From Radiobacillus kanasensis (GTDB taxonomy: Bacteria > Bacillota > Bacilli > Bacillales > Amphibacillaceae), in the NCBI RefSeq assembly GCF_021049245.1, contig NZ_CP088020.1, forward strand, positions 502,001 to 566,000: a stretch of DNA of 64,000 nt. Reading direction: 5' to 3'. The translations under genes and the position numbers were made by a program. Of the stretch, positions 1-64,000 are shown one piece after another (the first letter of the stretch is position 1; every line of letters starts with the position of its first letter). Under the pieces are notes generated by a model that was not told where the DNA came from, ran no database searches, and saw nothing but the letters and a program-made list of their open reading frames with translations.

Positions 1-2
1 CT

Positions 3-2414
3 TTAGTCCTTGAAGTGGGATCTTCTTACCAAGAACCCGGAGCGGAAGCGGTTGATAAATTTAACAATGATTTAACGGATCATATTACTGCCAATTCTAG
101 TGATGTTAATGTGTCGAAGCTAGGGACATATGAGGTCATTTATACGGTGGCCGACAGTGCAAGTAACACGACCATTAAAAAACGAACCGTCAAAGTTGTT
201 GATCAAAAGAAGCCGAACTTGACGATACTCGGAGAAAATCCTTACATACTCGAAATAGGAGGAGAGTATAAGGACCCTGGAGCGAACGCTATTGACAATT
301 ATGATGGACATATTACATCCAATATTCAAGTAACCGGAGAGGTAAACACGAAAAAGGTGGGAAACTACACCCTAACCTACAGTATCACGGATAGTTCTGG
401 CAATACCGAGTTTAAAAAAAGAACGGTTGAAGTGGTGGATACAACTCCGCCTCAAATTACACTCAAAGGTGACAATCCGATTACGGTCAACTATGGAGAA
501 AAATACGAAGAGCTAGGGTACACCGTTATGGATAATTCTGGTGAAACGCTAACGGAGGATGTATTGATTACAGGAAAAGTTGATTCCGATACGATCGGTG
601 TTTATCAATTAAGTTACAGCGTGAAAGATAGTACTGGAAACAAAGCTACTGTGAAACGTACTGTTCATGTTGTAGACGAGAATCAACCCATCATCAAATT
701 AAATGGTAAGAATCCTATGACGTTAGAAGTAGGTAGTGACTACGTAGAACCAGGAGCGACCGCATTCGATGGCTACGATAAGGATTTAAGCAATCAGATT
801 AAAAGAGCGGGTACCGTAGACACGCAGAAACTAGGAACGTATGAAGTCCGTTACAATGTGGAAGACAGTTCAGGTAATCAAGCGTTTGAAGTGTCGCGTA
901 AGGTGCGCATTGTAGATACAACCTCACCAAAACTAACATTAAACGGGAAGGGAACGGTCCGGATAGAAGTTGGGCAATCGTATAATGAAATGGGTGCTGA
1001 AGCTGTCGATAACTATGATGGTACTCTGACTGACAACATCATAGTTGAGGGGAACGTGGACAGTAGAAATACAGGCACTTATACGGTGTCCTATAGTATT
1101 GAGGACAAATCAAAAAACAGGACGACTCTTACCCGAACGGTGCATGTTGTTAAGGTAACGAAAATCGAGATCGTATCGGTACCTCCTTCCGTTAAATCTG
1201 GACAGGAGTTACCGCTGAAGGTGATTGCTACCTATAATGATGGTATGAAAAAAGATGTCTCGACCGAAGTAGACTACATCTTAAGTGACACGGATGCATT
1301 GCACTTTGGAAATGGTATAATCACTGGAAAAAGGACTGGGATGAAACCAATCACTCTTACAGTCCGCCATAAGGGACAGGAACAGGTAGTTAGCCTTCGC
1401 ATAGTGAATCAAAGTGCTGGGCTAGGTGAGACGGTTCCGGTAAAAGGATCGGATCTTTTCTGGGTGGAAGATAGTGAAACCTTTATTCAAATGCCTAGTG
1501 ATTTGCCTGAAAACACGAGGATTTCTGTATCACGATCTCGATTCAAAGCACCTGGATTACTCCCGATAGGTGATGCATTCACCATCGACATGAAGTTTCC
1601 TAGCGGTTCTACTGGATACACAGGGGATTATCGCTTAATTATGGGATTAAAAAAAGGATTTAAGGATACGAAGACAGGCATTTATTATTTTAACGAACAG
1701 ATAAAACAATGGGAATATGTGGACGGATGGGGAAATCAAAAAGATGGAAGGATCCAGGCGAATGTATCTCATTTTTCCACTTACGGTGTCTTTACTGACA
1801 ACGAAATTCCTGTAGATTTAGTCATGAAGGAAAAAAGGAAATCAGCACAAAGCATTACGCTCAGTCTTTCTGCATATGACTCATCAGGTATCAAAAAATT
1901 TATAATACTGCGAGACGGGAAGAAGGTTGCTACAGTTAATGGCAATCAGACAGAATGGCTGGATACCGGGTTATTGGCAGGACGAACCTATCATTACACG
2001 ATTGTTGCTGTGGACATGTTAGGAAACCTATCGGCAGAGGCGACTGCCTCTGTTACAACGAACGCCTTAGTGAAAACTACGGCTACTGTTGCAAGGGAAC
2101 AAATTATCATGGAAAAGCCAAACGAACAAATAGATCAAGTGGATGGACTAGTAGCCTCGATAGATAAAGACCAAGCTGATAAGTCAACAACCGAAACGGA
2201 CAAAGATACTACGATGGATTCAGGAAAAGACATGGTCACTACTCAAAATGATGATCAAAGACCAAGGGAAGCCACGCAGAAGTACACCTTGTTAGTCATT
2301 GGAATCATTTTGGTTGCTTCTGCTAGTATTTTCGTTATTTATAGGGTGAGGAAGCGTCGTTTAAAGACAATAGAAGATTATGATAAGATAAAGGAGCAGG
2401 GAGCCGAAAAATAA
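3..2414 (+). CDS. Cell-surface protein with tandem Ig-like repeats (5' end outside window)
   Basis: This is the 3' part of a larger gene: the frame is open to the window edge, and the residues before the first possible GTG (position 15) already match the repeat (L-E-V-G). About five copies of an 80-residue Ig-like domain (DUF5011/HYR type) run to residue 390. Each has the pattern L-E-V-G-x-x-Y-x-x-P-G-A-x-A-x-D, then G-x-Y-x-x-x-Y-x-x-x-D-S-S-G-N, and ends in V-V-D. A Big_2-like domain, a region of unknown type and a fibronectin-III-like domain (about 620-690) follow, then a charged low-complexity linker. A single membrane helix near residues 760-780 is followed by basic residues, so the protein is probably held by a C-terminal membrane anchor; no LPxTG motif is visible. 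Adhesion or a wall-spanning role is inference. Confidence 0.85.
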   Translation, partial: LVLEVGSSYQEPGAEAVDKFNNDLTDHITANSSDVNVSKLGTYEVIYTVADSASNTTIKKRTVKVVDQKKPNLTILGENPYILEIGGEYKDPGANAIDNYDGHITSNIQVTGEVNTKKVGNYTLTYSITDSSGNTEFKKRTVEVVDTTPPQITLKGDNPITVNYGEKYEELGYTVMDNSGETLTEDVLITGKVDSDTIGVYQLSYSVKDSTGNKATVKRTVHVVDENQPIIKLNGKNPMTLEVGSDYVEPGATAFDGYDKDLSNQIKRAGTVDTQKLGTYEVRYNVEDSSGNQAFEVSRKVRIVDTTSPKLTLNGKGTVRIEVGQSYNEMGAEAVDNYDGTLTDNIIVEGNVDSRNTGTYTVSYSIEDKSKNRTTLTRTVHVVKVTKIEIVSVPPSVKSGQELPLKVIATYNDGMKKDVSTEVDYILSDTDALHFGNGIITGKRTGMKPITLTVRHKGQEQVVSLRIVNQSAGLGETVPVKGSDLFWVEDSETFIQMPSDLPENTRISVSRSRFKAPGLLPIGDAFTIDMKFPSGSTGYTGDYRLIMGLKKGFKDTKTGIYYFNEQIKQWEYVDGWGNQKDGRIQANVSHFSTYGVFTDNEIPVDLVMKEKRKSAQSITLSLSAYDSSGIKKFIILRDGKKVATVNGNQTEWLDTGLLAGRTYHYTIVAVDMLGNLSAEATASVTTNALVKTTATVAREQIIMEKPNEQIDQVDGLVASIDKDQADKSTTETDKDTTMDSGKDMVTTQNDDQRPREATQKYTLLVIGIILVASASIFVIYRVRKRRLKTIEDYDKIKEQGAEK

Positions 2415-2504
2415 GAGAAATCGTTCTCTGTGTTAAAGAATCTTATTTTCGTTAATGCGCGCATATGAAGTGTGTATGTATATAAAAGATTAGAGGGTAC
2501 GGAC

Positions 2505-3101
2505 ATGGGTCAAAGAGGAAGAAAAAAAGGATCAAATGGTGAAAAAAGTAGGGCGGTATTGCTTGACATTGCTACCAAAGAATTTGCCCAACAAGGATAT
2601 TTTGAAACAAAGGTTAGCACGATTGTGAAAAAAGCTAATGTAACGCAACCAACTTTCTATCTTTACTTCGAAAGCAAGGAAGCTATTTTTCAGGAGTTAG
2701 TCGACTTGTTTCGCCTAAAATTGACGGAGCTTACGCAACAGAGCCGTCTTGGAACGGGTATTGATTTGGCCACTGTACCAGATAAGATTACGCAAGGTTT
2801 AGCTGCGATTTTTCGCTTTTTTTACGAGAATCAGGATTTAACCCGTATCGGTTTATTTGTTTCTCATGAAGCGGAAAAAATTAAACAGGATTTAGCGAAG
2901 CAAATGGAAAGTAATTTAATTGTTGAACAAAAAAACGGCTATTTCGATCAAGGGATAGATATGGGCATCGCAGCTGAAACTTTAGTAGGTGTGATCGAAC
3001 GGTTGACACTTACGAAACTATTTAAGGGTATTCGGGACCCAGATGAGCTTGCAAAAGATATTGTTCATATTTTCTTTTATGGCTTACGTCTCCATAAATA
3101 G
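2505..3101 (+). CDS. TetR/AcrR-family transcriptional regulator
   Basis: A 198-residue protein of usual TetR length. Residues 14-60 form the HTH: an A-x-x-x-F-A-Q-Q-G-Y-F-E-T-K-V helix, then the recognition helix ending T-Q-P-T-F-Y-L-Y-F-E-S-K-E. The C-terminal part is helical and would bind an unknown ligand. I chose ATG 2505 because AGAGGG lies 7 bases upstream; an upstream in-frame GTG at 2472 has no ribosome binding site. The gene has its own terminator. Its neighbours, a surface protein and a small membrane protein, do not identify its target. TetR proteins usually repress their own or a neighbouring promoter, but no operator is obvious here. Confidence 0.88.
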   Translation: MGQRGRKKGSNGEKSRAVLLDIATKEFAQQGYFETKVSTIVKKANVTQPTFYLYFESKEAIFQELVDLFRLKLTELTQQSRLGTGIDLATVPDKITQGLAAIFRFFYENQDLTRIGLFVSHEAEKIKQDLAKQMESNLIVEQKNGYFDQGIDMGIAAETLVGVIERLTLTKLFKGIRDPDELAKDIVHIFFYGLRLHK

Positions 3102-3199
3102 ACGGTCCTCGTCGTGTGAGAGGGGCATAACACATAATATCCAGAGTTAGTAACACTTCAATCAGTGTTGAACATACACCAAATAAATGTTTACATGGA

Positions 3200-3238
3200 A
3201 CACCACACCTCATTTGTAACGAGGTGTGGTGTTTTTTG
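3200..3238 (+). terminator. Rho-independent terminator after the TetR gene
   Basis: A perfect 12-bp stem (3200-3211 with 3221-3232) with a 9-base loop is followed by six T residues. Confidence 0.9.
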
Positions 3239-3312
3239 TCGTTTAGATGGATGAAAATCAGTTCATTGGTAAGACAATAATGTAAGACCTAGACAAAAGT
3301 CTGAACAGATGG

Positions 3313-3501
3313 TCATCTCCTTTTACTAATTAGAACCATCACACCATTGAAAATAATGACACAGGAAAACAGTAGAATAGTAAGAACACCTACTAGAAAT
3401 GCGAGTGGCTCAAGTGGTGCTAAAAAACCAGTTAGAGGAACCTTTATTAATGCAAATCCTGCAAGAATGCAAGCTACATATAAATACGGAAAACCATGCA
3501 A
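3313..3501 (-). CDS. Small two-helix membrane protein of unknown function
   Basis: The call is a 62-residue product with two hydrophobic stretches (about residues 4-25 and 29-55) and a basic C-terminal end, I-S-K-R-R. I chose the TTG at 3501 because AAGGAG lies about 10 bases upstream on the minus strand; the frame stays open to 3567 but without a site there. I do not recognise a family. A second minus-strand frame (3410-3670) overlaps it and is also hydrophobic, so the choice of frame rests mainly on the ribosome binding site. No promoter was found. Confidence 0.45.
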   Translation of the reverse strand: MHGFPYLYVACILAGFALIKVPLTGFLAPLEPLAFLVGVLTILLFSCVIIFNGVMVLISKRR

Positions 3502-3774
3502 TCGAATCACTCTCCTTTTTAAAAATATATTTATAAAAAAGAGGGATATGATTCTTATTTCGAACATATAGCATCCATCCGTGTATGAGATACAAGAAAT
3601 AAACAGGAAATAGGAGTGGAGTATGACCGAAACAAAGCAGAGAGAGAATTAAACCATATGTTCCATTCACAGTCCAAAATCCCCTATCTAACTTATAATT
3701 TTATAATAATTTCAAACTTGGGAATCCTAGAAATATAACTACTACCATTAAAGGAACCGAAAAGGGGTTTTTTA

Positions 3775-4266
3775 ATGCTATATGATCTTATGGTCGGTAC
3801 CGTTGCAGGTGTAGTTTCCGGTGCCATTGTATCGTTTTTCATATCCATCGTGGAGAGTCAAGCCCAGTTAAAGAATGACTTCTCCAATGAAAAGCAGATT
3901 TATCAACGATATATCGAGATGGTACGAAGAGAGGTTCGCTACTTAATAGAAGCACACAACAACAAGAATTACATAGAAAATAACAAAAAAGATATACTGG
4001 ATCTTCTGGAAGAACAGCCATTCACCGCAACCTTTAATAATAAGTATTTAACAGAAACATCTCTGAAACATATTCGTGATGTGAAAAAGAAACTTACGGA
4101 ATTACAAAATGCATTGCACGAAGAAGAAATTCAGATTGAAACTTTAGTAGAGATTAGCTCCAACCTATTAAAAGTGAGAATCAACATCTTAATGATGGAG
4201 TTAAAAGAAACAAATAAGTTTCTCAACTTTTTCATCAAAATCTTTAATAAGCTAAAGGAAAGATAG
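3775..4266 (+). CDS. Membrane-anchored helical protein, unknown function
   Basis: A 163-residue protein with one N-terminal membrane helix (about residues 5-27, rich in G, V, A and I). A long, highly charged helical region follows and probably forms coiled coils on one side of the membrane. I do not recognise a domain. The ATG is preceded by AAGGGG 7 bases upstream, and a short hairpin follows the stop, so it appears to be a single-gene unit. The composition, with many K, E and N, fits the host. It could be a stress or cell-envelope scaffold, but nothing in the sequence says so. Confidence 0.7.
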   Translation: MLYDLMVGTVAGVVSGAIVSFFISIVESQAQLKNDFSNEKQIYQRYIEMVRREVRYLIEAHNNKNYIENNKKDILDLLEEQPFTATFNNKYLTETSLKHIRDVKKKLTELQNALHEEEIQIETLVEISSNLLKVRINILMMELKETNKFLNFFIKIFNKLKER

Positions 4267-4288
4267 TCTCTGAAAAGAGGCTTTTTTT
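4264..4288 (+). terminator. Short terminator after the coiled-coil membrane protein gene
   Basis: A 7-bp stem (AGTCTCT with AGAGGCT, one G-T pair) and a 4-base loop overlap the stop codon, and seven T residues follow. Confidence 0.6.
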
Positions 4289-4379
4289 ATTGGAAATCGC
4301 AGAACTTTAGAAGGGAGTGCACACCTGAAAGACCAATTTTGCACAAAAATGAGTGACAACATTTGAAAGGCTAAACCCC

Positions 4380-4408
4380 TTACAATCACAAGGTAATCGC
4401 TATATAAT
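4380..4408 (+). promoter_or_regulatory. SigA-type promoter of the ula-like PTS operon
   Basis: TTACAA at 4380-4385 and TATAAT at 4403-4408 are separated by 17 bases, 58 bp upstream of the regulator gene. It is the only good promoter upstream of the three-gene operon. Confidence 0.7.
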
Positions 4409-4411
4409 AGC

Positions 4412-4425
4412 ATCAACTAGTTGAT
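4412..4425 (+). promoter_or_regulatory. 14-bp perfect palindrome, candidate operator
   Basis: ATCAACTAGTTGAT is a perfect palindrome starting 4 bases after the -10 box, at about the +1 position. A repressor bound here would block initiation. A second palindrome, CCTTCGAAGG (4453-4462), overlaps the ribosome binding region of the next gene. Function is inferred from position alone. Confidence 0.45.
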
Positions 4426-4465
4426 CAGCTTTTAAGAGTCAAAATTTGCACTCCTTCGAAGGTAG

Positions 4466-6574
4466 TTGAATGACATGATGGATGAGAGAAGTACGATTAT
4501 TTTATCCAAGTTAGCCCAAACACAAGATTATTTGTCTCTAAAGTATCTAACCGAAACCTTGGGGGTATCCAGACGGACTTTATATTACGACTTGGAGAAA
4601 ATCAATGATTGGTTAGCCGATAACCAAATGCAACAGGTGAAGCACGCTTCTAGAAAAGGGTACTTTTTGGAGCCTGAAACGAAGCTGCAGTTGTCAAAGC
4701 AGTTAGGACAGGTAGATGAACCTACCTATTACTACTCGAAGAAGGAACGATATTTTTTAATGATTGTTCTTACTTTGACGAGCGCCGATCCGTTGTTTAT
4801 GAAAGATTTCGAAGTTCTGACAAAAGTAAGCCGCGGTACCATCGCAAATGATTTAAAAGAAATAACACAATACCTAAAACAAACATTTGAACTAAACCTG
4901 TCGTTTCATCGAAAAGATGGCTATGGGGTATCAGGCAGAGAGTTCGAAAAGCGTAAAGCATTAGCGAGCGCTTTGGAACAATTGCTTCTGAAATGGAAGT
5001 GGGAGGATGTTTTAAAGAAATTTCCTACTTTATTTTTCGAACATGGGGATACACTTCAAAAACGGGAAGAGATTCGATCCATACTTCTGGATGGGGAACA
5101 GGAGCTTGGAAACGAGTTAACCGATGAAACGTTATCCGGATTATCGATGCAAATTTTGATTGTCATCAAACGTGTTCGAGAGGGCCATTTCGTTCAAATC
5201 GATTCGGATGAAAAAAGTGTATTAAAAACGACAAGAGAGCATCGAGTGGCAGAAAAACTAATTCAAAAACTTTCCAAGCAAGAAAACGTAAATATCCCTC
5301 TTGACGAGACGTATTTCATTACGATGCATGTATTAGGATCTAAGGTAAACACTTTAGAAATCGATAGCGACAAAAATCAGGAAATGGAACGGTTAAAGCA
5401 TGTAATAACATTGATGATTAAGGATTTTCAAAATTACGCATGCGTCATGTTCCAGGATGTGATGGAGCTTAAGCGAGCGATGTTTGCTCATTTAAAGCCT
5501 GCCTATTATCGAATTAAATACGGTGTAAAGACAATGAACGAGTTGACGGAGACGATTTCCTCTAATTACCCGGAGATTTTTCAATTGACTGCAAAAGTTG
5601 TAAGTCATCTAGAAAACCTTCTACATCAAAAGGTGAATGATTCAGAAATTGCTTACATTGCCATGCATTTCGGTGGTTGGTTGAAGCGGGAAGGAAAAAA
5701 ACCTATCCGTCGAACACGAGCATTGATTGTTTGTGAAAATGGAATTGGTACATCTACCATCCTCCGAGGACAGTTAGAGCACCTTCTATCAACGGTGGAT
5801 ATTATAGGAAATGTATCGCTCAGGCAGTACCAGCAAACAAACTACGAGGTCGATATCATTTTTTCAACATCGCCGATCATGGAGAACAGCATCCCAGTAG
5901 TTATGGTCAATCCGATCTTAACAGATGCAGAAAAAGAAGCGTTGTTGTCTAGATTCAGTGTTGTTCATACAAAGAGAGAGATGACCATGCCAAAGATTCC
6001 AGGATTAATGGATGTCATCCGTCGCCATGCGAATATCGTGAATGAAAAACAATTAGGGATAGAGCTGGAACAGTTATTTCAACAATCCCACTCTTTAACA
6101 TCAAAGGAGTTTGAAAAACCAATGCTCAATGAACTATTAACGAAAGATATGATTCAAATCGTATCGGAAGTCAAAGACTGGGAAGAGTCTATTAATCTTG
6201 CGTCCAAGCCTTTATTAGAAAAAGAATATGTATCTGATTCGTACGTGAAGGCGATGATTCAAAACATTCAAGAATTAGGACCCTATGTAGTAATAGCTCC
6301 TAAAATTGCGATTCCTCATGCAAGGCCAGAATTTGGAGTCAATCGGCTTGGAATGAGTCTGTTACTTGTTCAAGATGGAGTGAAGTTTTCGGAACAAGAG
6401 AAACATTTTGCTAACCTAATTATTGTGTTAGCAGCCATTGATAATGAAACGCATTTGAAAGCTTTGTCTCAGTTAACCGATTTATTATCCGATAAAGAGA
6501 GCTTAGATAAATTGTTAACAATGAATTCTGCAGAGGAAGTAGCAGACCTAATTCAAAACTATTCGTACGCTTAG
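4466..6574 (+). CDS. PRD-containing PTS-controlled transcriptional regulator with EIIB and EIIA domains (MtlR/BglG type)
   Basis: The domain order is: winged HTH (about 5-65), a second HTH/Mga-like segment (85-160), two PRDs (about 190-300 and 305-405), a GatB-like EIIB domain with C-E-N-G-I-G-T-S (Cys about 423), and a C-terminal EIIA-2 domain with I-A-I-P-H-A-R-P-E (His about 618). PRD histidines sit in I-T-M-H-V-L-G and I-A-M-H-F-G-G. In this family, phosphorylation by HPr and the EII proteins sets the activity of a DNA-binding activator. The gene is 12 bases from ulaB, so it probably controls its own transporter operon. The EIIA domain keeps its active-site histidine, and no separate EIIA gene exists in the operon. 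The start is uncertain: TTG 4466 or ATG 4475/4478. Confidence 0.88.
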   Translation: MNDMMDERSTIILSKLAQTQDYLSLKYLTETLGVSRRTLYYDLEKINDWLADNQMQQVKHASRKGYFLEPETKLQLSKQLGQVDEPTYYYSKKERYFLMIVLTLTSADPLFMKDFEVLTKVSRGTIANDLKEITQYLKQTFELNLSFHRKDGYGVSGREFEKRKALASALEQLLLKWKWEDVLKKFPTLFFEHGDTLQKREEIRSILLDGEQELGNELTDETLSGLSMQILIVIKRVREGHFVQIDSDEKSVLKTTREHRVAEKLIQKLSKQENVNIPLDETYFITMHVLGSKVNTLEIDSDKNQEMERLKHVITLMIKDFQNYACVMFQDVMELKRAMFAHLKPAYYRIKYGVKTMNELTETISSNYPEIFQLTAKVVSHLENLLHQKVNDSEIAYIAMHFGGWLKREGKKPIRRTRALIVCENGIGTSTILRGQLEHLLSTVDIIGNVSLRQYQQTNYEVDIIFSTSPIMENSIPVVMVNPILTDAEKEALLSRFSVVHTKREMTMPKIPGLMDVIRRHANIVNEKQLGIELEQLFQQSHSLTSKEFEKPMLNELLTKDMIQIVSEVKDWEESINLASKPLLEKEYVSDSYVKAMIQNIQELGPYVVIAPKIAIPHARPEFGVNRLGMSLLLVQDGVKFSEQEKHFANLIIVLAAIDNETHLKALSQLTDLLSDKESLDKLLTMNSAEEVADLIQNYSYA

Positions 6575-6586
6575 GAGGAAAAAGAG

Positions 6587-6865
6587 ATGAGTAAGATTCT
6601 AGTTGTATGTGGGAACGGTTTAGGTAGTAGTTTCATTATTGAAATGAACGTGAAGAAAGCCTTAAGTGATCTTGGAATAGAAGCGGAAGTTTCACACACG
6701 GATTTAACAACAGCTAAAACAGAACCAGCTGATTACTACATTGGTTCTACAGAAATCGTAGAAAACCTAGAAGATGGCAACAGACATGTCATCAAACTCA
6801 ACAATATTATGGATAAAAATGAACTAAAAGAGGCACTAGAAACACATTTGACGAAGGAGGGGTAA
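6587..6865 (+). CDS. ulaB: PTS EIIB component, ascorbate type (UlaB/SgaB-like)
   Basis: A 92-residue soluble phosphocarrier. The phosphorylated cysteine is Cys8 in V-V-C-G-N-G-L-G-S-S, the P-loop of lactose/ascorbate-type EIIB. It would pass phosphate from an EIIA to the sugar bound by the membrane EIIC. A GGAGG site lies before the ATG. It sits 12 bases after the regulator and 3 bases before ulaA, which indicates one transcript. Length is normal. The ascorbate specificity is taken from the UlaA-like partner and is not proven. Confidence 0.88.
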   Translation: MSKILVVCGNGLGSSFIIEMNVKKALSDLGIEAEVSHTDLTTAKTEPADYYIGSTEIVENLEDGNRHVIKLNNIMDKNELKEALETHLTKEG

Positions 6866-6868
6866 TAC

Positions 6869-8239
6869 GTGGTTGATTTAATTATGAAAGATATTCTTGG
6901 AACACCATCGATTCTTGTAGGGCTATTTGCTCTATTCGGGCTTTTGTTACAGAAGAAAGCATTTGCGGATGTCATATCTGGTACTTTAAAAACAGTAATG
7001 GGATTCGTTATCTTAGGAGCAGGAGCAAACGTTTTAACGGGTTCATTAGATCAATTTAGTCAAATGTTTGACCACGCTTTTGAATTGCAAGGAGTTATTC
7101 CGAATAACGAAGCAATCGTAGCGCTCGCTCAACAATCATTTGGTACAGAAACAGCAATGATCATGTTGTTTGGTATGGTGGTTAATATCTTATTAGCTAG
7201 AATCACGCCATTAAAATACATTTTCTTAACCGGTCACCATACGATGTTCATGGCATGTATGATTGCTGTTATTTTAACAACTGCTGGATTTGACGGTGTT
7301 ATGATGGTTGTAACAGGATCAATTATTCTTGGTTCTCTTATGGTATTAATGCCAGCTATGCTTCAACCATTTACGAGAAAAATTACAGGCTCTGATGATT
7401 TTGCGGTTGGACACTTCGGTTCCTTTGGATACCTTACTGCTGGTGCGGTTGGTAAACTTGTAGGTAAGAACTCTAAATCTACAGAAGAAATCAAAGTACC
7501 TAAGTCATTAGGATTTTTAAGAGATACTTCCGTAGCGGTATCCTTAACGATGGTTCTATTATTCTTCTTTGTTGCCCTATTCACAGGTCCAACTTTTATC
7601 GAGACAGAATTAAGTGGTGGTACGAACTATATCGTGTTTGCCTTTTTACAAGGTCTAACGTTTGCTGCTGGTGTTTATATCATTTTAGCTGGTGTACGTA
7701 TGCTTCTTGCTGAAATAGTTCCAGCATTTAAAGGGATTGCGGATAAAGTGGTACCGAACTCTATTCCAGCTTTAGACTGTCCGTCTGTATTCCCGTTCGC
7801 AAGCAATGCCGTAATCATCGGGTTTGTTTGTAGCTTTGTAGCTGGTTTAATCAGCATGTTCTTACTCCCTTTAATGGGATTAAAAGTGATTGTACCAGGT
7901 CTTGTTCCACACTTCTTTACAGGAGCGGCTTCTGGTGTATTTGGGAACGCGACTGGAGGTAGAAAGGGAGCGATTTTTGGTTCCTTTGCAAATGGTGTAT
8001 TAATTAGTTTCTTACCAGCTTTACTTCTTCCGGTACTCGGATCACTAGGCTTTGAAGGAACTACATTTGGAGATGCGGATTTCGGAGTGATTGGTTTAAT
8101 TCTTGGTAACTTAGTAAACTACATCTCATCACCAGTCGTATTGTTTGTAATTACCATCGTTGTGCTTGGAGCAATCTTTGGAATCACTGCTGTTCGCAAA
8201 AAGAATGGGTATAACGATACTATTGGAAAAAGTGCTTAA
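6869..8239 (+). CDS. ulaA: PTS EIIC component, ascorbate type (UlaA/SgaT-like)
   Basis: A 456-residue membrane permease with about 11 hydrophobic segments. Features of the UlaA/SgaT family are the motif L-T-G-H-H-T-M-F in the first half and N-A-T-G-G-R-K-G-A in the second half, plus P-A-L-D-C-P-S-V-F-P. It would import L-ascorbate or a related acid as the phosphate ester. The GTG start follows GGAGGGG. A strong terminator follows directly. The usual catabolic genes (lactonase UlaG, decarboxylase UlaD, epimerases UlaE/UlaF) are not in the window, so the substrate assignment rests on family membership only. Confidence 0.88.
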   Translation: MVDLIMKDILGTPSILVGLFALFGLLLQKKAFADVISGTLKTVMGFVILGAGANVLTGSLDQFSQMFDHAFELQGVIPNNEAIVALAQQSFGTETAMIMLFGMVVNILLARITPLKYIFLTGHHTMFMACMIAVILTTAGFDGVMMVVTGSIILGSLMVLMPAMLQPFTRKITGSDDFAVGHFGSFGYLTAGAVGKLVGKNSKSTEEIKVPKSLGFLRDTSVAVSLTMVLLFFFVALFTGPTFIETELSGGTNYIVFAFLQGLTFAAGVYIILAGVRMLLAEIVPAFKGIADKVVPNSIPALDCPSVFPFASNAVIIGFVCSFVAGLISMFLLPLMGLKVIVPGLVPHFFTGAASGVFGNATGGRKGAIFGSFANGVLISFLPALLLPVLGSLGFEGTTFGDADFGVIGLILGNLVNYISSPVVLFVITIVVLGAIFGITAVRKKNGYNDTIGKSA

Positions 8240-8252
8240 TTAGATATGGAAT

Positions 8253-8287
8253 CCACCTAGCCTTAAATGAGCTAGGTGGTTTTTTTG
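8253..8287 (+). terminator. Terminator of the ula-like operon
   Basis: A perfect 9-bp stem (8253-8261 with 8271-8279), a 9-base loop and seven T residues. It closes the operon before the IS91-like element, so the element did not split the operon. Confidence 0.9.
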
Positions 8288-8367
8288 TTGTCTAGGAAAT
8301 TATAAAAGTCGTTAGTTGTGGATAACTTTATGCTAAAATTTTATTATCTTTTATTGAGGAGAAGAAG

Positions 8368-9603
8368 ATGAGTAAAGGTTCTGGAGTTGTTAAACAAATA
8401 TTAAAAGATCACTTTGCAGGTTTTTGGGAATTACATTCTACTCGTTTTCCCGAGTCTTATCGTAGTCATATTAAAGAAACAGTGAAAAAGACAATTAGAT
8501 GCGGTACTACTGATTTAGGTTATGCTCGATATGAATGTCTAGGATGTGAAGGAAATCCTATGCCTAAATTTGTTTGTTTCACTTGTAAAAGTAGGCTATG
8601 TCATCGATGCGGTAAAAAATACACCGATGATTGGTCAGACAAACAACAGGAAATGATCTTCAATGTAACTCATCGTCATATGGTATTCACCATCCCTCAA
8701 GAGATAAGAAAAGTATTTTATGATGATCGTAAAAAGCTTAATGAATTGAGTAAACAAGTCTCGGAAGTTTTCCAATACCATAACTATCAAAAAAGTAAAA
8801 AGCGAGGATTCCGTTCAGGAATCATTACAGTAATACATACATTTGGTAGAGATTTAAAGTTTAACCCACATATACATGCATTAGTTACGGAAGGTGCACT
8901 AGATAACAATAATGAATGGGTGAACAATGGTTATATTCCATATGACTATTTGAGAAAGTCATGGCAGAAAGTAGTATTAGATTTATTAAAAAAATGGTTT
9001 CCTAATAATCAAAAAGTAATAAACCTTATAAATGAGTTATATCAAAGATATCCGAAAGGTTTTTATGTTAATGCTGAGAAGAAAATGACAAATGCGAAAG
9101 CAGTGGCTAAATATATTGGAAGATACTTAGCTCGTCCAGCTATTGCAGAATATCGAATAGAAGAGTACGACGGTAAGAGTGTTCATTACTGGTATGAAGA
9201 CCATAAGACAGGTAAACGAGTGGATAAGAGAATTCCTGTGTATAGATTCATATTTGAAATACTTCAACACGTTCCACCAAAACATTTTAGAATGGTAGGA
9301 AGATTTGGGTTGTATAGTAGAAGGTCTCATCATAAGGCACAACAAATATTAAGTTTGCATGCATTTATGAGAACGAAACAGATAGAATTACTTTTAGAGA
9401 AAAAACGTAAAAAGAAAACCTATCGACAACGTATGATTGAATCCTTTGAAAAGGATCCATTTGAATGTCCACATTGCCATCGACAGATGGAGCTTGTGGG
9501 AATATGGCATTCTGATTACGGTTGGTTATATCACTATATGGAGGATATAGAGATGGAAAGAAGGAGGAAATACGGAATTGGCAAACCAAAAAAGGCAGGA
9601 TAA
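8368..9603 (+). CDS. IS91-family (HUH, Y2) transposase
   Basis: A 411-residue rolling-circle transposase. A zinc-binding N-terminal domain carries cysteines in Y-E-C-L-G-C, F-V-C-F-T-C-K-S-R-L-C and H-R-C-G. The HUH metal site is N-P-H-I-H-A-L-V-T-E-G (about 171-181). The catalytic tyrosines are in A-K-Y-I-G-R-Y-L-A-R-P (about 250), four residues apart as in Y2 enzymes. A further C-x-x-C-H motif lies near residue 366. The frame is intact, so the element may be active. RBS GAGGAG precedes the ATG. It would nick and transfer one strand to a tetranucleotide target. Confidence 0.9.
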   Translation: MSKGSGVVKQILKDHFAGFWELHSTRFPESYRSHIKETVKKTIRCGTTDLGYARYECLGCEGNPMPKFVCFTCKSRLCHRCGKKYTDDWSDKQQEMIFNVTHRHMVFTIPQEIRKVFYDDRKKLNELSKQVSEVFQYHNYQKSKKRGFRSGIITVIHTFGRDLKFNPHIHALVTEGALDNNNEWVNNGYIPYDYLRKSWQKVVLDLLKKWFPNNQKVINLINELYQRYPKGFYVNAEKKMTNAKAVAKYIGRYLARPAIAEYRIEEYDGKSVHYWYEDHKTGKRVDKRIPVYRFIFEILQHVPPKHFRMVGRFGLYSRRSHHKAQQILSLHAFMRTKQIELLLEKKRKKKTYRQRMIESFEKDPFECPHCHRQMELVGIWHSDYGWLYHYMEDIEMERRRKYGIGKPKKAG

Positions 9604-9829
9604 TCCATCAGAAGAATTAGATAAATGGTTGGAAGAAGAGGATCCATTTGGATTAAACGAAGAGATAAAGACTGTTCAATTCAAGTGTCTAGATTGTAAC
9701 GACACTGATGAAGTACCTGAGTACATCATCGGTGAATTTAGCGTAGACAAAAATAATGGTGAGGAAGTTGAATTACATTGTCCTCACTGTAATGGCACTA
9801 TGATTGAAGCGAGAAAAAATCCCAAGTAA
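9578..9829 (+). CDS. Zinc-ribbon accessory protein of the IS91-like element
   Basis: An 83-residue acidic protein with two CxxC pairs, K-C-L-D-C and H-C-P-H-C, about 35 residues apart, which suggests one zinc ribbon. It overlaps the transposase end by 26 bases, in another frame. The TTG start is preceded by AAGGAGG about 10 bases upstream, so translation is probably coupled to the transposase. The position suggests it belongs to the element. Its function is unknown; it may bind DNA or the transposase. Confidence 0.7.
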   Translation: MANQKRQDNPSEELDKWLEEEDPFGLNEEIKTVQFKCLDCNDTDEVPEYIIGEFSVDKNNGEEVELHCPHCNGTMIEARKNPK

Positions 9830-9853
9830 ATAATTCTATTTGGGACGTAACTT

Positions 9854-9875
9854 AGTCGCGTTAGCGATTTTGTTC
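9854..9875 (+). promoter_or_regulatory. Candidate IS91 oriIS-like end (hairpin plus GTTC)
   Basis: A small stem-loop (9854-9859 with 9864-9869) is followed by TTT and GTTC at 9872-9875, 25 bases after the last element gene. This matches the arrangement known for the origin end of IS91 elements. Confidence 0.4.
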
Positions 9876-9879
9876 CATA

Positions 9880-9906
9880 CAAAAAACCAAGGCAAAATGC
9901 CTTGGT
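9880..9906 (-). terminator. Terminator of the Spo0E-like gene (minus strand)
   Basis: A perfect 9-bp stem (9886-9894 with 9898-9906) and a 3-base loop. The run of A at 9881-9886 becomes the T run on the minus strand, which fits the gene ending at 9922. Confidence 0.85.
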
Positions 9907-9921
9907 TATATCTATGTAATC

Positions 9922-10086
9922 TCAGCTTACTTTTCTTTCGCGTTTTTGTAGTTTTTCTAGTTCATTTAGTAGTTGATCTAAATGTTGGGAAACTTTAAGA
10001 ACATCTTGGTTATCTTCCCTATATAGTTTATACATGAGTTGTCGTGCTCTTTCAATTTCAAATTCAATCGATCTCACTTCAACCAA
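9922..10086 (-). CDS. Spo0E-like aspartyl phosphatase (sporulation regulator)
   Basis: A 54-residue protein from a TTG start at 10086, with AGGAG 9 bases upstream. It reads as a two-helix protein with the family signature S-Q-H-L-D-Q-L-L-N (about residues 33-41) after the helix I-E-R-A-R-Q-L-M-Y-K-L-Y. Spo0E-family proteins such as Spo0E, YisI and YnzD remove phosphate from Spo0A-P and delay sporulation. Both promoter and terminator are present, so it is a complete single-gene unit beside the IS91-like element. The host response regulator is not in the window. The short length is normal for the YisI/YnzD class. Confidence 0.85.
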   Translation of the reverse strand: MVEVRSIEFEIERARQLMYKLYREDNQDVLKVSQHLDQLLNELEKLQKRERKVS

Positions 10087-10135
10087 GGTTATCAACTCCT
10101 AAAACAGTCTTAGCTCGTACTAGGACTTTTCTCAT

Positions 10136-10164
10136 ATTATAAAGATAGAGAAGGGAAATCGCAA
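10136..10164 (-). promoter_or_regulatory. Promoter of the Spo0E-like gene
   Basis: On the minus strand, TTGCGA (10164-10159) and TATAAT (10141-10136) are 17 bases apart and 50 bp upstream of the TTG start. Confidence 0.75.
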
Positions 10165-10491
10165 GGGAAAATGAGGGAAAATGTGAAATTTCTTTTAAAA
10201 TAAGGGTTTCTATAGGCTGTTTTTATGAACAACTTTCCATTTTTCTTTAATTTATAAAATATCATGAAAATAATTAGTAGGTAATTAGAAAGAGTCGGTA
10301 CTTGTAAAAGTAAGTAAAAACTCCTGTTTTTGTGTAAAACTTTGTCACAGTTTTTTCTTTGCTTGCATACATAACCCGTTCAGACGGTCATACTAATAGG
10401 TAGCTTATTATAAGCCTGGTGGTTACTGATGAATAATAGGTTTTGTGATAAACTTAGATGAACACAAAAGATGTAGGCAAGGAGCACTATT
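10165..10491. other. Intergenic region upstream of the potassium channel gene
   Basis: An AT-rich stretch of 327 bases without a gene. I looked for a ydaO-type c-di-AMP riboswitch, which is common before Ktr genes, and could not find its conserved segments. An imperfect hairpin lies around 10400-10425, and the region ends in a GGAGC ribosome binding site before ATG 10492. Confidence 0.5.
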
Positions 10492-11859
10492 ATGAATTTA
10501 CTCTCAAGACAATTCAAGATATCTAAGCAATTGTCAACGATTCACTTAATCGTCTTATTTTATTTAGCGGCAGTGGGAATATCGACGCTTCTATTAAGCA
10601 TCCCTTTATTGCATGAAGAAGGGGTAAATCTTAGTTTTATCGATGTGTTTTTTACTGCGGTAAGTGCAATTAGTGTAACAGGGTTATCTGTAATTAATAT
10701 CTCAGAATCCTTTAATGGATTTGGTTATATTGCGCTTACGATCGTTTTCCAACTAGGTGGCATTGGAATAATGACACTAGGGACATTTATTTGGATACTT
10801 TTTGGGAAGAAAATTGGACTTCGGGAAAGACAATTAATTCAGGTTGATCAAAATAGAACGACTTTGTCAGGGCTTGTCAGCCTCATGATCAAAATTTTCA
10901 AAATCATTATTGGAATAGAACTTGTTGGAACGTTGGTATTAGGGACGTATTTTCTAACTTATTTTGACACCTGGCAGCAGGCTTTTATGCACGGTTTCTT
11001 TGGTTCGGTAAGTGCAACAACCAATGCAGGCTTTGATATAACGGGAAATTCTCTCATTCCTTTTGCGAATGATTATTTTGTGCAATTTGTGAATATAATG
11101 CTTTTAATCCTTGGAGCTGTTGGTTTCCCTGTCCTTATTGAAGTACAGGAGCTGATTAAGGGTGTATATAAAGATACGAATGAAAAATATACTTTTTCCT
11201 TATTTACTAAAATTACGACCATAACTTTTTTTGGACTTATTGTGATTGGTACAATTTCCATTCTATTTTTGGAAAGAAATGCTTTCTTTTTGGATAAGGC
11301 ATGGCATGAGTCTTTTTTTTACAGTTTCTTTCAGTCCGTTACCACTAGAAGTGGTGGGCTCGCAACGATGGATGTAGGTCTCTTTTCTGTACCGACGCAA
11401 CTAGTATTGAGTGTTCTCATGTTTATTGGGGCCTCTCCAAGTAGTGTAGGGGGCGGTATTCGAACGACAACCTTTGCTATCATGATGTTAGCGATTTTTA
11501 ATTATGCGAAGGGGAACTCAAGCATTAAGATTTTTGGTCGGGAAATTGATCCGGAAGATATCACACGATCCTTTATCGTAATCTCAACAGCAACTATGTT
11601 ATGTATGGGATCGATTATTGTATTGGCTCAAACAGAACCTTTTCCGATCATTTCGATTATATTTGAAGTCTGTTCCGCATTTGGAACGACAGGTCTATCC
11701 TTAGGAATTACAGCAGATCTTTCTGTGTTTGGTAAGCTTGTGATTATGTTCTTAATGTTTGTTGGAAGAATTGGTATCTTCTCTTTCCTTTTCTTATTAA
11801 GAGGTAAAGTATCTAAAGACTTGTTCCATTATCCAACTGAGCGAGTGATTATTGGCTAA
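10492..11859 (+). CDS. Potassium uptake channel subunit, Ktr/Trk family (KtrB/KtrD-like)
   Basis: A 455-residue membrane protein with four M1-P-M2 repeats. The selectivity filter segments are visible: S-V-T-G-L-S-V (about 67), S-A-T-T-N-A-G-F-D (about 174), T-T-R-S-G-G-L (about 287) and A-F-G-T-T-G-L-S (about 402). The motif P-S-S-V-G-G-G-I-R-T-T-T forms the gating loop after M2C. It imports K+ together with a cytosolic KtrA/KtrC ring that senses ATP and c-di-AMP. No such gene is adjacent, so this is an orphan channel gene, as ktrD is in B. subtilis. Length is normal. Confidence 0.92.
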   Translation: MNLLSRQFKISKQLSTIHLIVLFYLAAVGISTLLLSIPLLHEEGVNLSFIDVFFTAVSAISVTGLSVINISESFNGFGYIALTIVFQLGGIGIMTLGTFIWILFGKKIGLRERQLIQVDQNRTTLSGLVSLMIKIFKIIIGIELVGTLVLGTYFLTYFDTWQQAFMHGFFGSVSATTNAGFDITGNSLIPFANDYFVQFVNIMLLILGAVGFPVLIEVQELIKGVYKDTNEKYTFSLFTKITTITFFGLIVIGTISILFLERNAFFLDKAWHESFFYSFFQSVTTRSGGLATMDVGLFSVPTQLVLSVLMFIGASPSSVGGGIRTTTFAIMMLAIFNYAKGNSSIKIFGREIDPEDITRSFIVISTATMLCMGSIIVLAQTEPFPIISIIFEVCSAFGTTGLSLGITADLSVFGKLVIMFLMFVGRIGIFSFLFLLRGKVSKDLFHYPTERVIIG

Positions 11860-11861
11860 AA

Positions 11862-11886
11862 AGCATCCCACCTGGGGTGCTTTTTT
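11862..11886 (+). terminator. Terminator of the potassium channel gene
   Basis: An 8-bp stem (AGCATCCC with GGGGTGCT, one G-T pair), a 4-base loop and six T residues directly after the stop. Confidence 0.85.
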
Positions 11887-12333
11887 AATATAAATGAAAA
11901 ATTTATAATTTGATTCCCATTTTTGAAAGGTGTGGATTGTCGCCTCTCAGGAAAGCGACTACCGCAGCGGAAATCACCCCAGACTACGTTTTTTTATAAG
12001 ATGGTCATTCTTATAGAAACATGGACGGCCTAAATGTTCAAAATCCACAACACTACTTTAGAAATTTCCCTCTTAAAGAAAAACTTCTCAAAAAAGTATA
12101 AAGAATCCGTAAATTACCAAGATTCCCACATCTAACTGCTTGCATCCTATGACCTATCTAGTAAAATAAAATAATAGAGGTTGTTCAAAACAAACGCTCG
12201 AAATTTTCTTTCCTTATGATCCACCATAACTCCATGCATTTCCTCCTAGACCAGTCATCAAAGGTGGTACATGTTTTGTCCTCCCTTTTAAAAAACTCAA
12301 GAATTACATACCTATATTGGAAGGAGTAAGTCT
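11887..12333. other. Gene-free region before yeaC with a GC-richer repeat-like segment
   Basis: 447 bases without a gene. A more GC-rich block at about 11936-11990 (CAGGAAAGCGACTACCGCAG and following) resembles, from memory, interspersed sequences common between genes in Bacillaceae. It has no second copy in this window. The last 15 bases hold the ribosome binding site GGAAGGAG. Confidence 0.4.
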
Positions 12334-13299
12334 ATGTCTCAACAAACGTTTCTATTCAATCCGAAAATCAACAAAGTACTCAAGAATATTAATAAAGTAA
12401 TGGTTGGTAAAGAGGAACCAGCTACGTTAAGCTTAGTGGCATTGTTATCCGGAGGGCATGTCTTATTAGAGGACGTTCCAGGGGTAGGGAAAACGATGCT
12501 TGTCCGTACCTTGGCGAAGTCTTTAGATTGTGAGTTTAAGAGAATTCAGTTCACGCCTGATTTACTTCCATCAGATGTAACTGGTGTATCGATATATAAC
12601 CCGAAAGAATTAGAATTTGAATTTCGTGGTGGTCCTATTTTAGGAAACATCGTCCTCGCAGATGAAATTAACCGTACATCCCCAAAAACCCAATCCTCCT
12701 TATTAGAAGGAATGGAAGAGATGAGTGTGACAGTGGATGGAAATACGATTCCGTTAAAGAAACCTTTCTTTGTTATGGCAACTCAAAACCCCATAGAGTA
12801 TGAAGGAACCTATCCACTACCGGAAGCACAGCTCGATCGTTTTCTCCTTAAATTGAAAATGGGTTATCCGTCTGAATCAGAAGAACTAGAAATGCTAGAT
12901 AAAACCTCTGCTACCCATCCCATTGAATCGGTAGAGCCAGTGATGGATAAACAGGAACTAATCGAGATTCAAAACCAAGTGAAAGAAGTGTATATAGAAA
13001 AAAATATCCAACGTTATATCGTACAAATTGTGACGGCGACGCGTCAGCACCCTTCTGTTTATTTGGGTGTGAGCCCGCGTGGATCTATTGCCTTAATGCG
13101 TGCAGCGAAAGCGTATGCGTTCATTCATGATCGTGACTATGTAGTGCCAGATGATATCAAATATTTAGCTCCATTTGTTTTGTCCCACCGTATTCTTTTA
13201 ACATCGGATGCTAAGTTTGAAGGGGTAACAACAGAAGAGCTTGTTGATCGAATCTTACACACAGTTCCAGTACCAATTCGAAAGGAATATCGTGAATGA
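12334..13299 (+). CDS. yeaC: MoxR-family AAA+ ATPase (YeaC)
   Basis: A 321-residue MoxR ATPase. Walker A is D-V-P-G-V-G-K-T (about 48-55), Walker B is I-V-L-A-D-E-I-N-R (about 108-116), and sensor 1 is M-A-T-Q-N-P (about 149). The C-terminal lid carries the sensor-2 region S-P-R-G-S. MoxR proteins act as chaperones that help assemble or activate partners. It overlaps the DUF58 gene by 4 bases, the usual MoxR-DUF58-transglutaminase operon also seen in B. subtilis yeaC-yeaD-yebA. RBS GGAAGGAG precedes the ATG. Confidence 0.92.
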   Translation: MSQQTFLFNPKINKVLKNINKVMVGKEEPATLSLVALLSGGHVLLEDVPGVGKTMLVRTLAKSLDCEFKRIQFTPDLLPSDVTGVSIYNPKELEFEFRGGPILGNIVLADEINRTSPKTQSSLLEGMEEMSVTVDGNTIPLKKPFFVMATQNPIEYEGTYPLPEAQLDRFLLKLKMGYPSESEELEMLDKTSATHPIESVEPVMDKQELIEIQNQVKEVYIEKNIQRYIVQIVTATRQHPSVYLGVSPRGSIALMRAAKAYAFIHDRDYVVPDDIKYLAPFVLSHRILLTSDAKFEGVTTEELVDRILHTVPVPIRKEYRE

Positions 13300-14561
13300 A
13301 ATGGATAGCCGGATTTACCTCGAAGTTCGTATTCGTACTATTCCTGTTCGTCCTATTCTTCTCTTATGCGATGTTTCAAGGTGGATTCGTTAGCTGGTTC
13401 TTGTTTTATAGCTTTTTGCCTGTCCTAATTTATATGGCTTGCTTGCTTTTTTATCCAATCTCTAACTGGGAAGTGGAGCGTAAAATGGACAGATATGTCA
13501 CAAAGGCTGGAGAACGCGTGCATGTCCAAGTATCGATTTCAAGAAAATCGGTCTTTCCGATTTACTACTGTATCATCGAGGAAAGTCTGCCACTGTCCTT
13601 GCAAAAAAAGGACACGCTTCATAAGAAGTACGAAGAAATGCGAAATGAAGATGCGGTTCGAAAAAATCGTCTCGTCAAGCTCGTTTCTTTTCCGTGGTTT
13701 CGGAAGGTCATCCGTTTCGACTATACCTTGGATCAGCTTCCAAGAGGAGAGCACCACTTTAGTCAGATTCGCATAAAGACTGGTGATTTATTTGGCTTTA
13801 TAAAAAAAGAGCATGTATATGAGGTCTCTAGCCGCATGCTTGTCTATCCGAATGAACCGGAGATTACGGTTCGTGAACGAGTGAGTAGCTACGAAGAAGG
13901 ATCTACTACTTCCTTTAATGTCAACGTGAAGCAGACAAACGTCGTTACAGGAGTTCGTGAATACATGCCTGGTGATCGCTTTTCTTGGATTGATTGGAAA
14001 ACAACAGCTAAAAAAAACGCAGTGATGACGAAAGAATTTGAACAAGAAAAAAGCTCGAGCATCTTGCTGATTTTAGATAGTGGTCACCATGATGAGTTTT
14101 ATCCAATCGCCTATGAAGCTAGCATAGAAATAACTGCATCGTTAGTAGAATCGATTAAGAGACATTCCTCCAGAATGGCGTTTTTATCACTTGGACAGGA
14201 ACGAGTTTATTTCCCGTTTCAACAAAGTCCAGGAAAGTTAGATATGATTAAGACACATCTTGCGAAGGTGCAGGCCATTCCATCTGTTCCTTTTTCAAAC
14301 CAAATTATCAACGAAAGCAGAAAGATCCCAGAAGGCGTCGTCCTCATGCTAGTCGTTTCGCATTTTGATGAAAAGCTGGAGCTTGCGATTGAACAATTAA
14401 AGCAAAAAAGCAAAAAGATTGTCGTGTTTTATGTCCATCCGAAGGAGCAGGAATCGGGAGAGGACAGAGTTTGGCTTCAGAAGCTAAGCGCAAGTGGTAT
14501 TGTTGTCAATGAATTAACGGAAGAGCAATTAGTCCAACAAAAAATAGAGGTGAACACATAA
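13296..14561 (+). CDS. yeaD: DUF58 (VWA-like) membrane protein (YeaD)
   Basis: A 421-residue protein with two N-terminal membrane helices (about 8-30 and 33-53). A beta-rich region follows, and then the DUF58 core with Y-M-P-G-D-R-F-S-W-I-D-W-K-T-T-A (about 220-236), typical of the family. A VWA-like fold with L-I-L-D-S-G (about 257) follows. The gene overlaps yeaC (ATGA) and yebA (TAATG), which shows tight translational coupling. The molecular role of DUF58 proteins is not firmly known; they appear to work with the MoxR ATPase at the membrane. Confidence 0.9.
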   Translation: MKWIAGFTSKFVFVLFLFVLFFSYAMFQGGFVSWFLFYSFLPVLIYMACLLFYPISNWEVERKMDRYVTKAGERVHVQVSISRKSVFPIYYCIIEESLPLSLQKKDTLHKKYEEMRNEDAVRKNRLVKLVSFPWFRKVIRFDYTLDQLPRGEHHFSQIRIKTGDLFGFIKKEHVYEVSSRMLVYPNEPEITVRERVSSYEEGSTTSFNVNVKQTNVVTGVREYMPGDRFSWIDWKTTAKKNAVMTKEFEQEKSSSILLILDSGHHDEFYPIAYEASIEITASLVESIKRHSSRMAFLSLGQERVYFPFQQSPGKLDMIKTHLAKVQAIPSVPFSNQIINESRKIPEGVVLMLVVSHFDEKLELAIEQLKQKSKKIVVFYVHPKEQESGEDRVWLQKLSASGIVVNELTEEQLVQQKIEVNT

Positions 14562-16768
14562 TGGGTGGAGTCAATCAAGGGTTACAGCAGTGGGTCTATC
14601 AGTCTATCATCTATCTATGTGGGTTTTTATTGTTTTGGGAATGGCTACGTCCGTTAGAGGATATCTCGGATACAGGTAATGTTCCTGTCTTTGTTCTTTA
14701 TGCAGCGTTTTGCTTTATCATTTCCTTTTTTCAAGCGCGTTGGTGGCTGTCCATTCCTTTAAAGCTGGCCGGTATGATTTTTATTCTCGACAGTCTGTTT
14801 ATATCGGAAGCTTTGTTTAGTAAAGCTTGGTTTTCCTTACTATATATCCATACGACCTATAACATAGACATTATTGTCAATCAAAATTGGGGACAAATGA
14901 CGCCATTATTCCGAAGCGGCTTATTCCTCATCTTGTTATGGCTGATGAGCTATTTATTATACTATTGGTTCGTCGTGGCGAAGAAGATTTTTACTTTCGT
15001 TTTGTTAACCTTTATCTATATGACCGTTTTAGATACGTTTACGGTATATGAAGCAGATCAAGCGATTGTTCGAACATTCATTGTTTCCTTAATCGCATTA
15101 GGTCTATCAAACATTACGAAAGAAGTGGAGTATGAAGCAATCTCCTTCAAAGGTTTTAACAAGCTTTGGAAGGTGATTATTCCGCTGTTTGTGTTTGTAT
15201 CTTTATCGACCGTAGTAGGCTTTGCCTCTCCGAAACTAGATCCACAATGGCCAGACCCTGTACCATTTATTAAAAGTACAGCGAAAAATGCTGGATTCGG
15301 TGAAGGGGGGAGTGTCGTCCAAAAAGTCGGCTATGGAGAGGACGACTCCCGTTTAGGAGGATCTTTTGTACAAGATAATGCACCAGTGTTTCAAGCAATT
15401 TCCCCTGACAAGCAATATTGGAGAATCGAATCCAAAGATGTTTACACAGGGAAAGGCTGGGAGCGCTCCGATGATTTAGAATACCAGCTTCAAGAGGGTG
15501 GAGACATTCAACTTAATATGTTTGAGGAAGATGTTGTAGAAACAGAACGGTTGGAAGCACAGATTAATTTTGAAGAAGACGCGTATTTTTCAAAACTTGT
15601 TTACCCGTATGGGATCCGAGAAGTATCCGGTGAAGATGGTGTCGATTATTTATTAGATGAACAAACGGGTACGATCTCAACAGAAGGGCCTGAGCAGCAT
15701 CGCTATTCACAGGGTTATGAAGTCACATATGACAGCCCTTCCTTCTCATTTAATCAATTAAGAGAAGCAAGCAAAGAAGACCCAGAGGAAATTAAGGAGA
15801 AATATTTACAGTTACCTAGTGACTTACCAGAACGAGTGGGTCAATTAGCAGAAGAAATAATTGGTACTAAGGATAACCGTTATGATCAAGCGATGGCGGT
15901 GGAACAGTACTTCAATAGTAATGGTTTTGAGTATCAAACCGAAAATGTGGCCGTCCCTGACCGCAATCAGGATTACGTTGATCAATTTTTGTTTGAAACA
16001 AAGGTAGGATATTGCGATAACTTCTCTACCTCAATGGTCGTTCTTTTACGAACCTTAGATATACCCGCTAGATGGGTGAAAGGATTCTCTGGAGGAGAGC
16101 GTGTCGAGAATCAGCCTAGTGATCTTCCTGATAATGCGGACCTCTATCAGATTACGAACTCAAATGCCCACTCTTGGGTAGAGGTTTATTTCCCAGAGGT
16201 TGGTTGGGTTCCATTTGAACCGACACAAGGGTTTAACTCTTCTGTTGACTTTTATGAAGAGGTAGAAGAAGAGGAACAACAACAAGCGGAACAACCGGCG
16301 GTTCCTGCTACACAACAGGATGACCCAACGAGAGGGAATCCACAGCAAGTAGAGGAAGAATCCAGCTCTGCTGGCAGTGTGGGGAATATTGAATCTGCGT
16401 CCTTCGGATGGATGAAGTGGTTGCTTCTGGCGGTGCCTGTTATTTTGATTGCGCTCGTGTATTTCTATCGTTACAGATGGCTGACCGTACTCAAAATCCG
16501 TAAATACAAAGGGAACAATGAGGAAAATATTTACCAGGATGCCTACCACTACTTATTAAAGGTGTTGGCACATAAAGGGATTCGAAGAGTAGATGGTCAA
16601 ACCTTGAGAGAGTTTGCTAAAATGGTAGATCGCCAGCTAGAAACCAATGAAATGAGTAGACTGACGCACCATTATGAACGTGTGCTGTATCGAAATGAAG
16701 ACGAATCGTCTCAGTGGTCCAAGATGACCGAATTATGGGAAAATTTAATCAAGAAAACATTGTCTTGA
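14561..16768 (+). CDS. yebA: Transglutaminase-like membrane protein (YebA, TgpA-like)
   Basis: A 735-residue protein. The N-terminal 230 residues hold about six membrane helices. An extracellular transglutaminase core follows, with the catalytic Cys in V-G-Y-C-D-N-F-S (about 486), His in N-A-H-S-W-V-E-V-Y (about 532) and Asp/Glu downstream in W-V-P-F-E-P-T. A low-complexity E/Q/P linker, one more membrane helix (about 610-632) and a cytosolic DUF4129-like tail close it. The triad looks intact, so it may cross-link or cleave wall or protein substrates. The promoter of guaA overlaps its stop codon. Confidence 0.9.
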   Translation: MGGVNQGLQQWVYQSIIYLCGFLLFWEWLRPLEDISDTGNVPVFVLYAAFCFIISFFQARWWLSIPLKLAGMIFILDSLFISEALFSKAWFSLLYIHTTYNIDIIVNQNWGQMTPLFRSGLFLILLWLMSYLLYYWFVVAKKIFTFVLLTFIYMTVLDTFTVYEADQAIVRTFIVSLIALGLSNITKEVEYEAISFKGFNKLWKVIIPLFVFVSLSTVVGFASPKLDPQWPDPVPFIKSTAKNAGFGEGGSVVQKVGYGEDDSRLGGSFVQDNAPVFQAISPDKQYWRIESKDVYTGKGWERSDDLEYQLQEGGDIQLNMFEEDVVETERLEAQINFEEDAYFSKLVYPYGIREVSGEDGVDYLLDEQTGTISTEGPEQHRYSQGYEVTYDSPSFSFNQLREASKEDPEEIKEKYLQLPSDLPERVGQLAEEIIGTKDNRYDQAMAVEQYFNSNGFEYQTENVAVPDRNQDYVDQFLFETKVGYCDNFSTSMVVLLRTLDIPARWVKGFSGGERVENQPSDLPDNADLYQITNSNAHSWVEVYFPEVGWVPFEPTQGFNSSVDFYEEVEEEEQQQAEQPAVPATQQDDPTRGNPQQVEEESSSAGSVGNIESASFGWMKWLLLAVPVILIALVYFYRYRWLTVLKIRKYKGNNEENIYQDAYHYLLKVLAHKGIRRVDGQTLREFAKMVDRQLETNEMSRLTHHYERVLYRNEDESSQWSKMTELWENLIKKTLS

Positions 16769-16794
16769 CCGTGCTTGGATGGCTACTGTAGAAT
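16765..16794 (+). promoter_or_regulatory. Promoter of guaA
   Basis: TTGACC (16765-16770) and TAGAAT (16789-16794) are separated by 18 bases. The -35 box overlaps the stop codon of yebA. Confidence 0.65.
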
Positions 16795-16834
16795 GGTAGA
16801 AATTCAATTTAAGCATTTAAGAAATGAATAATAG

Positions 16835-16904
16835 CCTCATATATACTCGATAATAAGGTTCGAGAGTCTCTACCAAGATGCCGTAAATATCTTGACTATG
16901 CAGG
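16835..16904 (+). promoter_or_regulatory. Purine riboswitch aptamer, guanine class, upstream of guaA
   Basis: P1 forms between CCTCATA (16835-16841) and TATGCAGG (16897-16904). P2 is CTCGA/TCGAG. P3 is AAGAT/ATCTT, closed by the conserved loop G-CCGTAAA-T. The joining segment reads GACTATG, with C at the specificity position, which indicates guanine or hypoxanthine rather than adenine. An antiterminator can form between 16903-16912 and 16931-16940, so ligand binding would favour the terminator. Confidence 0.9.
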
Positions 16905-16926
16905 TGGAAGTCTTTGTGTTCTGATA

Positions 16927-16963
16927 AATAGATTTCTACCTTTATAGGTAGGAGTCTATTTTT
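16927..16963 (+). terminator. Riboswitch-controlled terminator of guaA
   Basis: A 14-bp stem (16927-16940 with 16947-16960, two G-T pairs) with a 6-base loop and a T run. Its 5' arm can pair instead with GGTGGAAGTC at 16903-16912, which overlaps the end of aptamer P1. Confidence 0.85.
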
Positions 16964-17122
16964 ATACGTTAGGAACGTATAAAAATAGCAAGGAGAAAAT
17001 CGACTTAGTAAATTTTTAAGGTACCAAGTATAAGTACAACTATGGCTTGGCCTACGTCTTTATAGGCTTGGCTTCGCCAAGTTTTCTTTATACCTACAAA
17101 TTCGTGAAGGGATGGAAGAGGG
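16964..17122. other. guaA leader, second hairpin
   Basis: Between the riboswitch terminator and guaA lies a further hairpin, CTTGGC-TTC-GCCAAG (17067-17081), followed by TTTT. It may reduce read-through or protect the mRNA. Nothing else was recognised. Confidence 0.4.
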
Positions 17123-18658
17123 ATGGCTCAATCAGATATGATCTTAGTGTTAGACTTTGGAAGTCAATACAATCAACTTATCACTAGAAGAATAAGAGAG
17201 TTTGGTGTGTACAGTGAGCTACATAGTCATCGTCTAACGATGGAGGAAATTAAGGCGATGAATCCGAAGGGGATTATCCTTTCTGGTGGACCGCATAGTG
17301 TCTATGATGAAAATAGCTTTCGTTGTGATGAAGGAATCTTTGACTTAAATATTCCGATTCTAGGTATTTGCTATGGGATGCAGCTTATGACGCTTCACTT
17401 CGGTGGAAATGTTCAGAGAGCAAAGGATCGAGAATATGGGAAAGCGGATATTGAATTAAAAGAAGACCCACTTCTATTCAAAGGTACACCGAAAACACAA
17501 ACGGTATGGATGAGTCATGGGGATAAAGTCATTGAACCTCCTGCAGATTTTCACATTGATGCAACAAGCTCCTCCACTCCGGTGGCGGCAATCAGCCATA
17601 AAGAACGTAACTTGTTTGGCGTTCAATTCCATCCAGAGGTGCGAAACACGGAGTATGGAAATGATTTACTGAAGCAATTTGTGTTTGCGGCTTGTGAGTG
17701 TGCTGGAGATTGGACGATGGAAAACTTTGTTGAGCAAGAAGTGAAAAAAATCCAGGACAAAGTAGGCGACAAAAAAGTATTGTGCGCCTTGAGTGGTGGC
17801 GTCGATTCTTCCGTTGTTGCCGCGCTTATTCATAAAGCAATTGGGGATCAGCTCACTTGTATTTTTGTGGATCACGGTTTGCTTCGTAAGGATGAAGGCG
17901 ATTTAGTCATGGAAACGTTCCGTGATGGCTTCCATATGAACATCATTCGAGTAAACGCGCAGGATCGCTTTTTAAACAAGCTAAAAGGAGTAAGTGATCC
18001 GGAGCAAAAACGAAAGATTATCGGCAATGAGTTTATTTATGTGTTTGATGATGAAGCGGAAAAATTAAAGGATATTGATTACTTAGCACAAGGTACTCTA
18101 TACACCGACATTGTCGAAAGTGGAACGGAAACGGCACAAACAATCAAGTCCCACCATAACGTTGGTGGATTACCAGAAGACATGCAATTTGAACTGTTAG
18201 AACCACTCAATACCCTTTTCAAGGATGAAGTGCGTGCGCTTGGTTTAGAGCTTGGTGTGCCAGCAGATATCGTATGGAGGCAGCCATTCCCTGGTCCGGG
18301 TCTAGGTATTCGAGTTCTAGGGGAAGTGACAGAGGATAAAATAGAGATTGTACGGGAATCCGATGCGATCTTACGTGAGGAAATAAAACAGGCCGACCTT
18401 GAAAAAGATATCTGGCAATACTTTACGGTTTTACCGGACATCCGCAGTGTAGGGGTTATGGGCGATGCGCGCACCTATGATTACACAATAGGGATTAGAG
18501 CAGTAACGTCAATTGATGGAATGACTTCAGACTGGGCAAGAATCCCTTGGCACGTATTGGAGAAAATCTCCACCCGAATTGTCAACGAGGTCGAGCACAT
18601 TAATCGCGTTGTCTATGATATTACGAGTAAGCCGCCTGCAACGATTGAATGGGAATGA
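17123..18658 (+). CDS. guaA: GMP synthase (glutamine-hydrolysing)
   Basis: A 511-residue enzyme that makes GMP from XMP, ATP and glutamine. The N-terminal class I glutamine amidotransferase domain has G-I-C-Y-G-M-Q (nucleophile Cys about 83) and Q-F-H-P-E (His about 171). The PP-loop ATP pyrophosphatase domain has [10 protein letters not shown] (about 224). The C-terminal dimerisation domain ends in P-P-A-T-I-E-W-E, as in all GuaA proteins. It is transcribed alone behind a guanine riboswitch, so excess guanine would lower its expression. Length is normal. Confidence 0.97.
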
Positions 18659-18701
18659 CGAACATTAATAAAATAATTCAAAAAAACATTCGTCTTTTTA
18701 C

Positions 18702-18730
18702 TTGACGAGGTTCTAGGCAATTAGTATGAT
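18702..18730 (+). promoter_or_regulatory. Promoter of pbuG
   Basis: TTGACG (18702-18707) and TATGAT (18725-18730) with a 17-base spacer, 33 bases before the aptamer. Confidence 0.8.
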
Positions 18731-18762
18731 GAATAATGTACTTATAAAATAAATAGAAAAAT

Positions 18763-18833
18763 CCGTCGTATAATTTTGGGGATATGGCCCATGAGTTTCT
18801 ACCGGACTACCGTAAATGGTCTGACTACGCTGG
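18763..18833 (+). promoter_or_regulatory. Purine riboswitch aptamer, guanine class, upstream of pbuG
   Basis: P1 pairs 18763-18770 with 18826-18833. The conserved L2 GGGGATATGGCCC, GTTTCTACC and the L3 CCGTAAATGG are present, followed by GACTACG, with C at the specificity position. Together with its terminator this forms a standard transcription-terminating OFF switch. Confidence 0.95.
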
Positions 18834-18887
18834 AGTGTTCATTACTTATTTTTTATTTAGGAGTATAGAACATTTCTGAAGTTAGTT

Positions 18888-18931
18888 AAAGGTAGTACTC
18901 TTGGCCAAAGCCAAAGGTGCTACCTTTTTTT
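18888..18931 (+). terminator. Riboswitch-controlled terminator of pbuG
   Basis: An 18-bp stem (18888-18905 with 18910-18927; two G-T pairs, one mismatch), a CAAA loop and a long T run. Confidence 0.9.
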
Positions 18932-18977
18932 GTTTGGGATCTCAGTGAGACGGAGTTCACTTGGGGAGGATGTTTTG

Positions 18978-20291
18978 ATGAAGAAGTTTTTCCAGTTTGA
19001 AGAGCTTGGCACGAATATTAGAACGGAATTTGTTGCAGGTCTTACTACGTTCTTAGCGATGGCCTACATTTTGTTTGTAAATCCATCAACGCTAACTGCT
19101 GATGGAGCAACCGGAATGGATGCTGGTGCTGTATTCACCGCAACTGCTTTAGCGGCTGCAATTGGTTCACTAGTTATGGGGCTAGTTGCGAAATACCCTG
19201 TTGCGCTAGCACCAGGAATGGGCCTGAACGCATTTTTTGCTTATACGGTTGTATTAGGTTGGGGAATTCCTTGGGAAACAGCTTTAGCTGGTGTATTAGC
19301 TTCTGGACTTATTTTTATCGTTCTGACTTTATCAGGAATTAGAGAGACTATTATTAACGCAATTCCAGCAAACTTAAAAATGGCAGTTGGTGCTGGTATC
19401 GGTTTATTTATTGCTTTTATTGGATTCCAAAATGCAGGCATCATTGTGAATAACGATGCAACTCTTATTGGATTAGGAGACCTTTCTGCACCAAATACGT
19501 TACTAGCGATCTTTGGGATTGTGGTAACAGTCATTCTTTTAACAAGAAATGTAAAGGGTGGCGTTTTCTACGGAATGATTATTACAGCAATTGCTGGAAT
19601 GATTTTCGGATTAATTGATCCACCAAAAGGACTTGGAGATATCGTTGGACCGGTACCAAGCTTAGCTCCAACGTTCGGTCAGGCATTTGCTCACTTCGGT
19701 GATATTTTTACCATTCAAATGTTAGTCGTTGTTTTAACTTTCTTGTTTGTAGATTTCTTTGACACTGCAGGAACATTAGTAGCAGTTGCGACAAAAGCCG
19801 GTTTAATGAAAGACAACAAGCTACCGCGTGCTGGTAAAGCCTTGTTTGCAGACTCAGCAGCAACAGTAGTTGGGGCAACGTTGGGAACTTCTACAACGAC
19901 GTCTTATGTGGAATCTACAACAGGGGTAAGTGCTGGAGGACGTTCTGGATTCACTTCAGTAGTGACAGCAGGATTCTTTCTTCTAGCCTTAATCTTTTCA
20001 CCGTTACTAGGAATGGTAACATCGGCAGTTACAGCGCCAGCCTTAATTATTGTTGGTGTCTTAATGTGTACGACTTTAAAGGATATTGATTGGGATCAGT
20101 TCGAAATCGCAGTTCCAGCTTTCCTTACAATTGTAACGATGCCTTTGTCCTATAGCATTGCAACAGGTATCGCGATTGGATTCGTGTTCTATCCAATCAC
20201 TATGGTTGTAAAAGGAAAAGCAAAAGAAATAAACGGCATTATGTGGGGACTGTTCGTCGTCTTCATTCTGTATTTCATTTTCTTGCAATAG
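18978..20291 (+). CDS. pbuG: Hypoxanthine/guanine permease (PbuG, NCS2/AzgA family)
   Basis: A 437-residue importer with about 13 membrane helices. AzgA-family motifs are F-L-A-M-A-Y-I-L-F-V-N-P near the start, G-M-G-L-N-A-F-F-A-Y (about 78) and F-F-D-T-A-G-T-L (about 261). The start ATG 18978 is preceded by GGGGAGG 8 bases upstream; an earlier frame start at 18930 lies inside the terminator T run and is rejected. The guanine riboswitch upstream matches the transported bases. The position after guaA is the same as in B. subtilis. Confidence 0.95.
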   Translation: MKKFFQFEELGTNIRTEFVAGLTTFLAMAYILFVNPSTLTADGATGMDAGAVFTATALAAAIGSLVMGLVAKYPVALAPGMGLNAFFAYTVVLGWGIPWETALAGVLASGLIFIVLTLSGIRETIINAIPANLKMAVGAGIGLFIAFIGFQNAGIIVNNDATLIGLGDLSAPNTLLAIFGIVVTVILLTRNVKGGVFYGMIITAIAGMIFGLIDPPKGLGDIVGPVPSLAPTFGQAFAHFGDIFTIQMLVVVLTFLFVDFFDTAGTLVAVATKAGLMKDNKLPRAGKALFADSAATVVGATLGTSTTTSYVESTTGVSAGGRSGFTSVVTAGFFLLALIFSPLLGMVTSAVTAPALIIVGVLMCTTLKDIDWDQFEIAVPAFLTIVTMPLSYSIATGIAIGFVFYPITMVVKGKAKEINGIMWGLFVVFILYFIFLQ

Positions 20292-20339
20292 ACAAAATTT
20301 ACATTATGCTAAGTAGTTCAATTTTAAATGAACAAATGA

Positions 20340-20380
20340 AATAGCATACCAAATCACATAGATTGGTATGCTATTGTTCA
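20340..20380 (+). terminator. Hairpin after pbuG
   Basis: A 13-bp perfect stem (20340-20352 with 20363-20375) with a 10-base loop, followed by GTTCATTATT. It has no clean T run but probably ends the pbuG transcript. Confidence 0.6.
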
Positions 20381-20530
20381 TTATTATATCAGTTTTCTTT
20401 TATGATAAATTTTGTGCATTTGTTTCCCGAACCATTCATCTTAAAGGGTGCCATCTCTTCTATAACCATATACGCTTTTCCCAGCAGAGATTTAAAAAAT
20501 TCTAAATAGGACCAGACAAATTTTTAGACA

Positions 20531-20539
20531 TGATATAAT
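20531..20539 (+). promoter_or_regulatory. Extended -10 promoter of mntA-hepT
   Basis: TG-A-TATAAT (20531-20539) lies 35 bp upstream of mntA. No good -35 box is visible at 17 or 18 bases, which is usual for extended -10 promoters. Confidence 0.6.
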
Positions 20540-20574
20540 GTTTATAAAGTAATGAAGAATGTGAGGGATTTGTT

Positions 20575-20862
20575 GTGTTATATGATATTCTTCAAGAAAA
20601 ACGGGATTTAATTTTAAAAGTGGCAGGTAAGCACCGTATTCGAAATGTACGAGTTTTTGGTTCTGTTGCAAGACTTGAAGATGGACCTGAAAGTGACCTT
20701 GATTTACTTGTGGAATTTGAAGAAGGAAGTAGCTTGTTTGATTTGATTCGCTTTAAACAAGAAGTTGAAGAATTACTTGATATTAAAGTCGATGTCGTAA
20801 CAGAAAACTCGATTCATTGGAGTATGAAAGAAGATGTGTTAAACGGAGCAATTCAACTATGA
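20575..20862 (+). CDS. mntA: MntA-like nucleotidyltransferase antitoxin
   Basis: A 95-residue minimal nucleotidyltransferase. It has the exact motif G-S-x10-D-x-D (G-S-V-A-R-L-E-D-G-P-E-S-D-L-D, about 31-45) that defines MntA antitoxins, and a third acidic residue in V-D-V-V near residue 78. Such proteins transfer AMP to a tyrosine of the HEPN toxin and so silence it (type VII toxin-antitoxin). The stop codon overlaps the ATG of the next gene (ATGA), so the two are coupled. The TTG/GTG region upstream has a GAGGG ribosome binding site. Confidence 0.88.
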   Translation: MLYDILQEKRDLILKVAGKHRIRNVRVFGSVARLEDGPESDLDLLVEFEEGSSLFDLIRFKQEVEELLDIKVDVVTENSIHWSMKEDVLNGAIQL

Positions 20863-21188
20863 AATATGACAAACTCTATTTGCGCCATATTTTAGAGTGT
20901 ATAGAAAACATTGAATCGTATATCCCAAATGGAGAAGATGATTTTTTTAGTTCAAAATTAATACAAGATGCGATTATTCGTAATTTAGAAATTGTCGGAG
21001 AAGCTACTAAGCGAATATCAAAAGATTTTCGAGAACAATACCCTCATGTACCGTGGAAAGAAATGGCAGGACTAAGAGACGTTCTAATTCATAACTATTT
21101 TGGCGTGGATAACGGGATTGTTTGGAACGTGGTTGAAAAAGAAATACCACCATTAAAAGAAAAAATAATAGATTTACTAGATCGGTAA
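20859..21188 (+). CDS. hepT: HepT-like HEPN ribonuclease toxin (DUF86)
   Basis: A 109-residue helical protein of the DUF86/HEPN family. The catalytic R-x4-H-x-Y motif is intact: R-D-V-L-I-H-N-Y (about 78-85), where the tyrosine is the AMPylation target in known MntA-HepT pairs. The start is the ATG that overlaps the mntA stop; an earlier in-frame start at 20817 lies inside mntA. The pair occupies the place of yebC-yebD in the B. subtilis order, which suggests insertion. It may stabilise the region or defend against phage; which is not known. Confidence 0.9.
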   Translation: MKYDKLYLRHILECIENIESYIPNGEDDFFSSKLIQDAIIRNLEIVGEATKRISKDFREQYPHVPWKEMAGLRDVLIHNYFGVDNGIVWNVVEKEIPPLKEKIIDLLDR

Positions 21189-21198
21189 TAGACAAAGA

Positions 21199-21233
21199 AA
21201 AGGCTAGGATTTCTAAAAACCTAGCCTTTTTAA
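21199..21233 (+). terminator. Terminator after hepT
   Basis: A 10-bp stem (AAAGGCTAGG with CCTAGCCTTT) and an 11-base loop, then a T run. Confidence 0.85.
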
Positions 21234-21382
21234 CTTTATACAAGCGTTTTATATGTCAATTCAACAATGCTCAAATTAGGAAAGATGACTACAAAACCAA
21301 TTTCTACTTGGTATGTTTTTGATAAGTTTTCTCTTAGCACGACTTCCCTCACCCTCGGACGATATCTAGTAATTAAATAGGC

Positions 21383-21817
21383 TCAATCCTCATCCAACGA
21401 ACGAATCGTTAACTTATTTTGTTCGGTATTGTCTGGTATGGTCCGATGAAGCTGGATGACTAGAAGACCGTGTCGATATGTCGCATCAATTTTGTCGCTT
21501 CGAACTGGATAAGGCAAATCAACCTGGCGCTCAAAAACACCTTGAATAATCTCTTCCTTAATGACTTGGCCGCCAGGGGAAGGAACATCGATGACGCCTC
21601 TAAGCTTTAGACTTGTATAGTTTACAAACACATCAATTTTTTCTAAGTCTTTGACACCGGGAAGGTTTACGATGCAGAATAATTCGTTTTGTTGTTGGTA
21701 AAGATTAATCTGAGGAATGGGCGGTTTAAAGATATCTTCAAACTCATTCCAAAACGTATCGCCGAAAAAACCATCCATACTCTTTTTCCAGTCTTCCATA
21801 TGATTAAAAGGATCCAT
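21383..21817 (-). CDS. Hsp20/alpha-crystallin family small heat-shock or spore coat-like protein
   Basis: A 144-residue protein. The alpha-crystallin domain covers about residues 37-125, from I-N-L-Y-Q-Q-Q-N-E-L to the conserved end H-G-L-L-V-I-Q-L. The N-terminal arm is aromatic (F, W). In the second half of the domain, V-D-L-P-Y-P-V matches the usual L-P-x-x-V. A good site (GGAGG, 6 bases before ATG) is present on the minus strand. The B. subtilis relatives CotM, CotP and YocM act in the spore coat or in stress, and either role is possible. It is divergent to the yebEG operon. Confidence 0.85.
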   Translation of the reverse strand: MDPFNHMEDWKKSMDGFFGDTFWNEFEDIFKPPIPQINLYQQQNELFCIVNLPGVKDLEKIDVFVNYTSLKLRGVIDVPSPGGQVIKEEIIQGVFERQVDLPYPVRSDKIDATYRHGLLVIQLHRTIPDNTEQNKLTIRSLDED

Positions 21818-21846
21818 GGGGTACCTCCTTCATTGGATTGTAAGGG

Positions 21847-21875
21847 TTGAATGCGTTATAGTGTATGCATACAAT
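21847..21875 (+). promoter_or_regulatory. Promoter of yebE-yebG
   Basis: TTGAAT (21847-21852) and TACAAT (21870-21875), spacer 17 bases, 62 bp upstream of the TTG start. Confidence 0.65.
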
Positions 21876-21937
21876 GGAAATAGGTGATAGCCTATGAAAC
21901 AACAGGACTATAATGGTTAGAACTGGGGGGCTTCATT

Positions 21938-22480
21938 TTGCTAGACAATGCATTTTGGATGATCGCAATTATATTGAGTGTAAATATTGTATATGTAGCG
22001 TTTAATACAGTAAGAATGATTCTAACCTTAAAGGGACGACGCTATATTGCGGCCGTCGTAAGTGTCTTTGAAGTCACGGTTTACGTACTGGGATTAGGGT
22101 TAGTGTTGGATAATTTAGATCAAATTCAAAATCTGATTGCCTATGCAGTCGGTTTTGGGATTGGCGTTGTAGTCGGTTCTAAAATAGAAGAAAAGCTTGC
22201 ACTCGGTTATATAACGGTGAATGTTATTTCTTCTGATCCGAATAAACCATTTACGAAGCAATTAAGAGAAAAAGGCTACGGGGTAACAAGCTGGTATGCC
22301 TATGGGATGGACGGAGACCGTTTGGCGATGCAAATCTTAACACCAAGAAAATATGAATTAAAGCTTTATGAAACAATCAAAGAAATCGATGAAAAAGCCT
22401 TTATCATCGCCTACGAACCGAAGCAGATCTATGGCGGGTTCTGGGTGAAGCAAGTGAAAAGAGGTAAACTGCATCCATGA
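21938..22480 (+). CDS. yebE: UPF0316 membrane protein with DUF2179 domain (YebE)
   Basis: A 180-residue protein with three membrane helices in the first 80 residues. Those helices are followed by a soluble DUF2179 domain (about 92-175) that begins V-N-V-I-S-S and contains A-F-I-I-A-Y-E-P. The family, including B. subtilis YebE, is conserved in Firmicutes without a proven function. The TTG start follows GGGGGG at 7 bases. It overlaps yebG by 4 bases, and the pair precedes purE as in B. subtilis. DUF2179 domains are also found at the C-terminus of YitT proteins. Confidence 0.9.
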
Positions 22481-22689
22481 GCAAAAACAAAAAGAAGAGA
22501 TATCAAATGGAAAAGAATGAAACGATTGAACAATGCTTGGAGCGAATCAAGCGGGATGGGTATATGCCAGTGAGGAGAACGGAGCAGCCTGTTTTTCAAG
22601 AGAAGAAGGAAAATGGGGAAACTTCCTATGAACCAGTGGGAAGAATCATCTGTTTTGATGCGGTTCCAGCTGAAAACCGAACATTATAA
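22477..22689 (+). CDS. yebG: NETI-motif small protein (YebG)
   Basis: A 70-residue basic protein with the eponymous N-E-T-I motif (residues 14-17) followed by [21 protein letters not shown]. This is the whole conserved core of the family. The end reads I-I-C-F-D. It overlaps yebE (ATGA) and probably depends on it for translation. Function is unknown; its conserved place before the purine operon is the only hint. Confidence 0.88.
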
Positions 22690-22719
22690 CGCGTGGATGT
22701 TTTATTGTTCGATAAATCG

Positions 22720-22748
22720 TTGACCCTTCTCGATAAAATTGTTATCAT
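22720..22748 (+). promoter_or_regulatory. Promoter of the pur operon
   Basis: TTGACC (22720-22725) and TATCAT (22743-22748) with a 17-base spacer, and TG one base before the -10. A PurR box pair is expected by analogy near here, but I could not identify it with confidence. Confidence 0.75.
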
Positions 22749-22798
22749 AAGACAAGGGGAAACCAAGTACGAATTTTATCCTTTTTATAATCGAATAA

Positions 22799-22865
22799 CC
22801 TCATATAATTTCGGGGATATGGCCCGATAGTCTCTACCCATCACCGTAAATGATGGACTATGGGG
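22799..22865 (+). promoter_or_regulatory. Purine riboswitch aptamer, guanine class, upstream of purE
   Basis: P1 pairs CCTCATA (22799-22805) with TATGGGG (22859-22865). The standard L2 GGGGATATGGCCC, then GTCTCTACC and the L3 CCGTAAATG, are present, followed by GACTATG with C at the specificity position. Confidence 0.95.
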
Positions 22866-22918
22866 GAAGAAAGTACGTTTCTTTGTGTTACGTACAGGAA
22901 TAGCTATGTCAAAACAAG

Positions 22919-22966
22919 AGCCTATTCATCTTCTCTCCCATAAGAGTAGATGAGTAGGCTTTTTTA
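22919..22966 (+). terminator. Riboswitch-controlled terminator of the pur operon
   Basis: A 17-base stem (22919-22935 with 22944-22960; one G-T pair and one mismatch), an 8-base loop and six T residues, 28 bases before purE. Confidence 0.9.
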
Positions 22967-22994
22967 TATTCCAAAAGTAGAGAGGGGAACATAA

Positions 22995-23486
22995 ATGACG
23001 CAGGTTGGCGTGATTATGGGTAGTATTTCAGATTGGGAAACAATGAAACATGCCTGTGAAGTCTTAGATCAATTAGAGATTTCTTATGAGAAAGAAGTTA
23101 TCTCTGCACACCGTACACCAGATGATATGTTTACGTATGCGGAACAAGCAAAAGGAAAGGGTCTTCGTGTCATTATTGCAGGTGCAGGTGGTGCCGCTCA
23201 TTTACCGGGAATGGTAGCAGCAAAGACGACTCTTCCGGTAATCGGAGTACCTGTCCAAAGTAAAGCGTTAAATGGATTGGACTCTTTGCTTTCCATTGTA
23301 CAGATGCCAGGAGGGGTACCGGTGGCGACGGTTGCGATTGGTAAAGCAGGAGCGACTAATGCCGGATTGCTAGCAGTACAAATCATTGGAGCTTTTGATG
23401 AAGCTATATCTAGCAAACTAGAAAGCTATCAACATGAATTGAAAAATAAGGTGAATGAAATGAGGGAGCAGCTTGCAACCGAATAA
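22995..23486 (+). CDS. purE: N5-carboxyaminoimidazole ribonucleotide mutase
   Basis: A 163-residue class I PurE. It moves the carboxylate of N5-CAIR to form CAIR. The phosphate-binding loop is [10 protein letters not shown] (about 9-18), the catalytic histidine is in S-A-H-R-T-P (about 40), and [12 protein letters not shown] (about 66-77) follows. It is the first gene of the twelve-gene operon and overlaps purK by 14 bases. RBS AGAGGGG. Confidence 0.97.
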
Positions 23487-24603
23487 GCTATTACCAGGAA
23501 GTACGATTGGAATATTAGGTGGTGGTCAGCTTGGAAGAATGATGGCGATCGCAGCAAAATATATGGGATATCGTGTCACGGTTTTAGATCCAACGGAAGA
23601 TTGCCCGACCGCTCAAGTGAGTGATCATCAGATTTTAGCAAAGTACGATGACTTAGAAGCAATCAAACAGTTGGCTGAAGCAAGTGATGTCATCACATAT
23701 GAATTTGAAAATGTCGATTTGGAAGCAGCAAAGTATTTAGAGGAAAGAAATATTTTGCCGCAAGGAGCTCGGTTATTAAAGATTACGCAGGATAGAGAAC
23801 AGGAAAAGCAAGCTGTTGTTGATAGTGGCTTAGAAGTTCCTCCTTATCGAATTGTATCGAATGTACAGGAAGTGGAGGCTGTTCTAAACGAAATTAAAGT
23901 ACCTTGTGTGATAAAAACATGCAGAGGTGGATACGACGGAAAGGGACAGTTAAAAATAACAGAAGAGACCTCCCTAGAAAAAGTGCAACAATTTGTAGAA
24001 CAAAAAGGTCGTTGCATTATAGAAAATTGGGTTCCGTTTAATAAAGAAATATCTGTTGTTTTCACCCGTGCGATAACTGGTGAAATGACGATTTTTCCAA
24101 TCGCTGAAAATGAACATAAGGATCATATTTTACATACAACCAGTGCCCCAGCTCTTATTTCGACCGTTGTGGAGCGAAAGGCCATAGAATCCGCTGAAAA
24201 ACTTGCCAACCACATCAATGTAGTAGGTACTTTCGCGATTGAAATGTTTGTAAAAGGTGAAGATGTATATATTAATGAAATGGCACCACGCCCACATAAT
24301 TCCGGACATTACACGATCGAAGCATGTAATGTGTCACAGTTCGAACAACACATTCGAGCGATTACCGGATTGCCACTTGTGCCAATCTCCTTCCATGGTG
24401 GAGCTATTATGCTGAACCTGTTAGGGGAAGAGCTTGAAAAGTTGATGAATCAAACCGCTGAGATTCCTGCTGGACACTTGCACGTCTATGGGAAAGACTC
24501 GATAAAACCGAAGCGGAAAATGGGGCACCTAACGATGGTAGGAGCCAGCTTGGATGAAGTGAAGCAAAGAAGTAAAGAGATTATAGAGAACTTTTATAAA
24601 TGA
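23473..24603 (+). CDS. purK: N5-carboxyaminoimidazole ribonucleotide synthase
   Basis: A 376-residue ATP-grasp enzyme that carboxylates AIR with bicarbonate and ATP. The N-terminal [12 protein letters not shown] (about 12-23) and the ATP-grasp core [10 protein letters not shown] (about 150) are present, plus [12 protein letters not shown] at about 270. The TTG start is inside the end of purE and is served by GAGGGAG. Length is normal. It feeds PurE directly. Confidence 0.96.
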
Positions 24604-24622
24604 TTAACAGGAGGATTACTGC

Positions 24623-25915
24623 ATGATAAGCCGATACACAAGAGAAGAAATGGGATCGATTTGGACAGAAGAAAATCGTTTTAAAGCATGGTTAGAGGTA
24701 GAGATTTTAGCCTGTGAAGCTTGGAGTGAGTTAGGCGTTATCCCAAAAGAAGACGTATTAAAAATTAGAGAGAACGCGTCTTTTGATGTTGATCGAATTT
24801 ATGAAATTGAACAAGACACAAGACACGATGTTGTAGCTTTTACAAGAGCCGTTTCCGAAACATTAGGGGAAGAGAAGAAATGGGTTCACTACGGCTTAAC
24901 CTCAACGGATGTCGTCGATACAGCATTATCTTTTTTACTAAAACAAGCAAATGAAATTATTCGCAAAGACTTACATGCCTTCGTCGATGTATTAAAAGCG
25001 AAAGCGCAAGAGCATAAGCACACTGTCATGATGGGACGCACACACGGGGTGCATGCAGAACCAACTACCTTCGGATTGAAGATGGCTCTTTGGTATGAAG
25101 AAATGAAACGGAACGTCGAACGTTTTGAAGCTGCGGCGAAAACAATCGAAACAGGAAAACTATCTGGGGCAGTTGGTACATATGCCAATATCGACCCGTT
25201 CGTGGAAGAGTACGTTTGTGAAAAAATCGGTCTAGCACCCGCACCTGTTTCTACACAGACCCTACAAAGAGATAGACACGCGCACTACATGAGTACTCTT
25301 TCTTTAATTGCTACATCCATTGAAAAATTCGCGGTAGAAATTCGTGGCCTGCAAAAAACAGAAACACGTGAAGTAGAAGAATTTTTTGCGAAAGGTCAAA
25401 AAGGATCTTCCGCAATGCCACATAAACGGAATCCAATTGGATCAGAAAACATGACAGGAATGGCTCGTGTCCTTCGTGGATATATGCTGACATCTTACGA
25501 AAACGTAGCACTTTGGCATGAAAGAGATATTTCTCATTCTTCAGCAGAACGTGTTATTTTACCAGATGCAACGATCGCGTTGAATTATATGCTGAACCGT
25601 TTTACCAATATCGTGAAAAATCTAACGGTCTTCCCAGAAAATATGCGTGCCAATATTGATAAGACATTTGGCGTTATTTTCTCCCAACGTGTACTTCTTT
25701 CTTTAATTGACCAAGGGATGAGTCGAGAAGAAGCCTATGATTTAGTTCAACCAAATGCGATGAAAGCCTGGGAAGAAAGAACATCATTTAAAGAGTTAGT
25801 GGAAGCGGAATCGAAAATCACGTCCGTATTGACACAAGAGCAAATTGATGACTGCTTTGATTATACGTACCACCTAAAGAATGTAGATCGCATTTTCGAC
25901 AAGATTGGTCTATAA
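24623..25915 (+). CDS. purB: Adenylosuccinate lyase
   Basis: A 430-residue lyase that acts twice, on SAICAR and on adenylosuccinate. The fumarase/ASL signature [12 protein letters not shown] (about 262-273) and the catalytic histidine segment [10 protein letters not shown] (about 139) are intact. An AGGAGG-type site precedes the ATG. Gene order purK-purB-purC is as in B. subtilis. Confidence 0.97.
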
Positions 25916-25970
25916 AGAAAGTTGTTAGAAAGCAATAGGGGATTCATAACTAATCAGATGGGGTGATGTT

Positions 25971-26684
25971 GTGAAAGGTGAATTGTTATATGAAGGAAAA
26001 GCGAAAAAGGTTTTTGTAGTAGAGGGCGATGAAAAGTCTTTAGTTCTTTCCTACAAAAATGACGCGACAGCTTTTAATGGGAAAAAGAAAGCAAGCTTTA
26101 TCGGTAAAGGAAAATATAACAACTTAATCACAGCTAAGATTTTTGACTACTTGCATAGCAAAGGAATTGCGACACACTTTCAAAAGAGCCTAAATGAAAC
26201 AGAACAATTAGTGACAAAAACGGCCATCATTCCGGTTGAGGTGGTCGTCCGAAACGTCGCTGCGGGGAGTATAACGAAGCGACTAGGGATGAAAGAGAAA
26301 ACGGTATTTTCACCAGCCCTCGTGGAACTATTTTATAAAGATGACGATTTAGGTGACCCACTCATAAATGATGAACATGCAAGAATTTTAGCAAACGTCG
26401 ATCCATTTGAATTAGAGCAAATGAAAGAAGCAGCACGAGCCATTAATGAACATTTACTAGCATTCTTTGAAACTGTGAATCTACAACTAGCCGACTTTAA
26501 GCTAGAATTCGGAAAAGATGTAGAAGGAAATTTGTTGTTAGCAGATGAAATTTCTCCAGATACGTGCCGTTTATGGGACATGGAAACAGGTGAGAAAATG
26601 GATAAAGATGTGTTTCGAGAAGATATTGGCGACTTGATAGAAACGTATGATGCGATACTTCAACGACTGGAGGCAGTGAAATGA
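25971..26684 (+). CDS. purC: SAICAR synthetase
   Basis: A 237-residue enzyme that joins aspartate to CAIR. The N-terminus L-L-Y-E-G-K-A-K-K-V-F and the signature I-P-V-E-V-V-V-R-N-V-A-A-G-S (about 86-99) are present, plus L-A-D-E-I-S-P-D-T-C-R-L-W-D (about 188-201). GTG start with GGGGTGATG just upstream. It overlaps purS by 4 bases. The 55-base gap before it holds no promoter that I can recognise. Confidence 0.96.
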   Translation: MKGELLYEGKAKKVFVVEGDEKSLVLSYKNDATAFNGKKKASFIGKGKYNNLITAKIFDYLHSKGIATHFQKSLNETEQLVTKTAIIPVEVVVRNVAAGSITKRLGMKEKTVFSPALVELFYKDDDLGDPLINDEHARILANVDPFELEQMKEAARAINEHLLAFFETVNLQLADFKLEFGKDVEGNLLLADEISPDTCRLWDMETGEKMDKDVFREDIGDLIETYDAILQRLEAVK

Positions 26685-26932
26685 AAAAAGTGAAAATTTA
26701 TATCACCTTAAAAGAAGGCGTGTTAGATCCTCAAGGGAAGGCGGTACAAACGTCATTAAATACGTTAGGTTTTACAGAGGTTCAAGAAGCTCGCGTAGGA
26801 AAGTACATGGAACTGTTCGTGGAAGATAACGTGGATGTAGAAGCAAAAGTAGAGGAGATGTGCTCCAAGCTTTTGGCCAATCCAGTTATTGAAGACTATA
26901 GCTACACCATTGAGGAGGGTATTCTTCAGTGA
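26681..26932 (+). CDS. purS: Phosphoribosylformylglycinamidine synthase subunit PurS
   Basis: An 83-residue small subunit that links PurQ and PurL in the Gram-positive FGAM synthase complex. It has the alpha/beta fold pattern [19 protein letters not shown] (about 3-21) and ends in the I-E-D-Y-S region. It overlaps purC and purQ by 4 bases each, so the complex subunits are made in a coupled way. Confidence 0.95.
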
Positions 26933-27612
26933 AATTTGCAGTCATCGTTTTTCCGGGATCCAATTGTGATCGAGACATGTATTTTGCCGCAAAGGATGCG
27001 TTAGGGGAAGAAGCAGATTTAGTATGGTATCAAGATGCAGATTTAAGCTCGTATGATGCAATTCTTTTACCAGGTGGATTTTCATATGGCGACTACTTGC
27101 GTTCAGGTGCCATCGCCTCTACTTCAAATGTCGTAGCGCAACTTAAAGAGCAAGCGGCCAAAGGTACGCCAATTCTAGGAGTTTGTAATGGGTTTCAAAT
27201 TTTACTAGAGTCGGGACTTCTTCCTGGAGCTATGCTTCGCAATAAAAACTTGAAGTTCATGTGTCATCAAGAAAAGCTCATCGTGCAAAACAACAAAACC
27301 ATTTTCAGCTCTTTATATGAGGAAAAAGAAGCGATTACGATTCCAATCGCCCATGGTGAAGGAAATTATTATTGTGATGAGCGCACGTTACAAGAGTTAC
27401 AAGCAAACAATCAAATTGTCTTTACGTACGGAGATAACCCGAACGGCTCTGTCGCGGATATCGCGGGGATTATGAATCGACAAGGAAACGTGCTCGGTAT
27501 GATGCCACACCCTGAACGTGCCGTCGACAAGTGGTTAGGTAGTGAAGATGGCTTACGATTATTTCAATCCTTGTTAAACAATTGGAGGGAATCCTATGTT
27601 GCAGGCGCCTGA
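26929..27612 (+). CDS. purQ: Phosphoribosylformylglycinamidine synthase subunit PurQ (glutamine amidotransferase)
   Basis: A 227-residue class I amidotransferase that supplies ammonia to PurL. The nucleophile lies in G-V-C-N-G-F-Q (Cys about 86), and the His/Glu pair is in M-M-P-H-P-E-R (about 195). GTG start overlapping the purS stop; the end overlaps purL by 17 bases. Length is normal. Confidence 0.96.
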
Positions 27613-29821
27613 AATCAGTCCAGAAACGATTGAAGCAGAAAAAATTTATAAAGAGATGGGTTTAACGGATTCCGAATATGAGTCTATCAAGCGAATTTTA
27701 GGGAGAAGACCTAACTTCACGGAAACAGGTATTTTTTCGGTTATGTGGTCGGAGCATTGTAGCTACAAAACTTCCAAGCCGTTGCTAAAGAAGTTCCCGA
27801 CAAAAGGACCACAGGTGTTACAAGGTCCTGGAGAAGGTGCTGGGATCGTGGATATCGGAGACGGGCAAGCGGTTGTTTTTAAAGTGGAAAGTCATAACCA
27901 CCCTTCTGCAGTAGAACCTTATCAAGGTGCAGCAACTGGTGTCGGTGGAATTATTCGTGATGTATTCTCAATGGGAGCACGTCCCGTTGCTTTACTAAAC
28001 TCCTTACGCTTTGGAAACTTAAACAACAATCGTGTGAAGTACTTATTCGAAGAAGTCGTGCACGGGATTGCTGGGTATGGCAATTGTGTTGGTGTTCCAA
28101 CAGTTGGTGGAGAAGTACAGTTTGATGATTGTTATGCAGGAAACCCACTAGTAAATGCGATGTGTGTTGGTTTAATTGATCAGAAGGATATCCAAAAAGG
28201 AATTGCTGCAGGAATTGGAAATACCGTTTTATATGCAGGATCTGCGACAGGGAGAGATGGGATTCATGGTGCGACGTTTGCATCAGAGGATCTTTCGGAA
28301 GAATCAGAAAGCAAACGAGCTTCCGTACAAGTCGGCGATCCGTTTATGGAGAAGCTGTTAATTGAAGCTTGTCTAGAAGTGATTCATTCCGATGCCTTAG
28401 TTGGAATGCAAGACATGGGTGCGGCTGGTCTTACTTCATCGGCAAGTGAAATGGCTAGTAAAGCAGGAACGGGAATGGAAATGAATCTAGATCTCGTTCC
28501 ACAACGCGAGCTAAACATGACTCCCTATGAGTTAATGCTGTCTGAATCTCAAGAACGGATGCTTCTTGTTGTGAAACAAGGAAGAGAACAAGAAATCATG
28601 AATGTTTTTAAAAAATACGGATTGGAAGCAGTCGCGGTTGGACGCGTAACCGACGATAAACAATTCCGCTTGCTTCACAAAGGTGAAGTAGTAACAGACA
28701 TTCCGGTTGATTCTCTAGCGGAGGATGCTCCGGTTTATCATAAACCATCCGCGATTCCAGTTTATTTTACTGAATTTCAAGCAATGCCTGCATATAAGCC
28801 AGTTGTTGAAACGTACAGTGAAACACTGATCGCTCTATTACAACAACCAACGATTGCGAGTAAAGAGTGGGTCTATGATCAATACGATTCCATGGTTCAA
28901 GCAAATACAGTCGTGACTCCAGGCTCGGATGCAGCAGTAGTTCGGGTACGTGGAACGAACAAAGCGTTAGCGATGACGACTGACTGTAATTCTCGTTATA
29001 TCTATTTAGATCCAGAAACAGGCGGAAAAATTGCGGTAGCAGAAGCGGCTCGCAATATCATTTGTTCTGGTGCGAAGCCACTTGCTTTAACGGACGGATT
29101 AAATTTTGGTAATCCAGACAAACCAGAAAACTTTTGGCAAATGGAAAAAAGCGTAGAAGGGATGAGTGCCGCTTGCTTGAAGCTAGATACACCAGTTATA
29201 AGCGGAAACGTATCTCTTTACAATGAATCTAATAATCAAGCAATCTTCCCAACTCCGGTAGTTGGAATGGTTGGATTAGTAGAGGATTTAGAACACATCA
29301 CGAAATCCTCTTTTGAAAAAGAAGGAGATCTTCTTTACGTCATTGGTGAAGCAAAACCTGAGTTTGGAGGAAGTGAACTTCAAAACGTTTTAGAAGGAAA
29401 CTATTTTGGGAAAGCACCAGCAATTGATTTGGATGTTGAAGCGAAACGCCAAGCCCAATTGTTAAAGGCGATTCGTTCTGGGCTCATCGCATCTGCTCAT
29501 GACTTAGCAGAGGGCGGGCTTTCTGTAGCATTAGCTGAATCTTTATTCGAAAAAGAGCTTGGCTGCGATGTGTCTTTAGCTGGGGATGCGACGGTTCAAA
29601 TGTTTAGTGAAACACAGTCTCGTTTTCTCGTATCTGTAGCACCTGAAGCGCAAGACGGATTTGAGAGATTAGTAGAGGATGCTAGTCTAATAGGAAAAGT
29701 TACGGGGAATGGGATGTACAAATTGGCAGTGGACGGAACGGTTTTGGTAGAGGAAGCAACGACTAACCTGAAAGCAGTTTGGAAAGGGGCTATACCATGC
29801 TTGCTGAAATCAAAGGCTTAA
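27596..29821 (+). CDS. purL: Phosphoribosylformylglycinamidine synthase subunit PurL
   Basis: A 741-residue small-type PurL (the large single-chain form is about 1300 residues). It turns FGAR into FGAM with ATP and ammonia from PurQ. Motifs: M-W-S-E-H-C-S-Y-K (about 44-52), [10 protein letters not shown] (about 96) and G-A-T-G-V-G-G (about 110). The stop lies 24 bases inside the start region of purF. RBS GGAGGG precedes the ATG. Confidence 0.96.
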
Positions 29822-31206
29822 ATGAGGAATGTGGCGTATTTGCAATCTGGGGACATGAGAAGGCAGCTGAGGTTGCCTATTACGGATTACACGCCCTACA
29901 GCACAGAGGCCAAGAAGGAGCAGGAATCGTTTCTAGTGACGGAGAACAGCTGAATGTTCATAAAGGAATCGGACTGATTAATGAAGTATTTAATCAGTCA
30001 GAGTTTTCTAGATTACAAGGAACGGCCGCAGTAGGTCACGTTCGCTATGCAACACAAGGTGGCGCAAGCTATGAAAACGTACAGCCACTTGTTTTCCATT
30101 CTCAAAAAGGGAGTATGGCACTAGCGCATAATGGGAATCTAGTCAATGCCCATGCATTAAAGCACCAATTGGAAGCACAAGGAAGCATTCTTCAAACGAC
30201 TTCAGATACCGAGGTGTTAGCACATCTTATCAAAAGAAGCGGACATCTCGATATGGATGAGGCCATTTCTCAAGCTTTAAGCATGATTAAAGGTGCCTAT
30301 GCTTTTGCGATTTTAACCGAGGATCAGCTTTATGTGGCACAGGATCCGCGCGGTTTGCGTCCATTGTCGATCGGAATGCTAGGAGGCGCTTATGTCGTTT
30401 CTTCTGAAACGTGTGCATTCGATGTCATTGGGGCTAGCTATATTCGTGAAGTTCAGCCAGGAGAGCTTTTAATTATTAATGAAAAGGGCATGACATCGAA
30501 GCAATTCACTTCTCCGATGCAAAGAACCCTGTGCTCGATGGAATACGTCTATTTTTCCCGACCGGATAGTGATTTGAATGGATTGAATGTTCATGCATCT
30601 CGTAAGAAAATGGGGAAAGAGCTTGCGAAAGAAGCGCCGGTGGAAGCGGATGTCGTGACAGGAGTTCCGGATTCTAGTATTTCAGCTGCCATTGGATTTT
30701 CCGAAGCGACCGGTATTCCTTACGAGTTAGGTTTAATTAAAAATCGTTACGTTGGACGAACGTTTATCCAACCTTCTCAAGAATTACGAGAACAAGGGGT
30801 AAAGATGAAGCTATCGGCTGTTCGTGGAATCGTCGAAGGGAAACGGGTCGTGATGGTCGATGATTCGATTGTACGGGGAACAACGAGTAAACGAATCGTA
30901 AAGCTGTTGAAAGAAGCGGGTGCAAAAGAAGTCCATGTCCGGATTGCTTCCCCGCCAATTGAAAATCCGTGTTACTACGGCATCGATACCTCAACGAAAG
31001 GTGAGCTCATTGCAGCAAACTATTCGGTAGAAGAAATTCGTGAGCTAATTGAAGCGGATAGCTTAGCTTACTTAACAACGGAAGGTTTGAAACATTCGAT
31101 TGTGGAAAAAGATTCGATGGAACACGGCATTTGTAATGCATGCTTTACAGGTAACTATCCGACAGAAATATATCCAGATACGATATTACCGGCAGATAAA
31201 GTATAA
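29797..31206 (+). CDS. purF: Amidophosphoribosyltransferase
   Basis: A 469-residue enzyme of the first committed purine step (PRPP to phosphoribosylamine). I chose ATG 29797 because [11 protein letters not shown] directly before the catalytic cysteine is the known 11-residue propeptide of the Bacillus enzyme; GGAAAGGGG lies 7 bases upstream. The PRPP loop is [13 protein letters not shown] (about 349). Cysteines for the 4Fe-4S cluster are in the C-terminal half (for example I-C-N-A-C near residue 446). Its start overlaps purL by 25 bases. Confidence 0.96.
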
Positions 31207-31245
31207 CCTGGCGGAGATGATTCATCTCCGTTCTTCCATAATAGG
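31207..31245 (+). other. Hairpin between purF and purM
   Basis: CGGAGATG-ATT-CATCTCCG (31212-31230) is a perfect 8-bp stem with a 3-base loop, followed by TTCTTCC. It could weakly attenuate transcription or stabilise the upstream mRNA within the pur operon. Confidence 0.55.
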
Positions 31246-31271
31246 GTCAAAAGAGGTAAAGGAGCGAAAAC

Positions 31272-32297
31272 ATGACTAATGCATACCAACAAGCTGGTGT
31301 GAACGTAGAGGCTGGTTACCGAGCAGTCGATTTAATGAAAAAACATATTCAGAAGACGAACCGTTCAGAAGTTATTGGGGGAGTTGGAGCATTCGCTGGA
31401 CTGTTTGATTTAAGTAATTTGACGAAGTACGACCAGCCTGTTTTAGTTTCAGGAACGGACGGAGTTGGTACGAAGCTCAAGTTAGCCTTTGAAATGGATA
31501 AACATGACACAGTTGGGATAGATCTTGTTGCGATGTGTGTAAACGATATTGTCGCGCAAGGTGCAGATCCTCTCTTTTTCCTCGATTACATTGCTTGCGG
31601 AAAAAACGAACCAGAAAAGATTGAACAAATCGTAAAAGGAATTGCGGACGGTTGCGTAGAGGCTGGAAGTGCCTTAATTGGTGGTGAAACTGCTGAAATG
31701 CCTGGCATGTACCAAGAGGGAGAATACGATTTAGCTGGTTTTGTTGTCGGCATTGCGAACAAACCAAACATTATTACTGGTGAGAAGGTTCAAGCTGGTG
31801 ATACAATCATTGGACTTCCTTCAAGCGGCGTTCACTCGAATGGTTTTTCTCTTGTAAGAAAAATGATTGCCGATTATCAACTGAATCTTTCCGATCATAT
31901 TGAAACATTTGGGAAAACGCTTGGTGAAGAATTATTAACGCCAACCCGAATCTATGTAGAAGCGATTGCTGCTCTTAAAAGAGAAGTCGAGATCAAGGGG
32001 ATTTCCCACGTTACAGGTGGAGGGTTTTATGAAAATATTCCACGTGCACTACCAGCCCATTTAGGTGCGCATATCCATCAAGGTAGCTGGGAAGTTCCAG
32101 CTATCTATCCTTTCCTTCAGGAGAAGAGCTCCATCTCTACGGAAGAACTTTTCGGAGTTTTTAATATGGGAGTTGGAATGGCTGTCATTGTCGATAAAGA
32201 TGTAGCCGAACAAGCTCTTCAAATCCTTTCTGAAAAGGGAGAAAATGCTGCTATTATTGGTGAAGTAGTAGAAGGCAGTGGAGTGGTATTGAGCTAA
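31272..32297 (+). CDS. purM: Phosphoribosylformylglycinamidine cyclo-ligase (AIR synthase)
   Basis: A 341-residue enzyme that closes the imidazole ring of FGAM. Motifs: [10 protein letters not shown] (about 60-69), [11 protein letters not shown] (about 137-147) and H-V-T-G-G-G-F (about 245). RBS AAAGGAG. It shares one base with purN (TAATG). Confidence 0.97.
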
Positions 32298-32902
32298 TGA
32301 AAAAGACAAAAATAGCTGTGTTTGCTTCTGGAACGGGAAGCAACTTTGACACAATTGTAAGAGAAAGGAAAGCAGGTCATCTAAACGTGGAGGTTTGTTT
32401 ACTCGTTTGTGATAAACCGGAAGCATTGGTTGTAGAGAAAGCAAGCCAGTACGGGATCCCTACTTTCGCTTTTGAAGCAAAAAGTTATGAGAATAAGGAA
32501 GGCTTTGAGAGAGAAATAGAGAAGCAATTGAAAAAGCTTGAGGTGGAGTGGGTTATATTAGCAGGATATATGCGATTAATTGGTCCGACACTCCTTCAGG
32601 CATATCCAAACCGAATGATTAATATCCATCCATCTTTGCTACCGGCATTTCCTGGAAAGGATGCGATTGGTCAAGCGTTTGATGCAGGAGTGAAAGTGAC
32701 GGGCGTAACGGTCCATTTTGTGGATGAAGGAATGGATACGGGGCAGATTATCGATCAAGAGGCATTAAGAATATTAGATAGCGATGACCGAGACTCTTTA
32801 CAAAAAAGGGTACAGGAAGTGGAGCATCGCTTGTTTCCGGCCACCATTCAAAAACTGATTAGTGAGAGAGGTAACCAAAATGAAAAAAAGAGCACTCATT
32901 AG
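32297..32902 (+). CDS. purN: Phosphoribosylglycinamide formyltransferase
   Basis: A 201-residue folate-dependent GART. The phosphate loop F-A-S-G-T-G-S-N-F (about 9-17) and the catalytic segment [13 protein letters not shown] (about 104-116, with the conserved Asn and His) are present, with D-T-G-Q-I-I downstream. The start overlaps the purM stop, and the end overlaps purH by 23 bases. Confidence 0.96.
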
Positions 32903-34412
32903 TGTTTCCGATAAAACGAACATTGTGGAGTTTGCAAAAGGATTAAACGAAGTTGGCTACGAGGTCATTTCAACAGGTGGTACGTTAAAACAGCTTCAAG
33001 ATGCAGGAGTAGAAGCGGTTGCTGTTTCGGACGTAACCGGGTTTGATGAAATTTTAAACGGTAGAGTAAAGACGTTGCATCCGATTATCCATGCGGGTTT
33101 ATTAGCTAGAAGAGATAATCCGGATCACGTGAAGCAATTGGAAGAGCGAAACATTACACCAATCGATGTAGTCGTTGTAAATCTTTATCCATTTAAAAAT
33201 ACGATTGCAAAACCTGATGTAACACAAGAGGATGCGATTGAAAATATCGATATCGGTGGACCAACCATGCTTCGTTCCGCCGCGAAGAATTTTCAAGATG
33301 TAGCGGTTGTCGTGGATCCAGCAGATTATGAGGAAGTATTAGCAAAATTAAAAGAAGGCAGCCTGTCTGCTGAATACAAAAAAGGGCTATCTGCGAAAGT
33401 GTTCCGTCATACAGCGAACTATGATGCGATGATTGCAGCTTACTTCGCTGAAATTACGGAAGAAAAGTACCCGGAAACATACAGTCTTACATATGAAAAA
33501 GCTCAATCACTACGTTACGGAGAAAACCCTCATCAACAAGCAGCTTTCTATAAAGAAGCCAATGTAACTGGAGCTTCTATCGCGAATGCGAAGCAATTAC
33601 ATGGAAAAGAATTGTCGTACAACAATATTCAAGACGCCAATGCCGCATTAGAAATGGTTATGGAGTATGATCAACCAGCTTCTGTCGCGGTGAAGCATAT
33701 GAATCCATGTGGAGTAGGGATTGGCGAAACGATTGCAGCTGCATTTGAAAAGTCTTTTAAAGCAGATCCTGTTTCCATATTTGGTGGAATCGTAGCATTA
33801 AACCGACCTGTCGATAAAGAAACAGCAGAGCAATTGAAGGATATTTTCTTGGAGATAGTAATTGCTCCATCTTTTACAGAGGAAGCTTTGGCCATCTTGA
33901 CGGTGAAGAAAAATATTCGTTTGCTAGAAACCCCAGTAGATACGAAATCAAAACCAAAGCAAAAAGTAGTAAGCGTAGTTGGTGGATTACTTATCCAGGA
34001 TGCCGATTTCGGTACGATCTCAGAATCAGACTTAACGTTCCCAACCGACCGCAAACCAACTGAGCAAGAACTAAAAGAGCTATTGTTTTCTTGGAAAGTC
34101 GTGAAGCACGTGAAATCGAACGCGATTGTCGTAGCAAAAGCAGATCAAACCCTAGGAGTAGGTGCGGGTCAAATGAACCGTGTTGGAGCAGCTCGTATTG
34201 CTTTAGAGCAAGCAGGCGAAAAAGCACAAAGTGCGGTGCTAGCTTCTGATGCTTTCTTCCCGATGCCAGATACAGTAGAGGAAGCGGCAAATGCTGGAAT
34301 TAAAGCCATCATTCAGCCGGGTGGATCGAAGCGAGATGAAGATTCTATCAAAGCTTGTAATGAACATGGAATTGCCATGGTGTTTACAGGTATGCGTCAC
34401 TTTAAGCATTAA
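32880..34412 (+). CDS. purH: AICAR formyltransferase / IMP cyclohydrolase
   Basis: A 510-residue bifunctional enzyme of the last two IMP steps. The N-terminal cyclohydrolase begins [10 protein letters not shown] and has N-G-R-V-K-T-L-H-P (about 62). The formyltransferase part has K-H-M-N-P-C-G (about 264, the K-H pair) and ends [11 protein letters not shown], as usual. I chose ATG 32880 over 32862 because AGAGAGGT fits it and the N-terminus M-K-K-R-A-L-I is the family start. Confidence 0.96.
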
Positions 34413-34453
34413 AAGGAAAAGCACGTGAAATCCAGCGAATGGGGTGGAAAAGT

Positions 34454-35707
34454 GTGAAGGTACTAGTAATTGGTAGCGGGGGCCGCGAGCATAGCTTGGT
34501 TCAGAAGCTAAACGGAAGTAAGCGTGTGAAAAAGGTATTCGCAGCTCCTGGTAACGGTGGTATGGAGAATGAGGCGACGTGTGTGCCGATTAAAGAGACA
34601 GAGATTGGGGATTTAGTTCGCTTCGCAAAAGAAGAACAAATTACGTGGACAATCGTGGGACCAGAAGTACCTCTTCTTGCAGGTATCGTCAATGCTTTTC
34701 AAGAGGCAGGGCTAAAGGTATTTGGTCCAACACAAGAAGCGGCTCTTATTGAAGGTAGTAAAGATTTTGCTAAAGCATTTATGAAAAAATATTCGATTCC
34801 TACAGCCGATTATCAAACGTTTACGAAGGTAGAAGAGGCGAAAGCCTATATCCGTGAAAAAGGTGCCCCAATCGTGATTAAGGCGGATGGATTGGCAGCG
34901 GGTAAGGGAGTCATTGTTGCTTTACAAGAAGAAGAAGCCTTACGTGCAGTTGAGAATATGTTGGTCGACAATCAATTTGGGGATGCGGGAAGTAAAGTGG
35001 TGGTTGAGGAATTTTTAGACGGAAAAGAATTTTCCTTAATGGCATTTGTGAATGGGGAACATGTTTATCCACTTACTCCAGCTCGAGATCACAAGCGAGC
35101 GTTTGATGGAGATAAAGGACCGAACACTGGTGGGATGGGGGCATTTGCTCCTATTCCGGATTTAGATCCTTCCCAAGTTCAACTTGCTATTGAGAGAATC
35201 CTGAAACCAGCTGCAAAAGGACTTGTTCAGGAAGGGCGTAGCTTCACAGGCATTCTATATGCAGGTCTAATTGAGACGGCAGAAGGTCCTAAAGTAATTG
35301 AGTTCAATGCAAGGTTAGGAGATCCGGAGACACAGGTTGTCCTCCCACTGCTAGAAAACGACATCATTCAAGTTGTCGAGGATGTTACAGCAAAAAAAGA
35401 TCCGAAGTTAACCTGGACTGAAGGCTTTTGCCTTGGCACAGTAGTAGCCGCGCAAGGTTATCCAGGAGCTTACGAGAAAGGAAAGCCTATTCCAAAGTTA
35501 GACACGGTGGATACGAACTGCTTTGTGGTTCATGCAGGAACCACAAAAGATGGGGAACAGCTCGTTTCAAACGGTGGAAGAGTGTTACTAATTGGATCTG
35601 TCGCAGCATCTCTCGAGGAATCGCAACGAGACAATCAGCGTCTTTTACAATGTTTTGGCACTAGTAAAGACTTTTTCTATCGTACGGACATCGGATTTCC
35701 AAAATAA
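34454..35707 (+). CDS. purD: Phosphoribosylamine-glycine ligase (GAR synthetase)
   Basis: A 417-residue ATP-grasp enzyme, last gene of the operon. N-terminus V-L-V-I-G-S-G-G-R-E-H (phosphate site), ATP-grasp motif K-A-D-G-L-A-A-G-K-G-V (about 143), and E-F-N-A-R-L-G-D-P-E-T-Q (about 282). I chose GTG 34454 (GGGGTGG 6 bases upstream) over the frame start at 34439. A strong terminator follows. Confidence 0.96.
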   Translation: MKVLVIGSGGREHSLVQKLNGSKRVKKVFAAPGNGGMENEATCVPIKETEIGDLVRFAKEEQITWTIVGPEVPLLAGIVNAFQEAGLKVFGPTQEAALIEGSKDFAKAFMKKYSIPTADYQTFTKVEEAKAYIREKGAPIVIKADGLAAGKGVIVALQEEEALRAVENMLVDNQFGDAGSKVVVEEFLDGKEFSLMAFVNGEHVYPLTPARDHKRAFDGDKGPNTGGMGAFAPIPDLDPSQVQLAIERILKPAAKGLVQEGRSFTGILYAGLIETAEGPKVIEFNARLGDPETQVVLPLLENDIIQVVEDVTAKKDPKLTWTEGFCLGTVVAAQGYPGAYEKGKPIPKLDTVDTNCFVVHAGTTKDGEQLVSNGGRVLLIGSVAASLEESQRDNQRLLQCFGTSKDFFYRTDIGFPK

Positions 35708-35714
35708 TAATTCG

Positions 35715-35755
35715 AAAAGCAAGGCTTTCCAACTGAATGGGGAAGCCTTGCTTTG
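35715..35755. terminator. Bidirectional terminator between purD and the DUF2892 gene
   Basis: A long stem, AAAGCAAGGCTTTCC with GGGGAAGCCTTGCTTT, and an 8-base loop. A-rich and T-rich flanks allow function on both strands, which fits the convergent genes. Confidence 0.85.
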
Positions 35756-35757
35756 TT

Positions 35758-36003
35758 CTATTCTGCTTGTTGCTTTTTTTGCATGTTTTTAGATTCCAGC
35801 GTACGATTGATACAATCAATCATTGGGCAGTAACGGGAAATTCCTTCTGCAATTTTCATGGCAGCTAAACCAGCCATTGCAATGGAACCTTCCTTATTCG
35901 GATTCTTAATCATTCTTGCCGTTGCATAACTTAACATAGTGAATCCACAAGTAAGACGGATATATGCATCAACATTCCCAACATTTTGTTGCAAAATTGT
36001 CAC
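35758..36003 (-). CDS. Small DUF2892-like membrane protein
   Basis: An 81-residue protein. The pattern N-V-G-x-x-D-A-Y-I-R-L-x-x-G (about 8-20) and two short hydrophobic helices (about 19-30 and 42-55) match the DUF2892/YgaP transmembrane module. A cysteine pair, C-P-M-I-D-C, lies near residue 60. GTG start with AAAGG about 5 bases upstream. Convergent with purD and divergent to yerA. Function unknown. Confidence 0.75.
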   Translation of the reverse strand: MTILQQNVGNVDAYIRLTCGFTMLSYATARMIKNPNKEGSIAMAGLAAMKIAEGISRYCPMIDCINRTLESKNMQKKQQAE

Positions 36004-36084
36004 AACACCTTTCTATTTTAGTAGTGCGTAATCCAAGCTGACTGTGGTACGATAGTAAAAAAAGGGAGAGAAGGAGATCAAGAT

Positions 36085-37824
36085 ATGAATGAGCACCTTT
36101 ATAGATGGCGAAATCGTGAACTTCGAGAACACGTATCTGTGATCGATGGCAATCTCGCCCCATCCATTTTAATAAAAAATATTACCTATCTAAATGTGTT
36201 TCTCAAACAGTGGATAAAAGCACACATTTGGGTGTATCAGGACCGAATTGTTTATGTGGGAGATAAGCTTCCAACGAACGTCGATGAAACGGAAATTATA
36301 GATGCGAATGGGAAATACGCAGTTCCAGGATATGTGGAACCACATGCACATCCCTTTCAGTTATATAATCCCCATCAGCTAGCCAAGTATGCATCACAAA
36401 CCGGAACCACGGTGTTGATTAATGACAACCTAATGTGGTTATTTTTATTAAAAGAAAAGGAAGCGTTTTCATTATTAGATGAGTTTACGCAGCTACCAGT
36501 TTCGATGTATTGGTGGTCTAGGTATGATTGTCAAAGCATCATTCAAGAAGAGCACGATATGTTTGGAGATGAAAAGGTATTAAGATGGATCAATCATCCA
36601 GCTGTTATGCAAGGTGGCGAATTGACGGCATGGCCCCAAGTCATGAAGGATGATGACCATATTTTATACTGGATGCAGGAAACTAAACGGCTAAGAAAAC
36701 CGATAGAAGGACATTTCCCTGGCGCTTCCGAATCTACATTAGTTAAAATGCTCCTGTTAGGAGCCAGTGCAGATCACGAATCGATTACAGGACAAGAAGC
36801 GTATGACCGAATTCGATTAGGGTATCAAGTGGGACTTCGCCATTCCTCTATCCGTCCAGATTTACCAAAGCTTTTAGATGAATTACAGGAATTAGGTGTG
36901 CGTAACTTTGACATGCTAACGTTGACGACAGACGGATCCACTCCATCGTTTTATAAAGATGGAATGATCAACGAGTTAATCAGGATTGCGATAGAAAAAG
37001 GGATTCCCTTAGAGGAAGCGTACCGAATGGCTACGTATAATGCAGCTAAGCATTTTCATATGGATGATCGCTTTGGCAGTATCGCGCCAGGTCGTGTAGC
37101 CCATATCAACATTTTGGAGCAGCCAGACAACCCAACACCTACATCCGTTCTTGCGAAAGGGCAATGGATCCGAAAAAACGGACAGCAAGTTTCCGTTGAG
37201 GATTCTGTTCAACTAGATTCCTTCTTCAAGAAGCTGGATTTAGATTGGGATTTGTGCGAAGACGATATGCAATTTTCTTTGCCAATCGGAATGAAAATGA
37301 CCAATGATGTCATCATGAAACCTTACCCTATTAATATTGATCCAACCGTAGAAAAGATCCCATCGAACTTTGACGAGGCTTTCCTTATGCTTGTCGATCG
37401 GCAAGGAAGATGGAGAATTAATACACTGATTGATGGTTTTACGAGTAAGCTTGGAGGAATGGTTACGTCTTATTCGACAACCGGAGATATCGCTTGCATA
37501 GGAAAGAGCAAAAAGGATATCCAACTAGCCTTTGACAGGATGAAGGAAATGGGTGGAGGTATCGTCTTAGTAGACGAAGGTGAGGTTCTATTTGAATTAA
37601 GTCTTCCACTCGCAGGTATTATGTACGATGGAGATATGGAAGAGTTGATAGAGAAAGAGTTACACTTGAAAAAACTGTTAAAAGACTTCGGATATAAGTT
37701 CCATGATCCAGTCTTTACGTTGTTGTTTCTATCCTCGACTCACTTGCCATATATTCGGATTACACCGAAGGGAATTGTCGATGTAAAGAAGAAAGAGGTT
37801 CTATTTCCCTCTATTATGAGGTAA
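36085..37824 (+). CDS. yerA: Adenine deaminase-like amidohydrolase (YerA)
   Basis: A 579-residue member of the AdeC family. The metal-binding motif P-G-Y-V-E-P-H-A-H-P (about 86-95), a carboxylate/His region G-H-F-P-G-A (about 210) and D-H-E-S (about 230) are present. The C-terminal domain (about 430-579) ends in P-Y-I-R-I-T, as in adenine deaminases. It would convert adenine to hypoxanthine for salvage, which fits the purine setting. B. subtilis yerA occupies the same place, but deaminase activity of YerA itself is not firmly shown. RBS GAAGGAG. Confidence 0.88.
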   Translation: MNEHLYRWRNRELREHVSVIDGNLAPSILIKNITYLNVFLKQWIKAHIWVYQDRIVYVGDKLPTNVDETEIIDANGKYAVPGYVEPHAHPFQLYNPHQLAKYASQTGTTVLINDNLMWLFLLKEKEAFSLLDEFTQLPVSMYWWSRYDCQSIIQEEHDMFGDEKVLRWINHPAVMQGGELTAWPQVMKDDDHILYWMQETKRLRKPIEGHFPGASESTLVKMLLLGASADHESITGQEAYDRIRLGYQVGLRHSSIRPDLPKLLDELQELGVRNFDMLTLTTDGSTPSFYKDGMINELIRIAIEKGIPLEEAYRMATYNAAKHFHMDDRFGSIAPGRVAHINILEQPDNPTPTSVLAKGQWIRKNGQQVSVEDSVQLDSFFKKLDLDWDLCEDDMQFSLPIGMKMTNDVIMKPYPINIDPTVEKIPSNFDEAFLMLVDRQGRWRINTLIDGFTSKLGGMVTSYSTTGDIACIGKSKKDIQLAFDRMKEMGGGIVLVDEGEVLFELSLPLAGIMYDGDMEELIEKELHLKKLLKDFGYKFHDPVFTLLFLSSTHLPYIRITPKGIVDVKKKEVLFPSIMR

Positions 37825-37842
37825 AATTAATAGAATGAGGTC

Positions 37843-37888
37843 ACAAAGAAAAGAATGGAGTTTCCGTGACTCCTTCTTTTTTCTTTGT
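37843..37888 (+). terminator. Terminator of yerA
   Basis: A long imperfect stem, 37843-37861 with 37869-37888, a 7-base loop, and T-rich 3' arm. Confidence 0.8.
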
Positions 37889-37926
37889 ATATAACTTTTT
37901 AACTAATCTAAAAGGTGTGATAAGGC

Positions 37927-38970
37927 TTGTTTAAGAAAAAGACTGGAATCATAGTATTTATATTATTACTTCTTGTGGTGTTGGTAGCTTGTAAAGAAAA
38001 GGATACCGCCGAATCTGCACCAAAGGAAACCGAAGAACCGAAGGAAACGGAACCAGTAGAAGAGGAACCTAAATTTGTCTATCCTTTTACAGGAATTAAA
38101 ACGAATGAACAGGTGAATAATCGTGCGGTTGCCGTTATGGTCAATAACTATTACAAGGCACGTCCACAAACAGGACTTTCCAAAGCGGATATCGTGTTTG
38201 AGATTTTAGCAGAAGGAAACATTACGCGGTTTATTGCTTTCTTCCAAAGTCAGCAGCCAGAGGTCGTTGGACCGGTAAGAAGTGCACGCGAGTACTATTT
38301 TAATTTAGCTAAAGATTATAATGCTTTATATATTTACCATGGTGCTGCAACTCATGTGGAAGCAGAGCTGCAAGCGACGGGCCCAGATAACTTAAGCGGT
38401 TCGATTTATGATAATGATGGGTATTTATTTAAGCGAGCGGATTTCCGGGAAGCACCGCACAACTCGTATCTTCAATTCGAAAATGTTTATGAAGAAGCAG
38501 CGGAACAAGGTTATGAAGTCGAGGTGGAATATGAACCACTCCCATTCCTAACCGAAGAGGAGATCCCAAACATTCAAGGAAATACGGCAACGGATATTTC
38601 TTTCTCCTATTTCTCTAATGATCCGATTCATTACAAGTACGATACGGCATCGGAAAAATATTTGCGGTATAATGGAGATATGCAAACGGTCGAATACGAG
38701 ACAGACGAAGCGATTCAACTCGATAACTTATTTATTTTAGAGACTGCACATGCTGTTATCGATGACGCAGGTAGACGAGAAATTGATTTGCAATCTGGTG
38801 GAAATGCGTTGTTAATCCAAAAAGGAAAAGTTCAAGAGGTCCAATGGCAAAATGTAGATGGGAGAATTCTTCCTTACAAGGATGGGCAACCAGTTGGACT
38901 TGTCCCAGGACAAACGTGGGTTAATGTTATACCAGAACGCATAGGCTTAAACAGTATTACGATTCAATAG
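37927..38970 (+). CDS. yerB: DUF3048 lipoprotein (YerB)
   Basis: A 347-residue exported lipoprotein. The signal helix I-I-V-F-I-L-L-L-L-V-V-L ends in the lipobox V-A-C (Cys about 22), followed by a charged E/K/P linker. DUF3048 then covers the rest, with Q-T-G-L-S-K-A-D-I-V-F-E (about 78) and V-G-P-V-R-S-A-R (about 115). TTG start. The family has no proven function; it sits outside the membrane. The order yerA-yerB-yerC is as in B. subtilis. Confidence 0.9.
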   Translation: MFKKKTGIIVFILLLLVVLVACKEKDTAESAPKETEEPKETEPVEEEPKFVYPFTGIKTNEQVNNRAVAVMVNNYYKARPQTGLSKADIVFEILAEGNITRFIAFFQSQQPEVVGPVRSAREYYFNLAKDYNALYIYHGAATHVEAELQATGPDNLSGSIYDNDGYLFKRADFREAPHNSYLQFENVYEEAAEQGYEVEVEYEPLPFLTEEEIPNIQGNTATDISFSYFSNDPIHYKYDTASEKYLRYNGDMQTVEYETDEAIQLDNLFILETAHAVIDDAGRREIDLQSGGNALLIQKGKVQEVQWQNVDGRILPYKDGQPVGLVPGQTWVNVIPERIGLNSITIQ

Positions 38971-38985
38971 TAGGGAGGTACCTAC

Positions 38986-39288
38986 ATGCAAATAGACAAG
39001 CTTCGTGGACAACAGCTCGATGAGTTGTTTGACGCCATTCTTTCTTTGAAAGATCGCGAGGAGTGCTATCGTTTTTTTGATGACATAGCCACAATGAGCG
39101 AAATTCAATCACTTGCACAAAGACTTCAAGTTGCAAAAATGCTACAAGATGGCTATACCTATGGGGTTATCGTGAAGGAATCAGGGGCATCCACCACAAC
39201 GATTTCTCGAGTGAAAAGGTGCTTAACCTATGGGAACGATGGCTATAAAATGGTGTTAGAACGAATCAATCAAACTGAAGAAGAATAA
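38986..39288 (+). CDS. yerC: TrpR-like regulator (YerC/YecD family)
   Basis: A 100-residue all-helical DNA-binding protein of the TrpR fold. The HTH is G-Y-T-Y-G-V-I-V-K-E-S-G-A-S-T-T-T-I-S-R-V (about 61-80). The N-terminal part, S-L-K-D-R-E-E-C-Y-R-F-F-D-D-I, is typical of the YerC group. The role is not firmly known. GGGAGG precedes the ATG, and it is 15 bases from yerB, so it is probably co-transcribed. Confidence 0.92.
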   Translation: MQIDKLRGQQLDELFDAILSLKDREECYRFFDDIATMSEIQSLAQRLQVAKMLQDGYTYGVIVKESGASTTTISRVKRCLTYGNDGYKMVLERINQTEEE

Positions 39289-39291
39289 CTG

Positions 39292-39322
39292 AAAACGTCG
39301 ACTTAACATCGACGTTTTCTAT
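39292..39322 (+). terminator. Terminator of yerB-yerC
   Basis: A perfect 10-bp stem (39292-39301 with 39309-39318), a 7-base loop and T residues in the 3' arm. Confidence 0.85.
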
Positions 39323-39333
39323 TAAGGGATGTT

Positions 39334-39372
39334 CAAAAGGAGGAAGACATTCGCACTTTTTACCTCCTTTTG
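39334..39372 (+). repeat. 10-bp inverted repeat containing SD and anti-SD sequence
   Basis: CAAAAGGAGG (39334-39343) and CCTCCTTTTG (39363-39372) are perfect complements 19 bases apart, upstream of the oxidoreductase gene. No T run follows. It may be a leader hairpin. Confidence 0.6.
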
Positions 39373-39402
39373 TACCCGAAATAAGAAAAAGGGGTGGAGA
39401 CT

Positions 39403-40386
39403 ATGATCCGTTTTGGAGTTATTGGGACGAATTGGATTACAGAAAGCTTTTTAGATGCCGCGACTGAAGTTAAAGACTTTTCCTTAACATCGGTGTATTC
39501 AAGAACCGAAGAAAAGGCAAAAGAATTTGCGGACAAACATCAAGCAACACATACATACACAGAGATAGAGGAGTTTGCAAAAAGTGAGGAATTCGATGCG
39601 GTTTATATAGCAAGCCCTAATTCCTATCACGCAGAACAAGCGATTCTATGTATGAATTACGGCAAACACGTGATCATTGAAAAATCGATTGCTTCCAATG
39701 CGAAAGAAGTGGAAAGTATTATCGAAGCTGCTGAGAAAAATGGTGTCGTGGTGATGGAAGCATTGAAAACAACCTTCTTGCCAAACTTTCAAGCGATCAA
39801 GGAAAACCTACATAAAATTGGAACAGTTCGTCGTTATTTTGCGAGCTATTGTCAATACTCTTCTCGATATGATGCGTACAAAGAGGGAACAATCCTAAAC
39901 GCGTTTAATCCTAAGTTTTCAAACGGCTCCCTAATGGATATAGGCGTGTACTGCACATATCCGATGGTTGCCTTATTTGGAAAACCGAATAAGCTTCTCG
40001 CTTCTAGTTTTTTACTAGATTCTGGAGTAGATGGACAAGGGAGTATAATGTTTGAATACGATGAGATGAGCGGAGTAGTCATGTATTCCAAAATCGCTAA
40101 TTCCTACATTCCTTCTGAGATTCAAGGGGAAAAAGGGAGCATCTTAATCGATAACTTTAACTCGCCAACTCATGTAGAGATTCGCTATAAAGACGGCACA
40201 ACCGAAGACATTACACGAGAACAAGTGGATAATACGATGTATTACGAAGCAAAAGCGTTTATTGAAACGATTCAGAGTGGTAAAAAAGAATCTGATGTGA
40301 ACTCCCTAGAACAATCACTCATCACAGCACAGCTATTAGAAGAAGCAAGAAAACAAACCGGAGTTGTTTTCCCAGCGGATCAATAA
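39403..40386 (+). CDS. Gfo/Idh/MocA family NAD(P)-dependent oxidoreductase
   Basis: A 327-residue protein. The N-terminal Rossmann motif is F-G-V-I-G-T-N-W-I (about 3-11). The family segment normally read E-K-P is here E-K-S (H-V-I-I-E-K-S-I-A, about 91-99). The C-terminal alpha/beta domain binds an unknown sugar or polyol. I chose ATG 39403 over GTG 39394, which lies inside the ribosome binding region. It replaces other yer genes found here in B. subtilis and stands alone between two terminators. The substrate cannot be read from the sequence. Confidence 0.88.
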   Translation: MIRFGVIGTNWITESFLDAATEVKDFSLTSVYSRTEEKAKEFADKHQATHTYTEIEEFAKSEEFDAVYIASPNSYHAEQAILCMNYGKHVIIEKSIASNAKEVESIIEAAEKNGVVVMEALKTTFLPNFQAIKENLHKIGTVRRYFASYCQYSSRYDAYKEGTILNAFNPKFSNGSLMDIGVYCTYPMVALFGKPNKLLASSFLLDSGVDGQGSIMFEYDEMSGVVMYSKIANSYIPSEIQGEKGSILIDNFNSPTHVEIRYKDGTTEDITREQVDNTMYYEAKAFIETIQSGKKESDVNSLEQSLITAQLLEEARKQTGVVFPADQ

Positions 40387-40431
40387 GGGTATGCTTAAGC
40401 CCAGGACAAGAGTGTGTTAATCATAACAAAA

Positions 40432-40475
40432 TCCGAACTATGGTTCTTTCAGTATAGAATCAGTTCGGGTTTTTC
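40432..40475 (+). terminator. Terminator of the oxidoreductase gene
   Basis: A stem of CCGAACT (40433-40439) with AGTTCGG (40462-40468), plus an inner GGTTCT/AGAATC helix, followed by TTTTT. Confidence 0.8.
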
Positions 40476-40761
40476 TTTTAGAGTGCTTTTGTAACTGTTG
40501 CTAAAATATATAGATGGTGACATAAGTGGTGCAGCTATATGCCAGGCACTCCGGCAGAATACTCCGCTTTAGCAATCAACTTGTTAAAGAATATAAAAGA
40601 ATCACTATTTCGTTATGTCGCATTTCATTTCAAATATGCCAGCCTCTTTTCTATTTTCATCGCAAAAGAAAACTTCATTTCCTACTCAATCTCCCTACTC
40701 TTTTTTGTTATAATAGATAGATGGGAAAAATAATAGTCCGTCAAGTTTTGGAGGATTTGTA
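40476..40761 (+). promoter_or_regulatory. Leader of pcrB with extended -10 promoter
   Basis: An extended -10 box TG-T-TATAAT lies at 40706-40714, 48 bp before pcrB. The rest of the 286 bases holds two overlapping short frames (40526-40733) with no good start sites, which I consider noise. Confidence 0.55.
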
Positions 40762-41445
40762 ATGTATGACATGAAAAAGTGGAGTCACGTGTTTAAGCTT
40801 GACCCGAATAAAGAAATTACAGATGAACAACTAGAGAAGATTTGTGAATCGGGAACCGATGCGATCATCGTCGGGGGAACAGATGATGTTACCTTGGATG
40901 ATGTGTTAAATCTACTTGCGAGAATAAGAAGATATACAGTGCCTTGTGTACTTGAAATATCCAACCAAGAATCGGTAACACCTGGATTTGACTTTTACTA
41001 TATTCCAACGGTGTTTAATAGCAAAGATAAAAAATATGTCATAGACATCCAACACGAAGCAGTAAAGGAATATGGGGATGTACTTGATTGGGATGAAATC
41101 TTTGTTGAAGGATATTGCGTTTTAAATCCCGATGCAAAGGTCTTCCAATATACGAATTGCGCAATGCCGGATGACGCAGATGTCGTTGCCTATGCGCAAA
41201 TGGCTGAGCACATGTTTCATTTGCCCATTTTCTATGTGGAATACAGCGGGACTTACGGAGATCCCAAGCTTGTTGAAAAAGTGAAGGACAAGCTCAATCA
41301 AACCTTGTTGTTTTACGGCGGAGGGATAAGCTCTGCAGAACAAGCAAAAGAAATGAAGAAATTTGCGGATGTAGTCGTAGTTGGGAATAGCATCTATGAA
41401 AATTTTAAAGAAGCATTGAAAACGGTACGAGCAGTTAAAGAATAA
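40762..41445 (+). CDS. pcrB: Heptaprenylglyceryl phosphate synthase (PcrB)
   Basis: A 227-residue TIM-barrel prenyltransferase. In Bacillus the enzyme joins heptaprenyl diphosphate to glycerol-1-phosphate. Motifs: K-L-D-P-N-K (about 14), I-V-G-G-T-D-D-V-T (about 36-44), E-Y-S-G-T-Y-G-D (about 159-166) and Y-G-G-G-I-S-S (about 186-192). A TTTGGAGG site precedes the ATG. It heads the pcrB-pcrA-ligA-camS operon, the usual Bacillus order. Confidence 0.95.
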   Translation: MYDMKKWSHVFKLDPNKEITDEQLEKICESGTDAIIVGGTDDVTLDDVLNLLARIRRYTVPCVLEISNQESVTPGFDFYYIPTVFNSKDKKYVIDIQHEAVKEYGDVLDWDEIFVEGYCVLNPDAKVFQYTNCAMPDDADVVAYAQMAEHMFHLPIFYVEYSGTYGDPKLVEKVKDKLNQTLLFYGGGISSAEQAKEMKKFADVVVVGNSIYENFKEALKTVRAVKE

Positions 41446-41460
41446 AAGGTGGTGTCTTTT

Positions 41461-43686
41461 GTGAGTCAAGCAATGGGAGGCTTACTAGCCGGTTTAAACG
41501 AACAACAACGAAAAGCAGTACAACATACAGAAGGCCCGTTACTGATTATGGCGGGAGCTGGTAGTGGAAAGACGAGGGTTTTGACGCATCGAATCGCTTA
41601 TTTACTAGGAGAAAAAGAAGTATCACCAAGAAGTATCTTGGCGATTACATTTACGAATAAAGCAGCTCGTGAAATGAAGGATAGGGTATATAAACTAGTT
41701 GGACCAGAAGGAGCAAGTATTTGGGTATCCACGTTCCACTCGATGTGTGTACGCATCCTTCGACGAGATATTGATCGAATTGGTATGAACTCCAACTTCA
41801 CTATTTTAGATGGAAGTGACCAGTTATCGGCAATCAAACAAGTTCAAAAGGAACTCAACATTGATCCGAAAAAGTTCGAGCCTAGAGCGATGCTTGGGGC
41901 TATTAGCTCAGCGAAAAATGAATTGATCACACCAGAGGAATATTCAAAAAATGCGAATGACTTTTTCGAGAAGCAAGTAGCTAGTGTCTATGAGTCCTAT
42001 CAGAGAAAATTATTAAAAAACCAGTCGTTAGATTTTGACGATTTAATCATGCGAACGATCCAATTGTTTGAACGAGTACCAGAAGTTTTGGAATACTACC
42101 AACTTAGATTTCAATATATTCATGTGGATGAGTATCAAGATACGAACCATGCGCAATATATACTGGTCAAAAAACTAGCAGAACGTTATCAAAACCTTTG
42201 TGTAGTAGGGGATTCAGATCAATCCATCTACCGTTGGCGTGGTGCAGATATTCAAAATATTTTATCCTTTGAAAAGGACTACCCTAGCGCTAGTGTCGTC
42301 TTTTTAGAACAAAACTATCGATCCACGAAATCGATCTTAGATGCTGCGAACGCCGTCATTGAACGTAATAATGGTCGGAAACCTAAGAAGCTATGGACAG
42401 ACAACAATGAAGGAACCAAAATCAAATACTATCAAGCAGCAACCGAGCAAGAAGAAGGATTGTTTGTAGCAGATAAAGTAGAAGAGTTTGTCCGTTCTGG
42501 TGAATATAAATATCGAGATATTGCGATCCTTTACCGAACCAATGCTCAGTCTCGTTCGATTGAGGAAACCTTCGTGAAAGCTAACATTCCCTATCAAATT
42601 GTCGGAGGAACTAAGTTCTACGATCGTAAAGAAATCAAAGATATGCTTGCCTATTTAAGATTGATTTCCAATCCTGATGATGATTTGAGCTTTACAAGAG
42701 TAGTTAATGAACCGAAACGAGGAATTGGAAAAACCTCTATTGACCGCTTGCAGGCTTATGCCGCCGAGCATGGAATCTCTCTATATCAGACGGTTCAAGA
42801 AGTAGATTTTACAGGGGTAAGTCCAAAAGCTGCTTCTGCACTAGCTTCCTTCGGTGCGATGATTCGAAACTGGACACAGCAACAAGAGTTTTTATCCGCG
42901 ACAGATATGGTTGAAGAGGTTCTTCAACGGACAGGCTATGAAGAGATGCTTAGAAATGAACGAAGCTTAGAAGCTCAAAGCAGACTAGAGAACTTAGAAG
43001 AATTTAAATCCGTTACGCAACATTTTGAACAAAGCAGTGAGGATAAGAGCTTAATTGCGTTCTTAACTGATCTCGCGTTAATTGCAGATATTGATCAAGT
43101 GGACGAGGATCCATTCAGTGATGATAAGGCAACCCTTATGACCCTCCACTCAGCAAAAGGACTAGAATTCCCGATTGTCTTTTTAATCGGAATGGAAGAG
43201 AACGTCTTCCCGCACAGCAGATCCCTAATGGATGAAGAAGAGATGCAAGAAGAGCGTCGACTTGCTTATGTAGGGATTACGAGAGCAGAAAAAATGCTTC
43301 ACATAACCCATGCAAAGATGCGTACATTGTTTGGTCGAACCAATATGAATCCAGCAAGCCGGTTTATTCGAGAAATTCCAGAAGAGCTACTAGAAGGCTT
43401 GGAAGAAGTAAAACAAGCGATGTTTGGCTCAAGACCAATCTCCCAGTCAAAACCAGATCCGTTTGCTGCTCCGAAGCGTACAGCTAAGAAGACCGTAAAC
43501 ACTGGGACGGGCGGAGAGAGAATTGGTTGGCAGGCAGGAGATAAAGCAAACCATAAAAAGTGGGGTCAAGGTACTGTTGTAAAAGTCCAAGGAGAGGGCG
43601 AAGCGACAGAATTAGATATTGCCTTTCCAGCTCCTGTTGGAATCAAACGTCTATTAGCAAAGTTTGCGCCTATTACAAAAGAGTAA
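41461..43686 (+). CDS. pcrA: ATP-dependent DNA helicase PcrA (UvrD/Rep superfamily 1A)
   Basis: A 741-residue 3'-5' helicase, essential in Bacillus, active in repair and rolling-circle replication. Motif I A-G-A-G-S-G-K-T (about 33-40), motif [11 protein letters not shown] (about 221), motif [17 protein letters not shown] (about 250), motif VI V-G-I-T-R-A (about 604). The C-terminal 70 residues form the Tudor-like tail that contacts RNA polymerase. I chose GTG 41461 (AAAGGTGG 8 bases upstream). Confidence 0.97.
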
Positions 43687-45705
<2,019 letters not shown>

Positions 45706-45717
45706 GGAGTGGAAAAA

Positions 45718-46866
45718 TTGAGAAAGAAGCTAATACTAATGTTGGTTGGACTTCTTCTTTTAACGAGCTGTGCACCATCCTTTGATAATTCAGAAGAAGA
45801 TATTGTAGAAGAAAATCAAGATCAAACCAATCAAGAGACGGCGATAATCCCTAGCTACAGCTTATCGGAAGAAAACTACCGTGTGATTCTACCATACAAA
45901 CTTGGAAAAGCAAGAGGGGTTATTGTAAATCAGGTGTTCAACAGGTTGGATATAGATGAACTAGAGGAAGGGTTAAAACGTCATTCTAAAGATGTCTTTG
46001 AACCAGACAAATATTTCTTTCAAGAAGGACAATACTTAACAGAAGATATTGTTTATGAATGGCTAGGCTCTGCAAAACCTGATGAAGAAGGAAATCAAGG
46101 GTTAAATCCACCATTAGCAGAAAATGCAACGAAGAAACAACATCAGGAGAACCCGAGATACCTGTCCCACATTTTGGAGCAGGATTACTTAATGAAGACC
46201 GGTGAGGATCGTGTTGTGTTAGGTGGTGTATCCATCGGACTTGCCATGAAGTCTGTGTATCGATTCCAGACAGAAATCGGTGGGCCCTACTTTTTCGAAA
46301 AGATATCCAAACAAGAAATGCTAAGTAAAGGCCAGGAGCTAGCTCAGAAAATCGTGGAGCGGATGAGAAAAATGGAAGGCTTGTCAAAGGTACCTATCAT
46401 GGTTTCCTTGTACCGTGAAGAAGCACAAGACTCCATGGTGCCAGGGAACTTTGTAGCAAAAACGGTTGTGGAAGAAGGGAGTTCATCTGTAGGAGATTGG
46501 GAAGAAATAAACGAAAAGCATGTATTATTCCCATCTGATGAAGCGTCTGAAAACTACAAAGAGGATGCGAACAACCTGTCCTTCTTTGAACAAGATATTG
46601 CGGAATACTTCCCGAATTATACAAGCGTGATTGGAAAAGGATTCTATGTGAATGATGAGTTACAGAAACTAACGATTGAGATTCCAATCCAGTTTAATGG
46701 GAAAGCAGAAGTAGTTGGTTTTTCGCAATACGTGTATGGTTTGGTAGTGGAAGGGTTTCAGCCACACTATGACCTAGAAATAAACATTACATCAGGAGAT
46801 CAGCAAGAAAGTCTCATAACGAGAGAAGCTGGTGAAGAGGAGCCGCAGGTTCATATTTACCATTAG
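45718..46866 (+). CDS. camS: CamS-family sex-pheromone-type lipoprotein (YerH)
   Basis: A 382-residue exported lipoprotein. The signal helix K-L-I-L-M-L-V-G-L-L-L-L ends in the lipobox L-T-S-C (Cys about 19). An acidic linker follows, then the CamS domain to the end. In Staphylococcus and Enterococcus, processing of the CamS-type leader releases the cAM373-like peptide; in Bacillus the family is called YerH and its role is open. I chose TTG 45718 (AGGGAG 8 bases upstream); GTG 45709 overlaps that site. It ends the pcrB operon. Confidence 0.9.
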   Translation: MRKKLILMLVGLLLLTSCAPSFDNSEEDIVEENQDQTNQETAIIPSYSLSEENYRVILPYKLGKARGVIVNQVFNRLDIDELEEGLKRHSKDVFEPDKYFFQEGQYLTEDIVYEWLGSAKPDEEGNQGLNPPLAENATKKQHQENPRYLSHILEQDYLMKTGEDRVVLGGVSIGLAMKSVYRFQTEIGGPYFFEKISKQEMLSKGQELAQKIVERMRKMEGLSKVPIMVSLYREEAQDSMVPGNFVAKTVVEEGSSSVGDWEEINEKHVLFPSDEASENYKEDANNLSFFEQDIAEYFPNYTSVIGKGFYVNDELQKLTIEIPIQFNGKAEVVGFSQYVYGLVVEGFQPHYDLEINITSGDQQESLITREAGEEEPQVHIYH

Positions 46867-46980
46867 AAAAAGAGGTCTGAAGTCTCTTGTGAATTATTTT
46901 TTGGTATGGGATTATATAGTGGTGGTTCAGAATGCCCACTAGCCAAGGGCTTTTCAAGTGAGGATAAAAGGAAATAAATT

Positions 46981-47016
46981 ACCCCCTTAACTATGTAAAA
47001 TAGGTAAGGGGTTTCT
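46981..47016 (+). terminator. Terminator after camS
   Basis: A stem of ACCCCCTTAACTA (46981-46993) with TAGGTAAGGGGT (47001-47012), one bulge, and TTTCTT after it. Confidence 0.75.
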
Positions 47017-47101
47017 TAGGTTTAGGAAAGTTAGAAAGTTTCTCGTGTATTAAGGGGTGAAATTAGTTCATAACTTTCCCAATATGCATAACGCGGAAAT
47101 G

Positions 47102-47110
47102 TGATATGAT
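47102..47110 (+). promoter_or_regulatory. Extended -10 promoter of the RNPP regulator gene
   Basis: TG at 47102-47103 followed by A and TATGAT (47105-47110), about 100 bp before the regulator. The region at -35 is not close to consensus. Confidence 0.5.
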
Positions 47111-47154
47111 AGATTTAAGAAAGAAGTACAAGTCAAGCATTGGTACTATCGTTC

Positions 47155-47168
47155 TAGTTTCGAAACTA
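47155..47168 (+). promoter_or_regulatory. 14-bp perfect palindrome, candidate operator of the RNPP regulator
   Basis: TAGTTTCGAAACTA is a perfect palindrome between the promoter and the start codon of the HTH-TPR regulator. Its position suits autoregulation. It does not match the PlcR box. Confidence 0.5.
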
Positions 47169-47212
47169 TGAAGTAGGCAGAAAGCCTGTATGAGTTTAGA
47201 GGTGGACAATCC

Positions 47213-48478
47213 ATGGAAATTGGTCCTTTTATAAAACTACATAGAATTAAACAAAACATGACGCAAGAGGACTTGGCAGACGGTATCGTATCCGAATCCT
47301 ATCTTTCCAAAATTGAAAATCAAAAAACAACAGCAAGTCCAGATGTAATTAATCTACTTTGTTCCAGACTTGGCATTCAACTTAACAAAGAAGATGAATT
47401 AAACCTAAACGGGCAGTGCCAAGAATGGTTCGACATGCTTTTTGAGGTGAACAGCAAAGAACAGATCACTGAAAAGTATGAAGAACTGAAAGTCCTCGTA
47501 GAATCTCATTTATCTGATATGCAAGTATTGTTTGAGATTCATAAGATTAGGTATTTTTTGATCCTAGGTCAGAAACAAAACGCACTACAGCAAATTAATA
47601 ATCTAAAAGATTTATCAGAAACATTTAATAGCGTTCAACAGTATTATTGGCTAAAGTTTAATGGGAACTATAATTCAGTAATTGGTGACCAACATTCCGC
47701 TTTAAGGTTTTATCAGTTGGCCGAGGAAAAGTATGGTCATAGTGATATATCTGAATCTGAGTTTGCAGATTTAAGATATACGATGTCAGTTACTCACAGT
47801 AAACTAAGAAACACATTGGAAGTTATTGACTATGCTAAAAAAGCATTAGAAGACTTTAGTAAACAATACAATTTTCGAAGATGTGCTCAATGCCACTTGT
47901 TATTAGGAATCTCATATCGAAGAATTAAAATTTATGATAAAGCCGAGAAAAATTATAACCTTGCGCAGCACTTAGCAAAACTAAACAATGACCAACAAAC
48001 CATTGCTATTACTCATCAAAATCTCGGGTATTTACATTCGACTAAAGGTGAATCAGAGAAAGCTATCTTTTTCTTTAAAAAAGTAGTAGAGGATGGTCAT
48101 AGTGATACTGTTGTACTTATTAAAGGGATGGCTTCCATTGTAAAAGAATACTATAATTTGCAAAAGTATGACGAAGCGATGGAAATGGTCAACGCAGGGC
48201 TCCATACATTAGAACAGTTAGAGTGGATTGAGAATTATCAGCTTTATTTCTATGAGCTTAAAACCTACCATGCAGTTTTGACTCACAACAAAGAAAAATT
48301 TGAGTCCGTAGTCATAAAAGAATTTCTACCTTATTTAAAAAAACAGAAACACTATGCTGAGCTAGTATCTTATGCAACCATGGCAGGCAAGCATTATGAA
48401 GACTTATTAAAATATAAAAGTGCTTCAGAATACTATAAACTTGCCATTTCAACCTATGAAGAATTAATTAAAATTTAA
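47213..48478 (+). CDS. RNPP-type (PlcR/NprR-like) HTH-TPR regulator, probable peptide receptor
   Basis: A 421-residue cytosolic regulator. Residues 5-60 form an XRE-type HTH: I-K-L-H-R-I-K-Q-N-M-T-Q-E-D-L-A, then S-E-S-Y-L-S-K-I-E-N. The rest (about 75-421) is made of helical TPR-like repeats, for example Q-H-S-A-L-R-F-Y-Q-L-A (about 161) and Y-D-K-A-E-K-N-Y-N-L-A (about 243). RNPP receptors with this form bind small imported peptides in the TPR groove and change DNA binding. The gene directly downstream, 14 bases away, encodes a secreted repeat-peptide precursor, the typical receptor-pheromone order. The HTH rules out a plain Rap phosphatase. Binding of HDAEPSIFS-type peptides is inference. 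Confidence 0.88.
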   Translation: MEIGPFIKLHRIKQNMTQEDLADGIVSESYLSKIENQKTTASPDVINLLCSRLGIQLNKEDELNLNGQCQEWFDMLFEVNSKEQITEKYEELKVLVESHLSDMQVLFEIHKIRYFLILGQKQNALQQINNLKDLSETFNSVQQYYWLKFNGNYNSVIGDQHSALRFYQLAEEKYGHSDISESEFADLRYTMSVTHSKLRNTLEVIDYAKKALEDFSKQYNFRRCAQCHLLLGISYRRIKIYDKAEKNYNLAQHLAKLNNDQQTIAITHQNLGYLHSTKGESEKAIFFFKKVVEDGHSDTVVLIKGMASIVKEYYNLQKYDEAMEMVNAGLHTLEQLEWIENYQLYFYELKTYHAVLTHNKEKFESVVIKEFLPYLKKQKHYAELVSYATMAGKHYEDLLKYKSASEYYKLAISTYEELIKI

Positions 48479-48492
48479 GGAGGAGTTTTAAA

Positions 48493-48864
48493 ATGAAAAA
48501 GAATATCTTAAAAGCTGTATTCGCTGTCGCTCTAGTAGGGTTGGCTTTATTGGGACTTGGAACTTTAGGAAGTGTTACTGCTCACGATGCAGAACCATCT
48601 ATTTTCTCTTATGAGCTTGGACATGATGCAGAACCATCTATTTTCTCTCATGAACTTGGACATGACGCAGAGCCATCCATCTTCTCTTTTGAGTTAGGTC
48701 ATGATGCAGAGCCGTCTATCTTCTCATACTTTAAATTTGGTCATGATGCAGAACCATCTATTTTCTCTCATGAACTTGGACATGACGCAGAGCCATCCAT
48801 CTTCTCCTTTGAATTAGGCCATGATGCAGAACCATCAATATTCTCAATCGGAAACACTCTTTAA
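48493..48864 (+). CDS. Secreted multi-copy signal peptide precursor, seven HDAEPSIFS repeats
   Basis: A 123-residue preproprotein. Residues 1-30 are a signal peptide: M-K-K-N, a hydrophobic core of A, V, L and G, and V-T-A at the cut site. Repeat 1 begins with His31, immediately after the predicted cut. Seven identical nonapeptides HDAEPSIFS start at residues 31, 44, 57, 70, 84, 97 and 110. The linkers are YELG, HELG, FELG, YFKFG, HELG and FELG, and the tail is IGNTL. AAGGAGG precedes the ATG. It lies directly behind an RNPP-type receptor gene and is followed by a terminator. I infer a pheromone precursor cut in the linkers by extracellular proteases, with re-uptake by an Opp transporter. Alternatives are a multi-core antimicrobial or a RiPP, but no modifying enzyme is nearby. 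Confidence 0.9.
   Translation: MKKNILKAVFAVALVGLALLGLGTLGSVTAHDAEPSIFSYELGHDAEPSIFSHELGHDAEPSIFSFELGHDAEPSIFSYFKFGHDAEPSIFSHELGHDAEPSIFSFELGHDAEPSIFSIGNTL
48583..48846 (+). repeat. Seven tandem 39/42-bp repeats in the precursor gene, with a 120-bp duplicated block
   Basis: The repeat starts are 48583, 48622, 48661, 48700, 48742, 48781 and 48820. Bases 48622-48686 equal 48742-48806 exactly (65 bases, offset 120), which marks a recent duplication of a three-unit block (units 2-4 to 5-7). Confidence 0.95.
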
Positions 48865-48936
48865 TAACTAACGTTTATTTCAATGCCTCAAGCATTGATC
48901 TAATATAACCACTACAACCTAATGAATCTTTCTTTG

Positions 48937-48969
48937 CCCGATATACATCATGTATCTCGGGTCTTTTTT
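48937..48969 (+). terminator. Terminator of the receptor-precursor operon
   Basis: CCCGATATACA with TGTATCTCGGG (one T-C mismatch), a 3-base loop, then TC and seven T residues. A smaller hairpin lies at about 48880-48898. Confidence 0.85.
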
Positions 48970-49297
48970 TACCCAAAATCATTCTATGATTTATAAGTAT
49001 CTTTTATGTCAAAAATAAGTAGGTTTATTCTAATATTTTTCGGGGTATTGAATAGGGGGCTATGTCACATATGAACATATTCTATCGAAATTTCTGTTGT
49101 TCCATCCTTCTTGATCGGTTCCTAAGATTAATAGGTATGGGACGAGGGTTGGGTACATAGATATTCCTTGTGGGGGGCAAGTCCCGATTTTTAAGTATGT
49201 TATACTTAAAGACGAATGTGCCTATTTCTAGCCTTTCATTACTAAGTAATATTGCTAGAAATTTGCATATAAATAGTAAAAAGGAGGGATGTAAGGT
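48970..49297. other. Intergenic region upstream of the proline symporter operon
   Basis: 328 bases without a credible gene; a frame at 49170-49358 has no ribosome binding site and runs into the small accessory gene. A perfect 9-bp hairpin lies at 49190-49210 (TTTAAGTAT-GTT-ATACTTAAA), about 90 bases before the small gene, and may be an operator or leader hairpin. The last bases hold AAGGAGGG. Confidence 0.5.
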
Positions 49298-49402
49298 ATG
49301 GATTATGCAATTGCGGGTGCAACTTGGTTCTGGTTATTTGTGCCTATGCCTATATTGATCATATTATCCATTATTTCGTTATTTACTGAGAGGAGAGAAT
49401 AA
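49298..49402 (+). CDS. Symporter small accessory membrane protein
   Basis: A 34-residue peptide with one membrane helix rich in W, F, I and L (about residues 8-28) and a basic end, T-E-R-R-E. GGAGGG lies 9 bases before the ATG. It stops 6 bases before putP, so both are co-translated. Small one-helix proteins directly before sodium:solute symporters are a known arrangement. A role as a subunit or stabiliser of PutP is inference. Confidence 0.75.
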   Translation: MDYAIAGATWFWLFVPMPILIILSIISLFTERRE

Positions 49403-49408
49403 GAGACT

Positions 49409-50926
49409 ATGACTGGCGCAACTTTAATTACGTTTATTGTTTATTTAATTGGTATGTTATTAATTGGTGTCGTATCTTATCGACTAACGAGTAATTTATC
49501 AGATTATGTTTTAGGAGGAAGACGTTTAGGACCTGGTGTAGCAGCGTTAAGTGCTGGGGCATCGGATATGAGTGGTTGGTTACTACTTGGTCTTCCTGGA
49601 GCTGTATATGCAGCAGGTATGTCGGAAGCATGGATGGCAATTGGTTTATCCATCGGTGCCTATTTAAACTGGCAGTTTGTAGCACGTCCTTTACGTGTGT
49701 ACACAGAGGTTTCGAATAACTCCATCACAATCCCTGACTTCTTAGAAAATCGTTTCCGCGATAAATCTCACATTCTTCGGGTGATTTCAGCACTCGTCAT
49801 TTTGTTATTTTTCACATTTTATACATCATCCGGTATGGTTGGTGGCGCAAAGCTATTTGAAGCGTCCTTTGGTTTATCGTATAACCAAGCATTGTGGATT
49901 GGTGCTATTGTTATTGTATCCTATACATTCCTAGGTGGTTTCCTAGCTGTTAGTTGGACGGACTTTATTCAAGGTATTTTAATGTTCTTAGCACTTATCG
50001 TAGTTCCAATTCGTGCAATCTTTGTCATTGGTGGCTGGGATGCAACGGTTCAAGCGGTTGGTAATATTGACCCTAGTCACTTAAACATGGTAGCTGGTGT
50101 CGGTGGTTTAGCCATCGTGTCTTCCATGGCGTGGGGACTTGGATATTTCGGTCAACCACATATCATAACTCGTTTTATGGCGTTACGTTCGCCTGATGAT
50201 GTTCCAAAAGCGAAATTCATCGGTACAACTTGGATGATTTTAGGTCTTTATGGAGCTATCTTCACTGGTTTTGCAGGATTAGCTTTCATCAGCACACAAG
50301 ATGTTGGAGTACTTTCTCAGTTCGGTATTGAGGTTGTAAACAATGAAGCTGGCATACAAGTGCTGAGCGATCCAGAGAAAATCTTTATTGCATTTTCCCA
50401 AATTTTATTTGACCCAATCATTGCAGGTATTTTATTAGCAGCTATTTTGTCTGCCATCATGAGTACGATTGACTCCCAGTTGCTTGTATCTTCTTCTGCG
50501 GTTGCGGAAGATTTCTATAAAGCGATCTTAAGAAAAGAAGCTTCTGAAAAAGAATTAGTTTGGATTGGTCGTTTTGCAGTACTTGTCATTGCGATTATAG
50601 CAACCTTACTAGCATCAAATCCAGATAGTTCTGTATTATCACTAGTAAGCTATGCGTGGGCTGGTTTTGGTGGTGCGTTTGGACCAATCATCATCCTGTC
50701 CCTATTCTGGAAAGGCATGACGAGAAATGGTGCCTTAGCCGGTATTATTGTCGGTGCCTTAACGGTTATTATTTGGGGAGATTTCCTATCAGGTGGAATT
50801 TTCGACCTTTATGAAATCGTTCCTGCCTTCATCTTGAACCTAATAGCTTCTGTTGTGGTGAGTTTACTAGGTAAACCATCTAACGAAATGGTGGAAGAGT
50901 TCGAAAAAGCAAAATCAAACTATTAA
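49409..50926 (+). CDS. putP: Sodium/proline symporter (PutP/OpuE family, SSS)
   Basis: A 505-residue SSS transporter with about 13 membrane helices. Family motifs: D-Y-V-L-G-G-R-R-L-G-P (about 32-42), L-S-A-G-A-S-D-M-S-G-W-L-L-L-G-L-P-G (about 47-64, part of the Na+ site), G-Y-F-G-Q-P-H-I-I-T-R-F-M-A (about 245) and M-S-T-I-D-S-Q-L-L-V-S-S-S-A-V-A-E-D (about 350). It imports proline with Na+, for nutrition or as an osmoprotectant. In B. subtilis, opuE lies at the same point before gatCAB. RBS GAGAGGAGAG. Confidence 0.93.
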   Translation: MTGATLITFIVYLIGMLLIGVVSYRLTSNLSDYVLGGRRLGPGVAALSAGASDMSGWLLLGLPGAVYAAGMSEAWMAIGLSIGAYLNWQFVARPLRVYTEVSNNSITIPDFLENRFRDKSHILRVISALVILLFFTFYTSSGMVGGAKLFEASFGLSYNQALWIGAIVIVSYTFLGGFLAVSWTDFIQGILMFLALIVVPIRAIFVIGGWDATVQAVGNIDPSHLNMVAGVGGLAIVSSMAWGLGYFGQPHIITRFMALRSPDDVPKAKFIGTTWMILGLYGAIFTGFAGLAFISTQDVGVLSQFGIEVVNNEAGIQVLSDPEKIFIAFSQILFDPIIAGILLAAILSAIMSTIDSQLLVSSSAVAEDFYKAILRKEASEKELVWIGRFAVLVIAIIATLLASNPDSSVLSLVSYAWAGFGGAFGPIIILSLFWKGMTRNGALAGIIVGALTVIIWGDFLSGGIFDLYEIVPAFILNLIASVVVSLLGKPSNEMVEEFEKAKSNY

Positions 50927-51005
50927 TTAGTAAATAAAGAAAGGATAGCATAACTTGAAATGACTTGAAAAGTTTAGAATGGTTATTTCAATCGCTAGTT
51001 TTTGA

Positions 51006-51042
51006 GCATTAGTTCGGTATTGTACCGGACTAATGCCTTTTA
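51006..51042 (+). terminator. Terminator of putP
   Basis: A 14-bp stem (51006-51019 with 51023-51036, one mismatch-type pair), a TTG loop and T residues. Confidence 0.85.
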
Positions 51043-51943
51043 ATTTGTGAAATATAAAAGATGTTTTAGTTACGTTATTTTTATATCTGCTTTCATTTCA
51101 CGACTTTATCATATTTTAGGTAGTTTTGATTTGTTTAATCTCTATCTCTTCGATAATAATGAGTAAGCGGGTCTGGATCAGTCAGTTAGATTTAAAGCCT
51201 TCCATAATAATATCATCCAGGACTAGCGCAGCTCCTTCATTTGAGTAAGAAAGCAAATTCTACCACATTTCTGCTCGTATTCAAGATTAAGTCCTTGTTT
51301 CTTGATTCTATTATTTTTGGCCTGGTGCTATACCGTTTCTTAAATTATCTAGGATGTTTTCCCCGCTCTTAGCATTTTCTTTAAAGTGTCAATCGCAACC
51401 CTTCGTTTTTCCTATAGCTTCGTAATGCTTCAGTAGTTAAACAAGCGAATGGAATCAAGGCTTCGTGTATCTCATATGCACTGGTACTATACTTTGTAAA
51501 TCCGCCTCTAGCTCTAGAATCAAATCTTTAATGCTGTTGTTGAAGGATAAGTGAACCACGCATAGTTTTCTAAAGTGGAATGCTATGGGATATAGATGAT
51601 TCTATTGTAACCTTGTTTCCTGGTAATTAGCTAATCTATGAAACTATTATTTCATAAAAAACTACATGATTATAAGGAGTTATCGCTCTATTAAAGTCTC
51701 TTACTAAATTTTTTGAAGCTTAACATTCTCGATTAGTTATAACCAGATTCATAATTTCATATAAAGCCCATTTGGATAGTATATCGAGAGCGAAAATGTT
51801 TTTTAATTGTTAAATACTAGGAAAGTAGGAAAACTAAAGTCTAGTTGTTGGAGTTTATAAGAAAATATTTCCCAATAAAAAATCTAATAGTATATGGTAA
51901 AATAAGGATATGACAACCTAATAATGGAATTGGAGGAATTTAA
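51043..51943. other. Gene-free region, probably decayed coding DNA
   Basis: 901 bases without an intact frame. On the minus strand at about 51180-51560 several short coding-like stretches appear in changing frames, which suggests a decayed gene that I cannot identify. The rest is AT-rich. A GGAGG site at the end serves the next gene. Confidence 0.4.
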
Positions 51944-52450
51944 ATGATATTAAAAGGTGAATTCTTATCTAAAGTGCTTGTGATTGGTTTTACCTCTATT
52001 ATATTATTAATCATAGGTTTTAGTAGTGATGTTGAAGCTTCGTCCATGGATGATGTTGAAGAGTTAAACGCTACCGTAATTGATGAGCCACAAAAGGTTT
52101 CTAATGAACCAGGTACCTTCGCAAATGCGGATCCTGAACCTGGATATTATGGAACTTACTATGACTTTGGGAAAACTAGTTTTTCTAACTATGTTTGGGT
52201 CAGAGGAGGATATGCGTTTTACAATCTGGATAGTATGGATCTAGAAAAATTAGATACAAATCAGATTTCTGCAATGGTCTATGATACAAGTGGAAGGTAC
52301 TACGGAAAGGTTGTTTCTGCTAGAAGAGCAACATGGCAAAATTTTAATTTTTCTCTAATTGCTCCTACTGGAAGAAGTTACAAAATTAAGTTAGTTAATA
52401 ATGATGGTGGAACAGCTGATATCTTGCAAGGGACTATTTACTACAATTAA
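51944..52450 (+). CDS. Secreted protein of unknown function
   Basis: A 168-residue protein. Residues 1-32 form a signal peptide with a long hydrophobic core and a V-E-A cleavage site. The mature part begins acidic and then turns rich in Y, G and aromatic residues (P-G-Y-Y-G-T-Y-Y-D-F-G, about 65-75), with a beta-strand pattern to the end, Q-G-T-I-Y-Y-N. I do not recognise a family. GGAGG lies 7-8 bases before the ATG. It is flanked by decayed DNA and ends in a shared terminator. Confidence 0.75.
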   Translation: MILKGEFLSKVLVIGFTSIILLIIGFSSDVEASSMDDVEELNATVIDEPQKVSNEPGTFANADPEPGYYGTYYDFGKTSFSNYVWVRGGYAFYNLDSMDLEKLDTNQISAMVYDTSGRYYGKVVSARRATWQNFNFSLIAPTGRSYKIKLVNNDGGTADILQGTIYYN

Positions 52451-52478
52451 TGAAACAAATAATAGGTTGTCTAAATTT

Positions 52479-52517
52479 AAAAGATCCAGTCTGAATTATA
52501 CACAGATTGGATCTTTT
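52479..52517. terminator. Bidirectional terminator between convergent genes
   Basis: A 15-bp stem (52479-52493 with 52503-52517, one G-T pair) and a 9-base loop, with A and T runs at the two ends. Confidence 0.85.
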
Positions 52518-52521
52518 GTAT

Positions 52522-52989
52522 TCAATTTAATGAAAGACGAGATTTAATTCTTTTTAATAGGAAAGGCGATGAAAGGTATAAAATTCCACAACTTATTAAA
52601 ATACCTAGCAGAATTTTAATTCCTAATGAATAGGGCTTACCTATAAAAAAGGCAGTGATGATAAAAAATACTCCGATTAATATAAGAGAACCATTAAGCT
52701 TTTTTCTGTTTCTTCTAAAAATGAGAAATATAGTTAGTGTTATTAAGTAAATTAAAAGAACTATAAAGCAAATGGGGAAAATAGGTTTGTATTTCAGTGA
52801 GTAAATGAATAAATCTAACTGTGAAATGTCACTGGGAGTTGTTATCTCTTTCCCTAGCAGCTGTGTAAAAAATGCAGATTCCTTCCATGATTCCGAATAG
52901 ATAAATATATCACTTCCCTCATAAAACGAAATAAATCCGCAGAAAGTTAAAAAAATAAAAAGCAAACAATATTGTATTATATAGTACAT
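52522..52989 (-). CDS. DUF4306-like membrane protein (YjdJ type)
   Basis: A 155-residue protein with four membrane helices: about 3-22, 68-88, 99-118 and 121-140. The first loop has F-Y-E-G-S followed by a W-K-E-S segment, and I-S-Q-L-D-L-F-I-Y, which match what I remember of B. subtilis YjdJ (DUF4306). I chose ATG 52989 because GAGGG lies about 10 bases upstream; the frame opens at 53025 without a site. Function unknown. Confidence 0.7.
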   Translation of the reverse strand: MYYIIQYCLLFIFLTFCGFISFYEGSDIFIYSESWKESAFFTQLLGKEITTPSDISQLDLFIYSLKYKPIFPICFIVLLIYLITLTIFLIFRRNRKKLNGSLILIGVFFIITAFFIGKPYSLGIKILLGILISCGILYLSSPFLLKRIKSRLSLN

Positions 52990-53025
52990 TTCAAGCACAC
53001 CCTCATCATTCAAAATATTATTCAT

Positions 53026-53899
53026 ACTAACAAGTTATTATATATTATGTAAGAAATTTACACATGATTCAAATTTACTGTATTTGCTTCGTTTATACTT
53101 TCTTTAACTATTTATTTTAAATTATAAAGTAAGTATTAGCTCCAATTTCTATAAACAAGCGATTTCAGTCTATGGTCACAACACTCTTGATACTCCCAAT
53201 ATTATGATAAAATTAATGGCTATTTAAAATGAAAAATCCCATTCCCATTTGCAATGATAACATTTACTGTACAGTGAATTTCCTAACTTTAGTTTCTTTG
53301 AGTATCCTTGCACACCAGCACACTTAGCCGCCCTATAAAGTTTATATTCTTTAGGTGAAAGGTTCCTTCAGATTTAGGCCCACCACTGACACCCTCAACT
53401 ATGAACTTCAAGGTTTCTTTTGTTATGGACTGTAGTTTATTTGATATAGTCCCGTGGACCATTCCTCCCCAACCAAATACATATTAAACACTAGTGTTCC
53501 ATAAATGATATCGGAATTTCCAGTTAAGTTAATCTCCTTATTTCGAGTCAAAGAAGTTAATACCTACTAAAGGTGGCTCTATCCATTTAGGAATTGATTT
53601 ACAATTAGACTAGTGCAACGATGACAAAATCTAACTAAGTGATGGCTTTCCTTCAACTTTTCGAAGCCAGATATGTTCTGGGTTCCGCAAAACAGTCTTT
53701 AAGTAAGGACTAATTTGCAAGATTTATCGCTTATTTTGTGTCTCGATCTGTACAAGTATATGCAAGCAAAATACAATAAGAGAGATAAACACTTGACTCT
53801 GAATGGCACATTCGCTTTTGAACGAAGAACTTTTTTGATTTTGAGGTGCTGTTTGACTCATTTGAAAAACACTTTTTGCCTATTGTGACTAATACATTT
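53026..53899. other. Gene-free AT-rich region, decayed
   Basis: 874 bases without an intact gene. The minus strand holds short open stretches without starts or binding sites, probably decayed mobile DNA continuous with the transposase remnant at 53900. Confidence 0.45.
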
Positions 53900-54184
53900 C
53901 TAAGATTTCTTAGGCATTCCAGCCTTCAATTTTCTAAATTTCGCCCATCTATGGTGAGTTATATTAAGTGGTAGTGTGCTTGAATCTATGATTTTTAGCT
54001 GCATGATTAGTCTTGTATTGTTTGTCTTCGTATAGATTTATGAGGCTTAACCAAGAAATAACCGTTGAATTAGATCGTGATTCCTACCATTAAAGCGCCA
54101 TGACAGCTGTGAAATACTGATTGAATCAAGGTCAATGGCCTTTTGGAGTTAGTTGGTCATCAATAGATTTTTTTGGTAATCAGG
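53900..54184 (-). pseudogene. Remnant of an IS4-family transposase
   Basis: One minus-strand frame, read from 54184 to 53900, contains two blocks typical of IS4 transposases: A-I-D-L-D-S-I-S-I-S-Q-L-S (N-terminal region) and I-I-D-S-S-T-L-P-L with R-W-A-K-F-R-K-L-K-A-G (first catalytic Asp region). Three in-frame stops interrupt it (after M-T-N, after F-L-G and after A-S), and about 150 residues between the blocks and the C-terminal catalytic part are missing. It is inactive. No element ends were found. Confidence 0.75.
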
Positions 54185-54713
54185 AAAGATAAAAGAACAT
54201 AGTAGAGATGAAGAATTAATAAAATTCAAGGGGGAATATTAAGAACTTTTTCGGCGCTCGATTCACAAGGTCATATTTACAACTTCAACAAACAATGTGA
54301 GGAAGTATTTACAAAGTAAATATTTATCTATGAGAGTACGTGAACGTTCAAGTGCACAAAACTGTGAAGTCTTTCCTTAGATGTTGAGGATAGGGGTAAA
54401 ACGATTAAAAGCATTTTACTGGACGTTATGCATTTTGTATATTAGGTATAAAAAAGAAGTATAAGGAAACAACGTTAGGTGAAATAAACAGTAAGAACGA
54501 CGGAAATCCTACATGAGACTACACGGCCATAGATAGGAGCTGAGCAGGTACCATCAGCCTTTATGTTGCCCATTCAAGTGCAAAAGGGAAACGTTGAAGA
54601 GCTTGTGGAGAACATGAAGCAATAGGCAATTCAGTAAGTGTACAAAAATAGAGTTTAGGGAATATTGGTATAAAAACTAAGTCGAGAATAACTTAACACA
54701 TAGATAGCATAAG
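54185..54713. other. Gene-free region upstream of gatC
   Basis: 529 bases with scattered coding-like pieces, for example a plus-strand stretch near 54550-54625 reading Q-V-P-S-A-F-M-L-P-I-Q-V and interrupted by stops. No gene can be supported. Confidence 0.4.
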
Positions 54714-54743
54714 TTGCCAATTCTAAAGGTTTTTTGCTATTAT
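54714..54743 (+). promoter_or_regulatory. Promoter of gatCAB
   Basis: TTGCCA (54714-54719) and TATTAT (54738-54743) with an 18-base spacer, 46 bp before gatC. Confidence 0.7.
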
Positions 54744-54789
54744 CATAAGTATTGTTACATTCGTTAGATGATTAATGGAGGTGGAAAAA

Positions 54790-55080
54790 ATGGCGGAAAT
54801 CTCAAAGGATCAAGTAAAGCACGTAGCGCATTTAGCTCGTCTTGCAATTTCAGATGAAGAAGTGGAAAAAATGACGAATCAGCTCGGTGCAATAATTAAA
54901 TATGCAGAGCTTTTAAACGAACTAGATACGGACCAGGTTGAACCTACAACACACGTTTTAGATTTAAAGAATGTGATGCGTAAGGACGAACCGAGAAAAT
55001 GGATTAACAAAGAAGATGCATTGAAAAATGCTCCCGATCATAAGGGCGGACAATTTCGTGTTCCTTCTATATTGGAATAA
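54790..55080 (+). CDS. gatC: Asp/Glu-tRNA(Asn/Gln) amidotransferase subunit C
   Basis: A 96-residue subunit that holds GatA and GatB together. The family pattern [16 protein letters not shown] (about 7-22) and V-M-R-K-D-E-P (about 64) are present, and it ends in F-R-V-P-S-I-L-E. I chose ATG 54790 (GGAGGTGG upstream) over the frame start at 54775, which is part of that site. First gene of gatCAB. Confidence 0.96.
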
Positions 55081-55094
55081 AGGAGGTATAAATA

Positions 55095-56558
55095 GTGTCA
55101 CTATTTGATTATAAATTATCAGAGCTACAGGATAAACTACATAATAAAGAAATTACGGTTAGTGATCTCGTTAATGAATCCTATACGAGAATTAACGAAG
55201 TCGATGGAGATGTAAAAGCATTTCTAACCTTAAATGAAGAAGCTGCCAAAGCGAAGGCAAAGGAACTAGATGGACAAGCTCCATCTCAGTCTTTATTCGG
55301 TCTTCCAATTGGTGTTAAAGATAACATCGTAACAAAAGGGCTTCGCACAACGTGTGCGAGTCAATTTTTATCCAACTTTAACGATCCTTTATATGATGCA
55401 ACGGTTGTTCAAAAGCTTACCGAAGCAAATGCCATCAATATCGGGAAGTTAAACATGGATGAATTCGCAATGGGATCATCCAATGAAAACTCCAGTTATT
55501 TCGCGACGCGTAACCCTTGGAATACGGATTATGTTCCAGGAGGTTCTAGTGGTGGTTCAGCTGCTGCTGTTGCGGCAGGAGAAGTCTTTTTCTCGATTGG
55601 GTCGGATACAGGTGGATCTATTCGCCAACCAGCTGCCTTCTGTGGAGTTGTTGGATTAAAACCAACTTACGGATTAGTATCTCGTTTTGGTTTAGTTGCG
55701 TTCGCGTCTTCTTTGGACCAAATTGGGCCAGTTACGAGAACGGTTGAGGATAATGCTCACTTACTACAAGTTTTAGCAGGTCACGACAAGATGGATGCTA
55801 CTTCTGCAAATGTGGATGTTCCAAATTATAAAGGTGCTTTAAACCAAGGAGTAAACGGGCTGCGTATCGCGGTACCATCTGAATACCTCGGTGAAGGGGT
55901 CAATCCAGAAGTGAAGGAAGCAGTCCTTCAAGCCTTAAAAGTGTATGAAGATTTAGGGGCAACATGGGAAGAAGTTTCACTTCCGCATTCGCGCTATGCA
56001 GTTGCTGCTTATTACCTATTATCTTCTTCAGAAGCATCTGCCAACCTAGCACGTTTCGATGGGGTTCGTTACGGAGTCCGTTCGGAAAAAGCAGAAAACA
56101 TGATTGATATGTTTAAGCTTTCCCGTAGCGAAGGGTTTGGAGAAGAAGTAAAACGTCGTATTATGCTCGGTACCTTCGCGTTAAGCTCTGGTTACTATGA
56201 TGCTTACTACAAAAAAGCACAAAAAGTGCGTACATTAATTAAAAATGATTTTGAAAAAGTCTTTGAAAACTACGATATTGTAATTGGACCAACGACTCCA
56301 ACTCCAGCCTTTAAAGTAGGAGAAAAGATTGATGATCCATTAACGATGTATGCCAATGATATTTTGACAATCCCTGTAAACCTAGCAGGCGTTCCGGGTA
56401 TGTCTATTCCTTGTGGCTTCTCTAGTGAGGGTCTACCAATTGGTCTACAATTAATCGGAAAACACTTTGATGAAAGCACGATTTTCCGTGTTGCTAATGC
56501 CTTTGAGCAAGCAACAGAATTTCATAAAAAGAAACCGGTACTTGGAGGTGTCAAATAA
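55095..56558 (+). CDS. gatA: Asp/Glu-tRNA(Asn/Gln) amidotransferase subunit A
   Basis: A 487-residue amidase that frees ammonia from glutamine. The Ser-cisSer-Lys triad is visible: Lys in P-I-G-V-K-D-N-I (about 78), and the Gly/Ser-rich segment [12 protein letters not shown] (about 149-160) with the nucleophile in D-T-G-G-S-I-R-Q-P (about 175). GTG start with AGGAGG. One base overlap with gatB. Together the three subunits convert Glu-tRNA(Gln) to Gln-tRNA(Gln), since Bacillaceae lack GlnRS. Confidence 0.97.
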
Positions 56559-57988
56559 TGAATTTTGAAACCATTATCGGTCTTGAAGTACACGTCGAGT
56601 TAAAAACAAACTCTAAAATTTTCAGTCCGAGCCCGAACGCCTTTGGAGCGGAACCGAATGAAAATGTAAACCCGATTGACCTAGGTTACCCGGGGGTACT
56701 TCCCGTATTAAATGAAGAAGCCGTTAACTTTGCTATGAAAGCGGCAATGGCGCTCAATTGTGAAATTGCGACAGATACGAAATTTGATCGTAAAAACTAC
56801 TTCTACCCAGATAACCCGAAAGCTTATCAAATTTCTCAATTTGACAAACCAATTGGGGAAAATGGCTGGATTGAAATCGAAGTAGATGGTGTCAAGAAAA
56901 AAATCGGAATCACGCGTCTCCACTTAGAAGAGGATGCAGGTAAACTAACCCATGGCGACAATGGCTACTCTCTAGTCGACTTTAACCGTCAAGGTACACC
57001 ATTAGTAGAGATCGTATCAGAACCAGATATTCGCAGTCCGAAAGAAGCATATGCTTATTTGGAAAAACTGAAAAACATTATCCAATTCACCGGAGTTTCG
57101 GATTGTAAGATGGAAGAAGGTTCCCTTCGTTGTGATGCGAACTTATCCATCCGCCCAATTGGACAAGAGGAATTCGGAGTGAAAACAGAGCTTAAAAACT
57201 TGAACTCGTTCTCTTTTGTTCAAAAGGGTCTGGAATTTGAAGAAATACGTCAGCAAAAAGTCTTACTGTCTGGTGGAGAAATTTTACAAGAAACGAGACG
57301 CTATGATGAACAAACAAAAGAAACGATTCTTATGAGGATAAAAGAGGGGTCAGACGATTATCGTTATTTCCCGGAACCAGATCTTGTACCGCTATATATT
57401 GACGAAGCTTGGAAAGAAAGAATCCGTGCTGAAATTCCAGAGCTTCCAGATGCCCGTAAGAAACGATACATTGATGACCTTCAATTGCCGGCCTATGATG
57501 CCATGGTATTGACGAGCACGAAAGAGATGTCCGATTTCTTTGAAGCAACGATTGCAAAGGGAGCGGATGTGAAACAAGCTTCCAACTGGTTAATGGGTGA
57601 AGTATCAGCTTACATGAATAAACAACAATTAGAACTAGAAGATCTTCCGATGACACCAGAAGCCTTAGCGAAAATGATCCAACTTATCGAAGATGGAACG
57701 ATTTCTTCTAAAATGGCGAAAAAGGTATTCTCTGAGTTGGTAGAAAAAGGTGGAGATCCAGAAAAAATCGTCAAAGAAAAAGGACTTGTTCAAATTTCGG
57801 ATGAAGGTCAGCTCAAGGAAATCATCACGGCGATTTTAGATGCAAACGAGCAATCCATTGAAGACTTTAAAAACGGGAAAGATCGAGCACTGGGCTTCCT
57901 AGTAGGTCAGGTCATGAAGCAGACAAAAGGACAAGCAAATCCTCCAATGGTAAATAAAATTCTTCTCGAAGAGATGAATAAAAGATAA
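56558..57988 (+). CDS. gatB: Asp/Glu-tRNA(Asn/Gln) amidotransferase subunit B
   Basis: A 476-residue tRNA kinase/amidotransferase subunit. N-terminal [12 protein letters not shown], the family segment [18 protein letters not shown] (about 78-95), and the C-terminal YqeY-like tail (about 330-476). Overlaps gatA (TAATG). A terminator follows. Confidence 0.97.
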
Positions 57989-58009
57989 CAAAAGTTGACG
58001 AAACTGTGG

Positions 58010-58040
58010 AAGACCTGCTTCGTATAAGCAGGTCTTCGTC
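58010..58040 (+). terminator. Terminator of gatCAB
   Basis: A perfect 11-bp stem (58010-58020 with 58026-58036) and a 5-base loop; the T run is short. Confidence 0.75.
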
Positions 58041-58153
58041 ATTGTAGAACCAGGTACTAGATGTAGATATCCATATTTTACTTTTCAAATGGTGCAAAAA
58101 GGACTATGATGTAAGGTGGACTATAAGTAATGACCGGTTAGGGGGTTTTACCC

Positions 58154-59062
58154 ATGAAACGTGCCCGTATCATATACAATCCAACTTCAGGACGCGAAGC
58201 CTTTAAAAAGGAATTAGCAGATGTACTCCAACGCTTAGAACAAGTGGGGTACGAGGCATCAGCTCATGCGACAACTGGGGCTGGAGATGCGACAGAAGCG
58301 GCTAAAGTCGCCGTAGAACGTAAATATGACATCGTAATCGCAGCTGGTGGAGACGGAACCATAAATGAAGTAATCAATGGATTAGCAGAACAAGACTATC
58401 GACCAAAGCTAGGGGTAATCCCTGTTGGTACGACTAATGACTTCGCAAGAGCTTTGTCGATTCCTAGAAATATTCAAAAGGCTGTAGATGTTATTGTTGA
58501 TGGTTATTCCACTCCATTAGATATTGGAAAAGTTAATGACGAATACTTTATGAATATCGCGGGAGGCGGAAAACTAACAGAGCTAACATATGAAGTACCA
58601 AGCAAGCAAAAAACGGTACTTGGTCAACTTGCTTACTACTTAAAAGGAATCGAAATGCTTCCATCCTTGCGCCCGATTCATGTCAAAATAGAATATGATG
58701 GAGAAGTATTTGAGGATGAAATTATGCTATTTCTCGTATCCAATACGAATTCTGTCGGAGGTTTTGAAAAACTTGCACCTGATGCGAAGATGGACGATGG
58801 TGTTTTCGACTTACTTATCTTGAAAAAGACGAACGTTGCTGAGTTTATCAGAATTGCTACTTTGGCGCTTAGAGGGGCCCACTTAGAAGACGATCGAATC
58901 GTTCATGTGACCGCGAAGCACATAAAAGTGGTGTCTGAAGAGAAAATGCAGCTCAACATAGATGGAGAATTCGGAGGCTTATTGCCAGGAGAATTCACGA
59001 ACCTTTATCAACATATTGAATATTTTGTTCCTAAAGAGTTTCTCGACAAAGAAGAAAGCTAA
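58154..59062 (+). CDS. dgkB: Diacylglycerol kinase DgkB
   Basis: A 302-residue soluble lipid kinase (formerly YerQ). It returns diacylglycerol, formed during lipoteichoic acid synthesis, to the phospholipid pool. Motifs: I-Y-N-P-T-S-G-R (about 7), the catalytic A-A-G-G-D-G-T-I-N-E-V-I-N-G-L (about 61-75), V-I-P-V-G-T-T-N-D-F-A-R (about 89-100). GGGGG lies before the ATG. Length equals the B. subtilis enzyme within a residue or so. Confidence 0.95.
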   Translation: MKRARIIYNPTSGREAFKKELADVLQRLEQVGYEASAHATTGAGDATEAAKVAVERKYDIVIAAGGDGTINEVINGLAEQDYRPKLGVIPVGTTNDFARALSIPRNIQKAVDVIVDGYSTPLDIGKVNDEYFMNIAGGGKLTELTYEVPSKQKTVLGQLAYYLKGIEMLPSLRPIHVKIEYDGEVFEDEIMLFLVSNTNSVGGFEKLAPDAKMDDGVFDLLILKKTNVAEFIRIATLALRGAHLEDDRIVHVTAKHIKVVSEEKMQLNIDGEFGGLLPGEFTNLYQHIEYFVPKEFLDKEES

Positions 59063-59083
59063 GGCTATCTTCTTTTTCTTTTT
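59048..59083 (+). terminator. Probable terminator of dgkB
   Basis: AAAGAAGA pairs with TCTTCTTT across the stop codon, and a long T-rich run follows. Confidence 0.55.
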
Positions 59084-59207
59084 TTGACAATCTACTAAAT
59101 TTCCCGGGAAATATAGCGAATCATGGTAATACTATACGGAGAAATTTATCATTTGTTTTCGGTTGTGATACACTTTGTAACAGGAAAAGACAAGAAGGAA
59201 GATGATG

Positions 59208-60593
59208 ATGGCGAAATTAAAACCACCTGTAAAGAAAAACCAAACGATAGAGCTATCTTTTGTCGATTTAACACATGATGGATCTGGCGTTGGGAAAATA
59301 GATGGCTACCCTTTATTTGTTCCGTACGGACTACCTGGAGAAACGGCAAAGGTAAAAGTCGTAAAAGTGAACAAAAACTTCGGCTTTGGAAAGCTTTTAG
59401 AACTAAACGAAGTAAGTCCAGATAGAGTTGAGCCACCATGTGATGTGTACGTGCAATGTGGAGGATGCCAGCTGCAACATATGAGCTATGACTTGCAGCT
59501 AGAAATGAAACGAAAGCAAGTGGAGACATCTCTTAAAAAGATAGGACACATAGAAAAAGTCCCGGTTCATCCTACAATCGGTATGGAAGATCCATGGAGA
59601 TACCGAAATAAAGTGCAAATTCCAGTTGCTGAAAGACATGGTGAATTGATTACAGGCTTCTACCAAAAACGTAGTCATAACATTATCGAAGGCATGGATC
59701 GATGTGTGATTACATCAGAGATCAATGATCGCATGGTGGAAGCAGTTCGTCGCATGGCCGACCGATTAAAGATACAAGCCTATGATGAAGAAAAACATCG
59801 AGGTGTTCTTCGCCATATCATGGTTCGCACCGGACAAGCTACCAATGAAACGATGATTGTACTGATTACTCGAACGGAAGAGTTGCCTCATCAGGAAGAA
59901 CTGGTGAAGGAGATTAGCGAAACGTATCCTCAGGTAAAGTCCATTATTCAGAACGTTAATAAGGATCGTACGAATGTTATTCTTGGTAGAAAGACGAAAG
60001 TGCTTTGGGGAAATGAGTACATCTATGATAATATTGGCGACATTAAATTTGCCATCTCCGCCAAGTCCTTTTACCAAGTGAATCCTCCACAAACGAAGAA
60101 GCTATATGATAAAGCTTTGGAATATGCGAATCTTCAAGGTGGAGAAACGGTGATTGATGCTTATTGCGGGATAGGTACGATTTCCCTATTTCTTGCGCAA
60201 AAAGCGAAAAAGGTTTACGGAGTTGAGATTGTTCCAGAAGCTATTTCGGATGCAAAAGCAAATGCGCGATTAAATCATATTGAAAATACCGAGTTCTTTG
60301 TAGGAGAAGCAGAGAAGGTCATGCCTTGGTGGACCGCCCAAGGGTTACGCCCAGATGTCATTGTAGTGGATCCTCCTAGAAAAGGCTGTGAGGAAGAACT
60401 GTTGATAGCAATGATCACCATGAAACCTGAACGAATTGTGTATGTATCTTGTAATCCATCTACACTCGCTAGGGATTTAAGAATTCTTGAGGATGGTGGA
60501 TATGAGACGAAACAAGTACAGCCTGTTGATATGTTTCCTCAGACTGGGCATGTGGAGTGCGTGGCGTTGATGGAGTTGAAATTGTCTAATTAA
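59208..60593 (+). CDS. rlmCD: 23S rRNA m5U methyltransferase RlmCD (YefA)
   Basis: A 461-residue enzyme of the RumA/TrmA type. An N-terminal TRAM domain (about 12-67), the Fe-S cysteines in [14 protein letters not shown] (about 77-90), and the C-terminal SAM domain with [11 protein letters not shown] (about 318) follow. The catalytic cysteine is in Y-V-S-C-N-P-S-T (about 417). In B. subtilis this protein methylates U747 and U1939. Three ATG codons in a row allow starts at 59202, 59205 or 59208; the spacing to GAAGGAA favours 59208. Confidence 0.93.
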
Positions 60594-60631
60594 AATATAA
60601 ACTACCAAAACAAAATAAACATTTCCGATTC

Positions 60632-60671
60632 AGACCCCGATTTCGTGGGAATAAACATTCCGGGTCTTTTT
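60632..60671 (+). terminator. Terminator of rlmCD
   Basis: Stem AGACCC (60632-60637) with GGGTCT (60662-60667), an inner 5-bp helix and TTTTT. Confidence 0.65.
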
Positions 60672-60726
60672 CATGCTCATCCCTTGTCTTGTCTCGGTTT
60701 TCTCGTGTTTTCATTCCGCAACATTC

Positions 60727-60851
60727 TCGGAAAACTTTATTTTAAAACAGAAAAAAAGGTGAAAAAACAGGCATATTAGAGGGAAGAAATTGAGTGTTTT
60801 TGAATCAAAAATCCTTCAAAATGGGGGTTCGGTCGGAAAACTTTATTTTAA
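60727..60851. repeat. 19-bp direct repeat pair
   Basis: TCGGAAAACTTTATTTTAA at 60727-60745 and 60833-60851, 106 bases apart. A related sequence, AAAAGTTTTGTTTATTTTAAC, lies near 60887-60907. Confidence 0.8.
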
Positions 60852-61304
60852 CTCGAACGGTGGAATGGGGGTTTGAGGGGGAAGGTAAAAGTTTTGTTTA
60901 TTTTAACGGTACATAGTAGTGAAACGAATATAAGTTAGGTTTGTAATATTACATCCATAATACTGGGATTTGGAGATAAGAGTAAAAACCTAATGTTGAG
61001 GTACAATGGAATTCGGTTAAATGTGTAACTGTAGAAAAGGTAATAAGGGTAATGATTGGTAGTAGAGGTAAGGGTTAAGGTAATGGGATTAATAAAGAGT
61101 GGGAATATATTTAAAAGTAGAAAAACAATAATAATTAATTGGTTATGTTATTGTATAGTTGTGCCATAAATTTTCTTATGATACGGAAGGAGGCGTTGTT
61201 TTATGAAAAAGACAATGATACTTAATGATGGGGTAACAATTAATTAAGGGTGAGCGTATCAATACCCCTATAAACTACGTGATCCCAATATAGGAGGATC
61301 ATAT

Positions 61305-61652
61305 TTGAGTAATATTAAGAAAGTAAATTCAGTTAAAGTAATGATGGACAAGGTAAACTTTGAATCAAATAATTTAGGTGAAAACTTTTGGGGAGCTAAA
61401 AGGTCAAAGTCACCAGAGGAATACAAACTTGGATCACCAATTGATTCTAAGTCTAATGTGTATAATATTGGAGCAATAATATTTGGTTTATTAGGTGGAG
61501 AAATGGATCATTCACTCTCAAAGTGGGAAGCTAATCAGAACTTATTCCAAGTAGCTCGAAAGGCTGTAGAAAAGGAAAGGGACAAACGATATTCTTCAAT
61601 CAAAGAATTCTACCATGCTTGGAAGGTAGCTTTAAAACAAAAATTTTTATGA
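61305..61652 (+). pseudogene. Serine/threonine kinase-like C-lobe remnant
   Basis: A 115-residue frame that matches only the C-lobe of bacterial protein kinase-like proteins: R-S-K-S-P-E-E-Y (APE-like segment, about 34-41), S-N-V-Y-N-I-G-A-I-I-F-G-L-L (about 49-62) and the end D-K-R-Y-S-S-I-K-E-F-Y-H-A-W. The glycine loop, lysine and catalytic HRD/DFG parts are missing and are not seen upstream. The TTG start has AGGAGG 7 bases upstream, so a short protein may still be made. I call it a truncated gene. Confidence 0.65.
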
Positions 61653-61668
61653 ATTAAATTTACTAACG

Positions 61669-61708
61669 GGCGATTCTTCAGAAAAGGAGATCGCCTTAAT
61701 ATTTTTTA
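61669..61708 (+). terminator. Weak terminator after the kinase remnant
   Basis: GGCGAT (61669-61674) pairs with ATCGCC (61690-61695), and a T run follows 7 bases later. Confidence 0.5.
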
Positions 61709-61784
61709 ATTGCAGTTTAGAGTAATACTAATTAAAGTAAAATTTGTCAACTTGTATTTAGAAATTATTCTTTGGAGGTAGAAA

Positions 61785-62330
61785 ATGAATAATATTGAAA
61801 ATGAATACCTTACAATTGTAAATTGGCAATTTAAACATTTTAAAGAACGTGCAGAAAAAGGGATATCGCAATTAACAGAAGAAGAATTACATTGGAAGCC
61901 AAATGAAGAGTCCAATAACATTGCAATATTAATCAAGCATTTAAGTGGGAATATGCACTCACGATGGGTAGACTTTTTGACAACAGATGGAGAGAAAACT
62001 TATAGAGATAGAGATTCTGAATTTGTTGATGATATCGAATCCAAGAAACAGCTTATGCAATTTTGGGAAGAGGGATGGGCATTGCTTTTTCATACAATAC
62101 AAACCCTTAAACCAGAGGATTTACATAAATCTGTTACTTTAAGACGAGAAACGTTAAGTGTCATTCAAGCAATTCAAACTGAAATAGCCCATATTAGCTA
62201 CCATTTAGGTCAAATTCTATATATAGGAAAACAAATCAAGGATAAAGAATGGGATATTCTTAGCATACCTAAAAACCGTTCAAAAGAGTTTAATAAGACG
62301 ATTGCAAAAAAACATAGTGACACTTATTAG
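61785..62330 (+). CDS. DinB-like (DUF1572) protein
   Basis: A 181-residue protein of the DinB/YfiT four-helix-bundle superfamily. The likely metal ligands are His53 in I-K-H-L-S-G-N and the pair in E-I-A-H-I-S-Y-H-L-G-Q-I (about 135-146). Such proteins may be thiol-dependent enzymes; substrates are mostly unknown. GGAGG lies before the ATG. It stands alone in an accessory region. Confidence 0.85.
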   Translation: MNNIENEYLTIVNWQFKHFKERAEKGISQLTEEELHWKPNEESNNIAILIKHLSGNMHSRWVDFLTTDGEKTYRDRDSEFVDDIESKKQLMQFWEEGWALLFHTIQTLKPEDLHKSVTLRRETLSVIQAIQTEIAHISYHLGQILYIGKQIKDKEWDILSIPKNRSKEFNKTIAKKHSDTY

Positions 62331-62741
62331 TATGCTTTATTCTTCATTAAACTATGTCCCTGTTACTTTCCTCTCCCCCAAGCTAAAAAGTCGGTACCTA
62401 CTGCTAAATAGTTGGTATCCAAACGGCAAAGGAAGCGGGAAGAGCAGCGGACGGACCACTATGTATTCAATCTTTATTCAATTGGTTTTTTCAATCAAAA
62501 ATCAATATCAATTCGGGGCAGATCCAGTAGGATTTTGCCCCTTTTCTTTTAAACAAAAAAGTTAAAAAGTCCAGTAAATCCTTTGTCCAATAAGGATAAC
62601 AGAAGGAAAAGGGGGAGGAATAATGAGAGAAATTTCGAGCGGCGTTCCGTATAAATCCGTAGGAATTTCCATGCTTTTTCAATATCATTTCATTAGTTTT
62701 TCCATTCTTTCCTCCTGATTCTTTCCTCCATTATGGGTACC

Positions 62742-62804
62742 AACTTAATTACATAACCAGAATATTCGATACAAGCCAGAACGGAAAGAAAAGACCGAAA
62801 ACGT
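62742..62804 (-). repeat. 63-bp diverged repeat, copy A
   Basis: About 47 of 63 bases match copy B (63178-63240) without gaps in my hand alignment. On the minus strand it reads L-S-V-L-A-C-I-E-Y-S-G-Y-V-I-K-L. Confidence 0.65.
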
Positions 62805-63177
62805 GGAAAATCGCCCATTTCAGGTACCAACTTTATTCCATTGCCTTTAGGGAAAAAAGAGGGAGTGGGGCTTAGAGTAGCAAGGATTTGAGGGGGATGA
62901 GGGAGTGAGATGGGGAAATTCCAACATAAAGACAGGTAAATATAGTAGAGAGAAGAAAAAGAGGATTAAAGAAAAAACAGACAGTGATAATCCATTTGCT
63001 AGACCCAAGAGGAGATCGAATTAATTAGGTTTCTTCTTCAAACATTCATGAAATATGGGTTTGCAGAGAAGTGTTTGTTAAAACGTTGTTTCCTCTGCAA
63101 AAAAGTCACTATTTAAAAGCCCCAAAATGGCAAGACTTCGGTTATTTTCTCTACCATCTTCCTTCCGTTCAGGGAAG

Positions 63178-63240
63178 AACTTAGTTACAATGGCAGGATA
63201 TTCTATACAACCCAGAACAGAAAAAAGAGGGGAAAAACGG
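63178..63240 (-). repeat. 63-bp diverged repeat, copy B
   Basis: Matches copy A as described there. On the minus strand it reads F-S-V-L-G-C-I-E-Y-P-A-I-V-T-K-F. A shorter, deleted relative may lie near 60741-60775 (P-V-F-S-P-F-F-S-V-L-K). Confidence 0.65.
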
Positions 63241-63554
63241 GGGTTTTGGGGAAGAACTAATTTACTACAGTAATACACAAGTACAGGTAATTAGAGCATT
63301 TACGGTTGTTCTACCAAAGGACTTAGGAACGTAAGTTTACAAAGCTAAGTGATGGAGTTAGGAAAAGATGATATGTGATTGCAGAGGTATATATGATAAG
63401 TGGGAATATCGTTCTTTATCAAAGATAATTTTATCATCGTATGTAGGACCCCTTCTATATCTGTTTTTGGGTTATATTTACGAATTTCCTGATGTTGTGA
63501 CTGATATCCGATGACATTCCTTTTTACTGTCAATAGGCCTTTAATTAAAGATAT

Positions 63555-63583
63555 AAGAAAACTCAAGGTCTTTGAGTTTTCTT
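63555..63583. terminator. Hairpin terminator downstream of the PaaX-like gene
   Basis: A perfect 12-bp stem (63555-63566 with 63572-63583) with a 5-base loop. The T-rich arms allow termination on the minus strand. Confidence 0.75.
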
Positions 63584-63601
63584 AACTGAAGTAGTCATAA
63601 T

Positions 63602-64000
63602 TTAGTTTCTTATATCAGCTACAAATGAGTAATAATAAGAATTTTCAGGGATCAAGGCAACTAAAGATCGCATTAACTTATCTAATGAGAAAAGTACAGT
63701 TGTGCCTAGCCAACTACTAGGTAAGAATTCAGCTGGCAACATGGGGTCTGCTATTATTAGATCATCCATTATCTCTTTGAGCGTTAGAAAATTTGTAAAT
63801 ACTTGTAAGGGATCTCGGTTTTTATCTTTGATTAATTTATTAAATATCGGTTTATACTCATTCTCAAGCCACATTTGCCTATTTTTGTAGTAGGTGTTAA
63901 TTTCCTCCAAATTCCATATTGAACTGGCCTTATTTGGTCCTGGTTCCCCCTCGGGATCTATACCATTTATCAAAAACTCATTACTAGAAATAATTGTTAT
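63602..64000 (-). CDS. PaaX-like transcriptional regulator, C-terminal part (5' end outside window)
   Basis: The frame is open from the stop at 63602 to the window edge, so the N-terminal part with the winged HTH is missing. The remaining 132 residues match the C-terminal domain of PaaX-type repressors: W-N-L-E-E-I-N-T-Y-Y (about 29-38), and A-D-P-M-L-P-A-E-F-L-P-S-S-W (about 84-97). PaaX represses phenylacetate catabolism through phenylacetyl-CoA; relatives control other pathways. The target here cannot be known. Confidence 0.7.
   Translation of the reverse strand: MTIISSNEFLINGIDPEGEPGPNKASSIWNLEEINTYYKNRQMWLENEYKPIFNKLIKDKNRDPLQVFTNFLTLKEIMDDLIIADPMLPAEFLPSSWLGTTVLFSLDKLMRSLVALIPENSYYYSFVADIRN

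Follow-up and report, generated by a model that had tools for sequence, protein, structure and literature searches.

A candidate NprR/Rap-like receptor with a seven-copy pheromone precursor and a predicted two-box operator in Radiobacillus kanasensis

The receptor-precursor locus and its repeat array

The window, i.e., the whole 64,000-nucleotide stretch of DNA analyzed here, belongs to a source genome of 4.03 Mb in two contigs. On its forward strand lies an open reading frame for an HTH-TPR receptor of 421 amino acids (47213..48478), which is NprR/Rap-like in its Pfam domains and predicted fold. It is followed after 14 bases by the 123-residue frame of a tandem pheromone precursor (48493..48864), recognized by its repeat units and substitution pattern, and the two frames bear out the gene order given in the preliminary description. 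A putative ribosome-binding site of the precursor, GGAGGAGT, occupies 48479..48486 (+). Downstream, a hairpin at 48936-48962 and seven T residues make up a strong predicted intrinsic terminator (48936..48970, +; -12.8 kcal/mol, z -5.0), which was absent from the list of a consensus scan. Genes recognized by eye flank the locus, ligA-camS on one side and putP-gatCAB on the other.

Translation of the precursor frame confirmed seven identical HDAEPSIFS units (48583..48609, 48622..48648, 48661..48687, 48700..48726, 48742..48768, 48781..48807 and 48820..48846, all +), separated by linkers of 4-5 residues that end in Gly and read, in order, YELG, HELG, FELG, YFKFG, HELG and FELG; unit 7 is followed by IGNTL and the stop codon. 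The hydrophobic run at the N-terminus suggests a signal peptide of 30 residues (48493..48582, +), predicted to end directly before unit 1, between VTA and HD, as judged by this motif and the (-3,-1) rule for signal-peptide cleavage. The array was detected independently by TRF at 48586-48845 with a period of 39, and a second TRF period of 120 (48617-48846, 92% match) corresponds to a three-unit repeat, which suggests late copying of a three-unit block.

Over the 21 pairs of units, which are not independent of one another, the 8-residue core showed 0 nonsynonymous differences on ~385 sites and 71 synonymous differences on ~119 sites, and pN was 0.148 in the five equal-length linkers. Since the core differs between units only synonymously, the peptide is under selection. 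The same count in eight of the fifteen multi-copy precursors then known gave a core pN of 0 to 0.07 and a pS of 0.4 to 1.2, with part of the non-zero pN attributable to split serine codons. Matches of the precursor to Pfam and NCBIfam entries (DUF7877, reprolysins and others) fell below their cut-offs and were discarded. When proteins were searched for relatives of the precursor, P0001, with three copies, was the only one recovered, and the family evidence was therefore gathered via the receptor.

Receptor family, copy number and the likely signal

Pfam confirmed both the HTH and the TPR parts of the receptor (HTH_3, E 8.4e-11), and its size lies within the 250-500 residues, with a TPR superhelix, of Bacillales-type RRNPPA peptide receptors. 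Its structure matches included 5dbk and 4gpk, and Rap structures matched nearly as well as NprR; the pLDDT was 48-59 in the HTH part of the receptor model and averaged 65-69 in the four other models. It has the HTH plus Rap-like 3-helix-bundle/TPR architecture of the NprR subfamily, whereas Rap proteins have no HTH, and it shows neither the shorter length (about 280 residues, as in the 3u3w chain) nor the TPR type of PlcR. By sequence and predicted fold, the receptor groups with NprR/Rap.

Any receptor match was found in 76 of 100 genomes, the source genome included, and at E <= 1e-90 the receptor was found in 99 of 159 family genomes; together with receptors taken from named genomes (the best 80 of 352 relatives) and from the remaining match places, the collected set comprised 117 distinct orthologues. 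A 74% identical receptor, P0003, is named as from Radiobacillus deserti, and a genome of the same genus also holds a receptor at 74% identity. Directly downstream of 102 of the 117 receptors, with a gene start within 45 bases of the receptor end, lies a precursor with a related core, predicted to be secreted from its hydrophobicity and charge alone; within this range none was found at the other 15. The preliminary description had proposed an RNPP receptor paired with its pheromone, had suggested that co-occurrence and repeat number be examined, and had named receptor homologues never adjoining such precursors as evidence against the pair. The 102 adjoining precursors run counter to this last objection, and together with the predicted fold they support a pair of RNPP/RRNPPA type.

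Single-copy precursors predominate (85 of the 102, 42-54 residues long), and the remaining 17 carry two (n=2), three (n=7, one of them partly unread and entered as at least three), five (n=2), six (n=3), seven (n=2) or ten copies (n=1). A quick receptor tree, read without direction of change, requires at least 6 switches between the single- and multi-copy states, and each of these is imposed by supported branches. The window array falls in a supported clade of 25 receptors with the arrays of Sediminibacillus, Virgibacillus senegalensis and Terrihalobacillus, which have FEL-like linkers; this clade also has single-copy and precursor-less members. Placed elsewhere in the tree are a seven-copy MNVEPSILS precursor (L129) and a ten-copy MDKHPGVL precursor of 184 residues (L144), the latter exceeding the eight copies mentioned in PMC11343458.

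Receptors with no precursor detected in the range searched occur in Aquibacillus (L077, L080, L081, L082) and in the Oceanobacillus sojae group (L102-L105, L109, L110, L188), and they are possibly listeners or repurposed regulators. In Virgibacillus chiguensis and its kin (L086, L087, L089, L099; G059, G189, G190, G191, G194) each genome has three to five receptor paralogues with diverged pheromones (QPNPT, PPSPT, HPGV), possibly reflecting signal diversification.

The identical stretch of the units need not equal the mature signal. Among the 92 precursors whose core was found by pattern, Glu precedes the proline in 70, and EPS[IV][FL] is present in 48. The NprX heptapeptide is SKPDIVG (PMC5641580), and AEPSIFS fits its pattern xxPx[IV]x[SG] by eye, a likeness too short for a statistic. 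This peptide and the single-copy relatives suggest that the mature signal lies close to AEPSIFS. The whole nonapeptide, taken as the signal in the preliminary description, is probably not the active form, as relatives keep a shorter core around EP.

Residues of NprR were mapped onto the receptor. NprR W79 corresponds to W72, kept in 117 of 117 orthologues, and the tetramer residues Y223 and F225 correspond to Y219 (117 of 117) and F221 (113 of 117). In a weak alignment (~20% identity), none of the seven NprR peptide-contact residues (R126, Y165, W167, H201, N306, D309, R343) is kept in the window receptor, where H201 is K197; of the Spo0F-contact residues D107, Y118, E188 and Y223, only Y223 is kept in this alignment, the first three being S, K and F. 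K197 was associated with the pheromone residue before the proline, in a count that is uncorrected for kinship and that left out the 8 of 100 precursors without a core by pattern; the cores of L092 and L166 were misplaced by the pattern and are non-E either way. Three receptor columns ranked above K197, and in independent pairs their median p values were 0.06, 1 and 0.25, none of them significant.

The predicted operator and its candidate targets

A pattern search placed a two-box operator, AGGAAAGTTAGAAAGTTT then TTTCCCAA, 51 bases from start to start, at 47024..47082 (+) in the receptor promoter. It is followed by a predicted extended -10, TGATATGAT (47105..47110, +), at +30 counted from the first base of TTTCCCAA. 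A second operator, with box starts 49 apart, was found by pattern and matrix at 51819..51875 (+), and family comparison predicts an extended -10, TGGTAAAAT, which is again placed at +30 (51898..51903, +). These two were the only matches of the pattern in the window, and 100 shuffles gave 0. The TTTCCCAA box was present in 83 of 93 receptor upstream regions (300 bases before each), and TGnTATnAT begins 30 bases after its start in 73 of these 83, with TG in each. The family consensus is AGGAAAGTAGGAAAGTTTTT, then ACTTTCCCAATATGAATT; of the 71 sites measured, 66 have a distance of 50-51 between box starts. The TTTCCCAA box is lacking at 10 of the 93 receptors, six of which have a precursor; the four others, from Aquibacillus, lack both.

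Across 156 family genomes, the 16-base second box alone had 53 exact places in 52 genomes (1 for the reversed control), and 49 of these lie 67-127 bases upstream of a receptor. Of the remaining four, three lie upstream of or inside unrelated genes, and one (L263) precedes a receptor-like frame that stops at 196 residues, has a transposase-like gene nearby and is a broken copy. The strict composite operator occurred at 52 places in 44 of the 156 genomes, compared with 2 for the reversed pattern. Receptor promoters account for 44 of the 52, with the operator 132-198 bases ahead of the gene, and all 44 genomes carry the receptor.

In the source genome the strict composite has two places, both in the window, and a matrix built from the 71 family sites recovered the same two, at 53.9 bits (receptor) and 27.7 bits (51819..51875). 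The matrix gave no third window place at 12 bits or more and, scanned on one strand, no match in 10 mononucleotide shuffles. The total of the second site compares with a family median of 57.9 bits (range -3.6 to 67.5), and the second of its boxes scores low, at 8.0 bits. With one non-receptor site in the source genome and no further strict site in most relatives, these data do not support a wide regulon.

A sigma-70 scan of 46850-49410 gave 6 sites as against 10.3 in shuffles and was uninformative; the receptor promoter was instead located by family comparison. The scan found no -35/-10 pair at the operator-linked receptor promoter region, suggesting an activator-dependent promoter, and the second operator box overlaps the -35 position. 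We consider that the receptor probably binds the operator.

Several other searches and variants were recorded. Searching the source genome for the single box ACTTTCCCAATATG with 3 mismatches yielded 616 sites, compared with 508 in the control, little beyond the one exact receptor site; GGAAAGT...ACTTTCC had two further places, taken as chance; and GGAAA...TTTCCCAA gave 6 sites against 6 in the control, of which just the two whose first box is complete were retained. Composite-operator-like sites lie ~430-480 bases upstream of the receptor at three Heyndrickxia loci (L084, L095, L106), compared with 132-198 elsewhere. In Ornithinibacillus/Paucisalibacillus (L044, L046, L055, L062, L064, L067, L073, L097, L108) the first box is doubled to form a long palindrome, AACTTTCCTACTTTCCT-N-AGGAAAGTAGGAAAGTT. 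The six Oceanobacillus sojae-group receptors with upstream sequence keep the TTTCCCAA box in a degenerate setting.

The second window operator lies 68 bases before the frame of a 168-residue protein encoded ~3 kb downstream of the receptor operon (51944..52450, +), whose N-terminus is a hydrophobic, signal-like segment and which is predicted to be secreted. It had no match in Pfam, NCBIfam or PHROGs, its structure model had a pLDDT of 47, and the one relative found was a 183-residue Priestia megaterium protein (39%). On balance, we favor this protein as a target of the receptor. Convergent with its gene is that of a 167-residue predicted membrane protein (52522-53025, -), which could be an immunity partner.

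Eight strict composite sites, about two of which would be expected from the control, are not at receptors. Four precede genes for predicted secreted proteins (the window site, L259, L260 and L273), one precedes a 238-residue protein of unclear start (L261), two precede membrane proteins (L272, L274), and the L275 site, with a spacing of 47, is probably due to chance. Apart from the window site, six of the composite sites that precede such other genes belong to five genomes from a single genus group (G021, G161, G163, G164, G165), three of them before predicted secreted proteins of 272, 191 and 213 residues. The 272-residue protein is weakly geobacillin-26-like (9e-4, below the cut-off), and the next gene after these three encodes a small membrane protein in two cases and a lipoprotein-like product in one. 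A bacteriocin-immunity reading of the operator-bearing secreted proteins is tempting but speculative.

Proposed circuit, alternatives and relation to known systems

We regard it as very likely that the two products are a pheromone and its receptor. In the circuit that we propose, the precursor would be exported and its units cut out by outer proteases, and a mature signal near AEPSIFS would be imported by an Opp-type permease and bound in the TPR groove of the receptor, which would then act at the two-box operator to switch its own operon and the gene of the 168-residue protein. The repeats would raise the signal yield per precursor. Taken as a whole, this circuit is likely, judged from sequence comparisons. 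The overlap of the second box with the -35 position and the lack of a -35/-10 pair there incline us to think that the peptide activates rather than represses. A broader reading, which we offer tentatively and hold to be somewhat short of probable, is that of an undescribed quorum-sensing subfamily in ~100 Bacillaceae species, in which an EPSIFS-type pheromone, present in up to ten copies in some lineages, drives a self-amplifying operon via a dedicated two-box operator and also switches on antagonistic secreted proteins whose genes bear the same operator.

A receptor working mainly like Rap, which would bind a partner such as Spo0F without peptide and use its HTH to set only its own level, is quite unlikely in our view. 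Rap structures match it nearly as well as NprR does, only the receptor's own promoter has the operator in most family genomes that contain it, and NprR of B. thuringiensis has both transcriptional and Spo0F-type activities (PMC4970707); yet the HTH is strongly conserved, and the three replaced residues, D107, Y118 and E188, are among the four that NprR needs to bind Spo0F. There is a minor chance that another regulator binds the operator and that only the pheromone-receptor pair is real. The lower frequency of the strict operator than of the receptor (44/156 vs 99/159 genomes) and the six receptors that have precursors without a TTTCCCAA box would suit such a regulator, but the confinement of the operator to receptor-carrying genomes, its usual position at the receptor promoter, the frequency of the TTTCCCAA box there and its absence from the four precursor-less Aquibacillus receptors argue for the receptor itself.

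Lastly, the precursor might be a secreted repeat peptide with its own antimicrobial or structural activity, which the receptor merely controls. The ten units of the longest relative and the predicted secreted products of some operator-bearing genes in relatives, including the geobacillin-26-like one, are in keeping with this; the predominance of short, single-copy precursors with a related core, as in NprX, and the start of the precursor gene within the 45 bases searched after the receptor make it very improbable.

The preferred pheromone-receptor pair resembles NprR-NprX of the Bacillus cereus group in its HTH and Rap-like TPR fold, the short gap to a secreted precursor gene, the tetramer residues and, by eye, the alignment of SKPDIVG to AEPSIFS around the proline. 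It differs in that the peptide Lys is Glu and receptor H201 is Lys here, in the other peptide-contact and the three Spo0F-contact residues, and in having seven peptide copies instead of one. In addition, nprR presumably adjoins a protease gene, and the window locus does not.

Tandem identical pheromones are in print for both NprR and Rap, so that a new type of system is not supported. A duplicated NprX was noted in 2016 (PMC5199041), and a 2022 study in mBio described repeats in every one of 17 NprR propeptides of atypically large size, with up to six identical copies (PMC9765709). The arrays reported here go beyond six, with seven copies in the window and ten in L144, and Virgibacillus is listed in that study with NprR. 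A 2024 PLoS Biol study mentions up to eight pheromone copies and tested processing in two Rap systems, the Rap-Phr of phi105 and phi3T, with cutting by WprA, Bpr and NprE (PMC11343458). Those precursors share with ours the identical or nearly identical copies, better conserved than their linkers, and differ in that Rap has no HTH and the peptides are others. NprR-NprX systems are also named on a Priestia koreensis FS-1 plasmid (PMC10075063), and a 32.7% identical receptor of that plasmid, with a precursor directly downstream (core EKEPGPLK), is likely one of those meant; it differs in being single-copy and plasmid-borne.

In the literature searched, HDAEPSIFS, DAEPSIFS and AEPSIFS were not found, nor was EPSIFS as a peptide; the letters EPSIFS occur by accident in two engineering papers. 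For quorum sensing in Radiobacillus we found only a species description, for NprR in Virgibacillus only PMC9765709, and for an NprR pheromone in Oceanobacillus nothing; NprR operator terms were absent from PMC3325205. We thus regard the pair as belonging to a known kind; its peptide is new, and we found no description of its operator.

Among related species this circuit comes in natural versions with 1, 2, 3, 5, 6, 7 and 10 copies, so that the role of tandem pheromones (signal yield, timing, protease gating) becomes testable on one receptor family. The operator, in turn, provides an initial clue to the genes that the signal would regulate, namely those of its own operon and that of the secreted protein nearby. 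RRNPP_detector takes precursors of 10-100 residues into its strict set (PMC10075063); precursors longer than 100 residues fall outside it, and long tandem precursors such as the present one are therefore easily missed.

Two paralogous receptors were observed in the source genome (G000). One, 37% identical to the window receptor (L194, 983-2263, +), overlaps a 73-residue precursor (2253-2474, +) that contains NEEPDPLG, a sequence resembling the NprX pattern xKPDIVG, and this pair is likely a separate circuit. The other (L195, reverse strand) has a 61-residue precursor with two copies of EDEEVGGLK, and the source genome thus seems to hold two tandem-pheromone systems.
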